A DNA stretch of 64,000 nucleotides from Zygosaccharomyces rouxii (lineage: Eukaryota > Ascomycota > Saccharomycetes > Saccharomycetales > Saccharomycetaceae). A program made the translations under genes and the position numbers. Every line of letters starts with the position of its first letter. Position 1 is the first letter of the stretch. Of this stretch, positions 1-64,000 are shown piece by piece. Location: contig NC_012993.1 of the NCBI RefSeq assembly GCF_000026365.1, forward strand, positions 1,054,001 to 1,118,000, written 5' to 3'. Below the pieces are notes generated by a model. That model saw only the letters and a program-made list of their open reading frames with translations. It searched no databases and was not told where the DNA came from.

Positions 1-2
1 AT

Positions 3-1058
3 GGACAATTTCACTATGCCGGCAATAGGCAGATATCTGATGAGAGCGGTACTACTAAGGATGAACATGATGAAATTGATGATTTCGATAAATACATGTA
101 TGCTGGATCGGAAGAAATGTCAGTGCATGTAAGTGAAGCACCAGAAGTGGATATGAGCAGTCTGGAAGTAGATGAAGAAGGTAACTTCGTTTTGATGAAT
201 GATGAAATATACGACAACTTACAAGAAAACAGTCGATCCGGCTCAGGCAATAAGAATTCTGATACGGTGGAAAGTTATAACAACAATCATCTGTACAAGA
301 TGACGAGGAGCTCTGACTCTGAAGGTGTTACTAAAGATGCTTTCTTGTCAAGTGACGAGGGCTCCCCAGAGATATACGGGTACGGTACTGAGGCCGGTGA
401 TGAATATATGATCCCAAGTTCAGTTCATGATTATGGCAATTTGGAACCTGCAACCGATTACGATCAATATTACTCTCCCCCCTACATGATTGGGAGCTCA
501 ACAGACGATACCAACAACAATGGCCTGACAGATTTACCGTTAGATTTTGACGAATACATGTACCAAGAGGGTGATGGGGATGCTCCCTATATCTCTGATA
601 TGGATGACGTTCGCATTGAAGACATCGACGATGGTAAAGTTGATGACTTACAGATTGATGATTTTGATGACTTGGATGAAGAGATGTATCAAAGGTTATC
701 TAAAATAATGATAGAACGTAGTATCGCAAGGAACAGAGCCACTGGCCAATCGAATATAGGGGTTCCGGAGAATTTCAGAAAGACAAATGTCCCCCCAATG
801 CCATTCATTTCATCAGCATCAGCTGCATCTACTGATACCACTGGTATGATTACTTCCTCTTCCAAACCTAATTTCAACAGCTATGCTGCCACCACCGATA
901 CCATCACGAATGCTCCAGATAGAAGCATCCAAGGTGCCAGTACGAGTATGATAGGCTCTACAAAATCCAAAAGCAAGCGGAAGTTATCCGGTGGTGAATC
1001 AAGAAAATTAAGCATTTCGGGGCCTATCGAGAGTAGGAATTCCCTCGGTTGGTATTGA
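3..1058 (+). CDS. HKR1: C-terminal part of an HKR1-like mucin sensor (5' end outside window)
   Basis: The reading frame is open from base 3 of the window to a TGA at 1056-1058, so this is the last ~351 residues of a longer protein. What is visible is hydrophilic, acidic and rich in Ser, Asp and Asn, with no membrane segment, no signal sequence and no recognisable catalytic motif; the end is basic and Ser-rich. The name rests mainly on position: in S. cerevisiae HKR1 lies immediately upstream of ARO80 in the same orientation, and Hkr1 ends in a long cytoplasmic tail after its single membrane span. Hkr1 is a signalling mucin acting upstream of the HOG osmotic-stress pathway. The extracellular mucin part and the membrane span would lie to the left. 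A different acidic protein cannot be excluded from the tail alone. Confidence 0.55.
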   Translation, partial: GQFHYAGNRQISDESGTTKDEHDEIDDFDKYMYAGSEEMSVHVSEAPEVDMSSLEVDEEGNFVLMNDEIYDNLQENSRSGSGNKNSDTVESYNNNHLYKMTRSSDSEGVTKDAFLSSDEGSPEIYGYGTEAGDEYMIPSSVHDYGNLEPATDYDQYYSPPYMIGSSTDDTNNNGLTDLPLDFDEYMYQEGDGDAPYISDMDDVRIEDIDDGKVDDLQIDDFDDLDEEMYQRLSKIMIERSIARNRATGQSNIGVPENFRKTNVPPMPFISSASAASTDTTGMITSSSKPNFNSYAATTDTITNAPDRSIQGASTSMIGSTKSKSKRKLSGGESRKLSISGPIESRNSLGWY

Positions 1059-1520
1059 TACGATATTGTGCTTTTTTTTTCATTTTTTTATTCTCCTTCA
1101 TCTTTTCTCAGTTGTAATGACTGTCATTGTACATATATACCCAACAACAACAACAACAAAAAAAAAAGCTGTTCTTTATAAGTATTCATAATTTAATAAC
1201 CACGATGCATTGTTTTAAATTATTTTCCAATTCTTGTAGAATTATTTTTCAGATTCATGACTATGATTATCTCTGAGGATTACCGATTAGATGATTATTG
1301 AGTTGTAATTTTTCACAACTCCGAAGTACCATGATACTGAAATGAGCCCAACATAGCCAGTAGTTAGAATCATTGACACATAATAAAGGATGCGTTTGAT
1401 GTGTATAAAGAGGCTGAAGAGGACAGAAAACTGGCCTTCTAGGAAATTGAAGCTCGGCCTAATATCAACAAGTTCTATCCGTTAGTATTCCATTGATCTA
1501 CTTCAGAGCTTCCCTTTTAG
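1059..1520. other. Intergenic spacer HKR1-like/ARO80
   Basis: A 462 bp spacer holding the 3' end of the HKR1-like gene and the ARO80 promoter. It has T-runs just after the stop (about 1071-1090), a short CAA run followed by an A-run (about 1143-1168) and otherwise AT-rich unique sequence. No ORF or RNA gene is seen. I found no clear triple-CCG array of the kind expected for Aro80 self-control. Confidence 0.6.
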
Positions 1521-4166
1521 ATGAAGAGGTCTACTACGAATCCTGAGAGCAGTGGCTCCAACCCTACTAAATGGCGAAGAATATATAAGGCCTGTATTAG
1601 TTGCCGGAATAAAAAGATGAAATGTGACATGGGACCGTTGGATAACCCTCATGGTCCTCCCTGCATGCGCTGTAGAAGAGAGAACAAAGAATGTATTCTG
1701 CCTGAGAACAAGAGAAGAGGAAATACAGACACAGAATTTAAACTAGGCAAGATTGAAAATGGATTAGTTGGTGTTATGAACAAAAGTGAATCTGAGCAGA
1801 GTCTACTGTCACAAACAAGAGCGCCTCCTCCTAATGGTAGTACAAGTAATAATTTGGATTTGGTGGATCCCAAATGGAAATTTGAAATTGGCACCATGTA
1901 CAATGCATTAGAGTTCTTAGCAAAGGCAGCTGGTTCTGTTTCTAAGGAGGAACCTATAGAAATGAAATCTCCTCAGAACAGAAGTGATTTAGGCGTGGGA
2001 AATATGCCTGATACTGCATTAAATGGAGTTATGAGCGACAATATAGGGAACTTAGATATTTCCGATGAAAGTTTCCTAGCTCCTCTGACCACAGCGAATG
2101 GATCACAGCGAGCTGCAGCTCCGCTCATAGAAAAATTGAGTAGCATGAGACCTAAATCTTCCAAGAAGTTAATAGATGTTGATTATATTGGACCATCAAA
2201 ATTATTATCAGAAGACGAGGCCACACGGTTGATAGACATTTTCTTTCTAACCATGCATCCATTCTTCCCTCATATTCCCTTGCAATTGCAAGATCCTGAT
2301 GAACTGGTAAGGTATCCAATTTTGTTATGTGCAATTCTTACCATATCGGCTCGCTATAATCCTTTTGGTGAATTAGGTTTTTATGATGGTGAAGCTCATA
2401 ATCGAAATATTGAAGTTCATGAACGGCTGTGGATCTACTGTCAAAGGCTCATTTCACAAACAATTTGGGCAGAAGCTAGTACCAGATCGATTGGTACCGT
2501 ACTAGCCTTTTTGTTATTTACAGAATGGAATCCACGGGCCATTCACTGGAAATGGTCAGATTATGCTAATAATCCTGAATTAAATGATGTTACTAAGAGG
2601 GAAACTCATGGTGCCAATACACCTCGAGACACTGAAACTTTCACAGGTATGGCTGCTGTAAGAAGAAGTGATCGTATGGCATGGATGCTTATAGGGGCCG
2701 CAGTAAGATTGGCTCAAGATATGTCCTTTATCGATACCAGCTCTAAAATATTTGTGGCAACTCACATTGCAGAAGCCCATACCGCCATGAATTTGAACCA
2801 GAAATCTATTTTATCCGAAAGTTTAAGTGAAGTGAACAGAGAAGTTCTGGAGAGATTAGATGACATTGGTAATGAGAATTTTTATTTAGAACACATTCTA
2901 CAAAAGGACGAAAGCAAGGAGAGATGGACCAATTTTCTACAAAATGTGAGTGAAGGACGCCGTGCTAAAGGTACAGGCCCTTTAACAGACATGGAACGTG
3001 AATTTCTAAATGATGAATATGTTCTCTACTACGTTAACGCCCGCAACGATGCCTCTTCAAAATCTTCCTTGACCTTGCCGTTCCCATTAAAGTTTTCGCA
3101 CCCGCAGAGGGCCAAGATTGAATTGCTTAGAATCCTAACTATTGGATACGAATCCATTTACTACGAGAGTGAAAAAGACAAAACTCAGCTTATAAACGGT
3201 AATCCAAAAAGAAACTTGGCACTTTTAGAGATCATTTCGACATTAATTGAAAAATGGCATGCCACGTACAAAGACCTTCTAATACCAGCAAATGCTACGC
3301 CATGTTCCTTGGATATGGCTCGAAACAAAAGAGCCGTTCACGAACTCACTCAACAGATTGATAGAGAAAGCCTTTCTTGTGATTACAACTACTGCCAGCT
3401 CTACATCTATTCATTGGCACTACAAAATGATGTGAAGAACATGGATTTAAAAATGCCGGAAATAAGGAAGAGCGCAAGATATGTGGAATTGGCCTATAGG
3501 GCGGCTGAGGGAATTCTAGATTCTGCCGAACGTATCCATTCGCTAAAAATGCTTCGGTACATGCCCGTTAGATGGGTTACTCGTATTGTAAGAGCAGTGG
3601 CATTCCTTGTTAAATGCTATTTAGTTTTAACCAAGGACGGTTTGGCGGCTAATCCCGTGGCGGGAACTATTTTAAGGCTTACGGTAATTCCTTCTGAGGA
3701 AACAGTCCCTATTATTGAAAGAGCTGCTGTTACCCTCCAAGAAGCTGCACCGGACGAAGTACATTTAGGTATGCGCTATTCAAAGATTTTAAAGTTCTTA
3801 TGTGCCGAGGTCAAAATGCGCACACAGATGAGTGAACGAGATGAAGAAGCAGAAGAGGAAAGGAAACAACGCCAACAGCTAGAATGCTATCATCGGCAAC
3901 CGCGTGAAAGGAGACAACAACACGCACAACCGGTCATATCTCAAAGCCATAGCCCACCTTCACCTTCTGTGATGCTAAATTCCTCCATGGATCCATATAG
4001 CCCATCTGCGCCGCCTGCCGATCTGCCATTTGAAGATCCTTTCGATTTGTTCGCTGCAAGTGATGATATTGGTCTTGATTTTGTGGATACATGGACAGAA
4101 ATGATAGAAAATCGTTACATGCAAGATGAACTAGGTAACATAGAGAGTTCTCGTGGTGAGAATTAG
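1521..4166 (+). CDS. ARO80: Zn2Cys6 transcription factor Aro80, activator of aromatic amino acid catabolism
   Basis: An 881-residue fungal binuclear zinc-cluster regulator. The DNA-binding cluster is at the very N-terminus, with cysteines at residues 25, 28, 35, 48, 51 and 58 (CX2CX6CX12CX2CX6C). The long third loop containing DNPHGPPC is typical of the Aro80 group rather than of Gal4. A fungal-type middle region follows (roughly residues 230-760), then a Gln/Arg-rich stretch and an acidic C-terminus that could be the activation region. In S. cerevisiae (about 950 aa) Aro80 turns on ARO9 and ARO10 when aromatic amino acids are the nitrogen source. The neighbours match: HKR1-like upstream and SIP1 further on. 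The ATG at 1521 places the zinc cluster at the usual distance from the start. Confidence 0.9.
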   Translation: MKRSTTNPESSGSNPTKWRRIYKACISCRNKKMKCDMGPLDNPHGPPCMRCRRENKECILPENKRRGNTDTEFKLGKIENGLVGVMNKSESEQSLLSQTRAPPPNGSTSNNLDLVDPKWKFEIGTMYNALEFLAKAAGSVSKEEPIEMKSPQNRSDLGVGNMPDTALNGVMSDNIGNLDISDESFLAPLTTANGSQRAAAPLIEKLSSMRPKSSKKLIDVDYIGPSKLLSEDEATRLIDIFFLTMHPFFPHIPLQLQDPDELVRYPILLCAILTISARYNPFGELGFYDGEAHNRNIEVHERLWIYCQRLISQTIWAEASTRSIGTVLAFLLFTEWNPRAIHWKWSDYANNPELNDVTKRETHGANTPRDTETFTGMAAVRRSDRMAWMLIGAAVRLAQDMSFIDTSSKIFVATHIAEAHTAMNLNQKSILSESLSEVNREVLERLDDIGNENFYLEHILQKDESKERWTNFLQNVSEGRRAKGTGPLTDMEREFLNDEYVLYYVNARNDASSKSSLTLPFPLKFSHPQRAKIELLRILTIGYESIYYESEKDKTQLINGNPKRNLALLEIISTLIEKWHATYKDLLIPANATPCSLDMARNKRAVHELTQQIDRESLSCDYNYCQLYIYSLALQNDVKNMDLKMPEIRKSARYVELAYRAAEGILDSAERIHSLKMLRYMPVRWVTRIVRAVAFLVKCYLVLTKDGLAANPVAGTILRLTVIPSEETVPIIERAAVTLQEAAPDEVHLGMRYSKILKFLCAEVKMRTQMSERDEEAEEERKQRQQLECYHRQPRERRQQHAQPVISQSHSPPSPSVMLNSSMDPYSPSAPPADLPFEDPFDLFAASDDIGLDFVDTWTEMIENRYMQDELGNIESSRGEN

Positions 4167-4269
4167 CCGCCGTCAGGTATACACCATCCAATAGCGGCTA
4201 AACTGCGTTATCTTTATTCCCCATTCGGTAAAGATAAAAATCTTATCTTCACATAAGAAGGGGAAAAAA

Positions 4270-4289
4270 GGGGGGGGGGGGGGGGGGGG
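4270..4289 (+). repeat. Homopolymer run of 20 G
   Basis: Twenty consecutive G residues, preceded by GGGG-A5 stretches, about 100 bp after the ARO80 stop codon. Long poly(dG) is rare in yeast nuclear DNA and could form a quadruplex; its exact length may also be an assembly estimate. Confidence 0.95.
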
Positions 4290-5553
4290 AAATCCGTCAG
4301 CGGCAAAAAACAACGTAAACATTTAAGACAAAAGGATATAAAACGACTTTTTAAAAAAGAACTACAACAATGTTGGGAATATTATGAACTCTGCGATATA
4401 AGAAGAAGTAATTAAGGAACAAGAGGGACATACACAGCTTCTCTGTTTGTCAAGAGGCCTGTCTGATTATCATAGTTTGCCACTCGCACTGTGTTTACCC
4501 CCCTGGGGAGAATTCAAGGGTAAACAGTTGGAAAAACAGCATGCCCTTAGTAGGGCCTGTTGGTATAGGACAGTGGTGCACATTTGGTAATATGCAAACC
4601 CATAGCCGCTGATACGGGGTAAAGGCAGTGTGATTGAAGACGAATAGGTCATGTGACATACATTCATGTAAGTTTGTTCGTTAAACGTGATATGTAGCGC
4701 CATACGTGTTCGATTTCGAAGGAATGCGGATTTTTTGGAGGACAAGAAAATGAGGGGTGCGCGAATTTAAGGGCTGCGGGTGAGCCGTGTCAACCAACAG
4801 GATAAACACGCACCCCGCAGTAAAAGGAAAAAACCGAAGCAAAGAAGCTTATAGTCGGAAAAACCACGCAAGGATACGCAGGGAACTCTGCTGCAAGGCC
4901 AACAGGGCAGCAGCGGGAAATTATAGCGTGCTGCCAATTACGAAGTGACGTATTTGTTTAGGGGCTATCCCTGGAACTTTTCCAACAAATCAAGCTAAAC
5001 TAGACTGGTGATTCAAGAGCAACGGCTGAACCGGCTTAGCAGTCCGATGTGATTAGTGAACGATGCAGGAGGAAAGAAGGTAACTAAAAAAATTTCTCGA
5101 CGCCTAGTCGCAGTTGTTGCCTTGTGGATATAGCGGAGAAGAAGGCAACGTAAGCGACCTACTGGGCTTGTTACGAGAGGTAACGAAAAAAAAAAAAAAA
5201 AAAGGGCTCACTTCCTGGCTGCACAAGACCAGTGACGAGAAAAGAAAGGAAAATACCAATCGCCATCATTTAATCTCTTCGAGCATCGAGCTCATTTTCG
5301 AAGGCAATGATAATTAGTGGTGGTTAAATGAGGAGAGAGCTATGAGAGGGAAATTTTGAATAAGATATTTTTTTTTTTTGTTGAAGTATTTTTTTTCTTT
5401 TTTTTTTTCCTATTCCTGTTTTTTCTCTATCTGAATTTCCATTCTTCCTCTCCTTCTGCATTTTAAAGGCTCATCTTGCCAAATGAACCATAGCTAGGAG
5501 ACACCATTAAAAGGGTTCGGGATCTTTATTTGCAGGGTGTCAGAAGTGGAGTC

Positions 5554-5579
5554 TTTTTTTTTTTTTTTTTTTTTTTTTT
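5554..5579 (+). repeat. Homopolymer run of 26 T in the GIS4 promoter
   Basis: An uninterrupted T26 tract about 215 bp upstream of the GIS4 start, with more T-runs at about 5371-5410, 5603-5630 and 5733-5746. Poly(dA:dT) tracts of this kind keep promoters free of nucleosomes in yeast. Confidence 0.9.
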
Positions 5580-5794
5580 ATTTCATTTTCACACGTTGTT
5601 TTTCATTTTTTTTGTTTTTTTTTTTTTTATTTATCGACAACGAAACAACCGCCGGGGACTTGGTCAAGAGGGAAGTTTGAAGATTAAATAAGTCAGTTGA
5701 GAAAAAGACTCTTGATTATCAATTTTGAAGTACTTTTTTTTTTTTTAAGTCCTGGGTATTTCATAAAAGAAACTAGGGCCCTTTACAGAGAGTG

Positions 5795-7441
5795 ATGCAC
5801 AAGTCCGTAAGAGTCGGAGATTACTTTTCAAATGATGACAACGGTCTTTGGTCATGGTACCTTACAAACATCAGGAATGGTGACTTTGAGGAGTTGACAC
5901 GAAATCAATTAAAACATTCACTTTTCAAAAGATTTTTACGTACCTATTTGGAACCTACGCTTAATGAAAGGAAGGATACCAAAGTCTTAATCGTGTCCAT
6001 TCCTGAAGATGTTCGTAGAGATATAACACTGTTGGAATACTTTCTAGGCGATTATCTTAATTTGGACAACATGGAAATTACCAAATTAACCACTTCTCGT
6101 ATCTATAACCATGAAAACCATTATGTCGTTATGGATAAAGAGAATAATTTTAAAAACTCAAATTTTTTACACTTTGCCAGTACCAATATTCAAACAGGAA
6201 AAGGTTTCACTGGTGGAGAGTTAGCTGGTACTACGGTTGCAGCACAAGCTGAGAAGAATATATCACCTACAGAGTCGGCGAAATTTAGAGCGGGACAAGG
6301 GCTGGAACCATCGGACGATACGGAGGGTGATGAAGAATCTCTGGTTTTCAATTTTACCCATCGTGATCATCATTTAACACACCCGCTGCGAGCTAACGGC
6401 AAGGAACAAGAAGAAGCGGTAGGGGTATCTCCATCATGGAATCCCCAACAACAACAGCGATTGCAAGAACACAATGCTTCCAACGATGAAATGGCATCGA
6501 TCGATAGTTACAATCTTGGGTCAAATTCGTCACGTGTAGTGGAAAGTTTCAAGGGAGAGCCTCTTACTTTAACTATGACTAGAACAGAAGATTTTTCATC
6601 ATCGGATGAGTACGATAGTTTGGCTTCGAGTCCTTCTTCAAGTGATACAGATCTCTCGTCTTTTGAGAGCTGCTCCTTGATGTCTATCTTACCGTCAATT
6701 TCTATTGCTGATTCGTTTGGTCACTTTAGATTGGTTCTACAATCTGTCTTATTCATAAATCCTACTAGTAATGAAATTTTTACAGCAATAAGGCAATCTA
6801 ACAATAAACCTACTAAGGCCGACGTTGATGACGATTGGCTTCTTTACGATTCGCAATTTTCCATGCACAATTTACAGATGCTAACTTTACAAGATTTAAG
6901 TGAATTAAACAAGGGATGTCCCAAGGTCTTGTTTTACAGTCTTGTGGAAGTAGTTGATACACCGTCCCTGGAGGATGCAGACACTGAGTGTGCAACTATT
7001 TCTAACACGGCATCCACTTCTCTAAGTAGTGCTCCAACTTCAACATCTGTCTCGTGCGAACCTCGGGTTTTCTTCCCTTCAAATGTGAATGGTGATAATA
7101 GCGGCTGTCGCCTGGCAAAGGGTAATACAAATAGTTCTACCCTGGGACACAGATCTATCGTTACTACCAATAGTGCTGCAGATTGGCGGAGACAATCAGT
7201 AGAATCGAATGCCTCCATACGAAAATATGATTCTACAGCAGAAACTTACAAGGGACTTAATGCTACTCACGCTGTTGGAATAATGGAAAGAACACGAAGC
7301 ACCCCTTTACCGACGGCTTTGAAAACAATCAGTGGTTCCGATCGACAACGAAATAAAAAATGGAAGGGGGAATTCAAACGTCGTGGACACGGCAACGCGA
7401 TTCGTCGTTTTGCGGATGACAAAGGCTGCATCATATGCTAA
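5795..7441 (+). CDS. GIS4: CAAX-box protein Gis4-like
   Basis: A 548-residue protein with a conserved N-terminal region (about residues 1-125, beginning MHKSVRVGDYF), a low-complexity Ser/Thr/Asp-rich middle and a C-terminal CIIC, a prenylation-type CAAX box preceded by basic residues. This is the architecture of S. cerevisiae Gis4, which is longer (about 774 aa) because of extended low-complexity parts. Gis4 is linked in the literature to glucose/Snf1 signalling and ion homeostasis; its biochemical activity is not established. The start was set at the ATG at 5795; the codon before it in frame is GTG. GIS4 lies next to YAP1 in S. cerevisiae. Here SIP1 sits between them, facing GIS4 tail to tail. 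Confidence 0.85.
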   Translation: MHKSVRVGDYFSNDDNGLWSWYLTNIRNGDFEELTRNQLKHSLFKRFLRTYLEPTLNERKDTKVLIVSIPEDVRRDITLLEYFLGDYLNLDNMEITKLTTSRIYNHENHYVVMDKENNFKNSNFLHFASTNIQTGKGFTGGELAGTTVAAQAEKNISPTESAKFRAGQGLEPSDDTEGDEESLVFNFTHRDHHLTHPLRANGKEQEEAVGVSPSWNPQQQQRLQEHNASNDEMASIDSYNLGSNSSRVVESFKGEPLTLTMTRTEDFSSSDEYDSLASSPSSSDTDLSSFESCSLMSILPSISIADSFGHFRLVLQSVLFINPTSNEIFTAIRQSNNKPTKADVDDDWLLYDSQFSMHNLQMLTLQDLSELNKGCPKVLFYSLVEVVDTPSLEDADTECATISNTASTSLSSAPTSTSVSCEPRVFFPSNVNGDNSGCRLAKGNTNSSTLGHRSIVTTNSAADWRRQSVESNASIRKYDSTAETYKGLNATHAVGIMERTRSTPLPTALKTISGSDRQRNKKWKGEFKRRGHGNAIRRFADDKGCIIC

Positions 7442-7475
7442 GTTTCATTTTGCTCATTCCTACTCTGCATTTTTC

Positions 7476-7591
<116 letters not shown>

Positions 7592-7701
7592 CAGTAGTAA
7601 CAGTAATACAATAATCTTATATAATAAGGATAATGGAAACAATGAATGACACCACCAAGTCTCTTCAGCCAAGGCGGTATGGGATACGTCATCGTCTCAT
7701 T

Positions 7702-10158
7702 TTAGTGGAGTGTTCGACCATTTTCGTAGTAGCAAGGTGCGTAAATCACCTGCGTGATGAACTTACCTTCATACCTAGTGGTGCAACCCACGCTGATCAT
7801 TTCATCCCTGATGCTGCTAGTCAACAAATGATTTAAGTTGACATGAGGTATAATATGATTAATACCGCCAGATCCACCGCCTGGATAATTGTTCTTTTGG
7901 AATTCACTTATAATCCTATTCAAATAATAAGAATTCAAATAAATCGGTAGATCTGGTACTGGATATTTTTCCAAAAATAACTGCTCAGCGGTCTCTGCAT
8001 CGAGGAGCCCGCCTTGTTGTAATTCAGTGAACAATTCATCTTGATTGCAATCTACAACTTGGTTTCCGAATCCTGCATTACTTGATGGATGTCCACGAGC
8101 CCAATCATAAGTTGGTGGTTCCATGTGCCCAAATGTAAAATCTTCGTTTTCATCGTTAGCTTTAGTAATTGGTGCTGTTTTAAACAGTTCAGGGATTTCA
8201 TTGGAGTACTTGTACTTTTTAGGTTGCAATGCAGTATGCAGATCCAAGCTACTAGTGGTGCAGTTAATTGGTGATTTTCTCAATGCAGAGCTAGACCTAC
8301 TGATCCCAGTGTAATCTGAATAAGGCGTATTGGATCTAATAACTCTGTTTGAAGAATGATGCATAGAAGCTAATGGTGGTCTTACATTGACTTTACCAGG
8401 AACAGGCTCCATCAAGACGGTTCCTTCGCTTCCTTGGTTTTCAAGGGACAATACTGATCCTGCAATTCCATTATTTCCAGCATTTAATGGTTGCCCAGAA
8501 TCAAGTTCCACTTCATCTCGATAAGGTTCTACTTTTTCATAACCAGGAATTACTTCAAACCAGTTGACAAAATTCCCTACCGAATCGGTAGCAGTAGGCA
8601 AATAGTTTGAATGTGTTAGTTCACCATTAATTAAAAATTGTAACCGGTAAACCCCCACGGGTAACACCAAATCAGGTACAACCCATTCTTTAGTTTCTTC
8701 TTCGTATCTCATGGGGAATGTATTACGAGCTCCATGTTTTTGTCTTTCAAAACTTAAGGTAGATGCGATATCTTCACTAACCATGCTCATTCTATTTGTA
8801 CCATCAACTGGTAGATGATCTCTCCATTTGATAGCAACATGAACATCTTGGGATGATCCTGAAACAGGTGATGATGACAATGATGATAACGAAGAGTTTC
8901 GATTTCGATCTTCCACTTCTCTGTGTTCCACGGAACCTTTTTCAAAAGAATCCATACTGTAGAATTTACCATGTTGCTGCAAAACTTCCGGACGAATTTT
9001 CCCAACGGCACTAGCATGTGGCATTATCATATCGTGAGGAATGGATTTCAGCTTCTTTACATCCTGTAAATGACCCAATTCCAAACTATCATATGAAAGA
9101 CCACTTTGTCCACGGGGAGATTCAGATTCCAGATTAATCGTTACATCGTGAACTTTTGGATTGCCATGATTACCCAATGGTTCCAAAGTACTATTTTTTG
9201 AAATAAAAGCGTTCGTACTTGTATTATTGGTACCGCCATCTTGTTCGAGTGTCTTCGTAGCAACCAGATTATTATTACTATCGTTTGTTTCCTTATCCCT
9301 CTTACGCTTCATATCCCGCTTAATCACGTTATGCAGTAAAGATTGATTTAAAACAATATCTTTACTATGCAAATATCCATCATCACTGATATTATCTATA
9401 TCTGAACTTTCAGGATCGGTATCGATCGAAGGGCGCCCGTTAGGGGTGGCAGGAGCTGTAGTCGCTGTAGCAGTAATAGCAGCAGCAACAGCTTGTCTTG
9501 GTAGTGGCTTTAATCTTCTATTATCGATTGGAGTGGTTCTTGTTTCCATATTAGCAGAGGAACCTGATCTTGATGAAGGTTGTTCACTTTCTTCCAAATT
9601 TTTCTTCAGCGCTACCACACTCTGCCTGTTATGAAATATCATATTGTCATCCATTGGGGGTATAGCTTCCTCCTTCGTAGGTTGTACAGTTGGTGTTGCA
9701 GGGCCTGGACTGAAAAACATGGGCCCAGTTTCGTTAGAAGATTTAATAGAAAGTCCTGCCATATTTTCTCTTACACTTTCAGTAGAGGTCTTTGTATCAT
9801 TGAAGTCTCTTGGGTCATCATCAGCTGCCATTAAAGTAACGTTGTGATTATCGTTATTATTATTATTAGGACCTTGTGCGCCAGCGCTGGCCTCTTCTAA
9901 AGAATAATTTTTTTTGAAGAGAGAAGGGGGATGAGGAACGACATTTTGAGTTTTCCTTTTGAGATTACCCAAACCTGACGGTGCATGTCTGGTCTTTCTA
10001 CTTGGGAACAGTTGTGAAGTGATACTACTTTGACGCCCTTTATCCACCTCTAAAAGATACTTCGTCTGTGAATAACGATTGCTACTATTATTAGACTCTT
10101 GAAAATTTTCTGAACCTTTGCGACCCACTCTCTGATGAGCTGACGGCGTATTGCCCAT
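7702..10158 (-). CDS. SIP1: Snf1 kinase beta subunit Sip1
   Basis: An 818-residue AMPK-family beta subunit. The N-terminus is MGN, a myristoylation signal as in Sip1/Sip2/Gal83. After a long Ser/Asn-rich variable region comes the glycogen-binding-like domain (about residues 440-550, with IKWRD, WVVPDLVLPVGVYRLQF and ending in a conserved FVNWFEV). The C-terminal ASC domain that holds the kinase and gamma subunit follows (about 735-818, with LPIYLNSYYLN and HVNLNHL). The length matches S. cerevisiae Sip1 (815 aa) and is twice that of Sip2 or Gal83, and the position beside ARO80 and the CAD1/YAP1 gene matches too. Sip1 directs Snf1 to the vacuole membrane in S. cerevisiae. It converges with GIS4 and leads away from YAP1. 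Confidence 0.92.
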   Translation of the reverse strand: MGNTPSAHQRVGRKGSENFQESNNSSNRYSQTKYLLEVDKGRQSSITSQLFPSRKTRHAPSGLGNLKRKTQNVVPHPPSLFKKNYSLEEASAGAQGPNNNNNDNHNVTLMAADDDPRDFNDTKTSTESVRENMAGLSIKSSNETGPMFFSPGPATPTVQPTKEEAIPPMDDNMIFHNRQSVVALKKNLEESEQPSSRSGSSANMETRTTPIDNRRLKPLPRQAVAAAITATATTAPATPNGRPSIDTDPESSDIDNISDDGYLHSKDIVLNQSLLHNVIKRDMKRKRDKETNDSNNNLVATKTLEQDGGTNNTSTNAFISKNSTLEPLGNHGNPKVHDVTINLESESPRGQSGLSYDSLELGHLQDVKKLKSIPHDMIMPHASAVGKIRPEVLQQHGKFYSMDSFEKGSVEHREVEDRNRNSSLSSLSSSPVSGSSQDVHVAIKWRDHLPVDGTNRMSMVSEDIASTLSFERQKHGARNTFPMRYEEETKEWVVPDLVLPVGVYRLQFLINGELTHSNYLPTATDSVGNFVNWFEVIPGYEKVEPYRDEVELDSGQPLNAGNNGIAGSVLSLENQGSEGTVLMEPVPGKVNVRPPLASMHHSSNRVIRSNTPYSDYTGISRSSSALRKSPINCTTSSLDLHTALQPKKYKYSNEIPELFKTAPITKANDENEDFTFGHMEPPTYDWARGHPSSNAGFGNQVVDCNQDELFTELQQGGLLDAETAEQLFLEKYPVPDLPIYLNSYYLNRIISEFQKNNYPGGGSGGINHIIPHVNLNHLLTSSIRDEMISVGCTTRYEGKFITQVIYAPCYYENGRTLH

Positions 10159-10626
10159 TATCTTTTTCCTTTTTTAATTTTATTGGTGGTGATAATTTAA
10201 TTCAATAAATTAACCCAAATACAAAACGGCAATTTCAACGATTCCAATTATCATAGATTTTAAAACCAGGAAATGTTCTCGCAATACCTATATTCCTGAA
10301 AGACTAAACTTTTACCAGCTACTCACAGTCAATGTTCTTGTTTGATAATAGTTGATAGTAGTTGATGTGGTTTTGAAGTCATTACATGATAAGGGGCCCC
10401 TTCAATTGTTCCCCAGGTCAATTTTTTATCGAGCCAAAGTCCGGGTAACAGACACTGAACTCACGTTCGAACCCCAGAAAATTCATTTTTAAATAAAAAT
10501 GAATATAATATAATAGCAATAGTAACAGTAATAATAATAAAAAAACGTCGGTACATCGTCAAAAAAAAAAATTAATAAAACTATATGTCTGCCAATTTGA
10601 TTCTTCTTTCTTTCTCTTTTTGCAGT
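10159..10626. other. Spacer between YAP1 3' end and SIP1 promoter
   Basis: A 468 bp spacer carrying the SIP1 promoter and YAP1 3' region. It contains AT-rich sequence, imperfect AAT runs near 10500-10540 and a Reb1-type site at 10442-10448. A T-loop-like word (GTTCGAACCCC, near 10466) was examined but no tRNA fold or A box accompanies it. Confidence 0.55.
10442..10448 (-). promoter_or_regulatory. Reb1-type site upstream of SIP1
   Basis: CGGGTAA, the complement of TTACCCG, lies about 285 bp upstream of the SIP1 start codon. Reb1 is a general regulatory factor that positions nucleosomes. Motif match only. Confidence 0.5.
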
Positions 10627-12375
10627 TTATTCTACCCTATTATTTAGAGCATACTGGACATCCTCTGCCTGTACAACAACACCCCTCTCCGAGCATTTGG
10701 CTTTTGCCATTAGCTCTTGGCATAGACCATCGATATCCATATCTGAGTATTTGGGATGTGAGGTGATTCTATCCCATACTTCACTACATTTGAGTAGTTT
10801 ACCATCACTAGATGGAACGACGACATCAGAATTTGGTGCCTCTTTTCCTTCATCTTGAATTTTACCATCTTTAACATTATCATTAGTGTTATCTTTAACT
10901 TCCCCTGTTGTTACCGCCGGCTCCTCTTGAACCATTCCCGATGCCAAAAATTCATCTTGATCTGGAGATGTATTACCTTCATTTCCATTAGTGGTATCTC
11001 TCTGTGGATCATGTTCGATAAATTCTGCAAACATGTTATCCGGCTGCTGTTCCCTAAACAGATCTTGTTCTTCTGGAAATGCGAGTGAAGTATCAATGAA
11101 AGGCAACTCTGAATTTTTTTCGGGTGAATTCATACTAACAACAATACCCTCATCATCACCATCACCGCCATCGGTATTACTATAAGCATTTGTCTGCCTT
11201 ATCGATGGATCAGATAAGTTCTCTTCTAATGTTGGTAGTTGTTGCTGAGGATCTTCAGATGGCGTATCCCAAGTGTTTGAGAATACTATGGGACTCTTTG
11301 GTACAGCTGGGGATGAATATGAACTCTTTTGCTTTTGTGGTATTGGACAATCCTTCGTACCACATACTTGACCTAACTTAGTGCAAAATTCTGACACTTG
11401 CTCATCGAACTTATCATTAAAATTGAATTGGTTAGAAAATGTGACACTATCATAATCTCCAGGCATCGTCGTATTATCTTCAAATAACCTACTATTCTCA
11501 TTATTATTATTGGATTGATAAAATTGCGGTAGTTGTCGTGCATCATCATTATAAAAAACGTTGTCCATCCATCCTGTGGAGGTAGATCCAGGCGTGAACC
11601 CATTACTACTGCTAATGCTTCCATTAGTTTGGTTTATACTACTGTTATTACCAGTGCTACCTTTACGAATACCATCACCATTCGAAGGTGTTGAAAGACC
11701 ATTCTTCGGTTTTAAGGAACTCGATGATTGCGAGGAAGATTTTGATGATGACCCCGGTGAGGGGAACTGCATTAATATATTATTGTTGTCATGTTGTTGT
11801 TTTGATCGTTGTTGTTCGCCATGCGAACTAAGATTGCCTTTGTCTTCACTATTCCTGTGGTCGTTATTAAATTCATTCTTCCAGGGGAAAGCGAACGTGA
11901 AAGACATTTTCCGCCGTACACTTTCTTCGATCTCTTTAGATTCAGAATCTTTTTTGTTCTGAGAAGAATCATCTGATTTACTGTTTTCAGTCTTTGCCAA
12001 ATACTGTAATACCTGTGAATCGTTTGGATTTTCTGGTCTATACCTTTTCAACTCAGTTACTAACGTTACTAGTTGACTTCTTAAAAATTCTGTCTCCACA
12101 AGACTCTGTTGATTTAACTCCTCTAACGCATGCACCTTGTCCTCTAGTTCTTTCATCTTTTTCTCCTTACGCTCTCTAAATGCCCTTTGGGCAGCTCTGT
12201 TTTGCGCAGTACGTTTACTCTTTGCTTCACTGTCTAGAGGCTTCCTACCTGGTTTACCGCCCTTCTTACGGGGTTCGTCAGATGTTGGTGAATCATCTGC
12301 TTCATCTTCCGCAAAATCAAGACTTACGGTTGGTTCTAATGGTCTTTTTGCACTTGTAGTGCTCATTTCGTTCAT
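10627..12375 (-). CDS. YAP1: bZIP oxidative-stress transcription factor, single ortholog of YAP1/CAD1
   Basis: A 582-residue Yap-family bZIP protein. The basic region with the fungal AP-1 signature (QNRAAQRAFRERK) is at about residues 55-75, followed by a leucine zipper. Both redox cysteine domains are intact. The n-CRD has three cysteines with spacing 7 and 5 (in FCTKLGQVCGTKDC), and the c-CRD has C530, C552 and C561 with the 22 and 9 spacing of S. cerevisiae Yap1. The c-CRD includes the nuclear export region. In S. cerevisiae these cysteines form peroxide-induced disulfides that block Crm1 export. The full six-cysteine set suggests Yap1-like peroxide sensing. Gene order matches both YAP1 (between GIS4 and ERG6) and CAD1 (between SIP1 and DYN2), as expected for the unduplicated ancestor. 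Confidence 0.93.
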   Translation of the reverse strand: MNEMSTTSAKRPLEPTVSLDFAEDEADDSPTSDEPRKKGGKPGRKPLDSEAKSKRTAQNRAAQRAFRERKEKKMKELEDKVHALEELNQQSLVETEFLRSQLVTLVTELKRYRPENPNDSQVLQYLAKTENSKSDDSSQNKKDSESKEIEESVRRKMSFTFAFPWKNEFNNDHRNSEDKGNLSSHGEQQRSKQQHDNNNILMQFPSPGSSSKSSSQSSSSLKPKNGLSTPSNGDGIRKGSTGNNSSINQTNGSISSSNGFTPGSTSTGWMDNVFYNDDARQLPQFYQSNNNNENSRLFEDNTTMPGDYDSVTFSNQFNFNDKFDEQVSEFCTKLGQVCGTKDCPIPQKQKSSYSSPAVPKSPIVFSNTWDTPSEDPQQQLPTLEENLSDPSIRQTNAYSNTDGGDGDDEGIVVSMNSPEKNSELPFIDTSLAFPEEQDLFREQQPDNMFAEFIEHDPQRDTTNGNEGNTSPDQDEFLASGMVQEEPAVTTGEVKDNTNDNVKDGKIQDEGKEAPNSDVVVPSSDGKLLKCSEVWDRITSHPKYSDMDIDGLCQELMAKAKCSERGVVVQAEDVQYALNNRVE

Positions 12376-12641
12376 TCGTTATGACTAAAGCTTTGGATGA
12401 AAGGAAGGAAATAAATGTAGTTCTAGTGAGATAAAAATGATAATAGCGGTGGTCTAAAAGCTTGAAGATACACTACACCTTCAGTCTTAACTTGGATCCA
12501 CTAGGAACGACAAAATTATTTAGCGCCTTTATTAACCTTCTTAAAGCCTAATTTCAAGCTTTTGACTCAACTCTCGGTGGCAACTTCTTACTAAGAACCT
12601 TTTGAATTCCAGAATTTCAAAATTTAGAGTAATTTTTGGTC

Positions 12642-12648
12642 CGGGTAA
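12642..12648 (-). promoter_or_regulatory. Reb1-type site upstream of YAP1
   Basis: CGGGTAA about 270 bp upstream of the YAP1 start, 6 bp from the inverted repeat. Motif match only. Confidence 0.5.
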
Positions 12649-12653
12649 TGCGC

Positions 12654-12683
12654 TCTCCGATAATAGGGATATACTATCGGAGA
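12654..12683. repeat. Perfect 9 bp inverted repeat with 12 bp spacer
   Basis: TCTCCGATA at 12654-12662 and its exact reverse complement TATCGGAGA at 12675-12683. The arms contain CCG/CGG, the half-site of zinc-cluster factors, but the spacing is longer than known Gal4- or Put3-type sites. It could be an operator or a hairpin in a YAP1 leader. Confidence 0.8.
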
Positions 12684-13095
12684 AATAGAGGCTCTTTAAT
12701 CGATGTTGACAACGCAATAAAGAGAGCTTAGTAGTAGAGGATATGATTAGTGGATGTAGCTTTTTTAAGCTTTCTAATAATACCAATTTTAGCGCTGTTA
12801 CGGTTTTGAATATGAAAATAGGAACCGATAACTTCTTAACTTCAGATTGAGGAGAAAGGGAGTAAACTTGTAAGGATGAAGATAGGTGCTTCCTCTAGCT
12901 GTAAAATGCAGGTCGGAAATTAGAATCTCACTAGTTGTTTTTATCTCTTGGTGTTCTTGTTCTTGTTCCCCTAGGGCATCTTGGCCTTTCAGGGCATCGC
13001 ATAATTTCACCTGATGAGTGTTACAGCCGTTCGTATGATCTACTTTTTATCCGAGAATGCCTGACAAAGGTACATAAATGTATATAGAGCAGTAG

Positions 13096-13452
13096 TTATA
13101 TGAAATCTTGAAATCTTTCTCTCAAGTCTGCATGGTCCCTGAGAGACTGTGAATATAATCTCTGTAGTCTGGCGTGTGATAGAGCTAACAAAGTATTAGA
13201 AGATTCCAAATCGACATTAATCCATTCTAGTTGTTCTAAGTAGTTATGAGCAGCTTGTAGCCTCTCTTCCATCGCCCCGAGGGATTCTTTTATGTTTATC
13301 GAGAGGACTTGCAAAGATTTGTTCAAATCGTTGGGCAGAAGCACCGGGGATGACTGGCAAGATTCGAAACAGTCGCTAATTGAGTCCCAAATGGAAGTGG
13401 TCTCTTCAATTGTTAGCACACTTGGTCTAGAAGTTACAACTGCTGAATTCAT
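13096..13452 (-). CDS. Small predicted coiled-coil protein of unknown identity
   Basis: A 118-residue protein beginning with ATG (complement 13450-13452). I do not recognise it. Residues about 40-118 are strongly helical with heptad-like hydrophobic spacing (for example SLQVLSINIKESL and MEERLQAAHNYLEQLEWINV), suggesting a coiled-coil subunit of a larger complex. The size and helicity recall small kinetochore (DASH) or BLOC-1-type subunits, but no specific match is claimed. No signal peptide or membrane segment is seen. At this place in S. cerevisiae (between YAP1/CAD1 and ERG6/DYN2) I know of no such gene, so it is either an ancestral gene lost or moved there, or lineage-specific. Its promoter is shared with ERG6, divergently. 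Confidence 0.65.
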   Translation of the reverse strand: MNSAVVTSRPSVLTIEETTSIWDSISDCFESCQSSPVLLPNDLNKSLQVLSINIKESLGAMEERLQAAHNYLEQLEWINVDLESSNTLLALSHARLQRLYSQSLRDHADLRERFQDFI

Positions 13453-13527
13453 TGCTTATTGGACTACGTCTCGCTAATTCAAGAATAAGAGGATCAGCGG
13501 TTGAGATGTTCTTATACTGATCGGGGC

Positions 13528-13593
13528 GGAGAAATTCCGGAGAAACCCTGGAGAGAATATGGAGAAACTATGGAGAAACTATGAAGAAACTAT
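13528..13593 (+). repeat. Six degenerate 11 bp tandem repeats (GGAGAAACTAT type)
   Basis: Six head-to-tail units of exactly 11 bp, each starting GGAG or GAAG and mostly ending TAT or CC(T). Units 4 and 5 are identical. The array begins about 75 bp upstream of the small gene's start codon. The period is close to one DNA turn, which could place bound proteins on one face; a chance expansion is also possible. Confidence 0.85.
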
Positions 13594-13791
13594 GGAATCT
13601 GTTGGTGAAATAGATTTGGCGATCTTTCTTTTGATATGCTTCCATACTTCTTTCAGTGTGGTATTGGTTGATACGGTATTGACCCTGATTTCCTGACGTA
13701 AAGGAGACAATGGGGGAGGTATGTTTATCCCCGCTCTAATATCTTTTTTTTCTTTTTTGACAGATATGCGTTTATCACGAACCCGTCGCCT

Positions 13792-14052
13792 TATACGAGC
13801 ATTTTGCGTGTTTGCTAAACTGGCTAAACGAGATCTCGTCTATAAACGAAATTGCCCGTCTTTAAACGAGCACCGCCCGCAAGAAAGTCACGTGATATGA
13901 TTCAAATTAGATCCCGCTGAAGAGGTGCATATACCAATTGATTTGAATTCTTATGAATTATATGCGACAAGGATTTAAAATCGTTACTTGACCTTTTTCA
14001 CTGCCTTCCTCGTCTACCGCACCCTCACGCTCATCAACGACGGCTCGTTTAG
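13792..14052. promoter_or_regulatory. Cluster of sterol-response / AR1-like elements upstream of ERG6
   Basis: Five TCGT(A/T)TA-like words in 260 bp: TATACGA at 13792-13798 (perfect Upc2 core on the minus strand), CTAAACGA at 13824-13831 (complement TCGTTTAG), TATAAACGA at 13841-13849, TTAAACGA at 13862-13869 and TCGTTTAG at 14045-14052. Upc2/Ecm22 bind TCGTATA in ERG promoters and the AR1 word TCGTTYAG in anaerobic genes of S. cerevisiae. Such density just before ERG6 supports sterol/oxygen control of this gene. Confidence 0.75.
13888..13895. promoter_or_regulatory. E-box TCACGTGA in ERG6 promoter
   Basis: A perfect palindromic TCACGTGA, the Cbf1-type site, between the sterol-like elements. 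It is not followed by a CDEIII-like sequence, so it is not a centromere. Confidence 0.6.
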
Positions 14053-14060
14053 GTATCGCG

Positions 14061-14066
14061 TATAAA
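14061..14066 (+). promoter_or_regulatory. TATA box of ERG6
   Basis: TATAAA 85-90 bp upstream of the ERG6 start codon, directly after the last TCGTTTAG element; spacing is right for a yeast promoter. Confidence 0.6.
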
Positions 14067-14150
14067 GAAGGCATGAAAAAAGTAGAGCGCTAAGCTATCG
14101 AGTACCAGTTACTTCTCAGTTGAAGTGAGTAAAGAATAAATCAATTCGAT

Positions 14151-15290
14151 ATGTCTGCAACAATTCAAGATACTTCTGATCTAAGGCGGAGACAAGCTCA
14201 ATTCACCGAGGAATTGCACGGTGATGATATTGGTTCAAAGAGCGGATTTTCCGCGTTCATTTCGAAGAACAAATCTGCTCAAAAGGAAGCTGTTGCCAAA
14301 TATTTAAGACATTGGGATGGTAAAACTGATAAAGAAGCTGAAGAAAAACGTTTGCAGGATTATAACGAAGGTACTCACTCCTACTACAATGTCGTTACCG
14401 ATTTTTACGAATACGGTTGGGGTACTTCATTCCATTTCAGTCGTTTTTATAAAGGTGAAAATTTTTACGCTAGTGTAGCACGCCATGAACACTATCTAGC
14501 TTATAAGGCCGGTATTCAGGAAGGTGACTTAGTCCTCGATGTTGGTTGTGGTGTTGGTGGACCAGCAAGTGAAATTGCACGTTTCACAGGTTGTAACGTT
14601 GTTGGTCTAAACAATAATGATTATCAAGTCGCAAAGGCCAATTGGAATGCCAAGAAGTTTCACTTACAAGACCAATTGGAATTTGTTAAGGGTGACTTTA
14701 TGAAAATGGATTTCGATGATAACACTTTCGATAAAGTTTATGCCATCGAGGCCACATGTCACGCGCCCAAATTAGAAGGTGTTTACGGTGAGATTTACAG
14801 GGTATTGAAACCAGGTGGTACCTTTGCAGTTTACGAATGGGTTATGAGTGATAAGTACGACGAGAGTAATCCTGAACATCGTAAAATTGCTTATGAGATT
14901 GAAGTCGGTGATGGTATCCCCAAGATGTTTCCTGCTCAAGTTGCAAGAGAAGCATTGAAAAACGTGGGGTTCGAAGTTAAAGTAGCTAAAGATCTAGCCG
15001 ACAATCAAGACGAGGTTCCATGGTATTATCCTCTAACGGGGGAATGGAAGTTTGTGCAAACCTTCGGAGATCTAGCCACGTTTTTCCGTACTTCTTACTT
15101 AGGTCGTAAGTTTACCACGTTTATGGTATACCTTATGGAATTATTGGGCATTGCACCACAAGGCTCAACTAAAGTGACATTGGCACTAGAAGAGGCTGCA
15201 GTAGGCCTCGTGGCAGGGGGTCGTGCCAAATTGTTCACCCCAATGATGCTCTTTGTTGCAAGGAAGCCAGACGACAATAAGCACGTTTGA
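14151..15290 (+). CDS. ERG6: Sterol 24-C-methyltransferase Erg6
   Basis: A 379-residue SAM-dependent methyltransferase (S. cerevisiae Erg6 has 383). It transfers a methyl group to C-24 of zymosterol to make fecosterol in ergosterol synthesis, at the ER and lipid droplets. The SAM-binding motif [10 protein letters not shown] starts near residue 128. The sterol-binding signature [14 protein letters not shown] lies near residues 86-99, and further conserved segments are EATCHAPKL and YEWVMSDKY. The C-terminal sterol methyltransferase domain follows (about 220-370). It has no membrane segments, as usual. The promoter holds sterol-response-like sites, and an A24 run lies 25 bp after the stop. In S. 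cerevisiae ERG6 also neighbours YAP1 and MRPL39. Confidence 0.97.
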
Positions 15291-15721
15291 TTGTTTTCGG
15301 GTAAGAGCTATTAAGAAAAAAAAAAAAAAAAAAAAAAAAGCTGTATATTCTTTTATTATTATGGCTTCGTGTATGTGCTTACATGTGAAGAGAGATAAAT
15401 TAACCATTGAGAATCCCCAGAGACGTTGTTATTGTAACTGTTACGGTTGCTACTGCTACTGCTACTGCTGCAGCAACTGCTACTGCTACTACTCGTGATA
15501 GATTAATTATTATTTTAATAAAATGTGCGTGGTATAAGCACTAAACAAATATCAGAATCGATTGAATTAAATGGTATAAATGTAGGCTGTTATAGCTTAT
15601 GAAACCCTCCTTTCTTAATATTATTCTGTCTTGTCTGTCTGTTTTGTTTTTGTTTTTGTATGACTCGCCAAGCAAGTACTTCATCGCTCGAGGGTTCACA
15701 TAGTTTTCCTCTTGGCATAAA
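15291..15721. other. Spacer ERG6 / GIT1-like with poly(A) and TACTGC repeats
   Basis: A 431 bp spacer with an A24 run (15316-15339), an imperfect TAC/TGC hexamer repeat (about 15447-15492, including a CTGCTGCAGCA palindrome) and the promoter of the GIT1-like gene. I see no CACGTG (Pho4) site in that promoter, unlike what is described for S. cerevisiae GIT1. Confidence 0.6.
15316..15339 (+). repeat. Poly(A) run, 24 A, after ERG6
   Basis: An uninterrupted A24 tract on the coding strand 25 bp after the ERG6 stop codon, probably part of the 3' flank. Confidence 0.95.
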
Positions 15722-17425
15722 ATGTCTTTTTACGCGGCTGTTGACAATAGGTATCTAACCAAGCCAGTACTCAGAGATGTTCCATACAAGGCTGACGATC
15801 TCAGATATAAGGTGATAGGCCAGTCAAGAAAAGAAATTAGATGGTTTGATAGGAAGAACAGAGCAACCGCTTTACCTAACAGTGAGCTAAAGGAAGAAGA
15901 ACTAGTTGATGGTCAACCTCGTAAGAAGAAGCGTAACTTTCGTAAATACGGTGCCATTCTCACGACAGGTGCGGGTCTCTTCAGTGATGGATATATCAAT
16001 ACATCAATTTCAACTGTATCAGCATGTTTGAAAAGGGTTTACAAGGATGAATATGCGAATTCAAGTGCGATGCAAAACGTTTCGTCAATTGCATTTGCGG
16101 GAACCGTTATTGGACAATTGTTCTTTGGTTGGTTCGCAGATTATTACAATCGTAAAGTTTCTATGGTTATTGGTACTTCTATTATCATTGTTTTTTCCAT
16201 TCTATGTGCAGGAGCGTGGGGAGTTGGTACTACAGCCACACATGCGGGTGGTTTATTCACTGCTATTACCGCTTATAGATTTTTCATTGGTCTTGGAATT
16301 GGTAGCGAATATAGTAGTGGATCACCAGCAGCTGCTGAAGCTGCAAATATGTTACCAGCTGGTAAAAGAAATCGTTATTTCATTTGGTTTACTAATTTAA
16401 TGCTTGATTTTGGTGGTATAGTGGCTTCATTTGCGGCATTGGTTGTTCTATGGATTTGTGGTGCTAATAATTTGAATACTGTTTGGAGAGTTACTTTAGG
16501 TATTGGTGCGATTCCTCCAATGTCGTTATTTGTCCTGCGTATTTTCTATAGGGAAAGTGATGAATTCCAAAAGCATAAATTTAATAGATGTATGCCATAC
16601 TGGAGAATTATTAAATTCTACTGGTTTAGAGTTTTAACTACTTCCGTTATTTGGTTTCTTTATGATTTTTCATCCTATGCTTTTAACACCTATTCGACAA
16701 TTATAATTCAACTTGTTATGGGCGATGATACATCCATGTACAAGTCCTTCGGTTGGAACGTCGTTTTTACACTTTTTAACGTCCCTGGGTCAATATTAGG
16801 ATCAATATGTGCAGATTGGTGGGGGCCTCGTATCACATTGACTATAGGTCTTGTTGTACAGGCTATAATCGGTTTTGCACTGGCAGGCGCTTTAGAGACT
16901 TTAAAGAAACATGTAGCTGGATTTGTTGTCATCTATGGTATTTTCACTACGTTTGGTGAGTTTTCCGCAGGTGATAATATAGGTTTACTGTGTGCTACTA
17001 CTGTTGCAGCTCCAGTTAGAGGTCATCTGTATGGTTTCTCAGCGGCAATGGGTAAGATTGGTGCTTTCGTGGGTACATATGTTTTCCCTGACATTATTAA
17101 AAACGCAGGTGGCTCAGGAACTACTAGTGGCCTTCAGGCACCTTACTGGTGTGCATCGTCCCTATGTGTCTTTAGTGCTATCATTGGGTTTTTCTGTTTA
17201 CCGGATACTGATCAAGAGGCAGCATTAGATGAGGACAGAAAGTTCTTTGAGTACTTGAAAAGTACTGGCTACGACATTACTCAACTTGGTGATACCAGTA
17301 GTCAAGATTCTTCATATGATTCTGAATCTGTTACTACTGAAACTCAAGCCGTTAAGAGCAAAGAAGGTTTGGAATTTGCTGGTGAAACCAGTGGTGAAAT
17401 CAAAAAGGGTTCTAGTGAATGGTAA
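15722..17425 (+). CDS. GIT1-type glycerophosphodiester / phosphate permease (MFS)
   Basis: A 567-residue major facilitator protein with about 12 predicted membrane spans between residues 75 and 500. The family loop motif GWFADYYNRKVSMVIG follows span 2, and LGIGSEYSSGSPAAAEAAN sits near span 4, both typical of the phosphate:H+ symporter/Git1 subgroup. A long basic hydrophilic N-terminus and an acidic Ser/Thr-rich C-terminal tail (about 500-567) face the cytosol. S. cerevisiae Git1 (518 aa, near a chromosome end) imports glycerophosphoinositol and glycerophosphocholine; the substrate here is inferred only. Neither S. cerevisiae sister region has a transporter between ERG6 and DYN2, so this is a local gain or a retained ancestral copy. 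Confidence 0.85.
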   Translation: MSFYAAVDNRYLTKPVLRDVPYKADDLRYKVIGQSRKEIRWFDRKNRATALPNSELKEEELVDGQPRKKKRNFRKYGAILTTGAGLFSDGYINTSISTVSACLKRVYKDEYANSSAMQNVSSIAFAGTVIGQLFFGWFADYYNRKVSMVIGTSIIIVFSILCAGAWGVGTTATHAGGLFTAITAYRFFIGLGIGSEYSSGSPAAAEAANMLPAGKRNRYFIWFTNLMLDFGGIVASFAALVVLWICGANNLNTVWRVTLGIGAIPPMSLFVLRIFYRESDEFQKHKFNRCMPYWRIIKFYWFRVLTTSVIWFLYDFSSYAFNTYSTIIIQLVMGDDTSMYKSFGWNVVFTLFNVPGSILGSICADWWGPRITLTIGLVVQAIIGFALAGALETLKKHVAGFVVIYGIFTTFGEFSAGDNIGLLCATTVAAPVRGHLYGFSAAMGKIGAFVGTYVFPDIIKNAGGSGTTSGLQAPYWCASSLCVFSAIIGFFCLPDTDQEAALDEDRKFFEYLKSTGYDITQLGDTSSQDSSYDSESVTTETQAVKSKEGLEFAGETSGEIKKGSSEW

Positions 17426-17619
17426 GCAGAATAATAAGATTGTTTGTAAGTACGTAAATATGATTGAAGCTAAAATTTATCCTTTTTTTAATTATCTCAA
17501 TTAATGATGGTAGTAACAATGACCTATACGTATACCGCGTGAAAGTTAACACTCAAGAACCAAAGGTTAAATCCTATTACAATTAGAAAAAGTTAAAAGG
17601 TGCTCAAGTACAAAGGATC

Positions 17620-19056
17620 ATGTCAGATAGGATCAAAGTAGTTGTGAGAGTTAAGAAACCTCAGGGGAATCTACCCATTGTGTGCAAAGTTCATGGAGAT
17701 ACCATATCATTGATCAATGATGATAAGAAGGCGTTTAGATTATCGTCACCTCAGAAGAACGCCGCCAAAGAGTTTAGATACGATCATTGTTTTGGCTCTA
17801 CAGATTCTGTGGATAGAGATCAATCAATAATATATGAGAGCTTAGTCCGTGGTTATGTTTTACACACTTTGGAAGGTTATAACAGTTGTATATTGGCATA
17901 TGGTCAAACCGGATCTGGTAAAACTTTTACCATGATGGGGGAAAAGGGTAATGAAGGTATTGTTCCCAGATTTTGTCGTGAATTGTTTGAAGTATTCCAC
18001 ATGTGTCATCAAGATGATCAAGAGTCTGATATAATCACCGATTTCCAAGTCAAATGTTCATTCTTTGAGATCTATAACGAACAAGTGATAGATTTACTAT
18101 CATCTTTGAGCCAAAGGAAATGTAAGATACGAGAAAGACATGATCACAGTACTTTTGTAGAAGGTTTGGAAGAAATTGCAGTTCATAATGTGGAGGAACT
18201 CATTTCTTGTATCCATAAAGGTAACGAGAACCGAACTGTAAGATCTACGAACATGAACCAGGAATCAAGCAGATCTCATGCTATCTTTCACATTAGTGTT
18301 AATCAAAAGGAGACTCATAAGAAAACGGGAACTGTCGTAGAATGTCATTCCACCTGCAAATTGGTTGATTTAGCAGGAAGTGAAAGATTAGGTAGTGCGG
18401 CCGCCGATGGTAAAATAAGACAAGAGGGAACGAGTATTAACAAATCATTGAGCATATTGGGTAGAGTAATTTCCCTATTGGCGGAAGGTGATAGACAGAG
18501 AAGTCAAATGATACCCTACAGGGAATCTGCACTCACTTGGATTCTGAAAGAAAATTTGGGCGGTAACAGTAATACATGCTTAGTTGCATGTGTGTCACCA
18601 GAAAACTACTACGAATCATTATCTACATTAAGGTATGCTTCTTTGACCAAGAAAGTAAAAACAAATGCAACCATTAATTCAATGTCACATATTGAACAGA
18701 TGGAAGAATTGAAGGCGAAGTTACGTGAATTGCAAAAGATGATTAATGATAAGAAACCTACAAGTGCTCATCAACATACTTTGGAAAGACGCATGGAAGA
18801 TATTCAAAGGGCTAATTTTTTCCTTGAACAAAGAATGGCCAAAGAATCTCAATTAGCTGATCAATCGTTACAAACCGCTAGATACGAACGAGATTTACTG
18901 GCTTCAATGGTTTTACAAATGATTGAATCATTCAATTGGAATCAACCTTTAAATGATCAAGCTGCTGAACTATGGGAACGCTCACAGAAATTACAAAATT
19001 CATTCCAAAAAGATAGATCGTTCTTTGATGTTACATTACAAAAGTATTTTACTTAA
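17620..19056 (+). CDS. Short N-terminal-motor kinesin, kinesin-3-like
   Basis: A 478-residue kinesin with the motor at the N-terminus (about 1-352) and a ~125-residue tail with coiled-coil character (about 355-450). The motor is complete: P-loop GQTGSGKT at 95-102, switch I NQESSRSH at 213-220, switch II DLAGSE at 250-255. The segments [20 protein letters not shown] and [17 protein letters not shown] resemble the Unc104/KIF1 (kinesin-3) class more than Kip1, Kip2, Kip3 or Cin8. FHA, PH and other kinesin-3 tail domains are absent, as in short fungal forms such as NcKin3. The usual RVRPF strand is RVKKP. S. cerevisiae has six kinesin-related proteins and no recognised kinesin-3. The stop codon overlaps that of DYN2 on the other strand. 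Class assignment is from motif reading, not a tree. Confidence 0.85.
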
Positions 19057-19463
19057 GCCGTCTTAAACACAAGGAAAGCTAATGTCCCCACATAAAAATA
19101 CATGAAATGACCCTTCTCGTGAGTCACATAACTACCAAAATTTTTTCCAACGATAACATGCCAAGTGTTTCCATATTTCACATCCAATTGCTTCTTAATG
19201 GATCCTGCAATGTCCCGCTCCATCTCGAAATTGGCTAAAGCTTCCAACGTTATATCAAACACGTTGTCCCTCAATTCATCAGCCTATCATCAGCTTTTGT
19301 TAGTAAATGAAAGTCTCTGCATTTTTTTAATTATTGCTTCACATACGATATCTGATGCCTTTAAAATGGCTACGAATATAATGAAAACGTTAGTAAAGTA
19401 GTTTCAACAAGGGTAAAATGGAAATACAAGGAATCACATACGCTTATTATTGACGCTTGCCAT
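19053..19463 (-). CDS. DYN2: Dynein light chain Dyn2 (three exons)
   Basis: An LC8-type light chain of 91 residues once two introns are removed. Exon 1 is complement 19442-19463 (22 nt), exon 2 complement 19347-19369 (23 nt) and exon 3 complement 19053-19283. The joined start reads MASVNNKPILKASDI and then ADELRDN, aligning with the 92-residue S. cerevisiae protein, which also has two introns. The C-terminal half is nearly invariant ([20 protein letters not shown] and the ending FLVFKTA). Dyn2 is a hub subunit of cytoplasmic dynein, needed for nuclear migration, and of the nuclear pore. Its neighbour SNX41 is the same as in S. cerevisiae. Its stop codon overlaps that of the kinesin gene. Confidence 0.95.
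19284..19346 (-). other. DYN2 intron 2 (63 nt)
   Basis: On the minus strand it begins GTATGT, has a TACTAAC branch point (complement 19299-19305) and ends TAG. Removing it restores the reading frame between exon 2 (ending GATATC) and exon 3 (starting GCTGAT). Confidence 0.93.
19370..19441 (-). other. DYN2 intron 1 (72 nt)
   Basis: On the minus strand it begins GTATGT, has TACTAAC at complement 19389-19395 and ends GTAG. It splits codon 8. Confidence 0.93.
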
Positions 19464-19649
19464 TGGTGAGTTGAACCTTAATCTAACGCAAGGGGAAAGT
19501 TGGTTCTCTTTATCTCTTAAATGTTAGTGCCTTAAAGGGTCTTTTGTTAAAGTTTAAACATCTTCGCTTTTGGAAACAATCAACTTTGGGGGCTACCTTA
19601 GGCCATCGATCGGTTGTAAAGAAACTTGATAAAGAGTTCTTGGGTAGTC

Positions 19650-21554
19650 ATGGATATATTTGGAGATTCTGAAGAAGAAGATAACAATCCGTTCAGTGGA
19701 ACGAACCACCTTTATGCCTCTGGTATTGCTGCTGTAGAGAATGGTGAAGACGATTTCATTCCCAAGGGGTTCATGGAAGATGAACCACTTGTGAACAGCA
19801 ATTCTGCTAACCAAGATGATGACCAAGATAATGATCAAGATGATTATCAAAATGATGAAGAAGGAGAAGAACAGGGCTTGTTGATAGATCATGAAGAACA
19901 AGAGCAACAACGAGGGGAACAAGAGGAAGAAGAGGAGGAAAGATCGGGAACTACTTTGTCAGATACGACTACACAATTCGAACCATACGTTTCATTGACA
20001 ATGTCTATGGCTAATAATGTGGACCACAGTACATCCTTCGAGGCAGATAAGGATATTCAAGTGATTGATGCCGGCGAGTACAAGGACCCATGGGGTAAAC
20101 GTGCCATTGGTTATTCTCTGAGGTTTCAAGGTCAAGATGTCATCAGGAGATATTCCGAATTCGATACACTTAGACAGGCACTCGTAAGGTTATTGCCCAC
20201 GGTGGTGGTTCCACCGATTCCTTTCAAGCATCCATTGATCAAATACTTTTTGAGTCCACTTTCGGTGGAAAACGATTCTAAAACCATTGAAAAGAGAAAA
20301 CGTATGTTCTCATCATTTCTTAACAACTGCATTAAAGTTCCTGAAATTAGAGATCATATTGTGTTCAAGAAGTTCTTGGATCCAGAGTATGCTTGGAAAA
20401 ACGTACTAAGTTCTCCACCAATTGTAATTTTACCCGTGAATAACTTGCTGGCACCGCCATTAAATCCTACAAAACCGAGTCCCTTGCACCTGTTGCTTCC
20501 AGGCCCTATATCCATATCTAGGTTAGATTCGTCTGCTCATAGCGGTACCTCTTTGGAAGTGGAAACGCAATTTGCCCATTTGGAGGCACTTTTCAAGAAA
20601 AGTAAGGAAGTGTACCAACCATTACACAGGATAATTAAACAGCACAGATCGCATTTCCACGATCTGTCATCATTTTTCGCTGAATTAGGAGCTTACTACA
20701 ATGCATTTAGTTTAGAGGATAACGTAATTGCCAATGCGCGATCAATGCTACAGATCAAGTCGTTATCAAATGGGATTGAAAAAATTGGACACGGGTTTGA
20801 CGTAAACTACGTTAGTTCAGAGATCCTAGTGGATAACTTACTTTCACTTTTTGAAGAACCTCTTGGCGAAATCCTACAGTTTCTTGACGATGCAGCTAGG
20901 ATACTACAGTTTAGAAAATTGAAGCAGATGCAATATCAAATTATAGAACATACTATATCGAAGAGAGAGAATAGAGCCAGAAGTTTACAAGAATCCCAGA
21001 CTCAATTGAAAAGATTGGAAAACGTTTTGCAGAAAAATGCGCAGGAATCCCCAACCATCGCTGAAGCGGTTAAACATATAGAGAATAGCATGCATGAAGG
21101 GGTAACACTACCGCAGCCACAAACGTCTGAGGAACAGTCAAACAAACCATTATTGGAAGGATATAGTCAGAATTACCATCAAAATAATCAGAAAAATGCA
21201 TCTTCAGCTTCATCAGTTCTCACAGGAGTACCTCATGCCAAACTGAGAAGAACGAGAAGAGCACGATCAAAGGAGTTAGAACCGCATCAACTCACAGAAA
21301 CCGAGAGGCAAGATGAGATTCAAAAGCTGCATAAGGAAATAGACAAACTAAATGAGTGCTTCAAACTGGTCTCTAGGGACATTGACGAAGTGAATCGGTC
21401 TTCGTTAGAGAGTTTACAACGTTTGGCACGCTACATCAACGACAAATGGGAATTTATGCTAAAAAATTTCGCCAAATCAATGGTAAACTGGCTTTCAGAG
21501 TGCCTTAAAGCCTGGAAAAATGCCAGGTCCGTTGTAGACGCCATTGAATCCTGA
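19650..21554 (+). CDS. SNX41: Sorting nexin Snx41
   Basis: A 634-residue sorting nexin (S. cerevisiae 625). The N-terminus is acidic with the conserved EEDNNPFSGTNHLYASG; then comes an acidic Glu/Asp/Gln tract. The PX domain (about 110-235) includes RRYSEFDTLRQAL and VVPPIPFKHP, the phosphatidylinositol-3-phosphate pocket region. A BAR-like helical C-terminus (about 300-634) follows. With Snx4/Atg24 it retrieves Snc1 from endosomes and takes part in selective autophagy. The start is the ATG at 19650; an upstream in-frame TTG is not a credible start. Gene order DYN2-SNX41-RPN9 is as in S. cerevisiae. Confidence 0.93.
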   Translation: MDIFGDSEEEDNNPFSGTNHLYASGIAAVENGEDDFIPKGFMEDEPLVNSNSANQDDDQDNDQDDYQNDEEGEEQGLLIDHEEQEQQRGEQEEEEEERSGTTLSDTTTQFEPYVSLTMSMANNVDHSTSFEADKDIQVIDAGEYKDPWGKRAIGYSLRFQGQDVIRRYSEFDTLRQALVRLLPTVVVPPIPFKHPLIKYFLSPLSVENDSKTIEKRKRMFSSFLNNCIKVPEIRDHIVFKKFLDPEYAWKNVLSSPPIVILPVNNLLAPPLNPTKPSPLHLLLPGPISISRLDSSAHSGTSLEVETQFAHLEALFKKSKEVYQPLHRIIKQHRSHFHDLSSFFAELGAYYNAFSLEDNVIANARSMLQIKSLSNGIEKIGHGFDVNYVSSEILVDNLLSLFEEPLGEILQFLDDAARILQFRKLKQMQYQIIEHTISKRENRARSLQESQTQLKRLENVLQKNAQESPTIAEAVKHIENSMHEGVTLPQPQTSEEQSNKPLLEGYSQNYHQNNQKNASSASSVLTGVPHAKLRRTRRARSKELEPHQLTETERQDEIQKLHKEIDKLNECFKLVSRDIDEVNRSSLESLQRLARYINDKWEFMLKNFAKSMVNWLSECLKAWKNARSVVDAIES

Positions 21555-21672
21555 ATATCCCATAATATATAGGCGCTTATTATGTATCAGTTGGTTTTAT
21601 TATTAGGTTTTTTGTCCGGGTTATATGCGTTTTGTAGAAGGGCCTTTATATAAGTCCCTTTATAGGAAAGAG

Positions 21673-21681
21673 TTTGCCACC
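21673..21681 (-). promoter_or_regulatory. PACE element (Rpn4 site) of RPN9
   Basis: TTTGCCACC, the exact complement of GGTGGCAAA, 56 bp upstream of the RPN9 start codon. This nonamer is the binding site of Rpn4 that coordinates proteasome genes in S. cerevisiae. Confidence 0.88.
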
Positions 21682-21736
21682 TTTAAAGAAGCAGAGAAGA
21701 CAATATATCAGGACATAGAAGCACATTGTATTCATC

Positions 21737-22927
21737 ATGCCATCGAATGCTGAAGTTACTAGCACACTGAATAAATTGAGAGAAGAGGCAAACCCAGATT
21801 TGGCTCCATTGTTTTATGAATTCGAACTGTTGTACCAACAAAAGTTATGGCACCAATTGACAGAACGTCTAAAGGTTTTCTTTGAAGATCCAAGGTCTGA
21901 AGAGTTAAGATTGACTACCTACTTGAAGTTCGTCACTACATTCTACGATAGAATCAATCAGCTAAATGTGGTGGAATTCCTTTTACAATCTTTGAGAAAT
22001 TACCACGATCATGACCAATCACTCAAATATTTGACGGAATTGGAACAATCTTTCAAAACCATAGATGAGAAAAAGCAGAGAAATGATGGTCTTAAGACCC
22101 ATGAAGACGGAAATCTCTTGATAGAAATTGAAACTGCCAGACTACATCTACATAAGGGCAATCTCGTGAAAAGTAGAGATTTGTTGGATGATTTGGGAAA
22201 GACTTTGGACAGAAGAGATTCTATTCCTCTGAAAGTGACCAACGCATACTATTCCACCAATGCGGAATACTACAGATTAAAGAATGATTTCAATAATTTC
22301 TATTACACAAGTCTATTGTACTTGTCCACTGTGGATCACCAAGAATTCCAACAAGAGGCTAATTTGGAGGAGAACAGACAGTTGGCTAACAATTTGAGCA
22401 TCGCAGCTTTGTTAGGAGATAAAATTTACAACTTCGGTGAGTTGTTAAACCACCCTATAATGGATACTATTTTAAAGGATCCACAGTACAAATGGATCTT
22501 TGATTTGTTGAATGCACTTACTCTAGGTGATTTCGACAAATTTGATAACTTAATCGGTGTGCAAATTCCTAAAGTCCCAATCCTTGCAGAACACGAATCT
22601 TTTCTAAGGCAAAAGATTTGCCTAATGACTCTAGTGGAAAGCGTATTTGCCAAGAACATCAGAACCTTATCGTTTGACGATATTTCACAAGCATCTCATT
22701 TACCCAAGGATAATGTGGAACATCTTGTAATGAGAGCAATTAGTCTGGGTCTTTTGAAAGGATCGATCGATCAAGTTAACGAATTGGTCAACATCACTTG
22801 GGTACAACCAAGGATTATCAACAGCGCTCAAATTTCAAGAATGAGAGATATCATAGTGGATTGGGATTCAGAAGTGACAAAACTAGGTGAAAAAATTGCA
22901 ACTCATGGGAGATCTATATGGGTCTAA
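21737..22927 (+). CDS. RPN9: 26S proteasome lid subunit Rpn9
   Basis: A 396-residue non-ATPase regulatory subunit of the proteasome lid (S. cerevisiae 393). It is almost entirely helical: TPR-like repeats over the first two thirds and a PCI domain at the C-terminal end (about 195-360), ending in the lid helix region. No active site is expected. A perfect Rpn4 element precedes it. Its stop codon is only 2 bp from that of BNA7 on the other strand, so the transcripts must overlap at their 3' ends. Confidence 0.95.
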   Translation: MPSNAEVTSTLNKLREEANPDLAPLFYEFELLYQQKLWHQLTERLKVFFEDPRSEELRLTTYLKFVTTFYDRINQLNVVEFLLQSLRNYHDHDQSLKYLTELEQSFKTIDEKKQRNDGLKTHEDGNLLIEIETARLHLHKGNLVKSRDLLDDLGKTLDRRDSIPLKVTNAYYSTNAEYYRLKNDFNNFYYTSLLYLSTVDHQEFQQEANLEENRQLANNLSIAALLGDKIYNFGELLNHPIMDTILKDPQYKWIFDLLNALTLGDFDKFDNLIGVQIPKVPILAEHESFLRQKICLMTLVESVFAKNIRTLSFDDISQASHLPKDNVEHLVMRAISLGLLKGSIDQVNELVNITWVQPRIINSAQISRMRDIIVDWDSEVTKLGEKIATHGRSIWV

Positions 22928-22929
22928 AA

Positions 22930-23631
22930 TTAAGTAAATTTGACGTTGTCCACTATATATTGTGCCAAATTTGCATTTGAATAAACTTGATTGTGAAAAC
23001 CTAGGGAATCGATGTAAAAATGGAAGCTTCTACGGTTGGTTTCCAAAATTTGTATTAAATGATTAGATTGTCTTGGTGACAGTAGTTCGTCCTCGTAGGA
23101 ATGCACAATACGTATACTCATCTCTCGAGGTAACCTTATAACAGACTGACCAGGTTCTTCAAAGGGAACGTCGTCAAATGCCTTGGACACAAAAGAGCTG
23201 TAATCCGGATATTCCTCAAGTAATTCTAGAATCGAATAGATACCATCAACTAACCAGATAGCATTCAGTTTAGATTTAACTAATCTTACCTTATAATCAT
23301 CTAATTCACAGGTAGCAACCTGCCATGCCAATGTGGCGCCGACTGAATGCCCCACTAGTTGTAGCTGATCAAGATCTTGGTCATTCACAAGCCTATAGAG
23401 ATTCTCAATTACATCTTTTAAATGTGTGGGATGTTTAACACCTGGTGAAAGACGGTATTCAATACCATACAGACCACATTGGTAATCCAACTTCAGTATA
23501 TCTTGACATAGTGATTGGAAATCCCACGGTGTGTTGTCAACATCTATCCAAGCACCACCATGAATGAACACAAGTGCATTTCGACCCTTATTAAACTCGA
23601 CAGTTTTACCATACAACGTCTTGTCTTCCAT
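22930..23631 (-). CDS. BNA7: Kynurenine formamidase Bna7
   Basis: A 233-residue alpha/beta hydrolase (S. cerevisiae 261). It hydrolyses N-formylkynurenine to kynurenine in de novo NAD synthesis from tryptophan. The oxyanion motif HGGAW is at residues 24-28, the nucleophile elbow GHSVG near residue 95, and probable acid and base residues lie in SYEDELLSP and FHNQVY. The start is the ATG at complement 23629-23631; an in-frame TTG upstream is ignored. The protein is slightly short at the N-terminus but all catalytic parts are present. It lies 104 bp downstream of TIF35, same strand. Confidence 0.92.
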   Translation of the reverse strand: MEDKTLYGKTVEFNKGRNALVFIHGGAWIDVDNTPWDFQSLCQDILKLDYQCGLYGIEYRLSPGVKHPTHLKDVIENLYRLVNDQDLDQLQLVGHSVGATLAWQVATCELDDYKVRLVKSKLNAIWLVDGIYSILELLEEYPDYSSFVSKAFDDVPFEEPGQSVIRLPREMSIRIVHSYEDELLSPRQSNHLIQILETNRRSFHFYIDSLGFHNQVYSNANLAQYIVDNVKFT

Positions 23632-23735
23632 CTTGGTCTGTATGTCAGTCAAACGAGTAGATTACAGAGTTGTATACAGTATAAAAGTAAAATATATCAA
23701 GGTAAAATATATAGAAGTAAAAGAGAGAAAAAAGC

Positions 23736-24557
23736 CTAATCTTTGCTCTTTGGTTTTGACCATTCCACATGCAAAATCAAATTCATGAAACCTCTACCAT
23801 TCAAGAAATGCAGAGCTTGTTCTGCAATTTCTTCACTGGCAAAAGTAACAAACGAAAGACCTCTTGATCTACCAGTTTCTCTATTCCTGACAACAACGAC
23901 CTTTGGAATTGGTGCAAATGGAAACAATAATTCTTCCCTCAAGGTGTTTTCGTCTGCATTCAAGTTCAATTGCGTTATCTTTAGAGTACTCATATCGTCA
24001 CGTTCCCTAGCGTCTCTGTAAGCATCTGAAGAAGGATCCTTAGCACCTGCACGACGGGATGGAGGAATGTAACGGGTACCACCTTCAGTTACGACATCTG
24101 GTGCAGCAGCAGCTGGTGTAGCCTCAGTGGCACCATCAGTTTCAGTATTACCAGGGTCTTCCAATGCTGAGATATCGTTCAATATACCCTTGAATGGACA
24201 GTTCATCGTATAGTGAGCATTACCACATAATCTACAGCTAATAACGTTGTCAGAAGTGATCTTATTCTTTTGGGTCTCTTCTTGCTCCAATTGTCTCCAA
24301 TTCCTACTTAATCTCAATTGAACTTCTTCACCCAACTGTGTAGTAGAGTGGTTAGGTCCTGGAGGAGCATCTTGCTCAGCACCATATTTGGACCAGTGCT
24401 TTCTATCAGCAACACTTTTGTGAACCTTTTCTGTAACTTTGATCTCTCTAACTTTCTGAGTCACTTTGTAAGTCTGTCCATTTTCCACCTTATATGTAAC
24501 TACAGACTTGGTTCCATCAGGATTCTCAAATACTTGAGGTTGTGCAACGTCAGCCAT
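23736..24557 (-). CDS. TIF35: Translation initiation factor eIF3g, Tif35
   Basis: A 273-residue eIF3 subunit (S. cerevisiae 274). The eIF3-binding N-terminal domain (about 1-100) is followed by a CCHC zinc knuckle ([15 protein letters not shown], about 105-120), an Ala/Thr-rich linker and a C-terminal RRM (about 190-270) with RNP motifs [13 protein letters not shown] and [10 protein letters not shown]. It works in scanning and reinitiation as part of eIF3. It is transcribed divergently from MRPL39, with a PAC/RRPE pair between them. Confidence 0.96.
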
Positions 24558-24643
24558 CTTCCTAGAAACTCTCTACAACGTTTTTAATGGCTTTCAATGC
24601 TTATTGACTGCTAAAAGTTGTTGAAGTTTTACATCTTTCAATG

Positions 24644-24673
24644 CTCATCGCCTTTAGATATTAAAATTTTTCA
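24644..24673. promoter_or_regulatory. PAC + RRPE pair between TIF35 and MRPL39
   Basis: A perfect PAC motif (CTCATCGC, complement of GCGATGAG) at 24644-24651 and a perfect RRPE (AAAATTTTTCA, complement of TGAAAAATTTT) at 24663-24673. Only 11 bp separate them, about 90-115 bp from both start codons. This pair marks ribosome-biogenesis genes in S. cerevisiae (Dot6/Tod6 and Stb3). Confidence 0.85.
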
Positions 24674-24756
24674 ATGGTCCGTGGAAAATTATTGAAACTT
24701 TTCACTACAAAGAACCTTCAACAGGCTCGTCAAGCCCATCAAGCGTATCAAGTGCA

Positions 24757-24969
24757 ATGGCCAAGACTAAATCAAAGAATACCGTTGTCAAATTGATCTC
24801 AACGGCAGCTACTGGCTACTTTCGTCACATTTCTGTGGTTAGAGGTGCACCACTGGTCAATCAGGTAAGATACGATCCAGTTGCACAACGACACGTTCTG
24901 TTCAAGGAAAGCAAGAAGAGGAAAGTTGCTGAAAGGAAACCATTGGACTTCTTAAGAACATCTAAATGA
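24757..24969 (+). CDS. MRPL39: Mitochondrial large ribosomal subunit protein bL33m (Mrpl39)
   Basis: A 70-residue basic protein of the bL33 family, exactly the size of S. cerevisiae Mrpl39. The conserved core [11 protein letters not shown] and the end [11 protein letters not shown] are present; no cleaved presequence is apparent. In S. cerevisiae MRPL39 adjoins ERG6 and SPT5; here it is next to SPT5, with interleaved genes between it and ERG6. Confidence 0.95.
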
Positions 24970-25075
24970 ATGCGGTACACCGGTTTTTGTTTCTTGTAAA
25001 TACATTGAAAAACTATTAATTACATTACATAGGTTACATAGGCGATGATAAAAAACATAATTATGATGAATACGA

Positions 25076-28000
25076 TTACTTATGGCCACCCCAGGTGGTA
25101 CCACCACCGTAACTTGATCTGTTACCGTCTTGATTACCACCCCAGGTGGAACTGTAACCTTGGTTATTGCTACCCCAGGTGGATGAGTTACCACCAGTAC
25201 CAGCACCACCACCACCCCAGGCGCTCGCACCTCCATAGGCGGACTTATCACCACGACCCCCCCATGCAGAGGAAGCTCCATTACTTTCACCACCAGAGGC
25301 CCAGGTGGATGCACCACCCCAACTTGATTTGTTACCCCAAGCAGAGGCATCGCCCCAAGTGGAAGTAGCACGGGTTGGTTGACCACCCCAGGTGGAAGTA
25401 CCACCCCAAGTAGAGGTACCACCTTGACCACCACCCCAAGTGGAAGTACCGCCCCAAGTGGAACCAGCCCCCCAAGTGGAAGCACCACCACTCGAACCTT
25501 GAGAATTGATTGCAGGTGTTTTTCCACCATCTGCACCCCATCCCGGGGTCATACCACCGTGCGATGGCGGACCATTGGCACCGGCAACACCACCAGTAGC
25601 CATATGTCTTGGAGCGCTGACATAACTTGGTCCCATTCTACCTTGTGGTAATTTACCACGTCTGTTAATCAATTCGTCGTAAGTAACACCTTCACCACCT
25701 TCACGGTTGTAATAGGTCAATTTACGTTTGTCAATAGTAACGTGCTTGTTCTTAGAATGCAATTCAACACTTGCATTATCACCATTAACATCTTTGACGA
25801 TACCTAATTGACCCTTGTAACCAGCCGAACGAATTCTAACGGTTTTACCAAGAGCCAAATCACGTCCCATGCGGAATTGCGGTTGTGGTGATTTATTCTT
25901 TGATGGTGGTCCCATTCTAGAGAAAACTTCAGGATTCATTTTACTCAAATCCAGACTGCTGTTTAATATATTGTCCTTTGATGCAACAGCTTCCACATTC
26001 ATTGGATTAACAACAAATACACCGGCGTTCTCTACTATTTTCTTGGACATAACAAATATCTGTTGCGATTGAATGTAAAGAATTTGACCCTCTCTACGTG
26101 CACCAACTTTTTCTACCACAGTATCACCGATTTTAATCTCATTACCATTGGAATCTACGGCGGCTACACGAGCTCTGGAAGTGTTGATTTTACTCAAAAT
26201 GGAACCCTTGGTTATAGTGGAAACTTTACCAGATTCATCTAAAACTTTGAAAATATCATGACCAGCTTGAATAATACATGCGACGTTTTTAGCACTCAAC
26301 TCCACTATGTCGTGTAATGCATATTCACTTGACGTTGGGGTGGAATCCATAGATTTTGTCAAGTTGTTAGCGGTAATGGTAATTTCCTCCTTGGTTTGAT
26401 TCGACATAAATGTAACTTGACCCTGTTGTACCAATACAACAAGACCTGCATCACCTTGATGATCACCACTAATCACGGTAACATGATCACCAGGTTCAAA
26501 GATTTTTCTTAAAGTAGATACTGGGAATTCTAATGGTTTCAGTGGGAAATCCGGTACCTTAACGGTAGCAATATCACCAGAAGTCTTTACTACTATACCA
26601 CGAGAACCTCTTTGTTCACCACTTAGTACTTCAACACGATCACCTTGTTGGAACGTTACACGAGCTGCTTGACTTTTCTTTATAGTTTGCGATATAGTGG
26701 TTAAATCAACAGTACCTTCCTTGGAACCAAATTTGGCTAATTCTTCCACAGTAGGCTGAATGTTTTTGGTTTCCACATGCTGAATCCTGAAAGATTTGTA
26801 CAGATATCCATCCACATAGTCTTCATTTTTGTAGACAAAATGATTATCATCCCTTTTGTACAAATTTGCCTGATCTAATCTTAATGCCATTGTTGGGTTA
26901 AACAGTTGAGCTGGTGGTCTATGGGCAAACGTGGGGCGCCTACCCTTCTTTTGGTTTGTAACTGGATCTACTTCATCAAATTTACCGTAATCTAAACGGG
27001 GCACAATTTTTAACATCACCTCTAAATTGTTTTCACTAATTTGATCCACAACTGCCAAATCACCCTTATAAATACCTCTTTTAATACGGACATAACTACC
27101 TTCTTCTAGAGAGACATCATCAGACTTACTTGGCTTCAATAGTAGTGGTAGTTCTTGCACAGGAATCAATAATTTTTGACTGGTATAGATATCAGGAACA
27201 CCGTAACAAAATTTTTCAATGACTGATTGTTTAGGAGCTTCGATGTAAATTCTACCAGTATAATTATCTCTCTGGAAAATAGACATGATTTTCAACTTTT
27301 TCTTGCCCATAGCCCTATCCAAATTAAACTTCTTCTTCAACAGCTTCTTAACCAATTCCTTTTCTCTACCTAGTCTACAACGAACACCCCATATGATTGC
27401 AGTATCGACACTAGGTAGCAAAAATCTTTGTGGAACGTAACCTTCTTGAGCAGCGGCACGGTACTGTTTAGAACTACTCCTACCGTAACGTTCTCTAAGT
27501 TCCTTTGCCAAACGTTGTGCATCCTCTTCTGAAGACTTATTTAGATCTTGATCCAGCTGTCTATGGAGCCTATCATCCCTTTGAGCACCTGCTGCCTCTT
27601 CTTCTTCATCGTCACCTCGTGTGATAAAACCTTCACGAACCAATTCTGAATCTTCTTCATCTTCATCTTCTTCTTCATCATCACTCACTTCGGCTTCAAT
27701 ATCCAAAAACTTATTTCTCTCTCTTCTACGTTTCTTGGAAGGACCTTCATCTTCGTCATCTTCATCTTCATCGTCGTCATCATCGTCGTCGTCATCATCT
27801 TCGCCATTTTCGTCGCCATTCTCATCATCATTCTCCCCTTCGGCTTCCTCACGAGGTCTCTTGTGGCTCCCCTGTGCTTCTTCTTGTTGTTCTTGTTCTT
27901 GTTCTTGTTCTTGTTCTTGTTCTTGTTCTTGTTCTTGTTCTTGTTCTTGTTCTTGTTCTTGTTCTTGTTCTTGTTCTTGTTGTTCTTGTTCTTGGTCTTG

Positions 28001-28225
28001 ATTTGAATTTGCATCTTGATCTTGATCTTGATTTGCATTCGCAGCTGGCTCTTGGGAACCAGCATCTACATTCTCATTCTCATTCTCATCTCTTTTTTCC
28101 TCCTCTTGTCTTCCGTCAGTATTCTGTGTCGTTTCCTCCACTTGCGGCTTCTCTTCATTGTTGGTAACCTCTTCCTTCACACCATCTTGGTCTAAACGCT
28201 TTTCACCACTCTCTTCACTACTCAT
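25076..28225 (-). CDS. SPT5: Transcription elongation factor Spt5
   Basis: A 1049-residue DSIF subunit (S. cerevisiae 1063). Order: an acidic N-terminus with a long Gln-Glu repeat (about 60-115) and Asp/Glu runs; the NGN domain that binds Spt4 and RNA polymerase II (about 270-370, from VDTAIIWGVRCR); several KOW domains (for example YKGDLAVVDQI, EQRGSRGIVVK, HQGDAGLVVLV, YKGQLGIVKDV); and a C-terminal region (about 880-1049) of STWGG/ASAWG hexapeptide-like repeats, the phosphorylation target of Bur1. The start is the ATG at complement 28223-28225 (MSSEESGEK); upstream in-frame codons begin at TTG. Adjacent MRPL39 and RAD33 are as in S. cerevisiae. Confidence 0.97.
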   Translation of the reverse strand: MSSEESGEKRLDQDGVKEEVTNNEEKPQVEETTQNTDGRQEEEKRDENENENVDAGSQEPAANANQDQDQDANSNQDQEQEQQEQEQEQEQEQEQEQEQEQEQEQEQEQEQEQQEEAQGSHKRPREEAEGENDDENGDENGEDDDDDDDDDDEDEDDEDEGPSKKRRRERNKFLDIEAEVSDDEEEDEDEEDSELVREGFITRGDDEEEEAAGAQRDDRLHRQLDQDLNKSSEEDAQRLAKELRERYGRSSSKQYRAAAQEGYVPQRFLLPSVDTAIIWGVRCRLGREKELVKKLLKKKFNLDRAMGKKKLKIMSIFQRDNYTGRIYIEAPKQSVIEKFCYGVPDIYTSQKLLIPVQELPLLLKPSKSDDVSLEEGSYVRIKRGIYKGDLAVVDQISENNLEVMLKIVPRLDYGKFDEVDPVTNQKKGRRPTFAHRPPAQLFNPTMALRLDQANLYKRDDNHFVYKNEDYVDGYLYKSFRIQHVETKNIQPTVEELAKFGSKEGTVDLTTISQTIKKSQAARVTFQQGDRVEVLSGEQRGSRGIVVKTSGDIATVKVPDFPLKPLEFPVSTLRKIFEPGDHVTVISGDHQGDAGLVVLVQQGQVTFMSNQTKEEITITANNLTKSMDSTPTSSEYALHDIVELSAKNVACIIQAGHDIFKVLDESGKVSTITKGSILSKINTSRARVAAVDSNGNEIKIGDTVVEKVGARREGQILYIQSQQIFVMSKKIVENAGVFVVNPMNVEAVASKDNILNSSLDLSKMNPEVFSRMGPPSKNKSPQPQFRMGRDLALGKTVRIRSAGYKGQLGIVKDVNGDNASVELHSKNKHVTIDKRKLTYYNREGGEGVTYDELINRRGKLPQGRMGPSYVSAPRHMATGGVAGANGPPSHGGMTPGWGADGGKTPAINSQGSSGGASTWGAGSTWGGTSTWGGGQGGTSTWGGTSTWGGQPTRATSTWGDASAWGNKSSWGGASTWASGGESNGASSAWGGRGDKSAYGGASAWGGGGAGTGGNSSTWGSNNQGYSSTWGGNQDGNRSSYGGGTTWGGHK
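27890..27979 (-). repeat. (TTCTTG)15 hexanucleotide array in SPT5 coding Gln-Glu repeats
   Basis: Fifteen perfect copies of a hexamer, flanked by further imperfect copies. Read on the minus strand they encode an alternating Gln-Glu tract in the acidic N-terminus of Spt5. The array is in frame, so unit gains or losses keep the protein intact. Confidence 0.95.
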
Positions 28226-28340
28226 AACGCCTCTATGCCTCTGTAAAACCTCCAATATTACGTCTGTCCCTTCGCAAATAGTAGTTCATAAGTTTGTAAG
28301 TCGCATTATATGCCCAAAACTTTTCAATGTTCGGGTTCTG

Positions 28341-28347
28341 CGGGTAA
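28341..28347 (-). promoter_or_regulatory. Reb1-type site between SPT5 and RAD33
   Basis: CGGGTAA in the 221 bp divergent promoter region, about 115 bp from SPT5 and 100 bp from RAD33. A short tandem of ATGAG units (about 28369-28388) follows. Confidence 0.55.
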
Positions 28348-28446
28348 TGAAATTCTTCACCGTAATATCAATGAGATGAGATGAGATGAAATAAATGAAA
28401 TATTATGTACTTGCAGTCAATTCTTTAATGCTCTGACCAGCTTATA

Positions 28447-28977
28447 ATGGCTCCCAACAATTTGCAATATGATCAGGTAGAGAAATTCTTGCATGTCAAA
28501 ATCCCTGAAGAACTAGAAGATGAGATTTTAGCGGCTTACGCCAAGTACAGTATGGATCATGATATGACTACAAACGACCTTACAAGCTACTTTGAGGATT
28601 TACAGCTGCCGTCCAAATGGTACAAGATGACACCTGCCAAGGAGTTAGTGGTGGAAGGTACCCAAATAATTGATTTAGATAGATTATTGCAATGTACTTA
28701 CCATTTGCTTATATTTATGGATAATGAAGAGACTATTGACCAATTGTGGGGGTTAGTTGTAAATGCATCTGGAAGAAATGTCAACTTCCCGAATGTGGAT
28801 CTAAAGAAACATGTACTTAGCATCAAAGATTTACAAAAAGCCAATAATTCTGCAGGTTTAGAACAAGCTCACGGTATAGTGGAAATGATGAGTTGTGCCA
28901 CTGGTGGCCAAAGGGTTTACATGACATATATGGATTTCGCATACATATTGGGTAAATTGGGGATTTTAAGGTTTTAA
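28447..28977 (+). CDS. RAD33: Nucleotide excision repair protein Rad33
   Basis: A 176-residue protein, the same length as S. cerevisiae Rad33, in the same place between SPT5 and ERV25. It is predicted mostly helical and distantly centrin-like (EF-hand-like folds without calcium loops), and has no enzymatic motif. Rad33 binds Rad4 and aids damage recognition in global-genome and transcription-coupled repair. The stop codon overlaps that of ERV25 on the opposite strand. Confidence 0.88.
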
Positions 28978-29606
28978 ATGATATGTTTAGTCTTGAAATA
29001 GTTTCTCAAATAATTGATTTGCCATAGGCCCATTGAAACAAGTACAATAATGACAAGGAGAGAGAAATTTTTAACTCTGTCATTGGTGGATTCGTTTGTA
29101 TCTCTTAATCTTTCTTCTCTATTTTTCAAATAACTTAATTCGTCAACGATTTCATCGGCTAATTCCTCAACTCTACGTAGTTCCACTTCAATTGGTTTCA
29201 ATTTCTCCGCTGCACTAATCATATTCCAATCTCTTGCCTCTGAACCACTTTCAATCTCCAATTCCACGGATCTGCTCATGGTCCTACCTTGGTACTGAGC
29301 AGTATTCTCTAAACAGACGTCAAATGAAGTTGATGATGGAGCCGTAAATGGGACACGTACTTCACCTGCAAAATCCCTCTTTCTACGGTATTCATTACCA
29401 ACAGAATCACGAATATATAGGTTTAGAACTTGACCATCACCTACTTGACCATCACTAGATATATCTACCACCACTAATTGACCTTCAGAAACAAAATCAC
29501 GAACACAAAATGGTTCCGGTGTAGCCTTGGCTTCGATATCGAAATGAAGTGCTTCAACGAGGCTGAAAAGCAAACAGATCAAACTAATAAAAATGTTACC
29601 AACCAT
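28974..29606 (-). CDS. ERV25: p24-family COPII cargo protein Erv25
   Basis: A 210-residue type I membrane protein (S. cerevisiae 211). It has a signal peptide (about 1-20, hydrophobic [13 protein letters not shown]), a lumenal GOLD domain with two cysteines (FCVRDF and VCLENT), a coiled coil (about 125-175) and one membrane span near residues 180-200. The short tail NYFKTKHII carries the p24 COPI/COPII sorting signals. It forms a heteromer with Emp24 for ER-to-Golgi transport of GPI proteins. The start is the ATG at complement 29604-29606. Confidence 0.95.
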
Positions 29607-29882
29607 TTCTGTCCAATGTATAAGTCTCAATTGGTAGGAAAGGAAAGAATATAGCTAGGTATTTACTAGTATTTTTTCTTAAATGTAATGTCAGTTGTTC
29701 TTTACTGTGTATGTTTTTTCTCCATTGAACGCGTTAAAGTGAAAAAGTGTCAAGAATAAGCACAAGTAGCAGTAACAGTAAGATAGACTACTTATTTTAA
29801 CAATACAATTTAGTTTTTATTTATTGCAATTCTATTTTATATTTACAAGCAAATTTGGCAAGTTTGCCAATTCAGTTTTACC

Positions 29883-32843
29883 TTACAAGTTCTTAATCTG
29901 CCAATTTGGTGGGACCGTTTCGCCTTCAATTTCAGGTCCAACCACGGCGTTCGAGCCATCCTTGTTCAATAAATACTTCTCAGCAACTCTATCGACGTCT
30001 TTTCTGGTGACATCTAAAAGCTGCTCTCTTCTATTCTGTCTCATCTCATCTGTTACACCAGAATAGAATAGAGAAACACCTTCACTCTTACGGCTAATTG
30101 GAGCATCCAGCCTTTGAAAAATGGTCAACTTAGCTTCGTCTAGATCAGCCGAGTCCCATTGAGCCTCCTGCAAAGCGTGTTGGCCTGCATTTTCAAAAGT
30201 TTTCAAAGATTGCAATGGGCGTGGATCTCTGTAAGAGAAGAAATTGAGCATACCTTCAAGGGCACTGTAACTTGCACCACCACCATAGGCACCACCTTTC
30301 TCTCTAACTTCAGTGTGTAGATGTTTGAAGGTGAGCAAATTGGCAAGCACTTGCAATGGAGCACCATCGCCATGAGTATATGATACCCCTGGTAATGATC
30401 TAGCGGCGTAGTGTACTTGGAATGGGAAATTGATCAAAGTTGATGGTTTTTGTGGGAGTAACGGGAAACTGGTAGGATCCAACCCATCGTTATGTAATGT
30501 TTGAGGCAACTGTGATTCAAACTGTGAGATTTGTTTAGCCAATGAGGAAACCACAGGATCAGAATCTGTAGTTATGAAGAACTCCAAACCTTGAGAACTG
30601 ATTATACGGTTTTTCAATTCCACTAATTTGTCCACAACTTCTCTTTGGAAACTTTCTTCATCATCTAACAAAGAATTTAGTCTATTGATCAATTGCAATT
30701 GTTCCACACCGTTGAAGCTCTCAGAAATACCTCTAGCAGCGCTGAAACTTGCGGCAGCGTACCCTCTAGCAAATGAGTGGCCAGCTTCCGCAACAGCAGA
30801 TGTGTTGTTCGAAGCTAGTCCCCTAATTAAGATCTTTAGTTTCTCGCTGTGTTTTTGGAAATCTGTTCCTAACAACAGTTTCTTCCATAGGTCAAACACA
30901 TGCTCTGTTTTAGAATTTAGAGACCAACCGCTAACTCTGAAATATAGATGAGGCTTTGTGGTGATTGGGTCTGAAGAAACGTCGATCATCGTGGAAATAC
31001 CACCGGTGTGTAGTTTCATAGCGTCTTCGATATCACTATAATCCTCAGTGGAAGTACCTAAACTAGTCAAAGAATCGGCAAATAAAGGCAAGTAAGGATA
31101 CAATTCCTGGGGAATTGAATTACTCAATTCTCTCTTGGCTCTAATGTAACTAATACCGTTTGTATCGGTAATTCTTGTCCAGATATTAGGTTCCTGTCTA
31201 CGCACTTCAAAAGTATCGTCTTTACGTGGGATATCGCTTACTTTAACACTAGGTAGACACGACAAATCTTCCTTAGCATTCTGCTTTTCTTGTAGCAATA
31301 GACCACGGTTGTACACAACTTCCCTATCACTTTCATCCAACTGATCCAGTTTACGACCCAAACGTTCCTTTTCTTCCACCTCTAACCTCTGTGAGAAGTC
31401 CTCTACAGGCTCCATAGTAAATAGGAATGATGGTTTATCCACGATATATTTTTTGAGCAAATCTTGGAATAACGAATCACCCTTATTCTCTAAATCTTCT
31501 CTGAATCTTTGCAAAATTTCATCAAATAGTAAACTTTCAAATGGATCCACCTTATTTGTCCAACTTGGCACTAAAGAACATGCTAATTGTAGACCAAAAT
31601 CAGACTTGTGATCTTTCTTACTCAATTCCAATTGTTGCATAATAGCTTCGATTCTGTCGCGGTTAAAGGGCTTGTTAGCCACTTCCGCAAAGATATCTTT
31701 AACGGTTTTCCTAAATTCATCTACATCTTGAACACCCTGTAGACCTATAGTCACAAAATTGGCTGCGCTTGCAGAATCAAGCCCAGAATTTACAGAAAAA
31801 TCTAACCCTATTCCACTTTCAATTAATCTTTGATAGAACACAGAGGAGTGACCATCCATGAGTAAATTGCTTAAAACTCTCAATAGAAAAGTTTCATACG
31901 TGTCTTGAGGTTCTCCACAGATCCAAGTCATAGAAGTTTTCAACTGTCTCTCTGGAGGTAACATAGGGTCAGCTTGACCGGCTTTACGAACTTCCAAGTC
32001 CTGTGGAAGCTCGATAGGTAACAATTTTCCATCAGATCTTGACCTTTTACCGAAGTTTTCGAATTCTTCATTCAACCTTTGTAAACTCTCTTCCAATGGG
32101 AAATTACCGTATGTTAAAGTCTTCGCATTGGATGGATGATAATGCGCGTGATGGAAATCTACCAGATCCTGATAGAATAAGTCTGTAATCTTCTGAGGAT
32201 CACCACCGGAATTGTTCAATGATGGGTATATCGATTCTTGAAATTTAATCCAAAAGTAATAGTTAGCATTAGAGACTTGTCCCTTCATTTCATTATAAAC
32301 AACACCTTTGAAAACAATATCACTTTTAGAATCCTTAACATCACTATGTTCCAATCTCCAACCTTCTTGATAGAAATCCTCCGGTGTCAATAGTGGATTA
32401 AAAGTCGCATCCACATATACATCCCTCAAGTTTGCAAAATCAGCTCTATTGGTAGTGCTGAATGGGTAGAAAGTGTAATCAGGACCCGTCATTGCGTTCA
32501 TGAAGTTCGAAAGTGATCTGTTAAGCATCTTGAAGAATGGATCTCTAACAGGATATTTGACAGATCCACATAGCGTAGTATGTTCTAAAATGTGAGGGAC
32601 ACCAGTAGCGTTTGGTGGATTCGTCTTAAAACCGATTGTAAAAACATTGTTCTTGTCATCCCTATCGATGTGTAAGTGCTCAGCTCCAGTTCGTTCGTGG
32701 ACTAAATCTACTGCTGTTAATTTCAATTCAGGCACCGGTAATACCCTTCTGACTTCATATCCATGGATTAAGCCACCAACCGGATACCTCCTAAGCACTC
32801 TTGATTGTGCATACGAAGATGCGTACCTTTGAAAACGTAACAT
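29883..32843 (-). CDS. CYM1: Mitochondrial presequence protease Cym1
   Basis: A 986-residue M16C (pitrilysin-family) metalloprotease (S. cerevisiae 989). The inverted zinc motif HILEH is at residues 84-88, with the downstream ligand Glu expected in the helix around EGWRLEH or KGVVYNEMKG. An N-terminal basic presequence (MLRFQRYASS...) targets the matrix. There it degrades cleaved presequences and other peptides. The two M16 halves and linker are of full length. The start is the ATG at complement 32841-32843; the longer frame upstream begins at TTG. Confidence 0.95.
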   Translation of the reverse strand: MLRFQRYASSYAQSRVLRRYPVGGLIHGYEVRRVLPVPELKLTAVDLVHERTGAEHLHIDRDDKNNVFTIGFKTNPPNATGVPHILEHTTLCGSVKYPVRDPFFKMLNRSLSNFMNAMTGPDYTFYPFSTTNRADFANLRDVYVDATFNPLLTPEDFYQEGWRLEHSDVKDSKSDIVFKGVVYNEMKGQVSNANYYFWIKFQESIYPSLNNSGGDPQKITDLFYQDLVDFHHAHYHPSNAKTLTYGNFPLEESLQRLNEEFENFGKRSRSDGKLLPIELPQDLEVRKAGQADPMLPPERQLKTSMTWICGEPQDTYETFLLRVLSNLLMDGHSSVFYQRLIESGIGLDFSVNSGLDSASAANFVTIGLQGVQDVDEFRKTVKDIFAEVANKPFNRDRIEAIMQQLELSKKDHKSDFGLQLACSLVPSWTNKVDPFESLLFDEILQRFREDLENKGDSLFQDLLKKYIVDKPSFLFTMEPVEDFSQRLEVEEKERLGRKLDQLDESDREVVYNRGLLLQEKQNAKEDLSCLPSVKVSDIPRKDDTFEVRRQEPNIWTRITDTNGISYIRAKRELSNSIPQELYPYLPLFADSLTSLGTSTEDYSDIEDAMKLHTGGISTMIDVSSDPITTKPHLYFRVSGWSLNSKTEHVFDLWKKLLLGTDFQKHSEKLKILIRGLASNNTSAVAEAGHSFARGYAAASFSAARGISESFNGVEQLQLINRLNSLLDDEESFQREVVDKLVELKNRIISSQGLEFFITTDSDPVVSSLAKQISQFESQLPQTLHNDGLDPTSFPLLPQKPSTLINFPFQVHYAARSLPGVSYTHGDGAPLQVLANLLTFKHLHTEVREKGGAYGGGASYSALEGMLNFFSYRDPRPLQSLKTFENAGQHALQEAQWDSADLDEAKLTIFQRLDAPISRKSEGVSLFYSGVTDEMRQNRREQLLDVTRKDVDRVAEKYLLNKDGSNAVVGPEIEGETVPPNWQIKNL

Positions 32844-33101
32844 GGAGTGCTGTGGACCTTCTAGCGTACGGTTTAGCCTAATATTCCCAATGGTTGTACA
32901 CAAGATTGTTCATTATTTGATGATCGCGCGGTGTATTTAAACCTTTACATGGCCAGATGTGAGTCAAATTGTATCGATTTGTAAGTGAAAATTACCGTAA
33001 TACGATTCTAGACACACACAGTATTTTAGGACCGCAGTCTCCAAGCTAATACATCCGTATCATCCTCGAGCTTTTACCTTACCATACGATTCACGATGAG
33101 G

Positions 33102-33108
33102 TTACCCG
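33102..33108 (+). promoter_or_regulatory. Reb1-type site upstream of NPL3
   Basis: TTACCCG about 130 bp upstream of NPL3, followed at once by a TATAAA (33111-33116). Confidence 0.6.
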
Positions 33109-33157
33109 CATATAAATTTTTGAAATTCTGCATCGTCTAGAGAACAAGAAAATTTGA

Positions 33158-33166
33158 GGTGGCAAA
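33158..33166 (+). promoter_or_regulatory. PACE-like nonamer upstream of NPL3
   Basis: GGTGGCAAA, identical to the Rpn4 consensus, 73 bp upstream of the NPL3 start codon. NPL3 is not a proteasome gene; the site may be functional or chance. Confidence 0.5.
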
Positions 33167-33238
33167 ACAAAGTTCAACAAGTACTTACAACAATCCAAGG
33201 ATTCAGAAGAAGAACAAGGATAATTATTAGTTCTAGAG

Positions 33239-34474
33239 ATGTCTGAAGAGGCTAATCATCAATCTGTAGAGAGTAATCCACCACCAGCACCAGCTGAGAT
33301 TCCAACCGAACCTCAGGGTGCCCAAGAAGGTGCTGGTTACGAACCTTCTTCCAATACTGCTCCTGCTGATGAAACACGTGAACAGGGACAAGAACAACAA
33401 CAACCACAGGAACAACAACCACAGGAACAGCAACCACAGTATCAGGCTCCACCTGAACCTGAATACGAGTCTGAACAAGGTCAACAAGGACCACCACATG
33501 ATTACGATTACCCACCAGAACCAGTGGATTACCGTGATGCTTATGACGGTCGTCACCACCATCCTGGTCCTCAACCATACTACCCTCCACCACCACAACC
33601 TGAAGGTGAATTATCGATTACAAGGCTTTTCGTTAGACCATTCCCCTTTGACGTTCAGGAGGCTGAATTGAACGAAATTTTCACACCATTCGGTCCAATG
33701 AAAGAGGTTAAAATTTTGAATGGATTTGCTTTCGTTGAATTCGAAGAAGCTGAATCTGCAGCTAGAGCTATTGAGGAAGTCAACGGTAAGACATTTGCTA
33801 ATCAACCATTAGAAGTCATGTATTCAAAGCTACCACCAAAGAGATACCGTATTGTTTTGAGAAATCTGCCTGAAGGTTGCTCTTGGCAAGAACTAAAAGA
33901 TTTGGCTCGTGAAAACAGCTTAGAAACAACCTTTTCCAGCGTTAATACAAGAGATTTTGACGGTACTGGTGCCCTTGAATTCCCTAACGAAGAAATCTTA
34001 CAGGATGCTTTGGAAAGGTTGAACAACATCGAGTTCAGAGGTTCAGTTATCGCTGTCGAAAAGGACGACAATCCACCACCAATTAGAAGATCAACTCGTG
34101 GTGGATTCAGAGGTCGCGGTGGATTCAGAGGTAATTTCGGTCCCCGTGGCGGTTTCGGTGGCTTCAGAGGTGGTGGATATGGCCCTCCAAGAGGCGGATT
34201 CGGTTCTCGTGGTGGTTACGGTGGACCTCGTGGTGGTTACGGTAGAGGTGGATACGGACCACCAAGAGGTGGCTACGGCCCACCAAGAGGCGGTGGATAC
34301 GGTCCACCAAGAGGCGGCTACGGCCCACCAAGAGGTGGTGGATACGGTCCACCAAGAGGAGGTTACGGCCCACCAAGAGGTGGATATGGAGCCCCAAGAG
34401 GTGACTATGGTATGCCAAGAGATTCTTACAGAACAAGAGATGCTCCTCCCCGTGAAAGATCCCCAATTAGGTGA
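33239..34474 (+). CDS. NPL3: SR-like mRNA-binding protein Npl3
   Basis: A 411-residue protein (S. cerevisiae 414). The N-terminal third is rich in Pro, Gln and Glu. RRM1 (about 123-192, [11 protein letters not shown] and GFAFVEFEE) is followed by RRM2 (about 201-270) with the SWQELKD motif of SR-type pseudo-RRMs. The C-terminal RGG domain (about 285-395) has repeated GGYGPPRGG units, the target of Hmt1 arginine methylation. The protein ends RERSPIR, retaining the Sky1 phosphorylation context. It works in mRNA packaging, splicing, 3' end formation and export. Confidence 0.96.
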
Positions 34475-35168
34475 ACGAAACAGGAGAAATTGAAGAGAGA
34501 TGAGGATGATGCGAGGAGAGTTAGTTTATTTCAAAAAAAAAAAAAGAAAAAAAATAGTAAACCAAAAAAACAACAACAGACCAAAAATCTTTTTTTCTTT
34601 ATTGTTGGCAAGAGAGTAGTAAGACTTGATTTGATTATTATACGGTTTGAATTCCATCGAGATTGTAGTTGCCAAGATCTTTTCAAATGAATTGTGAGAT
34701 GGATCAGATCCCGACGAAAAGTAAAAACGCAAGAATAAGCAAGCAACAATACAGTCAAAAAAGCAAAAACAAAGTACTTTATAGTGGATTTTATTTTTTT
34801 ACTTACGTTTTCCCCCCACCCATGATGTATTTACAAATTTTTGCCCTTACTTCCCCCCCAGATGATCTTTTCCGATACCTCGCAAGAGGATTAGTGGTAT
34901 GTGGAAATCCAATTTTGAGGAGGAGGTCAGTGGTTATTTTCCAGTTGTTAACTTTATAATAATATCTTAATGTTCTGAGGTACAGCACTAGTGTTTCTTT
35001 TTACCCTGCCAACTCGATTAAAGTTGTAATATAAATTAATCATCGTATTGTACTATTACTGCATTTCCAACTTATAGAGACGAGCTAATGATACTGTAAT
35101 TTTCAAATCAATTTCACACTTTTTTTTTTCGTATCATTATTATTTACACTCAACTATATTCACAACTA
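34475..35168. other. 694 bp convergent spacer NPL3/UBX2
   Basis: Unusually long for a tail-to-tail spacer in this compact region. It holds A-rich sequence just after NPL3 (34532-34570), a C-run area near 34811-34860 and T-runs. The open frames lack convincing ATG starts. It probably contains a long NPL3 3' region; in S. cerevisiae Npl3 is reported to control its own 3' end choice. Confidence 0.55.
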
Positions 35169-36980
35169 CTAATCCTCCTCCTCCTCGACATCTGTATCAG
35201 CATCATCATCAACAATATCTTCTACTAACAAACTGCCATTTGGCCAAAGTTCAGGAATGTCCTTCAAAAGGATTTGAGCATTTTGCTCGATTTTTTTTCT
35301 AGGGAAAGGCGAAATTAATTCGAAGTCCATCTTTGGACTTTTCAGTTGTAGACTCCCGTCACCTAGATTGAATAATTCTTGCTCAACCAACTGTGGAACT
35401 TGATCTGGGTGGTATCCAGTCTGATCACCTTTGAAACACAAAAACTCCTCGTCTTCACTTAGTCTCTGCAATTTGGTCAAAATTTGCTCCGACCAACCTT
35501 GAAGATCATTTCGATAGTAGTTCAAATACAGGTGGCAACCGATTTTGATGTACAAGTCGTGCAAAGTAGTTTCACCAGGGAACTTCAAAACCAGTCTAGC
35601 CCCATTTGAAGTCCTGAATTGTAAAGTAGCACGCTTCTCACCCTTTGCTACAGATTCTTCCTCTGTGGTCAAACGGTCATGACAGGCTTTTAGCCAAGAT
35701 AGTTGGTTCAATGTAGACTGTAATTTCTTGTTGTTGGCCACTTCCAATTCGCGATCACGCCTAGCCTTCTCTTCTTCTTGTGCTAGTTCACGTTGTTCTT
35801 TCTTCAATTGATCTTTCTTGAGGGATTCCTCATAGGCACTATCTTGTAACTGCTTGATTTCTCTAGCCAGTCTCAATTCATCCTTTTCAGTTCTACTAAC
35901 AATCAATTCTGCATTGAACCTCTCGTAAACCATCTTCAAAGAATGGTAAAACTTCTTGGGAGAACTTACACGTAATTTGGATAACACCGAGAGCTTTGTC
36001 ACACCGTTCAAAGTCCCGCTGCTGTTTAGCACGTTTCCCACCAGCAGACATTCTGGCGTATATTTGACTTTCAATTCCTTTGCCACTAGCCATGGTTCTA
36101 GTTCAGCGACGTGCCTTGCATAAATGATAATTTCATCCTGATGTTCCTCAAGGAAATGCAAAACTGTCTCGTTGGTCAAAATTCTGTTCAATAATCTTTG
36201 TGAGTTCACATCTGTGACGTCTCCTTCAGCGGGGTTTGTATCACCAACAAAGATCAATAACAGATACTTAAATTCGTCTTCACACTGTTTCAATGCATCG
36301 TTGAATGTCATATCCTTGCAAACTAATTTAGATAATCTGTTCACAGCATTTTCGTCACTAATCACCTGGGGCAGAGTTTCACTGAGGGGAAGGGGCTGCT
36401 CCTTTGGCGAAGCCGGTAGATTAAACACTTTAGGACTTTCTTCAACGTGTGAACGGAATCCGAACGTAATGATCCCCCAAATCAATGATCCAATACTGAA
36501 ACCTAATCTCCATAGTAGCTTGGGCAAAAACATGAGAACTATTATGAAAGGACTCTCCTGTTGGTCTAGTTGCCATATGCCCACATTTTTCTTATTAAGG
36601 CCTATACTTCTATATCTTTCCTTGTAGTCCATAGGTAAAGGTCTAACGCTACGTAATGCAGGGACTAGATTGCTGTCTGATGCAATAAAAGGGCCTCGGA
36701 ACATCGAATTTTGTGGTAAAGCTGGTGAGCCTACTGGTGTTGGTGTAGGTGGTCTATCCGGTATAGGTGGTGCCTCTACAGGTCTTATAAGTTCTTTCCA
36801 ATTACCATCAAAATAATGACTTAAAGCCAATTCCAATCCCCAGCCATCTCTTTCTAAAAGCTTTATCACAGAGGGCAAATCGTCATCTGGGAACGTAGTA
36901 ATTGCTTGGAAATGGTTTAGTTTTTCCTCTTCCTCGTGAGACAGGTGGAATTGTTGTTGATTATGAGAAACCATGGGCAT
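35169..36980 (-). CDS. UBX2: ER ubiquitin-regulatory X protein Ubx2
   Basis: A 603-residue protein (S. cerevisiae 584). A UBA domain is at about 15-65 (FQAITTFPDDDLPSVIKLLE), a hydrophobic membrane hairpin at about 150-182 (IIVLMFLPKLLWRLGFSIGS), a UAS thioredoxin-like domain at about 220-370, a charged coiled coil at about 370-440 and the UBX domain at about 450-560. Ubx2 anchors Cdc48 to the ER for ERAD and also to mitochondria for clearing stalled import. The start is the ATG at complement 36978-36980 (MPMVSHN), matching the family start MPVVNH; an upstream GTG is ignored. Confidence 0.94.
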   Translation of the reverse strand: MPMVSHNQQQFHLSHEEEEKLNHFQAITTFPDDDLPSVIKLLERDGWGLELALSHYFDGNWKELIRPVEAPPIPDRPPTPTPVGSPALPQNSMFRGPFIASDSNLVPALRSVRPLPMDYKERYRSIGLNKKNVGIWQLDQQESPFIIVLMFLPKLLWRLGFSIGSLIWGIITFGFRSHVEESPKVFNLPASPKEQPLPLSETLPQVISDENAVNRLSKLVCKDMTFNDALKQCEDEFKYLLLIFVGDTNPAEGDVTDVNSQRLLNRILTNETVLHFLEEHQDEIIIYARHVAELEPWLVAKELKVKYTPECLLVGNVLNSSGTLNGVTKLSVLSKLRVSSPKKFYHSLKMVYERFNAELIVSRTEKDELRLAREIKQLQDSAYEESLKKDQLKKEQRELAQEEEKARRDRELEVANNKKLQSTLNQLSWLKACHDRLTTEEESVAKGEKRATLQFRTSNGARLVLKFPGETTLHDLYIKIGCHLYLNYYRNDLQGWSEQILTKLQRLSEDEEFLCFKGDQTGYHPDQVPQLVEQELFNLGDGSLQLKSPKMDFELISPFPRKKIEQNAQILLKDIPELWPNGSLLVEDIVDDDADTDVEEEED

Positions 36981-37210
36981 TTTGGAGAAGAAGCACACAA
37001 TGGGGAAAATTGTTCAATTCACACTAATTCAATTCGATTCTAGGTCCACTGCTAACAGTCTCTCTCTTTTTTCCTTCGCCGCTTTTCTACTGGATAGAGT
37101 ATTGTTGAGAGTAGCTCTCTTGGATTTACCTGCCCCTACTTTAAACTGACACCGAACTAGCCAAAACCACTCACGTGACAAACATAAAACCCACCAATTT
37201 GGACTATAAT

Positions 37211-38020
37211 CTATTTAGTAGCAGATTTTACTATAGCATACCAGTTATCCCTTTCGTATCCTGTCCCGATCACCGTTCCACCAGCTGCTTTACAGTCTTC
37301 CTCGAGCTCTCCGCGACGGTACAAGTGATAAAACCGGTATCTGGTGTCTTGCGATGCCTCCCGCTGCTGCTGTTGCTCCAGCTCCTCCTGCTCTTTTCTC
37401 AATTCCTGACGTCTCTTCTTCTTCATCTCTGAGACGTACTGAGCTCTTTCATGCAGTGGAATACCGCTAAGATCTACCTTCTCGGGCGCTGCCTTTACAG
37501 ATTTTGTTGGCTTCTTCGGTTTAAGGACCCAGGGGATCAATACGTCTTGTTCCATGCCCTCATGATAGCCTCTTCTCGATTCATTTTGTTCTAATGCCCA
37601 ACAGTAGATAAGCGCTTGACCTTCAGGGCGTAATTTGGTCAAAATGTGAGCAATGGCAGCTATACGTCTCTCTCTAGTTGTCCAATGGTGCACCACTGCA
37701 ATAGAAATCGCAAAATCAAATGTACCGTCTTTATGTGGTAGCTGTAACCCATCAGCAATGAGAACGTTATAACGGGAGTTGATCTCATTGGCGCATTGGA
37801 TCAATCCTGAAGATCTGTCAGAGCCAATAATGAACAAATTGGGATTTACCCCCAAGTACTTACCATTACCACACCCAACATCGATTCCAATAGCCCCCAT
37901 AGGTTGTGAATTGAGGAAATTAGCCACGACCGGCCACGGCTTGTACCTAGTCTCAGAGAAATGGGGCGCTATCTCATCATAAACCCTGTGGACGTACTCC
38001 TGCTCTTTCAATTCAGCCAT
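37211..38020 (-). CDS. TRM9: tRNA wobble uridine carboxymethyl-methyltransferase Trm9
   Basis: A 269-residue SAM-dependent methyltransferase (S. cerevisiae 279). It makes the final methyl ester of mcm5U and mcm5s2U at tRNA position 34, with Trm112. Motif I GIDVGCGNGKYL is near residues 46-57. Other conserved parts are GSDRSSGLIQCA, DFAISIAVVHHW and the C-terminal DNWYAIVKSA. The Lys-rich insert after residue 170 is usual. The start is the ATG at complement 38018-38020; the upstream TTG frame is ignored. A PAC motif lies about 107 bp upstream. Confidence 0.95.
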   Translation of the reverse strand: MAELKEQEYVHRVYDEIAPHFSETRYKPWPVVANFLNSQPMGAIGIDVGCGNGKYLGVNPNLFIIGSDRSSGLIQCANEINSRYNVLIADGLQLPHKDGTFDFAISIAVVHHWTTRERRIAAIAHILTKLRPEGQALIYCWALEQNESRRGYHEGMEQDVLIPWVLKPKKPTKSVKAAPEKVDLSGIPLHERAQYVSEMKKKRRQELRKEQEELEQQQQREASQDTRYRFYHLYRRGELEEDCKAAGGTVIGTGYERDNWYAIVKSATK

Positions 38021-38422
38021 GATAATAATCAGAGTGGGAAACAAACGGCTAGCAGACTTTAATACCTCTTGCTATCTTGCAATATTTCAGGTCAGTCAGT
38101 ATCCAAGCAATTTTTCAAGTGCTCATCTCATCGCATTTTGCTTGAAAAAATGCATATAAAATGCAGCTTGGAAAGGAGGCACATAAGAGACTCTGAATGG
38201 TACCACGAGGACCTACCTCGAATCATGGTCACCACTGAATGTGCCTAAGTCATTATATAGGAATCCTCTTGATTCAAAAGGTCACGTGCCAACATGTGTA
38301 CGTTTCCTTTTGTGAAGTCAATGCTCGATGAACAGTTCGACTGAACTCTTCATCAATAACGATGAAGGATCTGAAGTATTCCCACCTCCCCCATTGAGGT
38401 CCTATTTTTTTTTTTCTTGCCC
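38021..38422. other. Divergent promoter region TRM9/GPI17
   Basis: A 402 bp region containing a PAC motif, an E-box-like TCACGTG (38281-38287) and a T-run just before GPI17. No gene seen. Confidence 0.6.
38127..38134 (-). promoter_or_regulatory. PAC motif of TRM9
   Basis: CTCATCGC (GCGATGAG on the TRM9 strand) followed by a partial RRPE (TGAAAAAATG at 38143-38152). tRNA-modification genes often belong to the ribosome-biogenesis regulon, which fits TRM9. Confidence 0.7.
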
Positions 38423-39967
38423 ATGTATCCCACCACATTCAAATTGAGGAAGCTCATTGGGGTATGCTTTTTGGCCCTTTACCTTCTTTTAGGTGTACCT
38501 CTATGGTATAAACTGACAACTACTTATAGAGCTCCGTTACCCATTGAGTATATCCAAGCATTGCATGACGATAGATTACACGATATACATATGGTGATAC
38601 CTGTTTACCTCAAATGTGATAGTTATAAGTTCCCCGATCTGCATAAGGCTGTTCAAGTGCAAGTGAACAGTTTACTGGATACAAAGGATCAGGGCATACC
38701 ATGGTCACTGCAATTGATGCCCTACGATGCAGAAAAACTGCAGGACAGTAATAATCTAAATGGTAGTGATTATCATGTGGTGAATTTAGTCTTGGATGAA
38801 GCTGTTGGATTCTCACTGGCTTACGATACAAAGGAAACAACGGTGTTCTTTGATGATCCATCTATAATCACTAACGATTTACCATTCTTCATTGCACAGA
38901 CTCTTGTCGAGCATGCCTTTGAACTAGAATGGTCAGTACTGTCTGGTGATGAAAGACTAGAGGTAACAAACAGTATGGCGATTTCTTATCGACCAAATAT
39001 CCATTTGAGTATTTCACTGTTAACAGGTGACGGGTATCCAGTATCATGGGAAATCGATTCTACTCTAAAGAAGTACTTTTCACCTTTGAGGAAATTTTTA
39101 TCACCATTGGTAAATTTTACAGTGGATACAGGTATCCTCTATTACAACGATTTAAATCTGCACACTTTGAACAATAGACAAAATGTGACATGGAAAGATT
39201 TATCCCATGCGGTCGACCTCTCTGAATTGTTATCAATGAACTATTTCTCTGAAGCTGCAAGTCTCAACTTGGCTATTGTTTTCCCCAGTGAACAGAATAG
39301 CAAAGATGGATTCAATTTTATCAATGATAACTGGTATAGTTTCCTTGTGCCACAGTGGGGGATGCTCACCATTAATAAGTACCCACTAAAACAAAACTCG
39401 TCGTTAACTGAGAATTATTTGACACCAATCATGTATCAATTTGCTACAGATATTTTTCAACTATTGGGTCTTAAGAAAGACTCGCAAGAGTTGACTTCAC
39501 CATGTATTACTATTGATTCTTTCAGAAGAATTACTATTTTGCAAAATATCCATAAGGCAGAGGAAACTCTTTGGTCATTAGTCAAATTGACTCAATCCTT
39601 CCAGACGATGTCAATTCCTGAGGAGGTTCTTGGCAACGTTACCGAGGCACTAGACTTGCGTTTACAAATCATCGATATGCTTAATGACCCATTACAAGGT
39701 GGTGATGAATCGTGGAATCGTGCATTGATTTTAAGCAATAAATTGGTAGAATTATCCGAAGCTGCATTTTTCCACGGTGAAATGGTTCAACAAAATTTCT
39801 TCCCACAAGAACACAAATTGGCAGTATACCTACCTCTGCTGGGTCCAATTACCGTAGTGACATTTTTTGGATTCATTAGATTGATCAAAGAGAAACCTGA
39901 TGGTAAGAAAAGACACTCAAATGGATCAGAAAAATCCAGTGAAATCGAAGGTAAAAAGAGTAATTGA
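38423..39967 (+). CDS. GPI17: GPI transamidase subunit Gpi17 (PIG-S)
   Basis: A 514-residue membrane protein (S. cerevisiae 534). The topology is that of PIG-S: one membrane span near the N-terminus (LIGVCFLALYLLLGVPLWYKL, about 11-31), a long lumenal domain with several N-glycosylation sequons (for example NGS, NFT, NVT) and one span near the C-terminus (about 468-490, YLPLLGPITVVTFFGF), then a basic tail. It is part of the complex that attaches GPI anchors to proteins in the ER. The start is the ATG at 38423. Confidence 0.93.
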   Translation: MYPTTFKLRKLIGVCFLALYLLLGVPLWYKLTTTYRAPLPIEYIQALHDDRLHDIHMVIPVYLKCDSYKFPDLHKAVQVQVNSLLDTKDQGIPWSLQLMPYDAEKLQDSNNLNGSDYHVVNLVLDEAVGFSLAYDTKETTVFFDDPSIITNDLPFFIAQTLVEHAFELEWSVLSGDERLEVTNSMAISYRPNIHLSISLLTGDGYPVSWEIDSTLKKYFSPLRKFLSPLVNFTVDTGILYYNDLNLHTLNNRQNVTWKDLSHAVDLSELLSMNYFSEAASLNLAIVFPSEQNSKDGFNFINDNWYSFLVPQWGMLTINKYPLKQNSSLTENYLTPIMYQFATDIFQLLGLKKDSQELTSPCITIDSFRRITILQNIHKAEETLWSLVKLTQSFQTMSIPEEVLGNVTEALDLRLQIIDMLNDPLQGGDESWNRALILSNKLVELSEAAFFHGEMVQQNFFPQEHKLAVYLPLLGPITVVTFFGFIRLIKEKPDGKKRHSNGSEKSSEIEGKKSN

Positions 39968-40148
39968 TAGCCAATTTCAAAATTTTACATACATACATAT
40001 ATCTATAATTTTTCATATAAAAGTTCATTATTATTCATATACTATTTTCTTATAGAGGGGAGCTTGTAAGAGAAGAAAAAAACGAAGACAGTTAGCTAAT
40101 AAGTATGTCAAGTTGAAAAGAAAGACAAAGAATAAGCAAATTTCAGCC

Positions 40149-41216
40149 ATGGCAGAACCCCAGGGACCCTTGGATGTAATTCCAAAGGTTAACTATCCAC
40201 CACACTTAACTTTTTCCAATTACCTCTCAACAACACAGATGATAGGACAAGTCTTAAGTGAAGACCAAGAATATGTATCATGGAAGATTAAAAATATGAG
40301 AACTGGTGGAACGATGAATGATTATCTACACTCTTTTCAAGGAAGACAAGATGAAGCTAAAGAACATGGTAGGTTTGCGGTTGGCGATTATTACAATGTA
40401 ACAAAACCCGTCAGATCCAATAGATCATGGAAACGTTCAACACCTGGCATCACCAAAAAATCGAAGTCGATTAACGATGTACCGTCTAATTTAAGATTCC
40501 CAAGGGAGATTTATGAGGAAAATCTGAATAGCATACCGAGACCAAGAGAATTAGACCAAGATGAACAGTTTAAATTATTGGTGACGAATTTGGATGAAGA
40601 ACAGACTAATAGATTTGAAGTCTTCCACAGAACTGCGTTGAGTAAGACTCAAGTGAAGAAAATAGCGGGAATGGTGATTAACCAAAGTGTCACTGAAAAT
40701 ATGCGTGTGTTTTTACAAGCGGTTGGCAAGATATACGCCGGAGAAATCATTGAATTGGCGCTAGTCGTCAGAGAGAAATGGTTTGTATCAAGAAGTGTAC
40801 TAGAATTTAATCGAAAGAAGAAAATTGGCAAAAGGCTCAAGAAATATCTCAAGAAGTTGACCTTACTTGTAGATAGTAATCATAACAAAGAGGAATACAA
40901 CGATAGTGTAGATGAAACAGCCAGCGATTCCTACTACGATGATGAAGAAGACGATATGAAAGATGTACAAGAAGGTAATAAGTTAATCAAGAGTGATTCG
41001 AACGGTCAAGATACGAGGTTGGCGCTGATATCCCACTATAACAAACTTGTCAAAGATTTTAACTCTATTGACGTCAGCGTGGAAAAATATGCTAAAAGTC
41101 CTATCTTACCGGAACATATCAGAGAAGCATGGAGGTTACATCAAATACAAACTGATGGATTGCCTTACACACAGTGGAGAACCCAAGGTGAAGGAAACGG
41201 TTGTATGTTCAGATAA
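40149..41216 (+). CDS. TAF11: TFIID subunit Taf11
   Basis: A 355-residue TFIID subunit (S. cerevisiae 346). The C-terminal histone fold (about 145-235, from NRFEVFHRTALSKTQVKKI to MRVFLQAVGKIYAGEIIELA) is the conserved TAFII28 domain that pairs with Taf13. It is interrupted by an acidic insert (about 245-290) before the last conserved helix (ILPEHIREAWRLHQ). The start is the ATG at 40149; the frame before it begins at TTG. The stop codon is followed at once by a run of 31 A. Confidence 0.93.
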   Translation: MAEPQGPLDVIPKVNYPPHLTFSNYLSTTQMIGQVLSEDQEYVSWKIKNMRTGGTMNDYLHSFQGRQDEAKEHGRFAVGDYYNVTKPVRSNRSWKRSTPGITKKSKSINDVPSNLRFPREIYEENLNSIPRPRELDQDEQFKLLVTNLDEEQTNRFEVFHRTALSKTQVKKIAGMVINQSVTENMRVFLQAVGKIYAGEIIELALVVREKWFVSRSVLEFNRKKKIGKRLKKYLKKLTLLVDSNHNKEEYNDSVDETASDSYYDDEEDDMKDVQEGNKLIKSDSNGQDTRLALISHYNKLVKDFNSIDVSVEKYAKSPILPEHIREAWRLHQIQTDGLPYTQWRTQGEGNGCMFR

Positions 41217-41217
41217 G

Positions 41218-41248
<31 letters not shown>
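41218..41248 (+). repeat. Poly(A) run, 31 A, between TAF11 and PPM1
   Basis: Thirty-one consecutive A, beginning 2 bp after the TAF11 stop codon and filling nearly half of the 71 bp spacer between the convergent TAF11 and PPM1 genes. Confidence 0.95.
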
Positions 41249-41250
<2 letters not shown>

Positions 41251-41287
41251 ATAGAAAAAAGCAAAAAACATCAAATTCACATAATCA

Positions 41288-42274
41288 TTAGACATTGCCC
41301 CACTGTGATTTACAAAACACGTAATGCGTCTGCATAACTTTTAGTTCCTCCAATTCATCTAAAAATTGCAATGATTTTAACCTTTTAATTTCATCTTGCG
41401 GAATTTTGTTGAAGAGTTCCCACATATCTTGAATACTAGTTTGCAATGGTGCGAATCTATTTGCATATTTTTCTTTCGAATTGAAAATCATTAAAGTGGG
41501 CATTTCCAAATTTCTAGAATCTCTCAAGTTTGCTTGCATTATAGTTCCAAATCTGTCGTTTTCACTAGATCCACCGATCGGATCGTAAGAAACCCAATGG
41601 CCTGATTTGTAATGGTTTATAAGGTATTCTATTAGTTTTTGTGATGCATCTTGCGTCATATAGCATAAAACGCACTCTGTAATAATTATTGTTGGGACAT
41701 CAGCATCTGTAACTTTGTCCAATTTCACACTCGTCTGGTTTAAATCGTTCAAATCACAAGAAATTAGCTCGTACCTATCAGAACGAACCAATTGATCACC
41801 TTGTGGTTCCTGTAGCTTTAAAAATTCCCTTAGGCCCTGAGTCTCCCACAAAGCTTTACTCTTGACCTTGGTAGATTCACTATAGTCAACATCGACAAAC
41901 TTCAGATTAGGATAATTACGCAGGAGGGGAACCATTCTCAAATCTGAACCACCTCCAAGATCGAGGATCTGCACTCTTTGGTCCTTGCCAATCTTGCTTA
42001 AAATTCCATTCAGCTCCAAATCAATAGAAACTGTACGCAAATAGGTACCATAATTCATCACGGGATATGAAGACTGCAGAGTTCTGGTTACTTTACCATG
42101 GATCCTACGACTTACATGCTTCAACCCATTTATATAATCCATATGAATCTCCTTATATCCCATATACCCGCATTTTGCCAATTGGTAACAGGGTGAGGGC
42201 AAATATCCTTTATAGATCGCGGATATTCTGCACGATAGCGCATCGTAATCAGTCTGCTGTACGACTCTTTCCAT
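41288..42274 (-). CDS. PPM1: Leucine carboxyl methyltransferase Ppm1
   Basis: A 328-residue SAM-dependent methyltransferase, the same length as in S. cerevisiae. It methylates the C-terminal leucine of PP2A catalytic subunits (Pph21/22), promoting holoenzyme assembly. The SAM motif VQILDLGGGSDLR is near residues 79-91, and the family motifs KFVDVDYSE and TIIITECVLCYM are present. The start at complement 42272-42274 is an ATG. It is transcribed divergently from the phosphatase gene PPZ, which in S. cerevisiae is also its neighbour. Confidence 0.95.
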   Translation of the reverse strand: MERVVQQTDYDALSCRISAIYKGYLPSPCYQLAKCGYMGYKEIHMDYINGLKHVSRRIHGKVTRTLQSSYPVMNYGTYLRTVSIDLELNGILSKIGKDQRVQILDLGGGSDLRMVPLLRNYPNLKFVDVDYSESTKVKSKALWETQGLREFLKLQEPQGDQLVRSDRYELISCDLNDLNQTSVKLDKVTDADVPTIIITECVLCYMTQDASQKLIEYLINHYKSGHWVSYDPIGGSSENDRFGTIMQANLRDSRNLEMPTLMIFNSKEKYANRFAPLQTSIQDMWELFNKIPQDEIKRLKSLQFLDELEELKVMQTHYVFCKSQWGNV

Positions 42275-42835
42275 ATTTCGGACACACAGGATCGATTACC
42301 ACCAGTGTAAACCCGTCAAAATCCACCTATCGATTCACAATTCCTAATTACTGCCATTATTAGTCCCCATGCTCATCTCATCTTGGTCTTCCTTGATTTG
42401 ACCATAGTAGTTTTCAAAGTCCGGGTAACAAAAGGTGAGCCATGAGAATCATTAAGGAATGACAGCAAACGGCTCGTCTAAAAGAAGTTCAGTCTTTAAT
42501 AGATAAAGGTTAGAATGGAAATTGGACCAAGGATTGTTGATTAAAGGGAATTAGAGGTTGAAATTGGATTCATAAGGTTTTATTTGTTCGTACTAGGTTT
42601 TATATTGTATCCTCGTCCCTCATTTTTTTGATTATTATTTTATTTTATCTCTATATTGGGTTGGCTTTTTAGGTACCGGATCCAATAAAGCTGCATTTAC
42701 AACTACAAGAGGAGTTCTATTACCGTTGAGAGGTTATCTACTGCTCCGAGGAATTGATAAGTACTTACAGCATTCGAGGACTATACTTTTTTTTTTTCCT
42801 ATCTTTTCGATTTGTGTTTTGTGATTAGTTGAAGG
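42275..42835. other. Divergent promoter region PPM1/PPZ
   Basis: A 561 bp region with a Reb1-type site (42422-42428), AT-rich stretches and a T-run just before PPZ. No ORF beginning with ATG of notable size and no RNA gene seen. Confidence 0.6.
42422..42428 (-). promoter_or_regulatory. Reb1-type site between PPM1 and PPZ
   Basis: CGGGTAA about 150 bp upstream of PPM1; the surrounding word TCCGGGTAACA is identical to the one upstream of SIP1. Confidence 0.55.
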
Positions 42836-45121
42836 ATGGGAAATTCAGGTTCCAAGACAGCAAAGGGAACCAGAGCGCCCGTTAAGGGATCTAATGGTGA
42901 CGGGTCGTCGTTGACACCTCCATTTACAAGGACAGATACATCTCAGTCGGCGAAATCCACGAGATCTTTAAGGTCACTGAGGTCAAGGCGATCCGAATCA
43001 GGATCTACAAGTGCACAGGGAACCCCTCAGATGTTACCTGTGAATGATTCTGAATCACCACTGCCTTCGAATATTGGAGTGTCTACGCCTACAGGTAAGG
43101 ATTTTTCTTCAAGTAGTGGTAGTGGTGGTGGTGGTTCTCATCGTAATCATCGTAGACATTCTAATTCGGAGTTACCTCCATCTTCCTCAAATAAGGAACA
43201 AGAAGATCAGCATTTCCAAACACCGCAAGGCTCTAGCACAGATGGTAATCATCTAAATCCAAATATGTCTGCGCAGCCACCAACACCAATGACATCCAGT
43301 AGACGACGCTCGTCTTCTAAAAGACCAAGTATCAGTAATGCGGATTTACCGCCATCTATGATACAAATGGAACCAAAATCACCTATTTTGAAAAATAGCA
43401 ATTATACCATCGGCAACGTTCTAAATTATAATGAAAATGCATTGACGGATGAAGATGAAGATGATGCGGCCAACGACGGTTTTAGTAAAGGTGGTAAGTC
43501 ACAATTGGATAGCGTTAGACATAGTCATTCGTCAAGACCTTCAAGTGTGAGGAGTAGTTCGTCTTCAAGAGTTCGTAAAAGGTCAGATAATTATGGTAAC
43601 AATGGCGGTGGTATTGCAGATTCTGACTTATTAGGTAGTCAATTACAAGCACAGCAACACGGAATATCAAGATCTAATTCACATGCTTCTTCGCATAGTC
43701 GGAAATCATCAGCATCTGCAGGTAATACTGCGTATAGTACACCGTTGAATTCCCCAGGTATATTTGCCAATTCACATGTTAATGGAAATAATGGTCCTGG
43801 TCAAGACGATTATTTTGGTTCTGCCGCTATGGCTTCATTACACGGATCTAATAATCATCATTATGATCCAAACCATTCTTCCGACAGTGTAAATAGATCA
43901 TTGAACAATTCTTTGGAAGAGAGTGGTGGTAATGATAACAATAGTGGCTCACATCATTTAACGATGGACGCTACTGCAGCAGAGGCAGATCCATCATTAA
44001 TTAATCATCACCAACACCATGATTCAAAATCACGAAGTAATTCTTTCGAAGGATATCCAACAGCTCTACCTACAGATCCAGAATTAGCAGAAGGTGCAAT
44101 AGATGGTGGTAGTGAAAGTCAACAGCATGGTAAGAAGAAAAAAGTTCATAAACCAATTAATATTGATGAAACGATACAAAAATTATTGGACGCAGGTTAT
44201 GCGGGTAAAAGAACTAAAAATGTTTGTTTGAAAAATTCAGAGATTGCTCAAATTTGTCATTTAGCCAGAGAAATTTTCTTATCACAACCATCACTACTAG
44301 AATTATCACCTCCGGTTAAAATTGTTGGTGATGTACATGGTCAATATGCTGATCTTTTAAGGCTTTTCACAAAATGTGGATTTCCACCAGCGGCAAATTA
44401 CTTATTTTTGGGGGATTACGTAGATCGTGGTAAACAATCCCTAGAGACAATTCTTTTGCTGCTTTGTTACAAAATCAAATATCCTGAAAATTTCTTTTTG
44501 CTAAGAGGTAATCATGAATGTGCGAATGTTACAAGAGTCTACGGATTTTATGATGAATGTAAAAGGCGTTGTAATATTAAAACGTGGAAAATTTTCATCG
44601 ATACTTTTAACACATTACCATTAGCTGCAATAGTTGCAGGTAAGATTTTTTGTGTTCATGGTGGACTTTCACCAGTTTTAAATTCAATGGATGAAATTCG
44701 TCATTTTAGTAGACCTACAGATGTACCGGATTTTGGTTTAATTAACGATTTACTATGGTCAGATCCAACAGATTCTCCGAATGAGTGGGAAGATAATGAA
44801 AGAGGTGTCAGTTACTGTTATAATAAGGTTGCAATAAACAAATTTCTAAACAAATTTGGTTTTGATTTGGTTTGCAGGGCCCACATGGTTGTAGAAGATG
44901 GATACGAGTTTTTCAATGATAGAAGTTTAGTAACAGTTTTTTCAGCACCAAACTACTGCGGTGAATTCGATAATTGGGGGGCTGTAATGAGCGTTAGTGA
45001 AGGTTTATTATGTTCATTCGAATTACTAGACCCCCTAGATAGTGCTGCATTGAAACAAGTCATGAAGAAAGGTCGTCAAGAGAGAAAACTGGCCAATCAA
45101 CAACAATTTCAAGGTTATTAA
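42836..45121 (+). CDS. PPZ1: Ser/Thr protein phosphatase Z (single ortholog of PPZ1/PPZ2)
   Basis: A 761-residue phosphatase. The N-terminal half is the fungal PPZ extension: MGNSGSK (myristoylation at Gly2) and Ser/Asn/Arg-rich low complexity. The catalytic PPP domain (about 448-745) has GDVHGQ at about 498-503, GDYVDRG, LRGNHE and HGGLSP, with all metal ligands and catalytic His present. PPZ enzymes control potassium/sodium homeostasis and are inhibited by Hal3/Vhs3. S. cerevisiae has two copies (692 and 710 aa), one in each sister region; here there is one. Confidence 0.95.
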
Positions 45122-45243
45122 GACAAAGGAGAGGAAAAGTTCAATTACCATTGTAAAGGAACCAATCGTTATTAGGCATTTTGATTTTGTACATTAAGCG
45201 TTAAGTATGATCGCATCATTTCATTCCTATTCATTAATTTTTG

Positions 45244-45274
<31 letters not shown>

Positions 45275-45412
45275 CAATTATATATGTATATGTTATTTTA
45301 TCATGCTTTCTTCACGTACGCGCCTTATAATCGAATTAACACTAACGCTGACATGTCGAACTAACTTCGATAATAAACAAGGGAAAGAAAGCTCTATCGA
45401 TGTTAAGAGTAG

Positions 45413-45841
45413 ATGAATGAAGATTACAGCAAGGAATACGAATGGTTCGCCTATTATATCACGGCAACATCAATCCTCATCTTTACCATAATTTGGTCCC
45501 TTCTGCCTGAACAGAGTGAATTCAATGGTACGATTCACGTTCGATTATTCCAAGCATTATTAGACATTTTACCACAGAGAAAATGGGTTATTTATCTACA
45601 ATGTCTTATTTTGATGGGGATGCTATACACATATTTGGCATTAATTACATATAATGAAGATGTTCTCATGCCACCATTAGACAATTTGAATACAGTGACG
45701 GATTCTCAAAGTAGACTGGCAGTTGTTGAAGAGAAGCAAAAATTTCTGAACAATTTTACATTTAAAGAAACAAGTGCTTTACTAGATTTACCTATAATGG
45801 ATGTTTGCGAAATTTTGCACGGTGATAATCAGTTAAAATAG
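45413..45841 (+). CDS. GPI19: GPI-GlcNAc transferase subunit Gpi19 (PIG-P)
   Basis: A 142-residue ER membrane protein (S. cerevisiae 140). Two membrane spans at about 15-32 and 55-76 (IYLQCLILMGMLYTYLALI) form the PIG-P hairpin. After them come the conserved PPLDNLNTVTD and a cytosolic C-terminus. It belongs to the complex that starts GPI anchor synthesis by adding GlcNAc to phosphatidylinositol. It lies 291 bp after PPZ, as in S. cerevisiae (PPZ2-GPI19). Confidence 0.93.
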   Translation: MNEDYSKEYEWFAYYITATSILIFTIIWSLLPEQSEFNGTIHVRLFQALLDILPQRKWVIYLQCLILMGMLYTYLALITYNEDVLMPPLDNLNTVTDSQSRLAVVEEKQKFLNNFTFKETSALLDLPIMDVCEILHGDNQLK

Positions 45842-46113
45842 TAATGACAATGACATAGTTTTTATAACGAATTGAAGGGGGGGTTATATCTACATACGCT
45901 CTTATATAGCTAATGACACAATTGGTTTTACGTGTGAAGGATATTTGGTGAAACAACAATAACAGTAAGAACAAACAAACAAACAAACAAAAAAACAAAA
46001 AATTAAAAAAAAAAAATTTGTGATTGACATGGATCTATATTCGAGTTGAAAAGTTAATAGTGTGTGGCTTACGATACGAGTTTTTCAGTATGTCTGCTAT
46101 TGCTTCTGTTTTC

Positions 46114-47880
46114 TTAAACTGTTGTAAAACCGTTATTACGGCGGTTACGACCTCCACGATAAGAACCACGACTGGAACCACCACCTCTTTGACTGTGGTT
46201 ATTAATCGATTTGTCATTACCATTTTCCCAGAGAAACCCGCTTGCAGGCTTAAAAATTGAATAATGTTTTTCATCCTGTGGATAGTTTTTACCATCTTGT
46301 TGGTGGTCATTATAATTGTTGAATGAGCCATTGGATGAATTATTATAGTTGGAAGGACCTCCCCTACGATTCTGATTTTGGTTCCTAAAACCACCACCAC
46401 CACGAGGTCCATTACCTCTACGGAAGGAGCCTCCTCTGCCACCACCACGGCCTCTAAAGCCGGTGCTATTGTCAGAAAATGAGGTACGTTTGTAATATGG
46501 ACGATCTTCTCCATTATTCTGCTGAGACTGGTGTTGGTGGTTATTATTATGATAATTGTTATGATGATGTTGTTGCTGATAATTATTGTGATTATCATAT
46601 TTCCCTGCTCCATTTTCTAGAGAAGGTGGACTTGTAGAGTCCTTTTCCAAGGGTGTTGATGTCGATGATGTTTCTGCTGTAGAAATAGGGTTTGTTGTAT
46701 TTGTGCTTGTTGTAGATGGAGCAGTAGCAGCAGGTGGAGCAGTAGCAGTAGCTATAGATGCTGGATTTGTTGCAGGTGAGGATAATCTAGTTGTGGCAGA
46801 GCTACTTGAAGGACTCTTCTTAGTCTCTTCAGCTGTTTTTTTTATCACTTGTAAATAACTCAAGGGCTTCGCCGGAGGTTCTTCGATTGCCGATGATGAT
46901 GACGATGCAGATTCTTCTTCATGTGGTTTTTTCAAAAGTGTAACTTTGCGTTGATGATGATGTTGTGGATTATTTGGTTCACTACCAGAAATCCTTCTCA
47001 AAGTACTTGTATCTTCAACGTGCAACTTCCCAACTTTTTCTTCAATATCTAAAATTTTAGATTGGGTATCAACAGGTTTTGCTGACCCAAATGGATTCGA
47101 TTTCGAAGATTTCGAAGTTTGTCTTGGTTTTGGTGGCACATAAGGTTTTGAAGCATCGTCTCTTGGATCAGTTAATAATTTGACTTTAGCATTATATTCA
47201 TTGAAGTCTTCAAATTGCGCAGGTTCCACCTTGATGTTGTAGTACTTGAGTAATGGTTGTGTCCAATATTTTAAAATTTTATCCATATCTCTACCTGTTA
47301 TTACTTCCACAAAAGCTACTTTATTTTCTCTTTTAAAATTTTGTTCAAAAATTGTACCTGAATTCAAAGTTGCAATTGATGGATTTGGATTCAGTTCCCA
47401 AAACATCTTACATTTGGTAAATTTGGTAAATTTCTCATGAAATAAATCATCAATATCGACACTGGCAAAATTTTGTGGTAATTGTGAAAATTTAACGATA
47501 TATGGAGGTCCCATTGGAACTGAATTAATTTTATTAGTATTGTTACCAGCACTTTCAAGGACACCATGATTAGGTGGTGGTGATCTATATCCAAATGGAT
47601 TTGGACGTACTTCAGCATTACCCCCTCCTTGCTGTTTATGAGTTTTGGTTTTTAAAATATCAATATTTGTTGTATTGCTTATTGCTTCTAAATTGATATC
47701 ATCTTCATTCCAAACTGAATCCCCAAGGGAATCATCCCCAAGGAATTCTTCTAATGACATTTTCTTTATTCCACCATTGTTGGCACCTATTTGAATAATA
47801 CATCGTAGTGAAAAAGTTAGTATATCGAATTGGATAACAATAATAATAGTATTTCAAAAATTCAATGTGCACATACTCAT
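46114..47880 (-). CDS. PSP2: RGG-motif RNA-binding protein Psp2, with a 4-nt first exon
   Basis: Proposed structure: exon 1 complement 47877-47880 (ATGA), exon 2 complement 46114-47786, giving 558 residues starting MSANNGGIKKMSLEEFLGD. Without splicing the protein would begin at the second Met (complement 47758-47760, 548 aa). The conserved N-terminal part (DSLGDSVWNEDDINLEAISNT), Ser/Thr/Asn-rich middle and C-terminal RGG clusters (about residues 435-465 and 530-550) match Psp2, a P-body/translation protein that promotes ATG mRNA translation in S. cerevisiae (593 aa). The S. cerevisiae gene also has an intron near its start. It is transcribed toward GPI19 and away from THI74. Confidence 0.9.
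47787..47876 (-). other. Proposed PSP2 intron (90 nt)
   Basis: On the minus strand it starts GTATGT, carries TACTAAC at complement 47816-47822 and ends AATAG, 29 nt after the branch point. Splicing joins ATGA to GTGCC and keeps the frame into the long ORF without stops. Confidence 0.85.
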
Positions 47881-48275
47881 TATATGCTTGATTCCACCTC
47901 TCTTGACTTGTAAATCAACAAGTTATAAAGATAAAGATAGAATGAAATCCTCTTTGAATAGTACTATTCTAAAAGATGATGATCTCTCGTATCTCTTTAA
48001 ACAGCCCTAGAATTGAAAAGAAAAATTTTGATTCAAATGAAACAACGATAGCCAAGAAGGATTCTCGGTATTGATCTTGAATTCCAATAAGGATATATCT
48101 TTAAAGAGTTCTTTTCGTGTAGAATGGCCCTTAGAGATAGGTTAATGGAGTTCCCCGATGTGACCTTTATTTTAATTGTTCCTTTATTTCCTTCAACGTT
48201 TTGGATTCCTCAATTTTTTTGGCTTCGTACAAAAATACTTTACTTGAAAAATAGCTGTGGTGTTAACATGCGTGT

Positions 48276-48352
48276 GCCCTAACTAGCAAATGGCTAGGGC
48301 TTGTTAGGGCCATGAAGAAACCCTTATTAGGGGTCGATAACTCTTTAGGGCT
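48276..48352. promoter_or_regulatory. Cluster of Tbf1-type TTAGGG motifs
   Basis: GCCCTAA at 48276-48282, CTAGGGC at 48294-48300, TTAGGGC at 48304-48310, TTAGGGG at 48327-48333 and TTAGGGCT at 48345-48352: four TTAGGG words (one inverted) plus a variant in 77 bp. Tbf1 binds RCCCTAA and in S. cerevisiae marks snoRNA and some other promoters. Confidence 0.7.
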
Positions 48353-48394
48353 TGCGTATAGAGTGATATAAGGGACGATATTTATATATATATG

Positions 48395-48402
48395 TATATA
48401 AA
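48395..48402 (+). promoter_or_regulatory. TATA box downstream of the TTAGGG cluster
   Basis: TATATAAA inside a TATATA-rich stretch, about 45 bp after the last TTAGGG and about 500 bp from THI74, so it may serve a separate plus-strand transcript. Confidence 0.5.
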
Positions 48403-48436
48403 GTAGAAGTTCTCAGCGGCAAAGAGTATCCCGTTT

Positions 48437-48610
48437 ACCATACACTCCATTTTAATCTGCGTATAGCAGGGAAAGCAGTGTGTGTGGTCGAATTGTTGTT
48501 GGAGGTATGAAGAAAGAGTAGGCATAGATAGACACAATGGGTATCCGCCCCAGGGTCGTGCAAGTTAAATACTTCAGCATGTACAGCAAGGATTTGCCCT
48601 ATAGCTGGTG
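48437..48610 (+). ncRNA. Candidate structured non-coding RNA (unclassified)
   Basis: Hand folding gives two hairpin groups. The first pairs 48437-48445 (ACCATACAC) with 48480-48488 (GTGTGTGGT, one G-U), enclosing CTGC/GCAG at 48457-48469. The second pairs 48539-48546 with 48590-48599 (bulged), enclosing TGCAAGT/ACTTcaGCA at 48559-48579. It follows a Tbf1-like cluster and TATA box. Two hairpins recall H/ACA snoRNAs, but box spacing does not fit and no ACA is correctly placed. It is a candidate only; it could be an ordinary THI74 leader. Confidence 0.25.
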
Positions 48611-48725
48611 ACCTCCGCCAATTTATGGGTACATTTAGCTATGCTCTAGCCGCCGTTATCCGTATTATCCTTTGTGAGTGGCATTTTTCTATTTTCATCG
48701 AGTGACGCCACAGTTGTCGTCCACT

Positions 48726-48732
48726 TTACCCG
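48726..48732 (+). promoter_or_regulatory. Reb1-type site upstream of THI74
   Basis: TTACCCG about 170 bp upstream of the THI74 start codon. Confidence 0.5.
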
Positions 48733-48901
48733 GCCACATGACCTGGATACTTTTGACTTTGGTGAAGTAACAATAATGATAATATTCGATACATATTAAT
48801 CCTGTTAAATCAGCAATTCGAAACTGTTTAGGGATCTGCAAGGCCTTGTAAGGACCCTGTCAAGACCCCGTTTAAAGATAAGATACGTGCGCTATTTCAC
48901 C

Positions 48902-50014
48902 ATGTTTTTAGAATTTAATAGGCGGTGGACTTTGGGTTTGGTAATGTTGGCCGTAGTCATTGTGCTATGGGTTTTATCATCATTTTTGATAAGCCTCATA
49001 TTTGAAAATGATGCTTACAGGAAACCGTTCTTCATCACATACTTTAATACAGCTGCATTTTTATTATACCTTTTACCAACAGGTGGTACAATATGGAAGA
49101 ATTATATCACTTATGGTCACTGGGACGTAGAAAGAGAATTGCGTAGAGAACAGGAAGGTGAGAGATCTGTACAAGATGATATGCATAGTCCGTTGATACC
49201 GAAGGATAGTGAAGATGAATCACAAAAGAGATTGAGTTTGGGTGATACGATTAAGTTAAGTGCGGAGTTTTGCATAATCTGGTTTTTGGCAAATTTTGTT
49301 ACCAATGCATCATTGATGTATACATCAGTTGCATCTCAGACGATCTTATCATCGACTTCATCGTTTTTCACACTTTTCGTTGGTTCCCTTTGTAATGTGG
49401 AATCTGTTAATAAAGCCAAGGTCGTTGGATCCTTAGTTTCGTTCATGGGAATAATGTTGGTCACTGGTTCTGATTCTACACATGCATTTAAATTGGCCGA
49501 AAATTCTGAAGGTGTAAAGACATTACTTGGTAACCTGTTAGCGTTAGCTGGAGCACTTCTCTATGGTGTTTACAGTACACTTTTGAAGCGTCGAATCCGT
49601 GATGAAAATAGAGTTAATATGACGTTATTTTTTGGATTTGTTGGTCTCTTCACCTTAGTTTTACTCTGGCCGGTAATGGTTCTTTTGCATTACATTGGTT
49701 GGGAAACATTCCAATTACCGAAAACACCAACAGTAATTACAATTGTGCTTTTCAACTGTTTGATAACATTTATCAGTGATTACTGTTGGGCAAGTGCAAT
49801 GTTATTAACTTCACCGCTAACCGTTACGGTTGGTTTAAGCATTACAATTCCCTTTGCCATGATGGGTGATTTCATCTTTAAGCATGAACCCATCACATTT
49901 TTGTATTTCATCGGTGCAATGCTAATATTGGGTTCATTCCTCATAATCAACCGCCAATCGGAAGAAGAATTTTTGCAAAGGGAAGAAGATGGTGCTAATA
50001 ACGAAGTAATATAA
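48902..50014 (+). CDS. THI74: Vacuolar/mitochondrial DMT-family transporter, THI74/YML018C type
   Basis: A 370-residue membrane protein, the same length as S. cerevisiae Thi74. It has about 10 predicted spans in two EamA-like halves (about 10-230 and 240-355), with a charged cytosolic loop at about 85-125. Conserved parts include the SVASQTILSSTSSFFTL segment and ALAGALLYGVYSTLLK. Thi74 is thiamine-repressible and reported in mitochondria; its paralog YML018C is vacuolar. The substrate is not known. S. cerevisiae has the pair in the two sister regions; here there is one gene. The start is the ATG at 48902, the in-frame GTG upstream being ignored. Confidence 0.92.
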   Translation: MFLEFNRRWTLGLVMLAVVIVLWVLSSFLISLIFENDAYRKPFFITYFNTAAFLLYLLPTGGTIWKNYITYGHWDVERELRREQEGERSVQDDMHSPLIPKDSEDESQKRLSLGDTIKLSAEFCIIWFLANFVTNASLMYTSVASQTILSSTSSFFTLFVGSLCNVESVNKAKVVGSLVSFMGIMLVTGSDSTHAFKLAENSEGVKTLLGNLLALAGALLYGVYSTLLKRRIRDENRVNMTLFFGFVGLFTLVLLWPVMVLLHYIGWETFQLPKTPTVITIVLFNCLITFISDYCWASAMLLTSPLTVTVGLSITIPFAMMGDFIFKHEPITFLYFIGAMLILGSFLIINRQSEEEFLQREEDGANNEVI

Positions 50015-50061
50015 CTCTTAATCTTTTTATAAACGTCAGCCTCTTTTAACGTACTGTATAT

Positions 50062-51024
50062 TTAGAATTCAAATGGATACTCTGGGAATTTTATTTTATA
50101 GCATTTAGTGTAGTAGGAGAAGGCAAAGAACAGGAAACATGAAAGTACTGCACCTTGTATATTTTGAGCTCTTGAGCTAAATGGCAATTTGGGAGATAAT
50201 ATTAAAATAACAACCAGTGCTCCCATAACCACATACATTGCCGCTACTGCAAAGATTTCAATACCAAATTGCCATCCCGTACCACCACTAAAATACATTA
50301 TTTTACCATCACCATCACGAGCAATAAAGGGAATGGCATTTATTTCAGTAAATTTATAGCCACCGATACTTGTGAGTAGAATGACAAATGATACAAAAAC
50401 TGTAGCCCATTTTCTGAAATGTGTAACCCTTGGTACAATTTGTTTCTTGATAAATACGAAAAGGGCCACACTGGCGATGAAATATTTGGAAAACTCACTA
50501 TAGTCAAAATCTGAAATTTCTAGATGGACATCAAGAACCTGTGCCAAGAAGTCACCAAAATGTAAAATACGCTTTTCATTATCGGGACTTACCGGATACT
50601 GGTAGAATGGATCTACCGACCATTTGAACGATTCGGAAGTGGGTGGTGGGTAAATCAGCACATGAGGTATACTGTTTAAGTTCATGTCCTTCAGTAGCTT
50701 ACTATTTTCCACTATATCTACTTCAAACATTAAAATTTTAGTCGCAGGCGCTTGTTTCCTTGCCAATCCAAATACAGTACTCAATGCAGATTCTAATTCA
50801 TGGCATATATCGCATTGGATGTCCATGGGATTGTCATCAGAAATTGTTATGAATAGAATTGTGTAGTGATCCTTAATACCACCACTCCATTTAGGATAAT
50901 TTTCATCATTCAGTTTGATGAAACCCCTGTTATCCTCTAGTGGAGCAACTTCCTTAGCATCAATCAGTGCCTGGCAACTTTGCCAAAACATGCAAGCAAA
51001 CCAGAATAACCCAATCCACTTCAT
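50062..51024 (-). CDS. OST6: Oligosaccharyltransferase subunit Ost6
   Basis: A 320-residue subunit (S. cerevisiae Ost6 332). It has a signal peptide (about 1-20), a lumenal thioredoxin-like domain (about 21-170) with the CxxC pair C71-D-I-C74, then four membrane spans (about 175-315). Ost3/Ost6 subunits form mixed disulfides with substrates to slow folding during N-glycosylation. Position next to THI74/YML018C and YML020W supports Ost6 rather than Ost3. The start is the ATG at complement 51022-51024. Confidence 0.92.
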   Translation of the reverse strand: MKWIGLFWFACMFWQSCQALIDAKEVAPLEDNRGFIKLNDENYPKWSGGIKDHYTILFITISDDNPMDIQCDICHELESALSTVFGLARKQAPATKILMFEVDIVENSKLLKDMNLNSIPHVLIYPPPTSESFKWSVDPFYQYPVSPDNEKRILHFGDFLAQVLDVHLEISDFDYSEFSKYFIASVALFVFIKKQIVPRVTHFRKWATVFVSFVILLTSIGGYKFTEINAIPFIARDGDGKIMYFSGGTGWQFGIEIFAVAAMYVVMGALVVILILSPKLPFSSRAQNIQGAVLSCFLFFAFSYYTKCYKIKFPEYPFEF

Positions 51025-51240
51025 CCTGTACAATTCAATGGTGATAAGGATAAATAAGGGAAACTCTTCAGTATGGTTTTATTCAGTTTAGTTCCTAGAA
51101 GTTGCAGTATTTGAATAGTTAGGGTCCGAAATCTCTTCCAATGCTCGAAGAGTTGATGAAATTTGAAAGATAGTATATCCTCGCAAGGCTATAACACCTG
51201 AAAAGAAATACAGAAGGGGATTAAGAAATAATTGCCAAGG

Positions 51241-51984
51241 ATGTCAACATTGCTCCAATTGTTGGTTAATTATTATGAATCGGTTGTTACCAGTGAGCGT
51301 ATTTACTTTCAGCATGTGAATCGTGGTAGTTTGAACCGTCAGAATGGTAATGGTAGCGGTAATGGTAGTGGTAGTGGTAGTGGTAGCGGTAGCGGTAGTA
51401 ATAATAGTAATGGTTCTGAAAGAGAAATGTTACTATTGCAGAGGCAGGTACATCAATTGACGAGTGAGTTACAGAGACAGAGCCATGAGAACGACACTTT
51501 GAAAGAACTACAGAAGGCTCAGAGAGCTCTAATGGAATCAAAATTGAATAATTGTAAGAAAACCATAGAGAGACTGAAGAAACAGCATAATGGAAAAAAT
51601 ATGAATGGAGATGCAATTGAGGAAGGCGGTCAAGGTCAGCTGAAAAAGAGAGAACAACACTTGCTATCACCTCTTGTCGGCAGAAAATTGGAAGGTGTAG
51701 GTAAGACTAAGGGGCTACGAAGGGCATTGACAAGTGGACAACAGACTCTTTTCGACGATGAAAATGACGACGATGATAGGGAAGGTACAGTTGACCGCAT
51801 TAATGATGTGAATTTTGTTGGATCCATCAGGCGAGCAGGCGGCAACGGTGGTAGGTTAGCGCAAGCTGTAATAACTAGTGATGGAATTTCCGACGAAGAA
51901 GAACAAGAAAAGCCGTTGAATAAGAAAAGGAAATTGGCACGTAAGCGGATTCAAAATGTGTCCACTGATAGTGAAGTCGATTAA
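51241..51984 (+). CDS. LRS4: Monopolin / rDNA silencing subunit Lrs4
   Basis: A 247-residue protein (S. cerevisiae 347, so shorter). It begins STLLQLLVNYYES and ends with the basic NKKRKLARKRI and an acidic tail, both matching Lrs4. A coiled coil at about 60-120 (LLLQRQVHQLTSEL) would form the dimer that binds Csm1. Between them is a Gly-Ser-Asn repeat (about 38-58) encoded by a GGTAGT-type repeat. Lrs4-Csm1 clamps sister kinetochores in meiosis I and tethers rDNA. The start is the ATG at 51241. Confidence 0.9.
   Translation: MSTLLQLLVNYYESVVTSERIYFQHVNRGSLNRQNGNGSGNGSGSGSGSGSGSNNSNGSEREMLLLQRQVHQLTSELQRQSHENDTLKELQKAQRALMESKLNNCKKTIERLKKQHNGKNMNGDAIEEGGQGQLKKREQHLLSPLVGRKLEGVGKTKGLRRALTSGQQTLFDDENDDDDREGTVDRINDVNFVGSIRRAGGNGGRLAQAVITSDGISDEEEQEKPLNKKRKLARKRIQNVSTDSEVD
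51340..51408 (+). repeat. GGTAGT/GGTAGC-type repeat in LRS4
   Basis: An imperfect hexamer repeat coding for alternating Gly-Ser residues between the Lrs4 N-terminus and its coiled coil; absent from the S. cerevisiae protein as I recall it. Confidence 0.8.
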
Positions 51985-52019
51985 ATTTTGGTAATGATTT
52001 TTTACATAGAAGATGAGAT

Positions 52020-53972
52020 TTACAATTTGTTTTTGAGCCCAGTGAGTCTGTACTTGACATCCTTTAGTGGTTTCGTTTCAGGTTCCCAGCTTTCGAATTC
52101 TTGAAACAATTGGGTTATTTCATTAGGATCCAAATGATGGCCAATTTCGTACATGAGACCACGCATACACCATGGTAAATGGTATGGATTTGAACTTAGT
52201 TGCCCTAATTGATAAGGCCTGTATCTGACAGGTACATCCGTGGTAACATCCGTGGTCTCTAGCGCAAATTTAAGCCCTAATTCGTAAACTTGAGCTTCGT
52301 TATAAATGGTGGAATGCCCGCCACCCGTTAGTGTACCTGCCAAAGACGGACTAATCTCCTTAACAATTCCATGTTCATCATGCCCTAAATTTAGTAAAGT
52401 ACCTGCAATTTTAACTAACCGCATGATGAATGAGGGTGTCCTAGATGATCTATCAATAAAAGTTGCCCTAAAGAAATTCGGATGCGAGACAAATAGACAC
52501 ATCGAGGAGTATAACGGTACCAATTGGTCATTGATAGAACCAACAAATACAATTTTAACGTTACTACCGACAATAATCCTTATACTTCGTATCAGTTTTT
52601 GAGAAACTAAAGAATCTGGTCTTTGAAATTGAAACAATTCTCTCAGGGACTCCTTTTCAATCGTTTGATATGCTCTTACAAAAAGTGTTTGATCTGCTCC
52701 ATAAAAGGGACCATTATTAATGCCTGCCATCGCCAGGATGGAAATAATCTTTTTATTTGTGGAAAACGGTACATCACCTTCGTTGAAAAATCTAGTATTG
52801 TCCAAATTTATCAAACCTGCATCGATTAATTGTGCCAAGAGTAACATCGTAACTGGTGAACCCTGTGAATGACAAACGAAATAAATGAAATCAGCCTGAT
52901 TTATCTCTTTAGCCCAATTCTTCATCACATCAAAGAAAAAATTTACCCTTTCAAAAATTTCACCTTCTCTTTCAAGTGCAATTTTTGAGATTTCCACCTC
53001 TTGATTATACTTCTCGAAATACTTTTTAACCACTTCTTCTGCCTCTGCTACAAATTTTAAAGAAGTTCCTGTAGGTTCACCAATAAACGGTCTAATCATT
53101 TTTGTGGGAAAAAACCCATGTACTCCAACAATTAAAACTTTTATGCGCTTCTTACCATCTTCACTTAAGTACTTTAATTTAGCCTGCGGTCCTTGTTGAT
53201 AGACACATTTTTGTGAAGGTGCTCCAGTAACAACGTTCCATTGACGTGCTAGCGCTAACGCCGAAGATTTTAGAGAATTCCATACACTCTTATGCGGTAA
53301 TAAATCAAAACTTGGTACCAAAATGTTAGGTTCTTGGGTATCCATCTGGTTCTTAAGATCTCGTTTTGCGGCTGCACTCTTGTAATCTATGGTATCTGCA
53401 GCGGAAATCCACGTGTTGGTCAAAGTTGTTGCCGCCTTCGACGGTAGTACCATCTGGTCTTCATCATTCTGTTGTTGCTCTTGTGCAATATCTGTATTCA
53501 CACTTGAAGCTCTACTCCAAAACCTCCACATTCGTTTAGGTTCCTGGTCCTCATGAGGAAGCTCCAATTGTTTCTTGGAGTCTGTAGCTACTGTGTATTC
53601 ATCTTCTGAATTATGCTCGCCTCCTGCAGGTGGTACTTCTGATTTTAGTGAGCTCTGGCTACTCGTAAATTGAATTATTGGAAGTCCTTCTTGTTGTTGT
53701 GTCGTTTGATCATTCGTGCCAGTTTTATCCCCCCAGACCGACCATATACGACTAGATCTTCTAGGATCGGATAAATGCCCATCACTGTTACTCTGAGAAT
53801 TAGATTTAGGAGATTTAGTAGGTGAAGGTTTCGCATACCTTCTGTTAGGGGATGGAGTAGTCGTCATGGTAGATTTCCCCTTCAAAAGCAGAATATTACG
53901 AAACCTAAGGTAACTTGACTTGTAGAGTTGATTCTGGTATTCCAATGTAGGCCAGAACAAGGCAGCACTCAT
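52020..53972 (-). CDS. Putative serine hydrolase / lipase-like protein, YML020W ortholog
   Basis: A 650-residue protein (S. cerevisiae Yml020w 664), in the conserved place between OST6 and UNG1. The first 200 residues are low complexity. The core has an oxyanion-like VGVHGFFPTKMIRP at about 280 and a nucleophile elbow CHSQGSP at about 370, giving a GxSxG-like HSQGS, and the predicted alpha/beta hydrolase fold runs to about 560. A His in the C-terminal part (GGGHSTIYNEAQVYELGL) could complete the triad. The function is not established in any yeast that I know. Confidence 0.88.
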   Translation of the reverse strand: MSAALFWPTLEYQNQLYKSSYLRFRNILLLKGKSTMTTTPSPNRRYAKPSPTKSPKSNSQSNSDGHLSDPRRSSRIWSVWGDKTGTNDQTTQQQEGLPIIQFTSSQSSLKSEVPPAGGEHNSEDEYTVATDSKKQLELPHEDQEPKRMWRFWSRASSVNTDIAQEQQQNDEDQMVLPSKAATTLTNTWISAADTIDYKSAAAKRDLKNQMDTQEPNILVPSFDLLPHKSVWNSLKSSALALARQWNVVTGAPSQKCVYQQGPQAKLKYLSEDGKKRIKVLIVGVHGFFPTKMIRPFIGEPTGTSLKFVAEAEEVVKKYFEKYNQEVEISKIALEREGEIFERVNFFFDVMKNWAKEINQADFIYFVCHSQGSPVTMLLLAQLIDAGLINLDNTRFFNEGDVPFSTNKKIISILAMAGINNGPFYGADQTLFVRAYQTIEKESLRELFQFQRPDSLVSQKLIRSIRIIVGSNVKIVFVGSINDQLVPLYSSMCLFVSHPNFFRATFIDRSSRTPSFIMRLVKIAGTLLNLGHDEHGIVKEISPSLAGTLTGGGHSTIYNEAQVYELGLKFALETTDVTTDVPVRYRPYQLGQLSSNPYHLPWCMRGLMYEIGHHLDPNEITQLFQEFESWEPETKPLKDVKYRLTGLKNKL

Positions 53973-54093
53973 TTATTTTAACCCAGAATCTACTCCATTA
54001 TCTAACTCGTTTATATCCAAAATTGTAAAGTAGGCATCCCTCCGGAGTCTTTGGGACGCGAAGAGCTTACTATTACGGCTACTACATACAACT

Positions 54094-55134
54094 ATGAAAG
54101 GTCCGATAGGTAGGCATTTAACGCCATTGAGGGCTTCTAAGATGACTATTGAGACCAAGAGAAAGTTCGTAACTATCGAAGATTTTTTTTCGAAATCTAA
54201 GAAGCCCAACAGGGGCACTACTGAGCCCAAGAAAATGGGGAACGCGTCTGATGATAATACTACTGGATCTTCCTCTTCACAGGAGCAAGCAGTGGCCAAG
54301 AATAAAAGTAAAGAGGAGTTTCAGAAGACCTTAAGCTCAATGCTTTCAGATTTGTTGCTTTTGGAGATCGAGAATATTGAATTATCGTGGTTTCATCACT
54401 TGCAGAGTGAGTTCAAGAAACCTTATTTCGTGAAATTGAAGCAGTTTGTAAAGAAGGAACAAAAGGAGCATACGGTTTTCCCGCCACCGGCTGACATTTA
54501 TTCCTGGACGAGATTGACACCTTTTGATCGAGTTAGAGTGGTCATTATTGGTCAAGATCCCTACCATAACTATAATCAAGCACATGGGTTGGCGTTTAGC
54601 GTTAAGCCACCAACGCCGACACCACCATCACTGAAGAACATATACAAGGAATTGCAAACCAATTATAAAGACTTCAAAATCGATAACGGCGTTGGAGACT
54701 TAACGCCTTGGGCTCTGCAAGGTGTTCTGTTGTTAAATACGGCGCTAACCGTTAGGGCACATAATGCCAATTCACACTCGAAGCAAGGCTGGGAAACTTT
54801 TACTAAAAGAGCCATTGAGGCATTGATCAAAGATAGAGAAGGACAAGACAAAAGTTTGATTTTCTTGCTTTGGGGTAGTTATGCCCAAAAATCGGTAGAT
54901 TCATTATTGGACCCATCAACTTTGAGACGTCATCCCAATATTAAAGTTTTCAAATCGGTTCACCCATCACCATTAAGTGCTCAGAGGGGATTCTTCGGTA
55001 ACAACCATTTCAGACAGATTAACGATTGGTTATATCATGAGAGAGGTGAAAAGATGATCGATTGGAGCGTCGTTAAAGGTTCACAATTGAAAGAAGTGGT
55101 TGAAGCTAATGAAAAATTGGAATCAAATGTGTAA
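54094..55134 (+). CDS. UNG1: Uracil-DNA glycosylase Ung1
   Basis: A 346-residue family-1 uracil-DNA glycosylase (S. cerevisiae 359). The water-activating loop GQDPYH is at 153-158 and the His loop HPSPLSAQRGFFG lies near residue 290; the uracil pocket and leucine loop are intact. The N-terminus is basic enough for mitochondrial import, and a second Met at residue 17 could give a nuclear form. Residues 22-32 (KRKFVTIEDFF) correspond to the PCNA-binding KRKQTTIEDFF of S. cerevisiae, with Gln replaced by Phe. An ACGCGA word (54056-54061) resembles a half MCB site. Confidence 0.96.
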   Translation: MKGPIGRHLTPLRASKMTIETKRKFVTIEDFFSKSKKPNRGTTEPKKMGNASDDNTTGSSSSQEQAVAKNKSKEEFQKTLSSMLSDLLLLEIENIELSWFHHLQSEFKKPYFVKLKQFVKKEQKEHTVFPPPADIYSWTRLTPFDRVRVVIIGQDPYHNYNQAHGLAFSVKPPTPTPPSLKNIYKELQTNYKDFKIDNGVGDLTPWALQGVLLLNTALTVRAHNANSHSKQGWETFTKRAIEALIKDREGQDKSLIFLLWGSYAQKSVDSLLDPSTLRRHPNIKVFKSVHPSPLSAQRGFFGNNHFRQINDWLYHERGEKMIDWSVVKGSQLKEVVEANEKLESNV

Positions 55135-55364
55135 TGGGACAAACATAAATAGAATTGAAACAATCCATGGAAGGCAATTGCAATTGGTTTAAAATATAGA
55201 TATTCTCAACTTTTCACGTGTACATGGATTTTTTTTTTTTTTCATCTTTTGTTATAATGACAGTTACGGAGTATTTGATGATCTACTGTTTCTACATGAC
55301 AGGAAAAGCTGTATCTACTCTAGTTACAGTACAGGTCCCGCTGCCGTGAGGGGCTCTATTAGCA

Positions 55365-57098
55365 ATGACAGACCCCATTGATGATAACTCAACCGAGAAT
55401 TTTTCTCAGGTTCCCACCACGTCCAGCAGTGGTAGCGGTTCGAAAAGAAGTCGAAAGAATAGGACTACAGAGTTGCAAGGTCTTTTAGATGAGGCCAACA
55501 AGTACAATTCTCATTATGAGTATGATATGCCTAGAGGTTTTTTACGTGATAAAAGTTCAAAAGAGGATGTTATACAGGAAGAAGAAACCGAAGACTCTAA
55601 GGAATCACTTGTACCGAGGAAAAAATCAAAGGGAGGTCGACCCAGGAAAAATGATATCAATCGTCAGAATGGGACTAAAAGATCAATACCGTCTCCGCAG
55701 ACTTTGATTGAGGAGCCTGCGCCGAAGAAGAAGTCCGGAAGAGTTCGTTCTAGGAAAACGGACACCGGTCATCGCCAGGATAGTACTGGTTCATTGACTC
55801 CTATGACACCTTCAAGCCAAGGCAGTGAAGATACTAATACAGCAGTGACAGCACATTTGGATGACTCAAGGGTACGCAATCAGGAAAAGCAAAACGGTGT
55901 CGATAATACGTTTACCAATTGGAATGCAAGCACTAACGATGTTCGGTTCGATATTATAGATTTAGAATACATCAAGTCACATACCTATTTTGAAGGTGAA
56001 CCAACGCCATCTACCGTTCTAACTGCTAAGCGTCGTGAAAAGTCTACGGAAGTAATTACCGTTAAGCTTCAATCTGTGCTGTTTGAAAATTACCAAGAGG
56101 AGTACGATATCTGTTTTACAAAGGACCTCAATGTCTACAATCCAATGAGTGAAATTGGTAAGATTGTGGAATACATGGCGGCAATATTTTTACCACTGCA
56201 ACCTGCTACCAAAGTGCAACGCGAAGTGATACCGCCGATGAATAGGGCATTTGATGAGGAGGATATTCACACATTTGTACAAATGGTGGAAAAATACAAC
56301 GAAATAGTGTTATCGGTAACACGACAAGAGACCATTGATCACCTCTCTACCGTGAAACGTATACCATCTATTTTCATTCATGATTTTTTACACATGGTTT
56401 ACACAAGAAGTATTTTCCCTCAGTGCAGAAGGTTAAAACAGTATGAAGCGTTTAGCAACTACGTGTATGGAGAGTTGTTACCAGGGTTTCTTACGGAGGC
56501 ATTTGTCAAATGTCAATTGAACCCAAATCAATTGTTCATGGATTTAGGTTCTGGTGTTGGTAACTGCGTGGTTCAAGCAGCGTTGGAATGCGGGTGTGGT
56601 CTAAGTTTTGGATGTGAAATTATGCCTAATGCTAGTGATTTAACTGAAGCTCAGTATAAGGAATTAGTTCAAAGATGTAAATTGTTTGGATTAAAGTTGC
56701 CATCAATTGAATATTCCTTGAGACAGAGTTTTATCGACAATAAACGTGTTGATGAATTAATTCCACAGTGTGACGTTCTATTGATTAACAATTTTTTATT
56801 TGACTCTGACATGAATCTACAAGTAGAAAAATTGATTCAAAATGCAAAAGTGGGTTGTAAAATTATAACTTTAAAAAATTTAAGGGCTTCTGGATACACC
56901 ATCAATTTTTACAACCTGGAAAGTATACTAAATCGGCTCCGTGTAGAAAGGTTCGAATTGAAGGAGGACAGCGTTTCCTGGACCCATTCGGGTGGTGAAT
57001 ACTACATTTCTACGGTTATGGAAACTATGGACGAATCTTTGTTTGATCCGAGTTTAAGACAGAGAAGTACCAGAAGACCAACACGATATACACGATAA
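55365..57098 (+). CDS. DOT1: Histone H3 Lys79 methyltransferase Dot1
   Basis: A 577-residue protein (S. cerevisiae 582). The N-terminal basic, Lys-rich region (about 60-150), needed for nucleosome binding, precedes the catalytic DOT1 fold (about 230-565). SAM motif I DLGSGVGN is at 393-400; other conserved parts are LLPGFLTEAF, FGCEIMPNA, LLINNFLFD and the C-terminal WTHSGGEYYIS. It methylates nucleosomal H3K79 in silencing and the meiotic and DNA-damage checkpoints. Confidence 0.97.
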   Translation: MTDPIDDNSTENFSQVPTTSSSGSGSKRSRKNRTTELQGLLDEANKYNSHYEYDMPRGFLRDKSSKEDVIQEEETEDSKESLVPRKKSKGGRPRKNDINRQNGTKRSIPSPQTLIEEPAPKKKSGRVRSRKTDTGHRQDSTGSLTPMTPSSQGSEDTNTAVTAHLDDSRVRNQEKQNGVDNTFTNWNASTNDVRFDIIDLEYIKSHTYFEGEPTPSTVLTAKRREKSTEVITVKLQSVLFENYQEEYDICFTKDLNVYNPMSEIGKIVEYMAAIFLPLQPATKVQREVIPPMNRAFDEEDIHTFVQMVEKYNEIVLSVTRQETIDHLSTVKRIPSIFIHDFLHMVYTRSIFPQCRRLKQYEAFSNYVYGELLPGFLTEAFVKCQLNPNQLFMDLGSGVGNCVVQAALECGCGLSFGCEIMPNASDLTEAQYKELVQRCKLFGLKLPSIEYSLRQSFIDNKRVDELIPQCDVLLINNFLFDSDMNLQVEKLIQNAKVGCKIITLKNLRASGYTINFYNLESILNRLRVERFELKEDSVSWTHSGGEYYISTVMETMDESLFDPSLRQRSTRRPTRYTR

Positions 57099-57196
57099 CG
57101 AATAAAGCATTAATACTAGATGAATAGGGTTCAAAAAATAGTCTCTTATTATATTATTATGGTTATTATTTGTTGTTATGACTATAGTTCCTAACC

Positions 57197-57760
57197 TTAA
57201 TGTTTTAAGGCTTCTTTTTGGGCATTTAATAGTGTGAACAATGGAGCACCCAATTTTTCTCTACCTTTCAAGAAATCCAACTCCATAACGAAATCGTATT
57301 CCAAAACGTTTGCACCAACTTGTCTGACTAAGTCACCTGCAGCTGCGGCAGAGCCACCAGTGGCGATAATGTCATCAATGATAACCACATTTGAATTAGC
57401 TGCAATGGCTTCCTTTTGCATTTCAAAAACATCGGAACCGTATTCCTTTTCGTAAACGGCTCTGACCAACTCACCAGGCAATTTACCAGCTTTCCTTACT
57501 GGAACGAATCCAACACCTAAAGCAAGAGCAATAGAGGGGCCAAACAAGAATCCTCTAGATTCTAGACCAATAATGTAGTCAATTTTACTTTCAGAAAAGG
57601 TCTCTTGCAGGTGCATCTTAAAGGCATCGATCAGCTTTTGGAAGAGATCAGGACTTCTAAAGATGGGAAGAAAATCCTCGTATAAAATTCCCTTTGTGGG
57701 GAAGTTAGGGTACTGATGAAGAGCAGCTTTTAGTTCGTGGGCATAGACCTCGATTGACAT
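57197..57760 (-). CDS. APT1: Adenine phosphoribosyltransferase (single ortholog of APT1/APT2)
   Basis: A 187-residue type I phosphoribosyltransferase (S. cerevisiae Apt1 187). It makes AMP from adenine and PRPP. The PRPP-binding motif VVIIDDIIATGGSAAAA is at about 124-140, and the APRT segments GLESRGFLFGP and FVPVRKAGKLPG are present, so this is the active type; S. cerevisiae Apt2 is reported inactive. The start at complement 57758-57760 is ATG. A PAC/RRPE pair lies 45-75 bp upstream. Confidence 0.96.
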   Translation of the reverse strand: MSIEVYAHELKAALHQYPNFPTKGILYEDFLPIFRSPDLFQKLIDAFKMHLQETFSESKIDYIIGLESRGFLFGPSIALALGVGFVPVRKAGKLPGELVRAVYEKEYGSDVFEMQKEAIAANSNVVIIDDIIATGGSAAAAGDLVRQVGANVLEYDFVMELDFLKGREKLGAPLFTLLNAQKEALKH

Positions 57761-57804
57761 CCTGGCTAAGACTTAAGATTCGTTATTTGGTTTCAATTCT
57801 ATAT

Positions 57805-57835
57805 GCGATGAGTTGTAAGGGTTGGAAAATTTTCA
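57805..57835. promoter_or_regulatory. PAC + RRPE pair upstream of APT
   Basis: A perfect PAC (GCGATGAG) at 57805-57812 and an RRPE-type AAAATTTTCA at 57826-57835, 13 bp apart and close to the APT start. Both are the signature of growth-regulated ribosome-biogenesis genes. Confidence 0.75.
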
Positions 57836-57989
57836 AATTTTTGAACCTCTTCTTTTTTTTATGTTCTCGATGCCCGAGAACAATGAAAAATTTGAAGAAT
57901 GTTGGTAAAAAGCAGTGAGCTGCTAGGCGTATCGATGATGATTGTGCATCGTCTTTAGAGATCGCTAGCACTTACTGATTGAAATTTCA

Positions 57990-59579
57990 ATGGGTTGTGA
58001 ATGTTCTGCGGAATTCGTAAAGGGCAAAAATGGCGAAGGTTTTGAGCATTACCATGTAGAGCTTACGGAGTCCATGTTGAATGGATTTGAAGTGTTGAAT
58101 TCAATGTGCCTTTTAAATAATTTCGACCATTTGATGTTCTTCTTAGAGTGTCAGATGGGGCCTTCTTCGTGCGAACTGGTGGTTCCTCCATTTGACGTTT
58201 TTATAGTGTTGATGACTTTAGTTACCGTTTCCGATCACTACAAGGACGAGTCACTTAGAGCTAATGATCCTTATAACGTTTCGAGACTTTCTTTAAGCCA
58301 AAGGTCCTTGAAAGTTTTACAATTTTATGTGAAGAAATTAAATGAGTTTGATGTGGAGAAATATGGACGTTATCAGTTGGAATTGTTGCGATGTCAACTA
58401 TTCATAGCCTATGATTCGATTTCACCTGGTAGTGATAAATTTTATCGGAAGAAAAAGCTACGGAGAACTGGTTCAGGTCGTTTATTTGATAATGATTTCC
58501 CGACCGTAGAATTTAAAGAACCTTATAAATCCTATATCAGTTGCTTGGATCAAAAGCAAGAAGTTCTAGGTAATACACTGTTAAATCTAAAATTGAATCA
58601 ACCGGGTGAATTTAAAAATATGATTCTTTGGACGCTTTCGAATTCAATGCAAAGTCAGCAAGTTTTATACTTAGCTAGTCATAATGTTTGGATGCCTTTA
58701 TTGGATTTGTTATTGGACATCTTAACATTAAGATACGATTATTTTGTCAAAAATGAAGCTGAGCGAGACGATGACAACAAATATGTACAACAATTGAGTT
58801 CATGTCCTTTAGCTCTTTTCTTAAGAGTATTTGAATCAATTCAATTTTCTAGTGTGTTTTGTGAATGCGTGTTCAGCAATTGCGATTACGAGCTAGATGA
58901 CACTTTGACGGCCCTTAAGATTCATCCAGTTTATCATGGTGAAACGACACTTTCTAACACTTTTCATCCCAGAGTTAAGTATACAGACTCTTATAAAATT
59001 AGAAAATCTTTGGCTTTGAGGAGGAAGCTTTTGGGGGTATGCTTTGAACTTTTAACAGAGGTACCAAATGGACATAGGTTAATTTACCCAAGAATGATAC
59101 CAGAAGACATATCTAGTCGAATCGCAGTCATTTTGGTAAATTTTAAAAATTTAGAACAGTTTAAGGCTTTTTTCTCCAACAATATGGATAAGCGACCTTC
59201 TTACGTCTTAGCATACATTGTTGATGACACACTTTTAGAAATGTTTAAAAAATTTGGAAGGAAACCTTTAAAGAAATCTGAAATAGGGATATTAGCTGAC
59301 TCTCATGACGTTGATACACTTTTCAAAAATTGTAAATACTATATTGAATCAGGATTATTTGCTCCATGGGATAGTAAAAACCCAGAGAAAAGTTACTTGG
59401 ATATACAAAAGGCAGATACATGCTTAATAGTATCGATGAAATGCTATGCAAAGAATGGAGATGCAGTAAATATATCTAACAAAAAAGAGTTCCTGAAGGC
59501 GCTTCTGGAAAATGATAAGAAGAGGAAGTCCGGCTTACCTCTACTTTATCCTTTAATGACTAAATTAATAGACGATTGA
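57990..59579 (+). CDS. NSE5: Smc5-Smc6 complex subunit Nse5
   Basis: A 529-residue protein (S. cerevisiae 556). It has no catalytic motif, but several blocks recur in Nse5: FEVLNSMCLLNNFDH, LRANDPYNVSR, KSYISCLDQ, LLNLKLNQPGEFKNMILWTL and KSLALRRKLLG. It is all helical in prediction. Nse5-Nse6 loads and restrains the Smc5-Smc6 complex in DNA repair and replication. APT to its left is the S. cerevisiae neighbour. The stop codon is followed by T and a run of 26 A. Confidence 0.93.
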   Translation: MGCECSAEFVKGKNGEGFEHYHVELTESMLNGFEVLNSMCLLNNFDHLMFFLECQMGPSSCELVVPPFDVFIVLMTLVTVSDHYKDESLRANDPYNVSRLSLSQRSLKVLQFYVKKLNEFDVEKYGRYQLELLRCQLFIAYDSISPGSDKFYRKKKLRRTGSGRLFDNDFPTVEFKEPYKSYISCLDQKQEVLGNTLLNLKLNQPGEFKNMILWTLSNSMQSQQVLYLASHNVWMPLLDLLLDILTLRYDYFVKNEAERDDDNKYVQQLSSCPLALFLRVFESIQFSSVFCECVFSNCDYELDDTLTALKIHPVYHGETTLSNTFHPRVKYTDSYKIRKSLALRRKLLGVCFELLTEVPNGHRLIYPRMIPEDISSRIAVILVNFKNLEQFKAFFSNNMDKRPSYVLAYIVDDTLLEMFKKFGRKPLKKSEIGILADSHDVDTLFKNCKYYIESGLFAPWDSKNPEKSYLDIQKADTCLIVSMKCYAKNGDAVNISNKKEFLKALLENDKKRKSGLPLLYPLMTKLIDD

Positions 59580-59581
59580 AT

Positions 59582-59607
<26 letters not shown>
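59582..59607 (+). repeat. Poly(A) run, 26 A, after NSE5
   Basis: An A26 run starting 3 bp after the NSE5 stop codon, in the 84 bp spacer between convergent NSE5 and SSN2. Confidence 0.95.
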
Positions 59608-59612
<5 letters not shown>

Positions 59613-59663
59613 CTGAAATCTTTTAATCTGAATTTTCTCATTTTAATCTCTTTGATGAGCTTC

Positions 59664-62600
59664 TCATTCAAGGACTTTTACTCTTGTATGCACTAGAACT
59701 TTCATCATCTTTTTGACTGAAAGAACGTGCCATGGGACATGTGTGATCTTGCCGCTAGAAATTCCAAACCACGAGTTCAATGCACTTAGACTTCTAAATT
59801 CTTCTAAAATTGTTTCCAGTAATTTCGTGCTATCTGAATGGGGACAGTTCAAAAGATTGACCTCAAATTTATCCAGAATCTTATCACCGTCGCAATCTTT
59901 GTATCTGATCAAAGCACCACTCTTAATGGCACACCGGTGTTGTGAATTGGTCAAGGGGAAAGAGTTTCGGAAAATGACACCATGAACGTCATCATAAATA
60001 TTTCTTACTTCATAATCATCAAAAGTGGAAGTGTCTAATTTCTTCGTCCTCTCACCATTTTGTAAAAGCGGTTTGAAAGTTGGATAGGAATCATCTTGAT
60101 CCAAAAATGAAATCTTTGTATTGTCATCGACACATACAACTGCAAGATGTATTGATCTTCCAGATAAACGTCTCCAATTCATTAATTCGTCATCGGGTAA
60201 GACACCATTCAATCTGGTTAGGATCAAACATAATTTGCCACACTTTGTACTTGCGAGACGAAGAGCTGACGCCCATATTTCATTACAAGCTTCATCGAAC
60301 TTGCTTCTGGATCTTCCAACGTAAAGTGTCTTGATCATATTTTCGTTACCAGTGCTATCTGATAAGGCTGCAAATACCCATTCCTTATCAACACTTCTTG
60401 CATAGGCAAGATGAATGAATGCATCGTAATGTATGGCTGAGGAGGCATTCGTTTGTTGCATTGTCCTGAAGGTTATCTCCTTAGGAAGAGTACATGCAAT
60501 TGAGGTGAATTTGAGTGCCTTTGGGGGCAAAATGTTGTAGATGCTTAGGCATAAATTTCCATAAGAGTCCACAGATATCAACGGATTCCTCACGAATTCC
60601 ATTGAGATTAATTTCAAAAATAATTGTGCATTCGGTATCTTTGACAAAACCTCGTTACGAATCGTTTCGAACTTGCTGGTCTTGGTAACAATCTCTTCGA
60701 GACTATTTGTCTCAATTGGTAATATTATCATGAGTGGTACGTCCTTGCCAGCATTCTTATTGGTTGAGCAGTAGGACACAATCTGAGCGGCAAGTAACAG
60801 TAGTTTACTCTCCTCGAAATTCTGGAGAAAGTTCAATCCTTGTGTGTCTTCACCTGTCAGCTTGAGCAGTTCACAAAACCCAAATTCATAATTTATATAA
60901 GTCTGTGAAAGGGTTGAGACAAATGATGAACAATCTTCAAAAAATGAGGCAGTTAACATCAAAAATCTAAAATTTTTGATTCCTTTAGCAGGTCTTACGT
61001 TCAAATACTGGCTGAATAGTTGAGAGTCTGCATTCATCTTAATAACTTCATGGTGCCTTCTCACATGAATGGAAGGAACTTTTATCGGATAAATCTTTGA
61101 TATTATGTTGTCACCTCTGATTCTTGAGAAGTCACTGAAGAGATCACGCATAGTATTTGATATGAGACCTAAATCATTGCACTCCTTGAGTGCAGAATAT
61201 GCTATATCTGGACCTCCTACTCCGTCAAACATATCGCTGTCAAAGACAATTTGTTCAGCTAATAGACCTAAAATATCTTGGTTTTTCCTCGTAATAGTCG
61301 CACTGATGTTTGAACTGTAGAATACATCTGGAATTGACGAAAGCGGCATATGTCGTAATAGAAATGGTAAACTACTTGATGATTCGGGCATTAACGAAGT
61401 ATCTGTGGTTTCTGGTAAAGATACTTCATTCTCAGAGAAAGGCGGGAGTTGTCCACCCCTTGTTATTTTGCTTATGCCAGTAAGTTGATCCGGTGTCGTG
61501 CTCATTTTTGTTAAAGTTCCATCAGTTGCCAGATTATCATTTAATGTGGTAAGTAATGACTCAGGTTGTGAAATATCTGGGTTTGACATTCTCCATATGG
61601 TGTTGGAACCTTCTTTCAGCATTTCACTACCTGGCGGTACGCTAGTGGACATTAGCTCATTTCTCAGTAATTCTTGGGGCACAGAATCTTGTACGCCCTG
61701 CAGATAACTTCCATACTGAGGATCTTGAGTGGTTAATTCTGTGGACCTTATATCCGGCCTAATGTTTAATCCTTCAAATTCGTCACTTGAGTCACTGTCA
61801 TCTTCGGAACTAGAACTGTCTGCAGTAGAAATATCGAATATAAGCGCTTCGTCATTATGAGAGGGGCCGATGGAAAATTTACCGCCGTTTTTGTACTTGT
61901 TATCTACATTACTCTCGATTATTGGATTGAAATTTAGAGGAGCAAATACACTTTTACGTTTTTCTCTTGGGGTTTCGATTGGCAATGGAGCACCTGGATC
62001 TGTATAAAGAGGTGTGTGTGTTAGTGTCATCTCTTCTATCGGTATATCCAGATATTTGCGCTTCAAGTTAGCTTTCTTGAGAGGCTGTTCCAAAGGCGGT
62101 GGTCTCCCATCTCTGAAGAAATATGGACTCTCTTTGTCTTTCTCGTTATGATCCTGCTCCTCGTCATCAGACATACCGAACATATCATCTGTTATTTCAT
62201 CTGATTTACCCTTTCTAGCTGGTGTACCTCCGTGAGACTTGTTTTCGCCACTTGATAGATTATTACTTTCTCCAAATAAATCCTCATCATCCTCATCTCC
62301 AAATAGTTCCTCGTCTCTCGGTGAATCAGTAACTGCTTCATGCTTTTGAGAAGGACTCACATCCCTACTTGGCGAAACCATTGCCATTGGAGCCATTGGT
62401 GGTTCGGTTTCACGAAGCATTTGTTTCAGGCTGGTACCTACATCTGACTTTAACGGACTAACATCCCCCTCATTCATTAAAGATTTCTTGTCATTAAATA
62501 TTTCTGATTCATTTAAACTTGGTGTTGTAGAAAAGGCACTTGGACCAAAATGTTCACCAGATCCAGTCAATGGTTTTTCAAAGCTCGAATACGCTGGTGA

Positions 62601-63746
62601 TGTGTCTCTTGAAATAGGTTTCAGATCTGAATTTTCCTTCGATAGAAGATACGAAGTACTGGGGGCACTACCTATTTGACTCCTATAATACGGTTGGAAT
62701 TGATCCGTATAGGCGCCGCCGGAGCTTAGAGCATTTCCTGAAAGAACAGCACCCGTGGTACCACTGGAGCTCTTGGGAGTACGATATGCAGATGTCTGTT
62801 TCAGTTGAACAAAATCATCAATGACATCAAAGGCATCGTTTAGGTCGTGATAGCACGGACTCTCTTTTGAGTCGAATTGGTTATCCGAAACTACCTGTGC
62901 AAAGCAAAGATCTAACGGCCAAATGATGGTTCTTGCATCCGTTGGGGGATCCATATATGATGCTATATTGGGAGTAAGACCGTTGAGATGACCCAGGTGA
63001 GGTATTAGTTTAACCCATTGCAAATCTCTCTTTTCAATCAACCTTATACCATGGGACACATAGAGGGTCATCAACAGTACTTCTGCATTTTTGGGAGGAC
63101 GGGTTAGACATTTTTGCTTGTTGCTGGATGGCAAATACATTCTAATTCCTGATGGCGCCAAATACAATGCATGATTTTTCAAGAAACTGTCCTCAATACG
63201 GTCAATGGACAAAGGTGCTAAACCAGGCGATTTTGTAGTAATGGTGGTCACCAGTTCTCCATTGTCAAAAAGATGAGGTTCGATGTGTAGGACTTGACAT
63301 GCCTTAACTCCATCTAAAGAGAAACAGGCATTACCGTAGGGAATTAACTTGTTAAAAGATTTTGCAGTAATGTTGATGTAGATCATTCTCCTCAACGCCT
63401 TCAAGAAAAGTGCATAATGGGGTGGTAGATTTGGTTTAGAGTAATCTGCGGTAAAATGGCCCTTTTTATCAGGAATCAATTCTTCGCTGTTGCTCTCATC
63501 ACCACCTAATTTGGGCGGAGTAGGGACCTCTTGATCGTTAATGCTAAAGCACCATAATTCTCTTGATAATAGTGCTACTAAATTACGGGGATCCTGCTTC
63601 CTCAACAGCAATTCCATTTGAATCGACCATTGATCCTCTTGTTTCTTTGGCACATATTGGTGGAAGTTGACCTTCTCGAGCCTTTCAATCCTGTAAAAGC
63701 TAGACAACAGATCGTCTAACCTATAGGTTAACGAATCCGTAGTCAT
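59664..63746 (-). CDS. SSN2: Mediator kinase-module subunit Med13 / Ssn2
   Basis: A 1360-residue protein (S. cerevisiae 1420). The N-terminal domain (about 1-300, from LTYRLDDLLSSFYRIE) is conserved. A long acidic Ser-rich linker (about 330-780) includes ELFGDEDDEDLFGES and KRKYLDIPIEEMTL. The C-terminal Argonaute-like part (about 800-1360) includes SRSVDKEWVFAALSDS, LNGVLPDDELMNWRRLSG and HSQHRCAIKSGALI-type segments. Med13 links the Cdk8 kinase module to core Mediator and represses glucose- and stress-controlled genes. The start is set at the ATG at complement 63744-63746 (MTTDSLTYRL), matching family N-termini; an in-frame ATG at complement 63849-63851 would add 35 residues but sits upstream of the probable TATA box near 63825. 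Confidence 0.95.
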   Translation of the reverse strand: MTTDSLTYRLDDLLSSFYRIERLEKVNFHQYVPKKQEDQWSIQMELLLRKQDPRNLVALLSRELWCFSINDQEVPTPPKLGGDESNSEELIPDKKGHFTADYSKPNLPPHYALFLKALRRMIYINITAKSFNKLIPYGNACFSLDGVKACQVLHIEPHLFDNGELVTTITTKSPGLAPLSIDRIEDSFLKNHALYLAPSGIRMYLPSSNKQKCLTRPPKNAEVLLMTLYVSHGIRLIEKRDLQWVKLIPHLGHLNGLTPNIASYMDPPTDARTIIWPLDLCFAQVVSDNQFDSKESPCYHDLNDAFDVIDDFVQLKQTSAYRTPKSSSGTTGAVLSGNALSSGGAYTDQFQPYYRSQIGSAPSTSYLLSKENSDLKPISRDTSPAYSSFEKPLTGSGEHFGPSAFSTTPSLNESEIFNDKKSLMNEGDVSPLKSDVGTSLKQMLRETEPPMAPMAMVSPSRDVSPSQKHEAVTDSPRDEELFGDEDDEDLFGESNNLSSGENKSHGGTPARKGKSDEITDDMFGMSDDEEQDHNEKDKESPYFFRDGRPPPLEQPLKKANLKRKYLDIPIEEMTLTHTPLYTDPGAPLPIETPREKRKSVFAPLNFNPIIESNVDNKYKNGGKFSIGPSHNDEALIFDISTADSSSSEDDSDSSDEFEGLNIRPDIRSTELTTQDPQYGSYLQGVQDSVPQELLRNELMSTSVPPGSEMLKEGSNTIWRMSNPDISQPESLLTTLNDNLATDGTLTKMSTTPDQLTGISKITRGGQLPPFSENEVSLPETTDTSLMPESSSSLPFLLRHMPLSSIPDVFYSSNISATITRKNQDILGLLAEQIVFDSDMFDGVGGPDIAYSALKECNDLGLISNTMRDLFSDFSRIRGDNIISKIYPIKVPSIHVRRHHEVIKMNADSQLFSQYLNVRPAKGIKNFRFLMLTASFFEDCSSFVSTLSQTYINYEFGFCELLKLTGEDTQGLNFLQNFEESKLLLLAAQIVSYCSTNKNAGKDVPLMIILPIETNSLEEIVTKTSKFETIRNEVLSKIPNAQLFLKLISMEFVRNPLISVDSYGNLCLSIYNILPPKALKFTSIACTLPKEITFRTMQQTNASSAIHYDAFIHLAYARSVDKEWVFAALSDSTGNENMIKTLYVGRSRSKFDEACNEIWASALRLASTKCGKLCLILTRLNGVLPDDELMNWRRLSGRSIHLAVVCVDDNTKISFLDQDDSYPTFKPLLQNGERTKKLDTSTFDDYEVRNIYDDVHGVIFRNSFPLTNSQHRCAIKSGALIRYKDCDGDKILDKFEVNLLNCPHSDSTKLLETILEEFRSLSALNSWFGISSGKITHVPWHVLSVKKMMKVLVHTRVKVLE

Positions 63747-64000
63747 CGCAAGCACTGAAATTGATCGAAATGATATTATAAATGAGTTCTTTGGTCTTAA
63801 TGTTAAAGTTATCACCTTATATATAATATTAGACAGATTTACAAAGTTCATGCCCGGTTATACCAACACTTGGTAAGCATTCTCTCTCACGTGAAATAAT
63901 GTAAGAAGGTATCAAGAACCCGGATTTACTACTAAGTGGTAAGTTGATGATTCCCTAAAGCTTACCTCCATATTCTTTTTGCTTTTCTTCTATTAATCTC
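63747..64000. other. SSN2 upstream region to window end
   Basis: It contains a TATATAA-type box on the minus strand near 63820-63830, a TCACGTGA word (63888-63895) and no supported gene. In S. cerevisiae the gene beyond NSE5 is RPS17A; nothing of it is visible here. Confidence 0.5.

What the first reader, a model, noticed from the sequence alone, without database searches (positions are those of the whole stretch)
17620..19056. A short kinesin-3-like motor where S. cerevisiae has none
The gene encodes a complete kinesin motor whose C-terminal motor segments ([32 protein letters not shown]) read like the Unc104/KIF1 class. S. cerevisiae has only Cin8, Kip1, Kip2, Kip3, Kar3 and Smy1, and no kinesin-3. 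With 478 residues it lacks FHA, PH and other cargo domains, like short fungal kinesin-3 forms. It sits tail to tail with a dynein light chain gene. If the class holds, this is either a kinesin-3 remnant kept in a yeast lineage long thought to have lost it, or a divergent motor specific to this clade.
Basis: partly seen in the sequence, partly recalled or inferred. Interest (0 to 1): 0.8.

Follow-up and report, generated by a model that had tools for sequence, protein, structure and literature searches.

The report
Short kinesin-3 motor in a yeast
This gene makes a small microtubule motor of the kinesin-3 class, a class that baker's yeast lacks, as an extra seventh kinesin that some close yeast relatives also carry and whose job is unknown.

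Summary
ORF 17620-19056 (+) encodes 478 residues with an intact kinesin motor. The source genome (9,764,635 bp, 7 contigs) has seven kinesin genes: counterparts of Kip3, Kar3, Kip2, Cin8, Kip1 and Smy1, plus this one. So it is not a misread version of one of the six known from S. cerevisiae.

The motor falls in the kinesin-3 clade (95/98 support). Its nearest named relatives are short kinesins of Lachancea, Eremothecium sinecaudum and Vanderwaltozyma polyspora, then short kinesin-3s of other yeasts and moulds, the NcKin3/UncB type.

Limits: the data do not reject joining it with full-length kinesin-3s (p 0.124), or with the very long Kar3 or Smy1 branches (p 0.357, 0.11). No ascomycete full-length kinesin-3 was in the tree. 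Function is inferred: probably a dimeric, weakly processive plus-end motor working in teams. The link to neighbouring DYN2 is probably incidental: V. polyspora is reported to lack dynein.

New member of a known kind.

The parts
17620..19056 (+). Short kinesin-3 gene, 478 aa, single exon
   Evidence: ORF; Pfam Kinesin; tree
17719..18657 (+). Kinesin motor domain (residues 34-346)
   Evidence: Pfam PF00225, E 7.1e-102; same stretch found in the whole-genome search
17902..17925 (+). P-loop GQTGSGKT (residues 95-102)
18256..18279 (+). Switch I NQESSRSH (residues 213-220)
18367..18384 (+). Switch II DLAGSE (residues 250-255)
18481..18513 (+). Loop 12 (K-loop position), residues 288-298; no net positive charge here
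   Evidence: scored there over residues 285-298: K+R-D-E = 0, against +4 in NcKin3 and +3 in KIF1A; residue limits of the loop assigned by eye
18532..18570 (+). Kinesin-3-like motif [13 protein letters not shown] (residues 305-317)
   Evidence: LTW in 19 of 20 aligned yeast relatives; E. sinecaudum has LTR
18658..19053 (+). Neck and tail, residues 347-478: predicted helices 359-377, 384-437, 446-477; no Pfam domain
   Evidence: AlphaFold2 model, pLDDT about 58-82 here
19053..19463 (-). DYN2, dynein light chain: exons 19463-19442, 19369-19347, 19283-19053
   Evidence: splice signals and joined reading; Pfam Dynein_light 6.3e-33; only such match in the genome
19053..19056 (.). TTAA shared by the two convergent stop codons
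   Evidence: sequence and DYN2 reading
14151..15290 (+). ERG6-like sterol methyltransferase (context)
   Evidence: Pfam Sterol_MT_C 4.8e-26; gene name recalled
15722..17425 (+). MFS transporter directly upstream (context)
   Evidence: Pfam Sugar_tr 4e-33
19650..21554 (+). PX-domain protein, SNX41-like (context)
   Evidence: Pfam PX 8.3e-15; gene name recalled
21737..22927 (+). RPN9 (context)
   Evidence: Pfam PSD13_N, PCI, Rpn9_C

Best explanation
The gene encodes an active, short kinesin-3 of the NcKin3/UncB kind: an N-terminal motor, a short helical neck and tail, and no FHA, PH or other cargo domain. It was inherited vertically within budding yeasts, kept in this lineage and some relatives, and is missing from S. 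cerevisiae. Shown: intact motor motifs, kinesin-3 placement, seventh kinesin beside counterparts of the six known ones, relatives across budding yeasts. Inferred: plus-end direction; dimerisation through the neck helices; low processivity with work in teams, as measured by others for NcKin3; cargo or adaptor binding through the last 130 residues. My favoured use, about 0.4 likely, is microtubule-based positioning of an organelle such as mitochondria or the nucleus.
For: Tree: kinesin-3 clade of 43 rows 95/98, 90/96 without Smy1; 13 Saccharomycetaceae rows 98/99; window group sister to V. polyspora plus P0018, 100/99. Order Wickerhamomyces, Kuraishia, Saccharomycetaceae fits vertical descent. 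PDB sequence scores: KIF13B 272, KIF1A 258, NcKin3 252, KIF14 238 bits against OSM-3 211, KIF4 209, kinesin-1 200. This gene is the best match among the genome's seven kinesins for 10 of 10 kinesin-3 queries. Motor motifs intact in 20 of 20 aligned relatives. Pfam finds motor domains alone in the window protein. Tail 81% identical to P0001, so the tail is under constraint. NcKin3: short, dimeric, non-processive, plus-end directed (PMC2644789 and PMC3282709, passages); [quoted passage not shown]
Against: The clade of short fungal forms is not firm (92/93; 84/93), and grouping 16 yeast rows with full-length or animal kinesin-3s is not rejected (p 0.124). Kar3 and Smy1 groupings are not rejected. 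Fold search does not separate classes well: KIF13B is first, but KIF15 (rank 12) and kinesin-1 (rank 17) outrank NcKin3 (rank 19). The charged K-loop of kinesin-3 is neutral here. No data on direction, dimer state, cargo or expression. In A. nidulans the uncB deletion forms a normal colony (PMC3237463, passage), so a strong role is not expected.
Confidence: 0.8

Rival explanations
1. It is a full-length Unc104/UncA-type kinesin-3 that lost its FHA and PH parts independently in yeasts, not an orthologue of the short UncB/NcKin3 form.
For: AU test does not reject 16 yeast rows joined with 12 full-length or animal kinesin-3 rows (p 0.124, lnL difference 4.99). No ascomycete full-length kinesin-3 was in the tree.
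Against: Free tree groups it with short fungal forms (92/93). In a search limited to proteins of about 825-2625 aa, no row among the best 120 listed is named as an ascomycete and the scores run 285 to 274 bits, while short Pezizomycotina forms reach 295.
Confidence: 0.15
2. A mitotic or nuclear motor (spindle or nuclear positioning), partly backing up dynein and the other kinesins, not an organelle transporter.
For: Budding yeasts move most organelles on actin (recalled; PMC3237463 says vesicle transport in S. cerevisiae depends solely on actin, passage), so microtubule work there is mostly nuclear. V. polyspora keeps this kinesin although a survey reports that it has no cytoplasmic dynein (PMC3583065, passage).
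Against: No localisation data. This genome still has a dynein heavy chain-like frame of 4046 aa, so no dependence either way is shown.
Confidence: 0.35
3. A duplicate of one of the six S. cerevisiae-type kinesins.
For: AU tests do not reject grouping with Kar3 (p 0.357) or Smy1 (p 0.11).
Against: Those two rows have very long branches. Separate counterparts of all six are in the genome. Kar3 has its motor at the C-terminus and the Smy1-like protein has a degenerate switch II (DLASSD), unlike this one. Kinesin-5, -8, -1, Kip2 and KIF4 groupings rejected.
Confidence: 0.02
4. A decaying remnant with no function.
For: Fast evolution: motor about 45-54% identical to Lachancea and Vanderwaltozyma forms; loop 12 has lost its charge; many relatives appear to have lost the gene.
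Against: Open frame, all nucleotide-binding motifs kept in 20 of 20 relatives, and the tail is 79-81% identical in the three closest relatives.
Confidence: 0.04

Closest known systems
NcKin3 (Nkin3), short kinesin-3 of Neurospora crassa, PDB 2owm
   Same: Short kinesin-3: N-terminal motor and helical neck, no cargo domain; 42% identity over 329 residues; same short fungal clade
   Different: NcKin3 has a long charged loop 12 (net +4) where this one is short and neutral; NcKin3 kinetics are measured, these are not
UncB, short kinesin-3 of Aspergillus nidulans
   [quoted passage not shown] A. fumigatus short form P0149 is in the same clade
   Different: A. nidulans also has full-length UncA and kinesin-1 KinA; the only kinesin genes found here are the seven listed, with no full-length kinesin-3
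Uncharacterised kinesins of Lachancea, Eremothecium sinecaudum (HFL202Cp) and Vanderwaltozyma polyspora (Kpol_1004p25)
   Same: Apparent orthologues: best matches, same length range 465-506 aa, one clade 98/99
   Different: 37-45% identity; the Lachancea-type loop 12 keeps positive charge where it could be scored
Full-length kinesin-3 (KIF1A, KIF13, UNC-104)
   Same: Motor class, LTW motif; 40-41% identity in the motor
   Different: Those carry FHA and further domains and are 900-2200 aa

Membership tests
Kinesin superfamily | Motor domain with P-loop, switch I and switch II | tested here: met
   Pfam 7.1e-102; motifs
Kinesin-3 class | Motor domain inside the kinesin-3 clade (classes are defined by motor phylogeny; recalled) | tested here: met
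   95/98; 90/96 without Smy1; kinesin-1, -5, -8, Kip2 and KIF4 groupings rejected, Kar3 and Smy1 groupings not rejected; kinesin-2 not in the tree
Kinesin-3 class | Positively charged K-loop in loop 12 (class-associated, not treated as defining: full-length FHA-bearing P0213 also scores 0) | tested here: not met
   net charge 0 in window, P0001, P0004, P0005; +4 NcKin3, +3 KIF1A; 48 of 55 rows scored
Full-length Unc104/KIF1 subtype | FHA and PH or other cargo domains after the motor | tested here: not met
   no such family in Pfam scan
Short fungal kinesin-3 (NcKin3/UncB type) | Motor plus short neck/stalk only | tested here: met
   478 aa, Pfam motor alone, helices after the motor
Short fungal kinesin-3 (NcKin3/UncB type) | Monophyly with NcKin3/UncB to the exclusion of full-length kinesin-3 | tested here: inconclusive
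   31 rows at 92/93, 84/93; alternative p 0.124
Short fungal kinesin-3 (NcKin3/UncB type) | Coiled-coil dimer through the neck | tested here: inconclusive
   helices predicted; hydrophobic a/d positions 4-6 of 8 per 28-residue window, no control
Short fungal kinesin-3 (NcKin3/UncB type) | Non-processive plus-end motility with one inactive head | not testable with these tools
   needs purified protein
Cin8/Kip1, Kip2, Kip3, Kar3, Smy1 | Being the genome's representative of that class | tested here: not met
   separate counterparts of all six in the same genome

The most novel reading that the evidence does not exclude
In this branch of yeasts the short kinesin-3 has changed job: with no charged K-loop, no cargo domain and a fast-evolving motor, it has become a nuclear or spindle motor that can stand in for dynein-type work, which would explain why V. 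polyspora keeps it after losing dynein.
Probability: 0.15. Interest if true: 0.7.

Novelty: new member of a known kind. Interest (0 to 1): 0.45.

Why it matters
S. cerevisiae, the usual reference for yeast cytoskeleton, has no kinesin-3, and budding yeasts are taken to move organelles mainly on actin. A complete kinesin-3 in tractable close relatives offers a seven-kinesin yeast for comparison: one can ask what the motor does where its cargo class is thought not to use microtubules, and what changed when S. cerevisiae lost it. The species distribution, with one post-duplication yeast reported to have no dynein, makes the question testable by deletion and tagging in laboratory yeasts.

Tried and rejected
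Fold search gives the right class first but does not separate classes sharply.

Considered and rejected: a duplicate of Kip1/Cin8, Kip2 or Kip3; a clade-specific novelty; chance ORF; horizontal transfer (branching follows the yeasts; base composition at third positions 0.31, neighbours 0.30-0.40). A functional link with DYN2 is thought unlikely, not excluded. C. albicans KIP4 is described as a hyphal-specific kinesin-like gene (PMC4305328, passage); its class was not tested.

Not done: dN/dS, gene order in other yeasts, kinesin-2 or ascomycete UncA/Nkin2 in the tree. Two AU tests did not finish; they were finished (kinesin-1; Kip2).

Full report
What is there. The ORF at 17620-19056 (+) is a clean 478-residue reading frame. 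Pfam finds the kinesin motor at E 7.1e-102 over residues 34-346 and a microtubule-binding model at 3.5e-21, and nothing else at E 0.001. P-loop, switch I and switch II are canonical, here and in all 20 of 20 aligned yeast relatives.

It is an extra kinesin. The genome holding the window has 9,764,635 bases in 7 contigs. This fits what I recall of Zygosaccharomyces rouxii CBS 732; no call names the organism. The kinesin family gave nine matches in seven genes (two genes matched in two pieces). By translation and best solved relative they are: Kip3-like (Kip3 structures, 576 and 546 bits), two kinesin-5s, Kip1- and Cin8-like (Cut7 best; which is which is tentative), Kip2-like (CENP-E best at 181 bits), Smy1-like (kinesin-1 best at 124 bits), Kar3-like (C-terminal motor; not compared with solved structures), and the window gene.

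Class. Against solved structures the best scores are kinesin-3s: KIF13B 272, KIF1A 258, NcKin3 252, KIF14 238 bits; the best others are OSM-3 211, KIF4 209, kinesin-1 200. For 10 of 10 kinesin-3 queries the window gene is the best of the genome's seven kinesins. In a maximum-likelihood tree of 55 rows (39 of the 275 proteins returned, the window, six paralogues, nine PDB fragments) the kinesin-3 clade of 43 rows has 95/98 support. Without the very long Smy1 row it has 90/96. AU tests reject joining the 13 Saccharomycetaceae rows with kinesin-5 (p 0.0037), kinesin-8 (p 0.0002), kinesin-1 (p 0.0006), Kip2 (p 0.0004) and KIF4 (p 1.9e-5). They do not reject Kar3 (p 0.357) or Smy1 (p 0.11), both very long branches.

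Relatives and descent. The closest proteins are unnamed environmental ones at 74-86% identity, and a 323-residue fragment at 100%. Named relatives are six Lachancea species, E. sinecaudum and V. polyspora, followed by short forms of Wickerhamomyces, Kuraishia, Wickerhamiella, Nadsonia, Trichomonascus, Blastobotrys and Sugiyamaella and by Pezizomycotina. The tree puts the window group next to V. polyspora and P0018 (100/99) inside a Saccharomycetaceae clade (98/99), with Kuraishia and Wickerhamomyces outside. That fits vertical descent. No row named as Saccharomyces, Kluyveromyces, Torulaspora, Nakaseomyces, Kazachstania, Naumovozyma or Tetrapisispora is in the best 120 listed by either search. 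Those lists are capped and many rows are unnamed, so this is no proof of absence; the absence from S. cerevisiae itself is recalled knowledge.

Which kinesin-3. Short fungal forms make one clade with it (31 rows, 92/93; 84/93), but joining the yeast rows with full-length or animal kinesin-3s is not rejected (p 0.124). A search limited to longer proteins listed animal and other kinesin-3s at 285 to 274 bits; the one row named as a fungus that I noticed is Mycotypha, and none is named as an ascomycete. Short Pezizomycotina forms reach 295. So the NcKin3/UncB type is the better reading, not a settled one.

Anatomy and mechanism. After the motor come predicted helices at 359-377, 384-437 and 446-477, at modest confidence (mean pLDDT of the model 77.7). 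A helical neck fits a dimer. NcKin3 is dimeric, plus-end directed and non-processive, with one head inactive (PMC2644789 and PMC3282709, passages). Transfer of this to the yeast protein is inference. Loop 12 is neutral in the window and in P0001, P0004 and P0005, while NcKin3 has +4 and several other yeast forms +3 or +4. The K-loop is said to govern reattachment of KIF1A (PMC7844421, start of abstract in a listing), so weak microtubule affinity is a fair prediction. The tail is 79-81% identical in the three nearest relatives but 15-32% in the more distant ones P0007-P0020, as expected of an adaptor-binding part. A role in mitochondrial transport is recalled for Nkin3 (Fuchs and Westermann); no such paper was found. 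The uncB deletion gives a normal colony (PMC3237463, passage).

Context. DYN2 lies tail to tail with two introns and shares TTAA between the two stop codons; it is the only dynein light chain match in the genome. A dynein heavy chain-like frame of 4046 aa is also there. A survey says V. polyspora has no cytoplasmic dynein (PMC3583065, passage), yet that species has this kinesin, so the pairing is probably incidental. The neighbours, by Pfam and recalled S. cerevisiae names, interleave genes of chromosome XIII (ERG6, SPT5, RAD33, TAF11, OST6, NSE5) and IV (DYN2, SNX41, RPN9, GPI17, LRS4, DOT1), as expected for an unduplicated ancestral region. If so, S. cerevisiae lost both copies. Gordon et al. 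2009 count 88 such lost loci (PMC2675101, passage); whether this is one could not be checked.

Novelty. Ten paper searches turned up no study of a kinesin-3 in Saccharomycetaceae; the library holds open-licence papers only. Database entries already call the relatives kinesins. It is a new, uncharacterised member of a known kind, interesting for where it is.

Noticed in passing
window 19053-19056: Kinesin and DYN2 stop codons overlap in one TTAA, so the two convergent genes have no space between them and their transcripts must overlap.
   Followed up: partly
window 14151-63851: Genes read as an interleaved mix of orthologues from two S. cerevisiae regions (chromosomes IV and XIII; names recalled), the pattern of an unduplicated ancestral chromosome.
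   Followed up: partly
G000 contig 4, 250525-251502 (L010): Dynein heavy chain-like ATPase match (E 7.9e-108) in an open frame of 4046 aa, so this yeast seems to keep dynein as well as the extra kinesin.
   Followed up: no
L005, L006: Long low-complexity inserts (Q/R/E-rich and S-rich) sit inside the motor domains of the two kinesin-5-like proteins.
   Followed up: no
P0017, P0018: V. polyspora and an unnamed relative have longer loop 12 inserts and unusual amino acid make-up, a sign of fast evolution in that branch.
   Followed up: no
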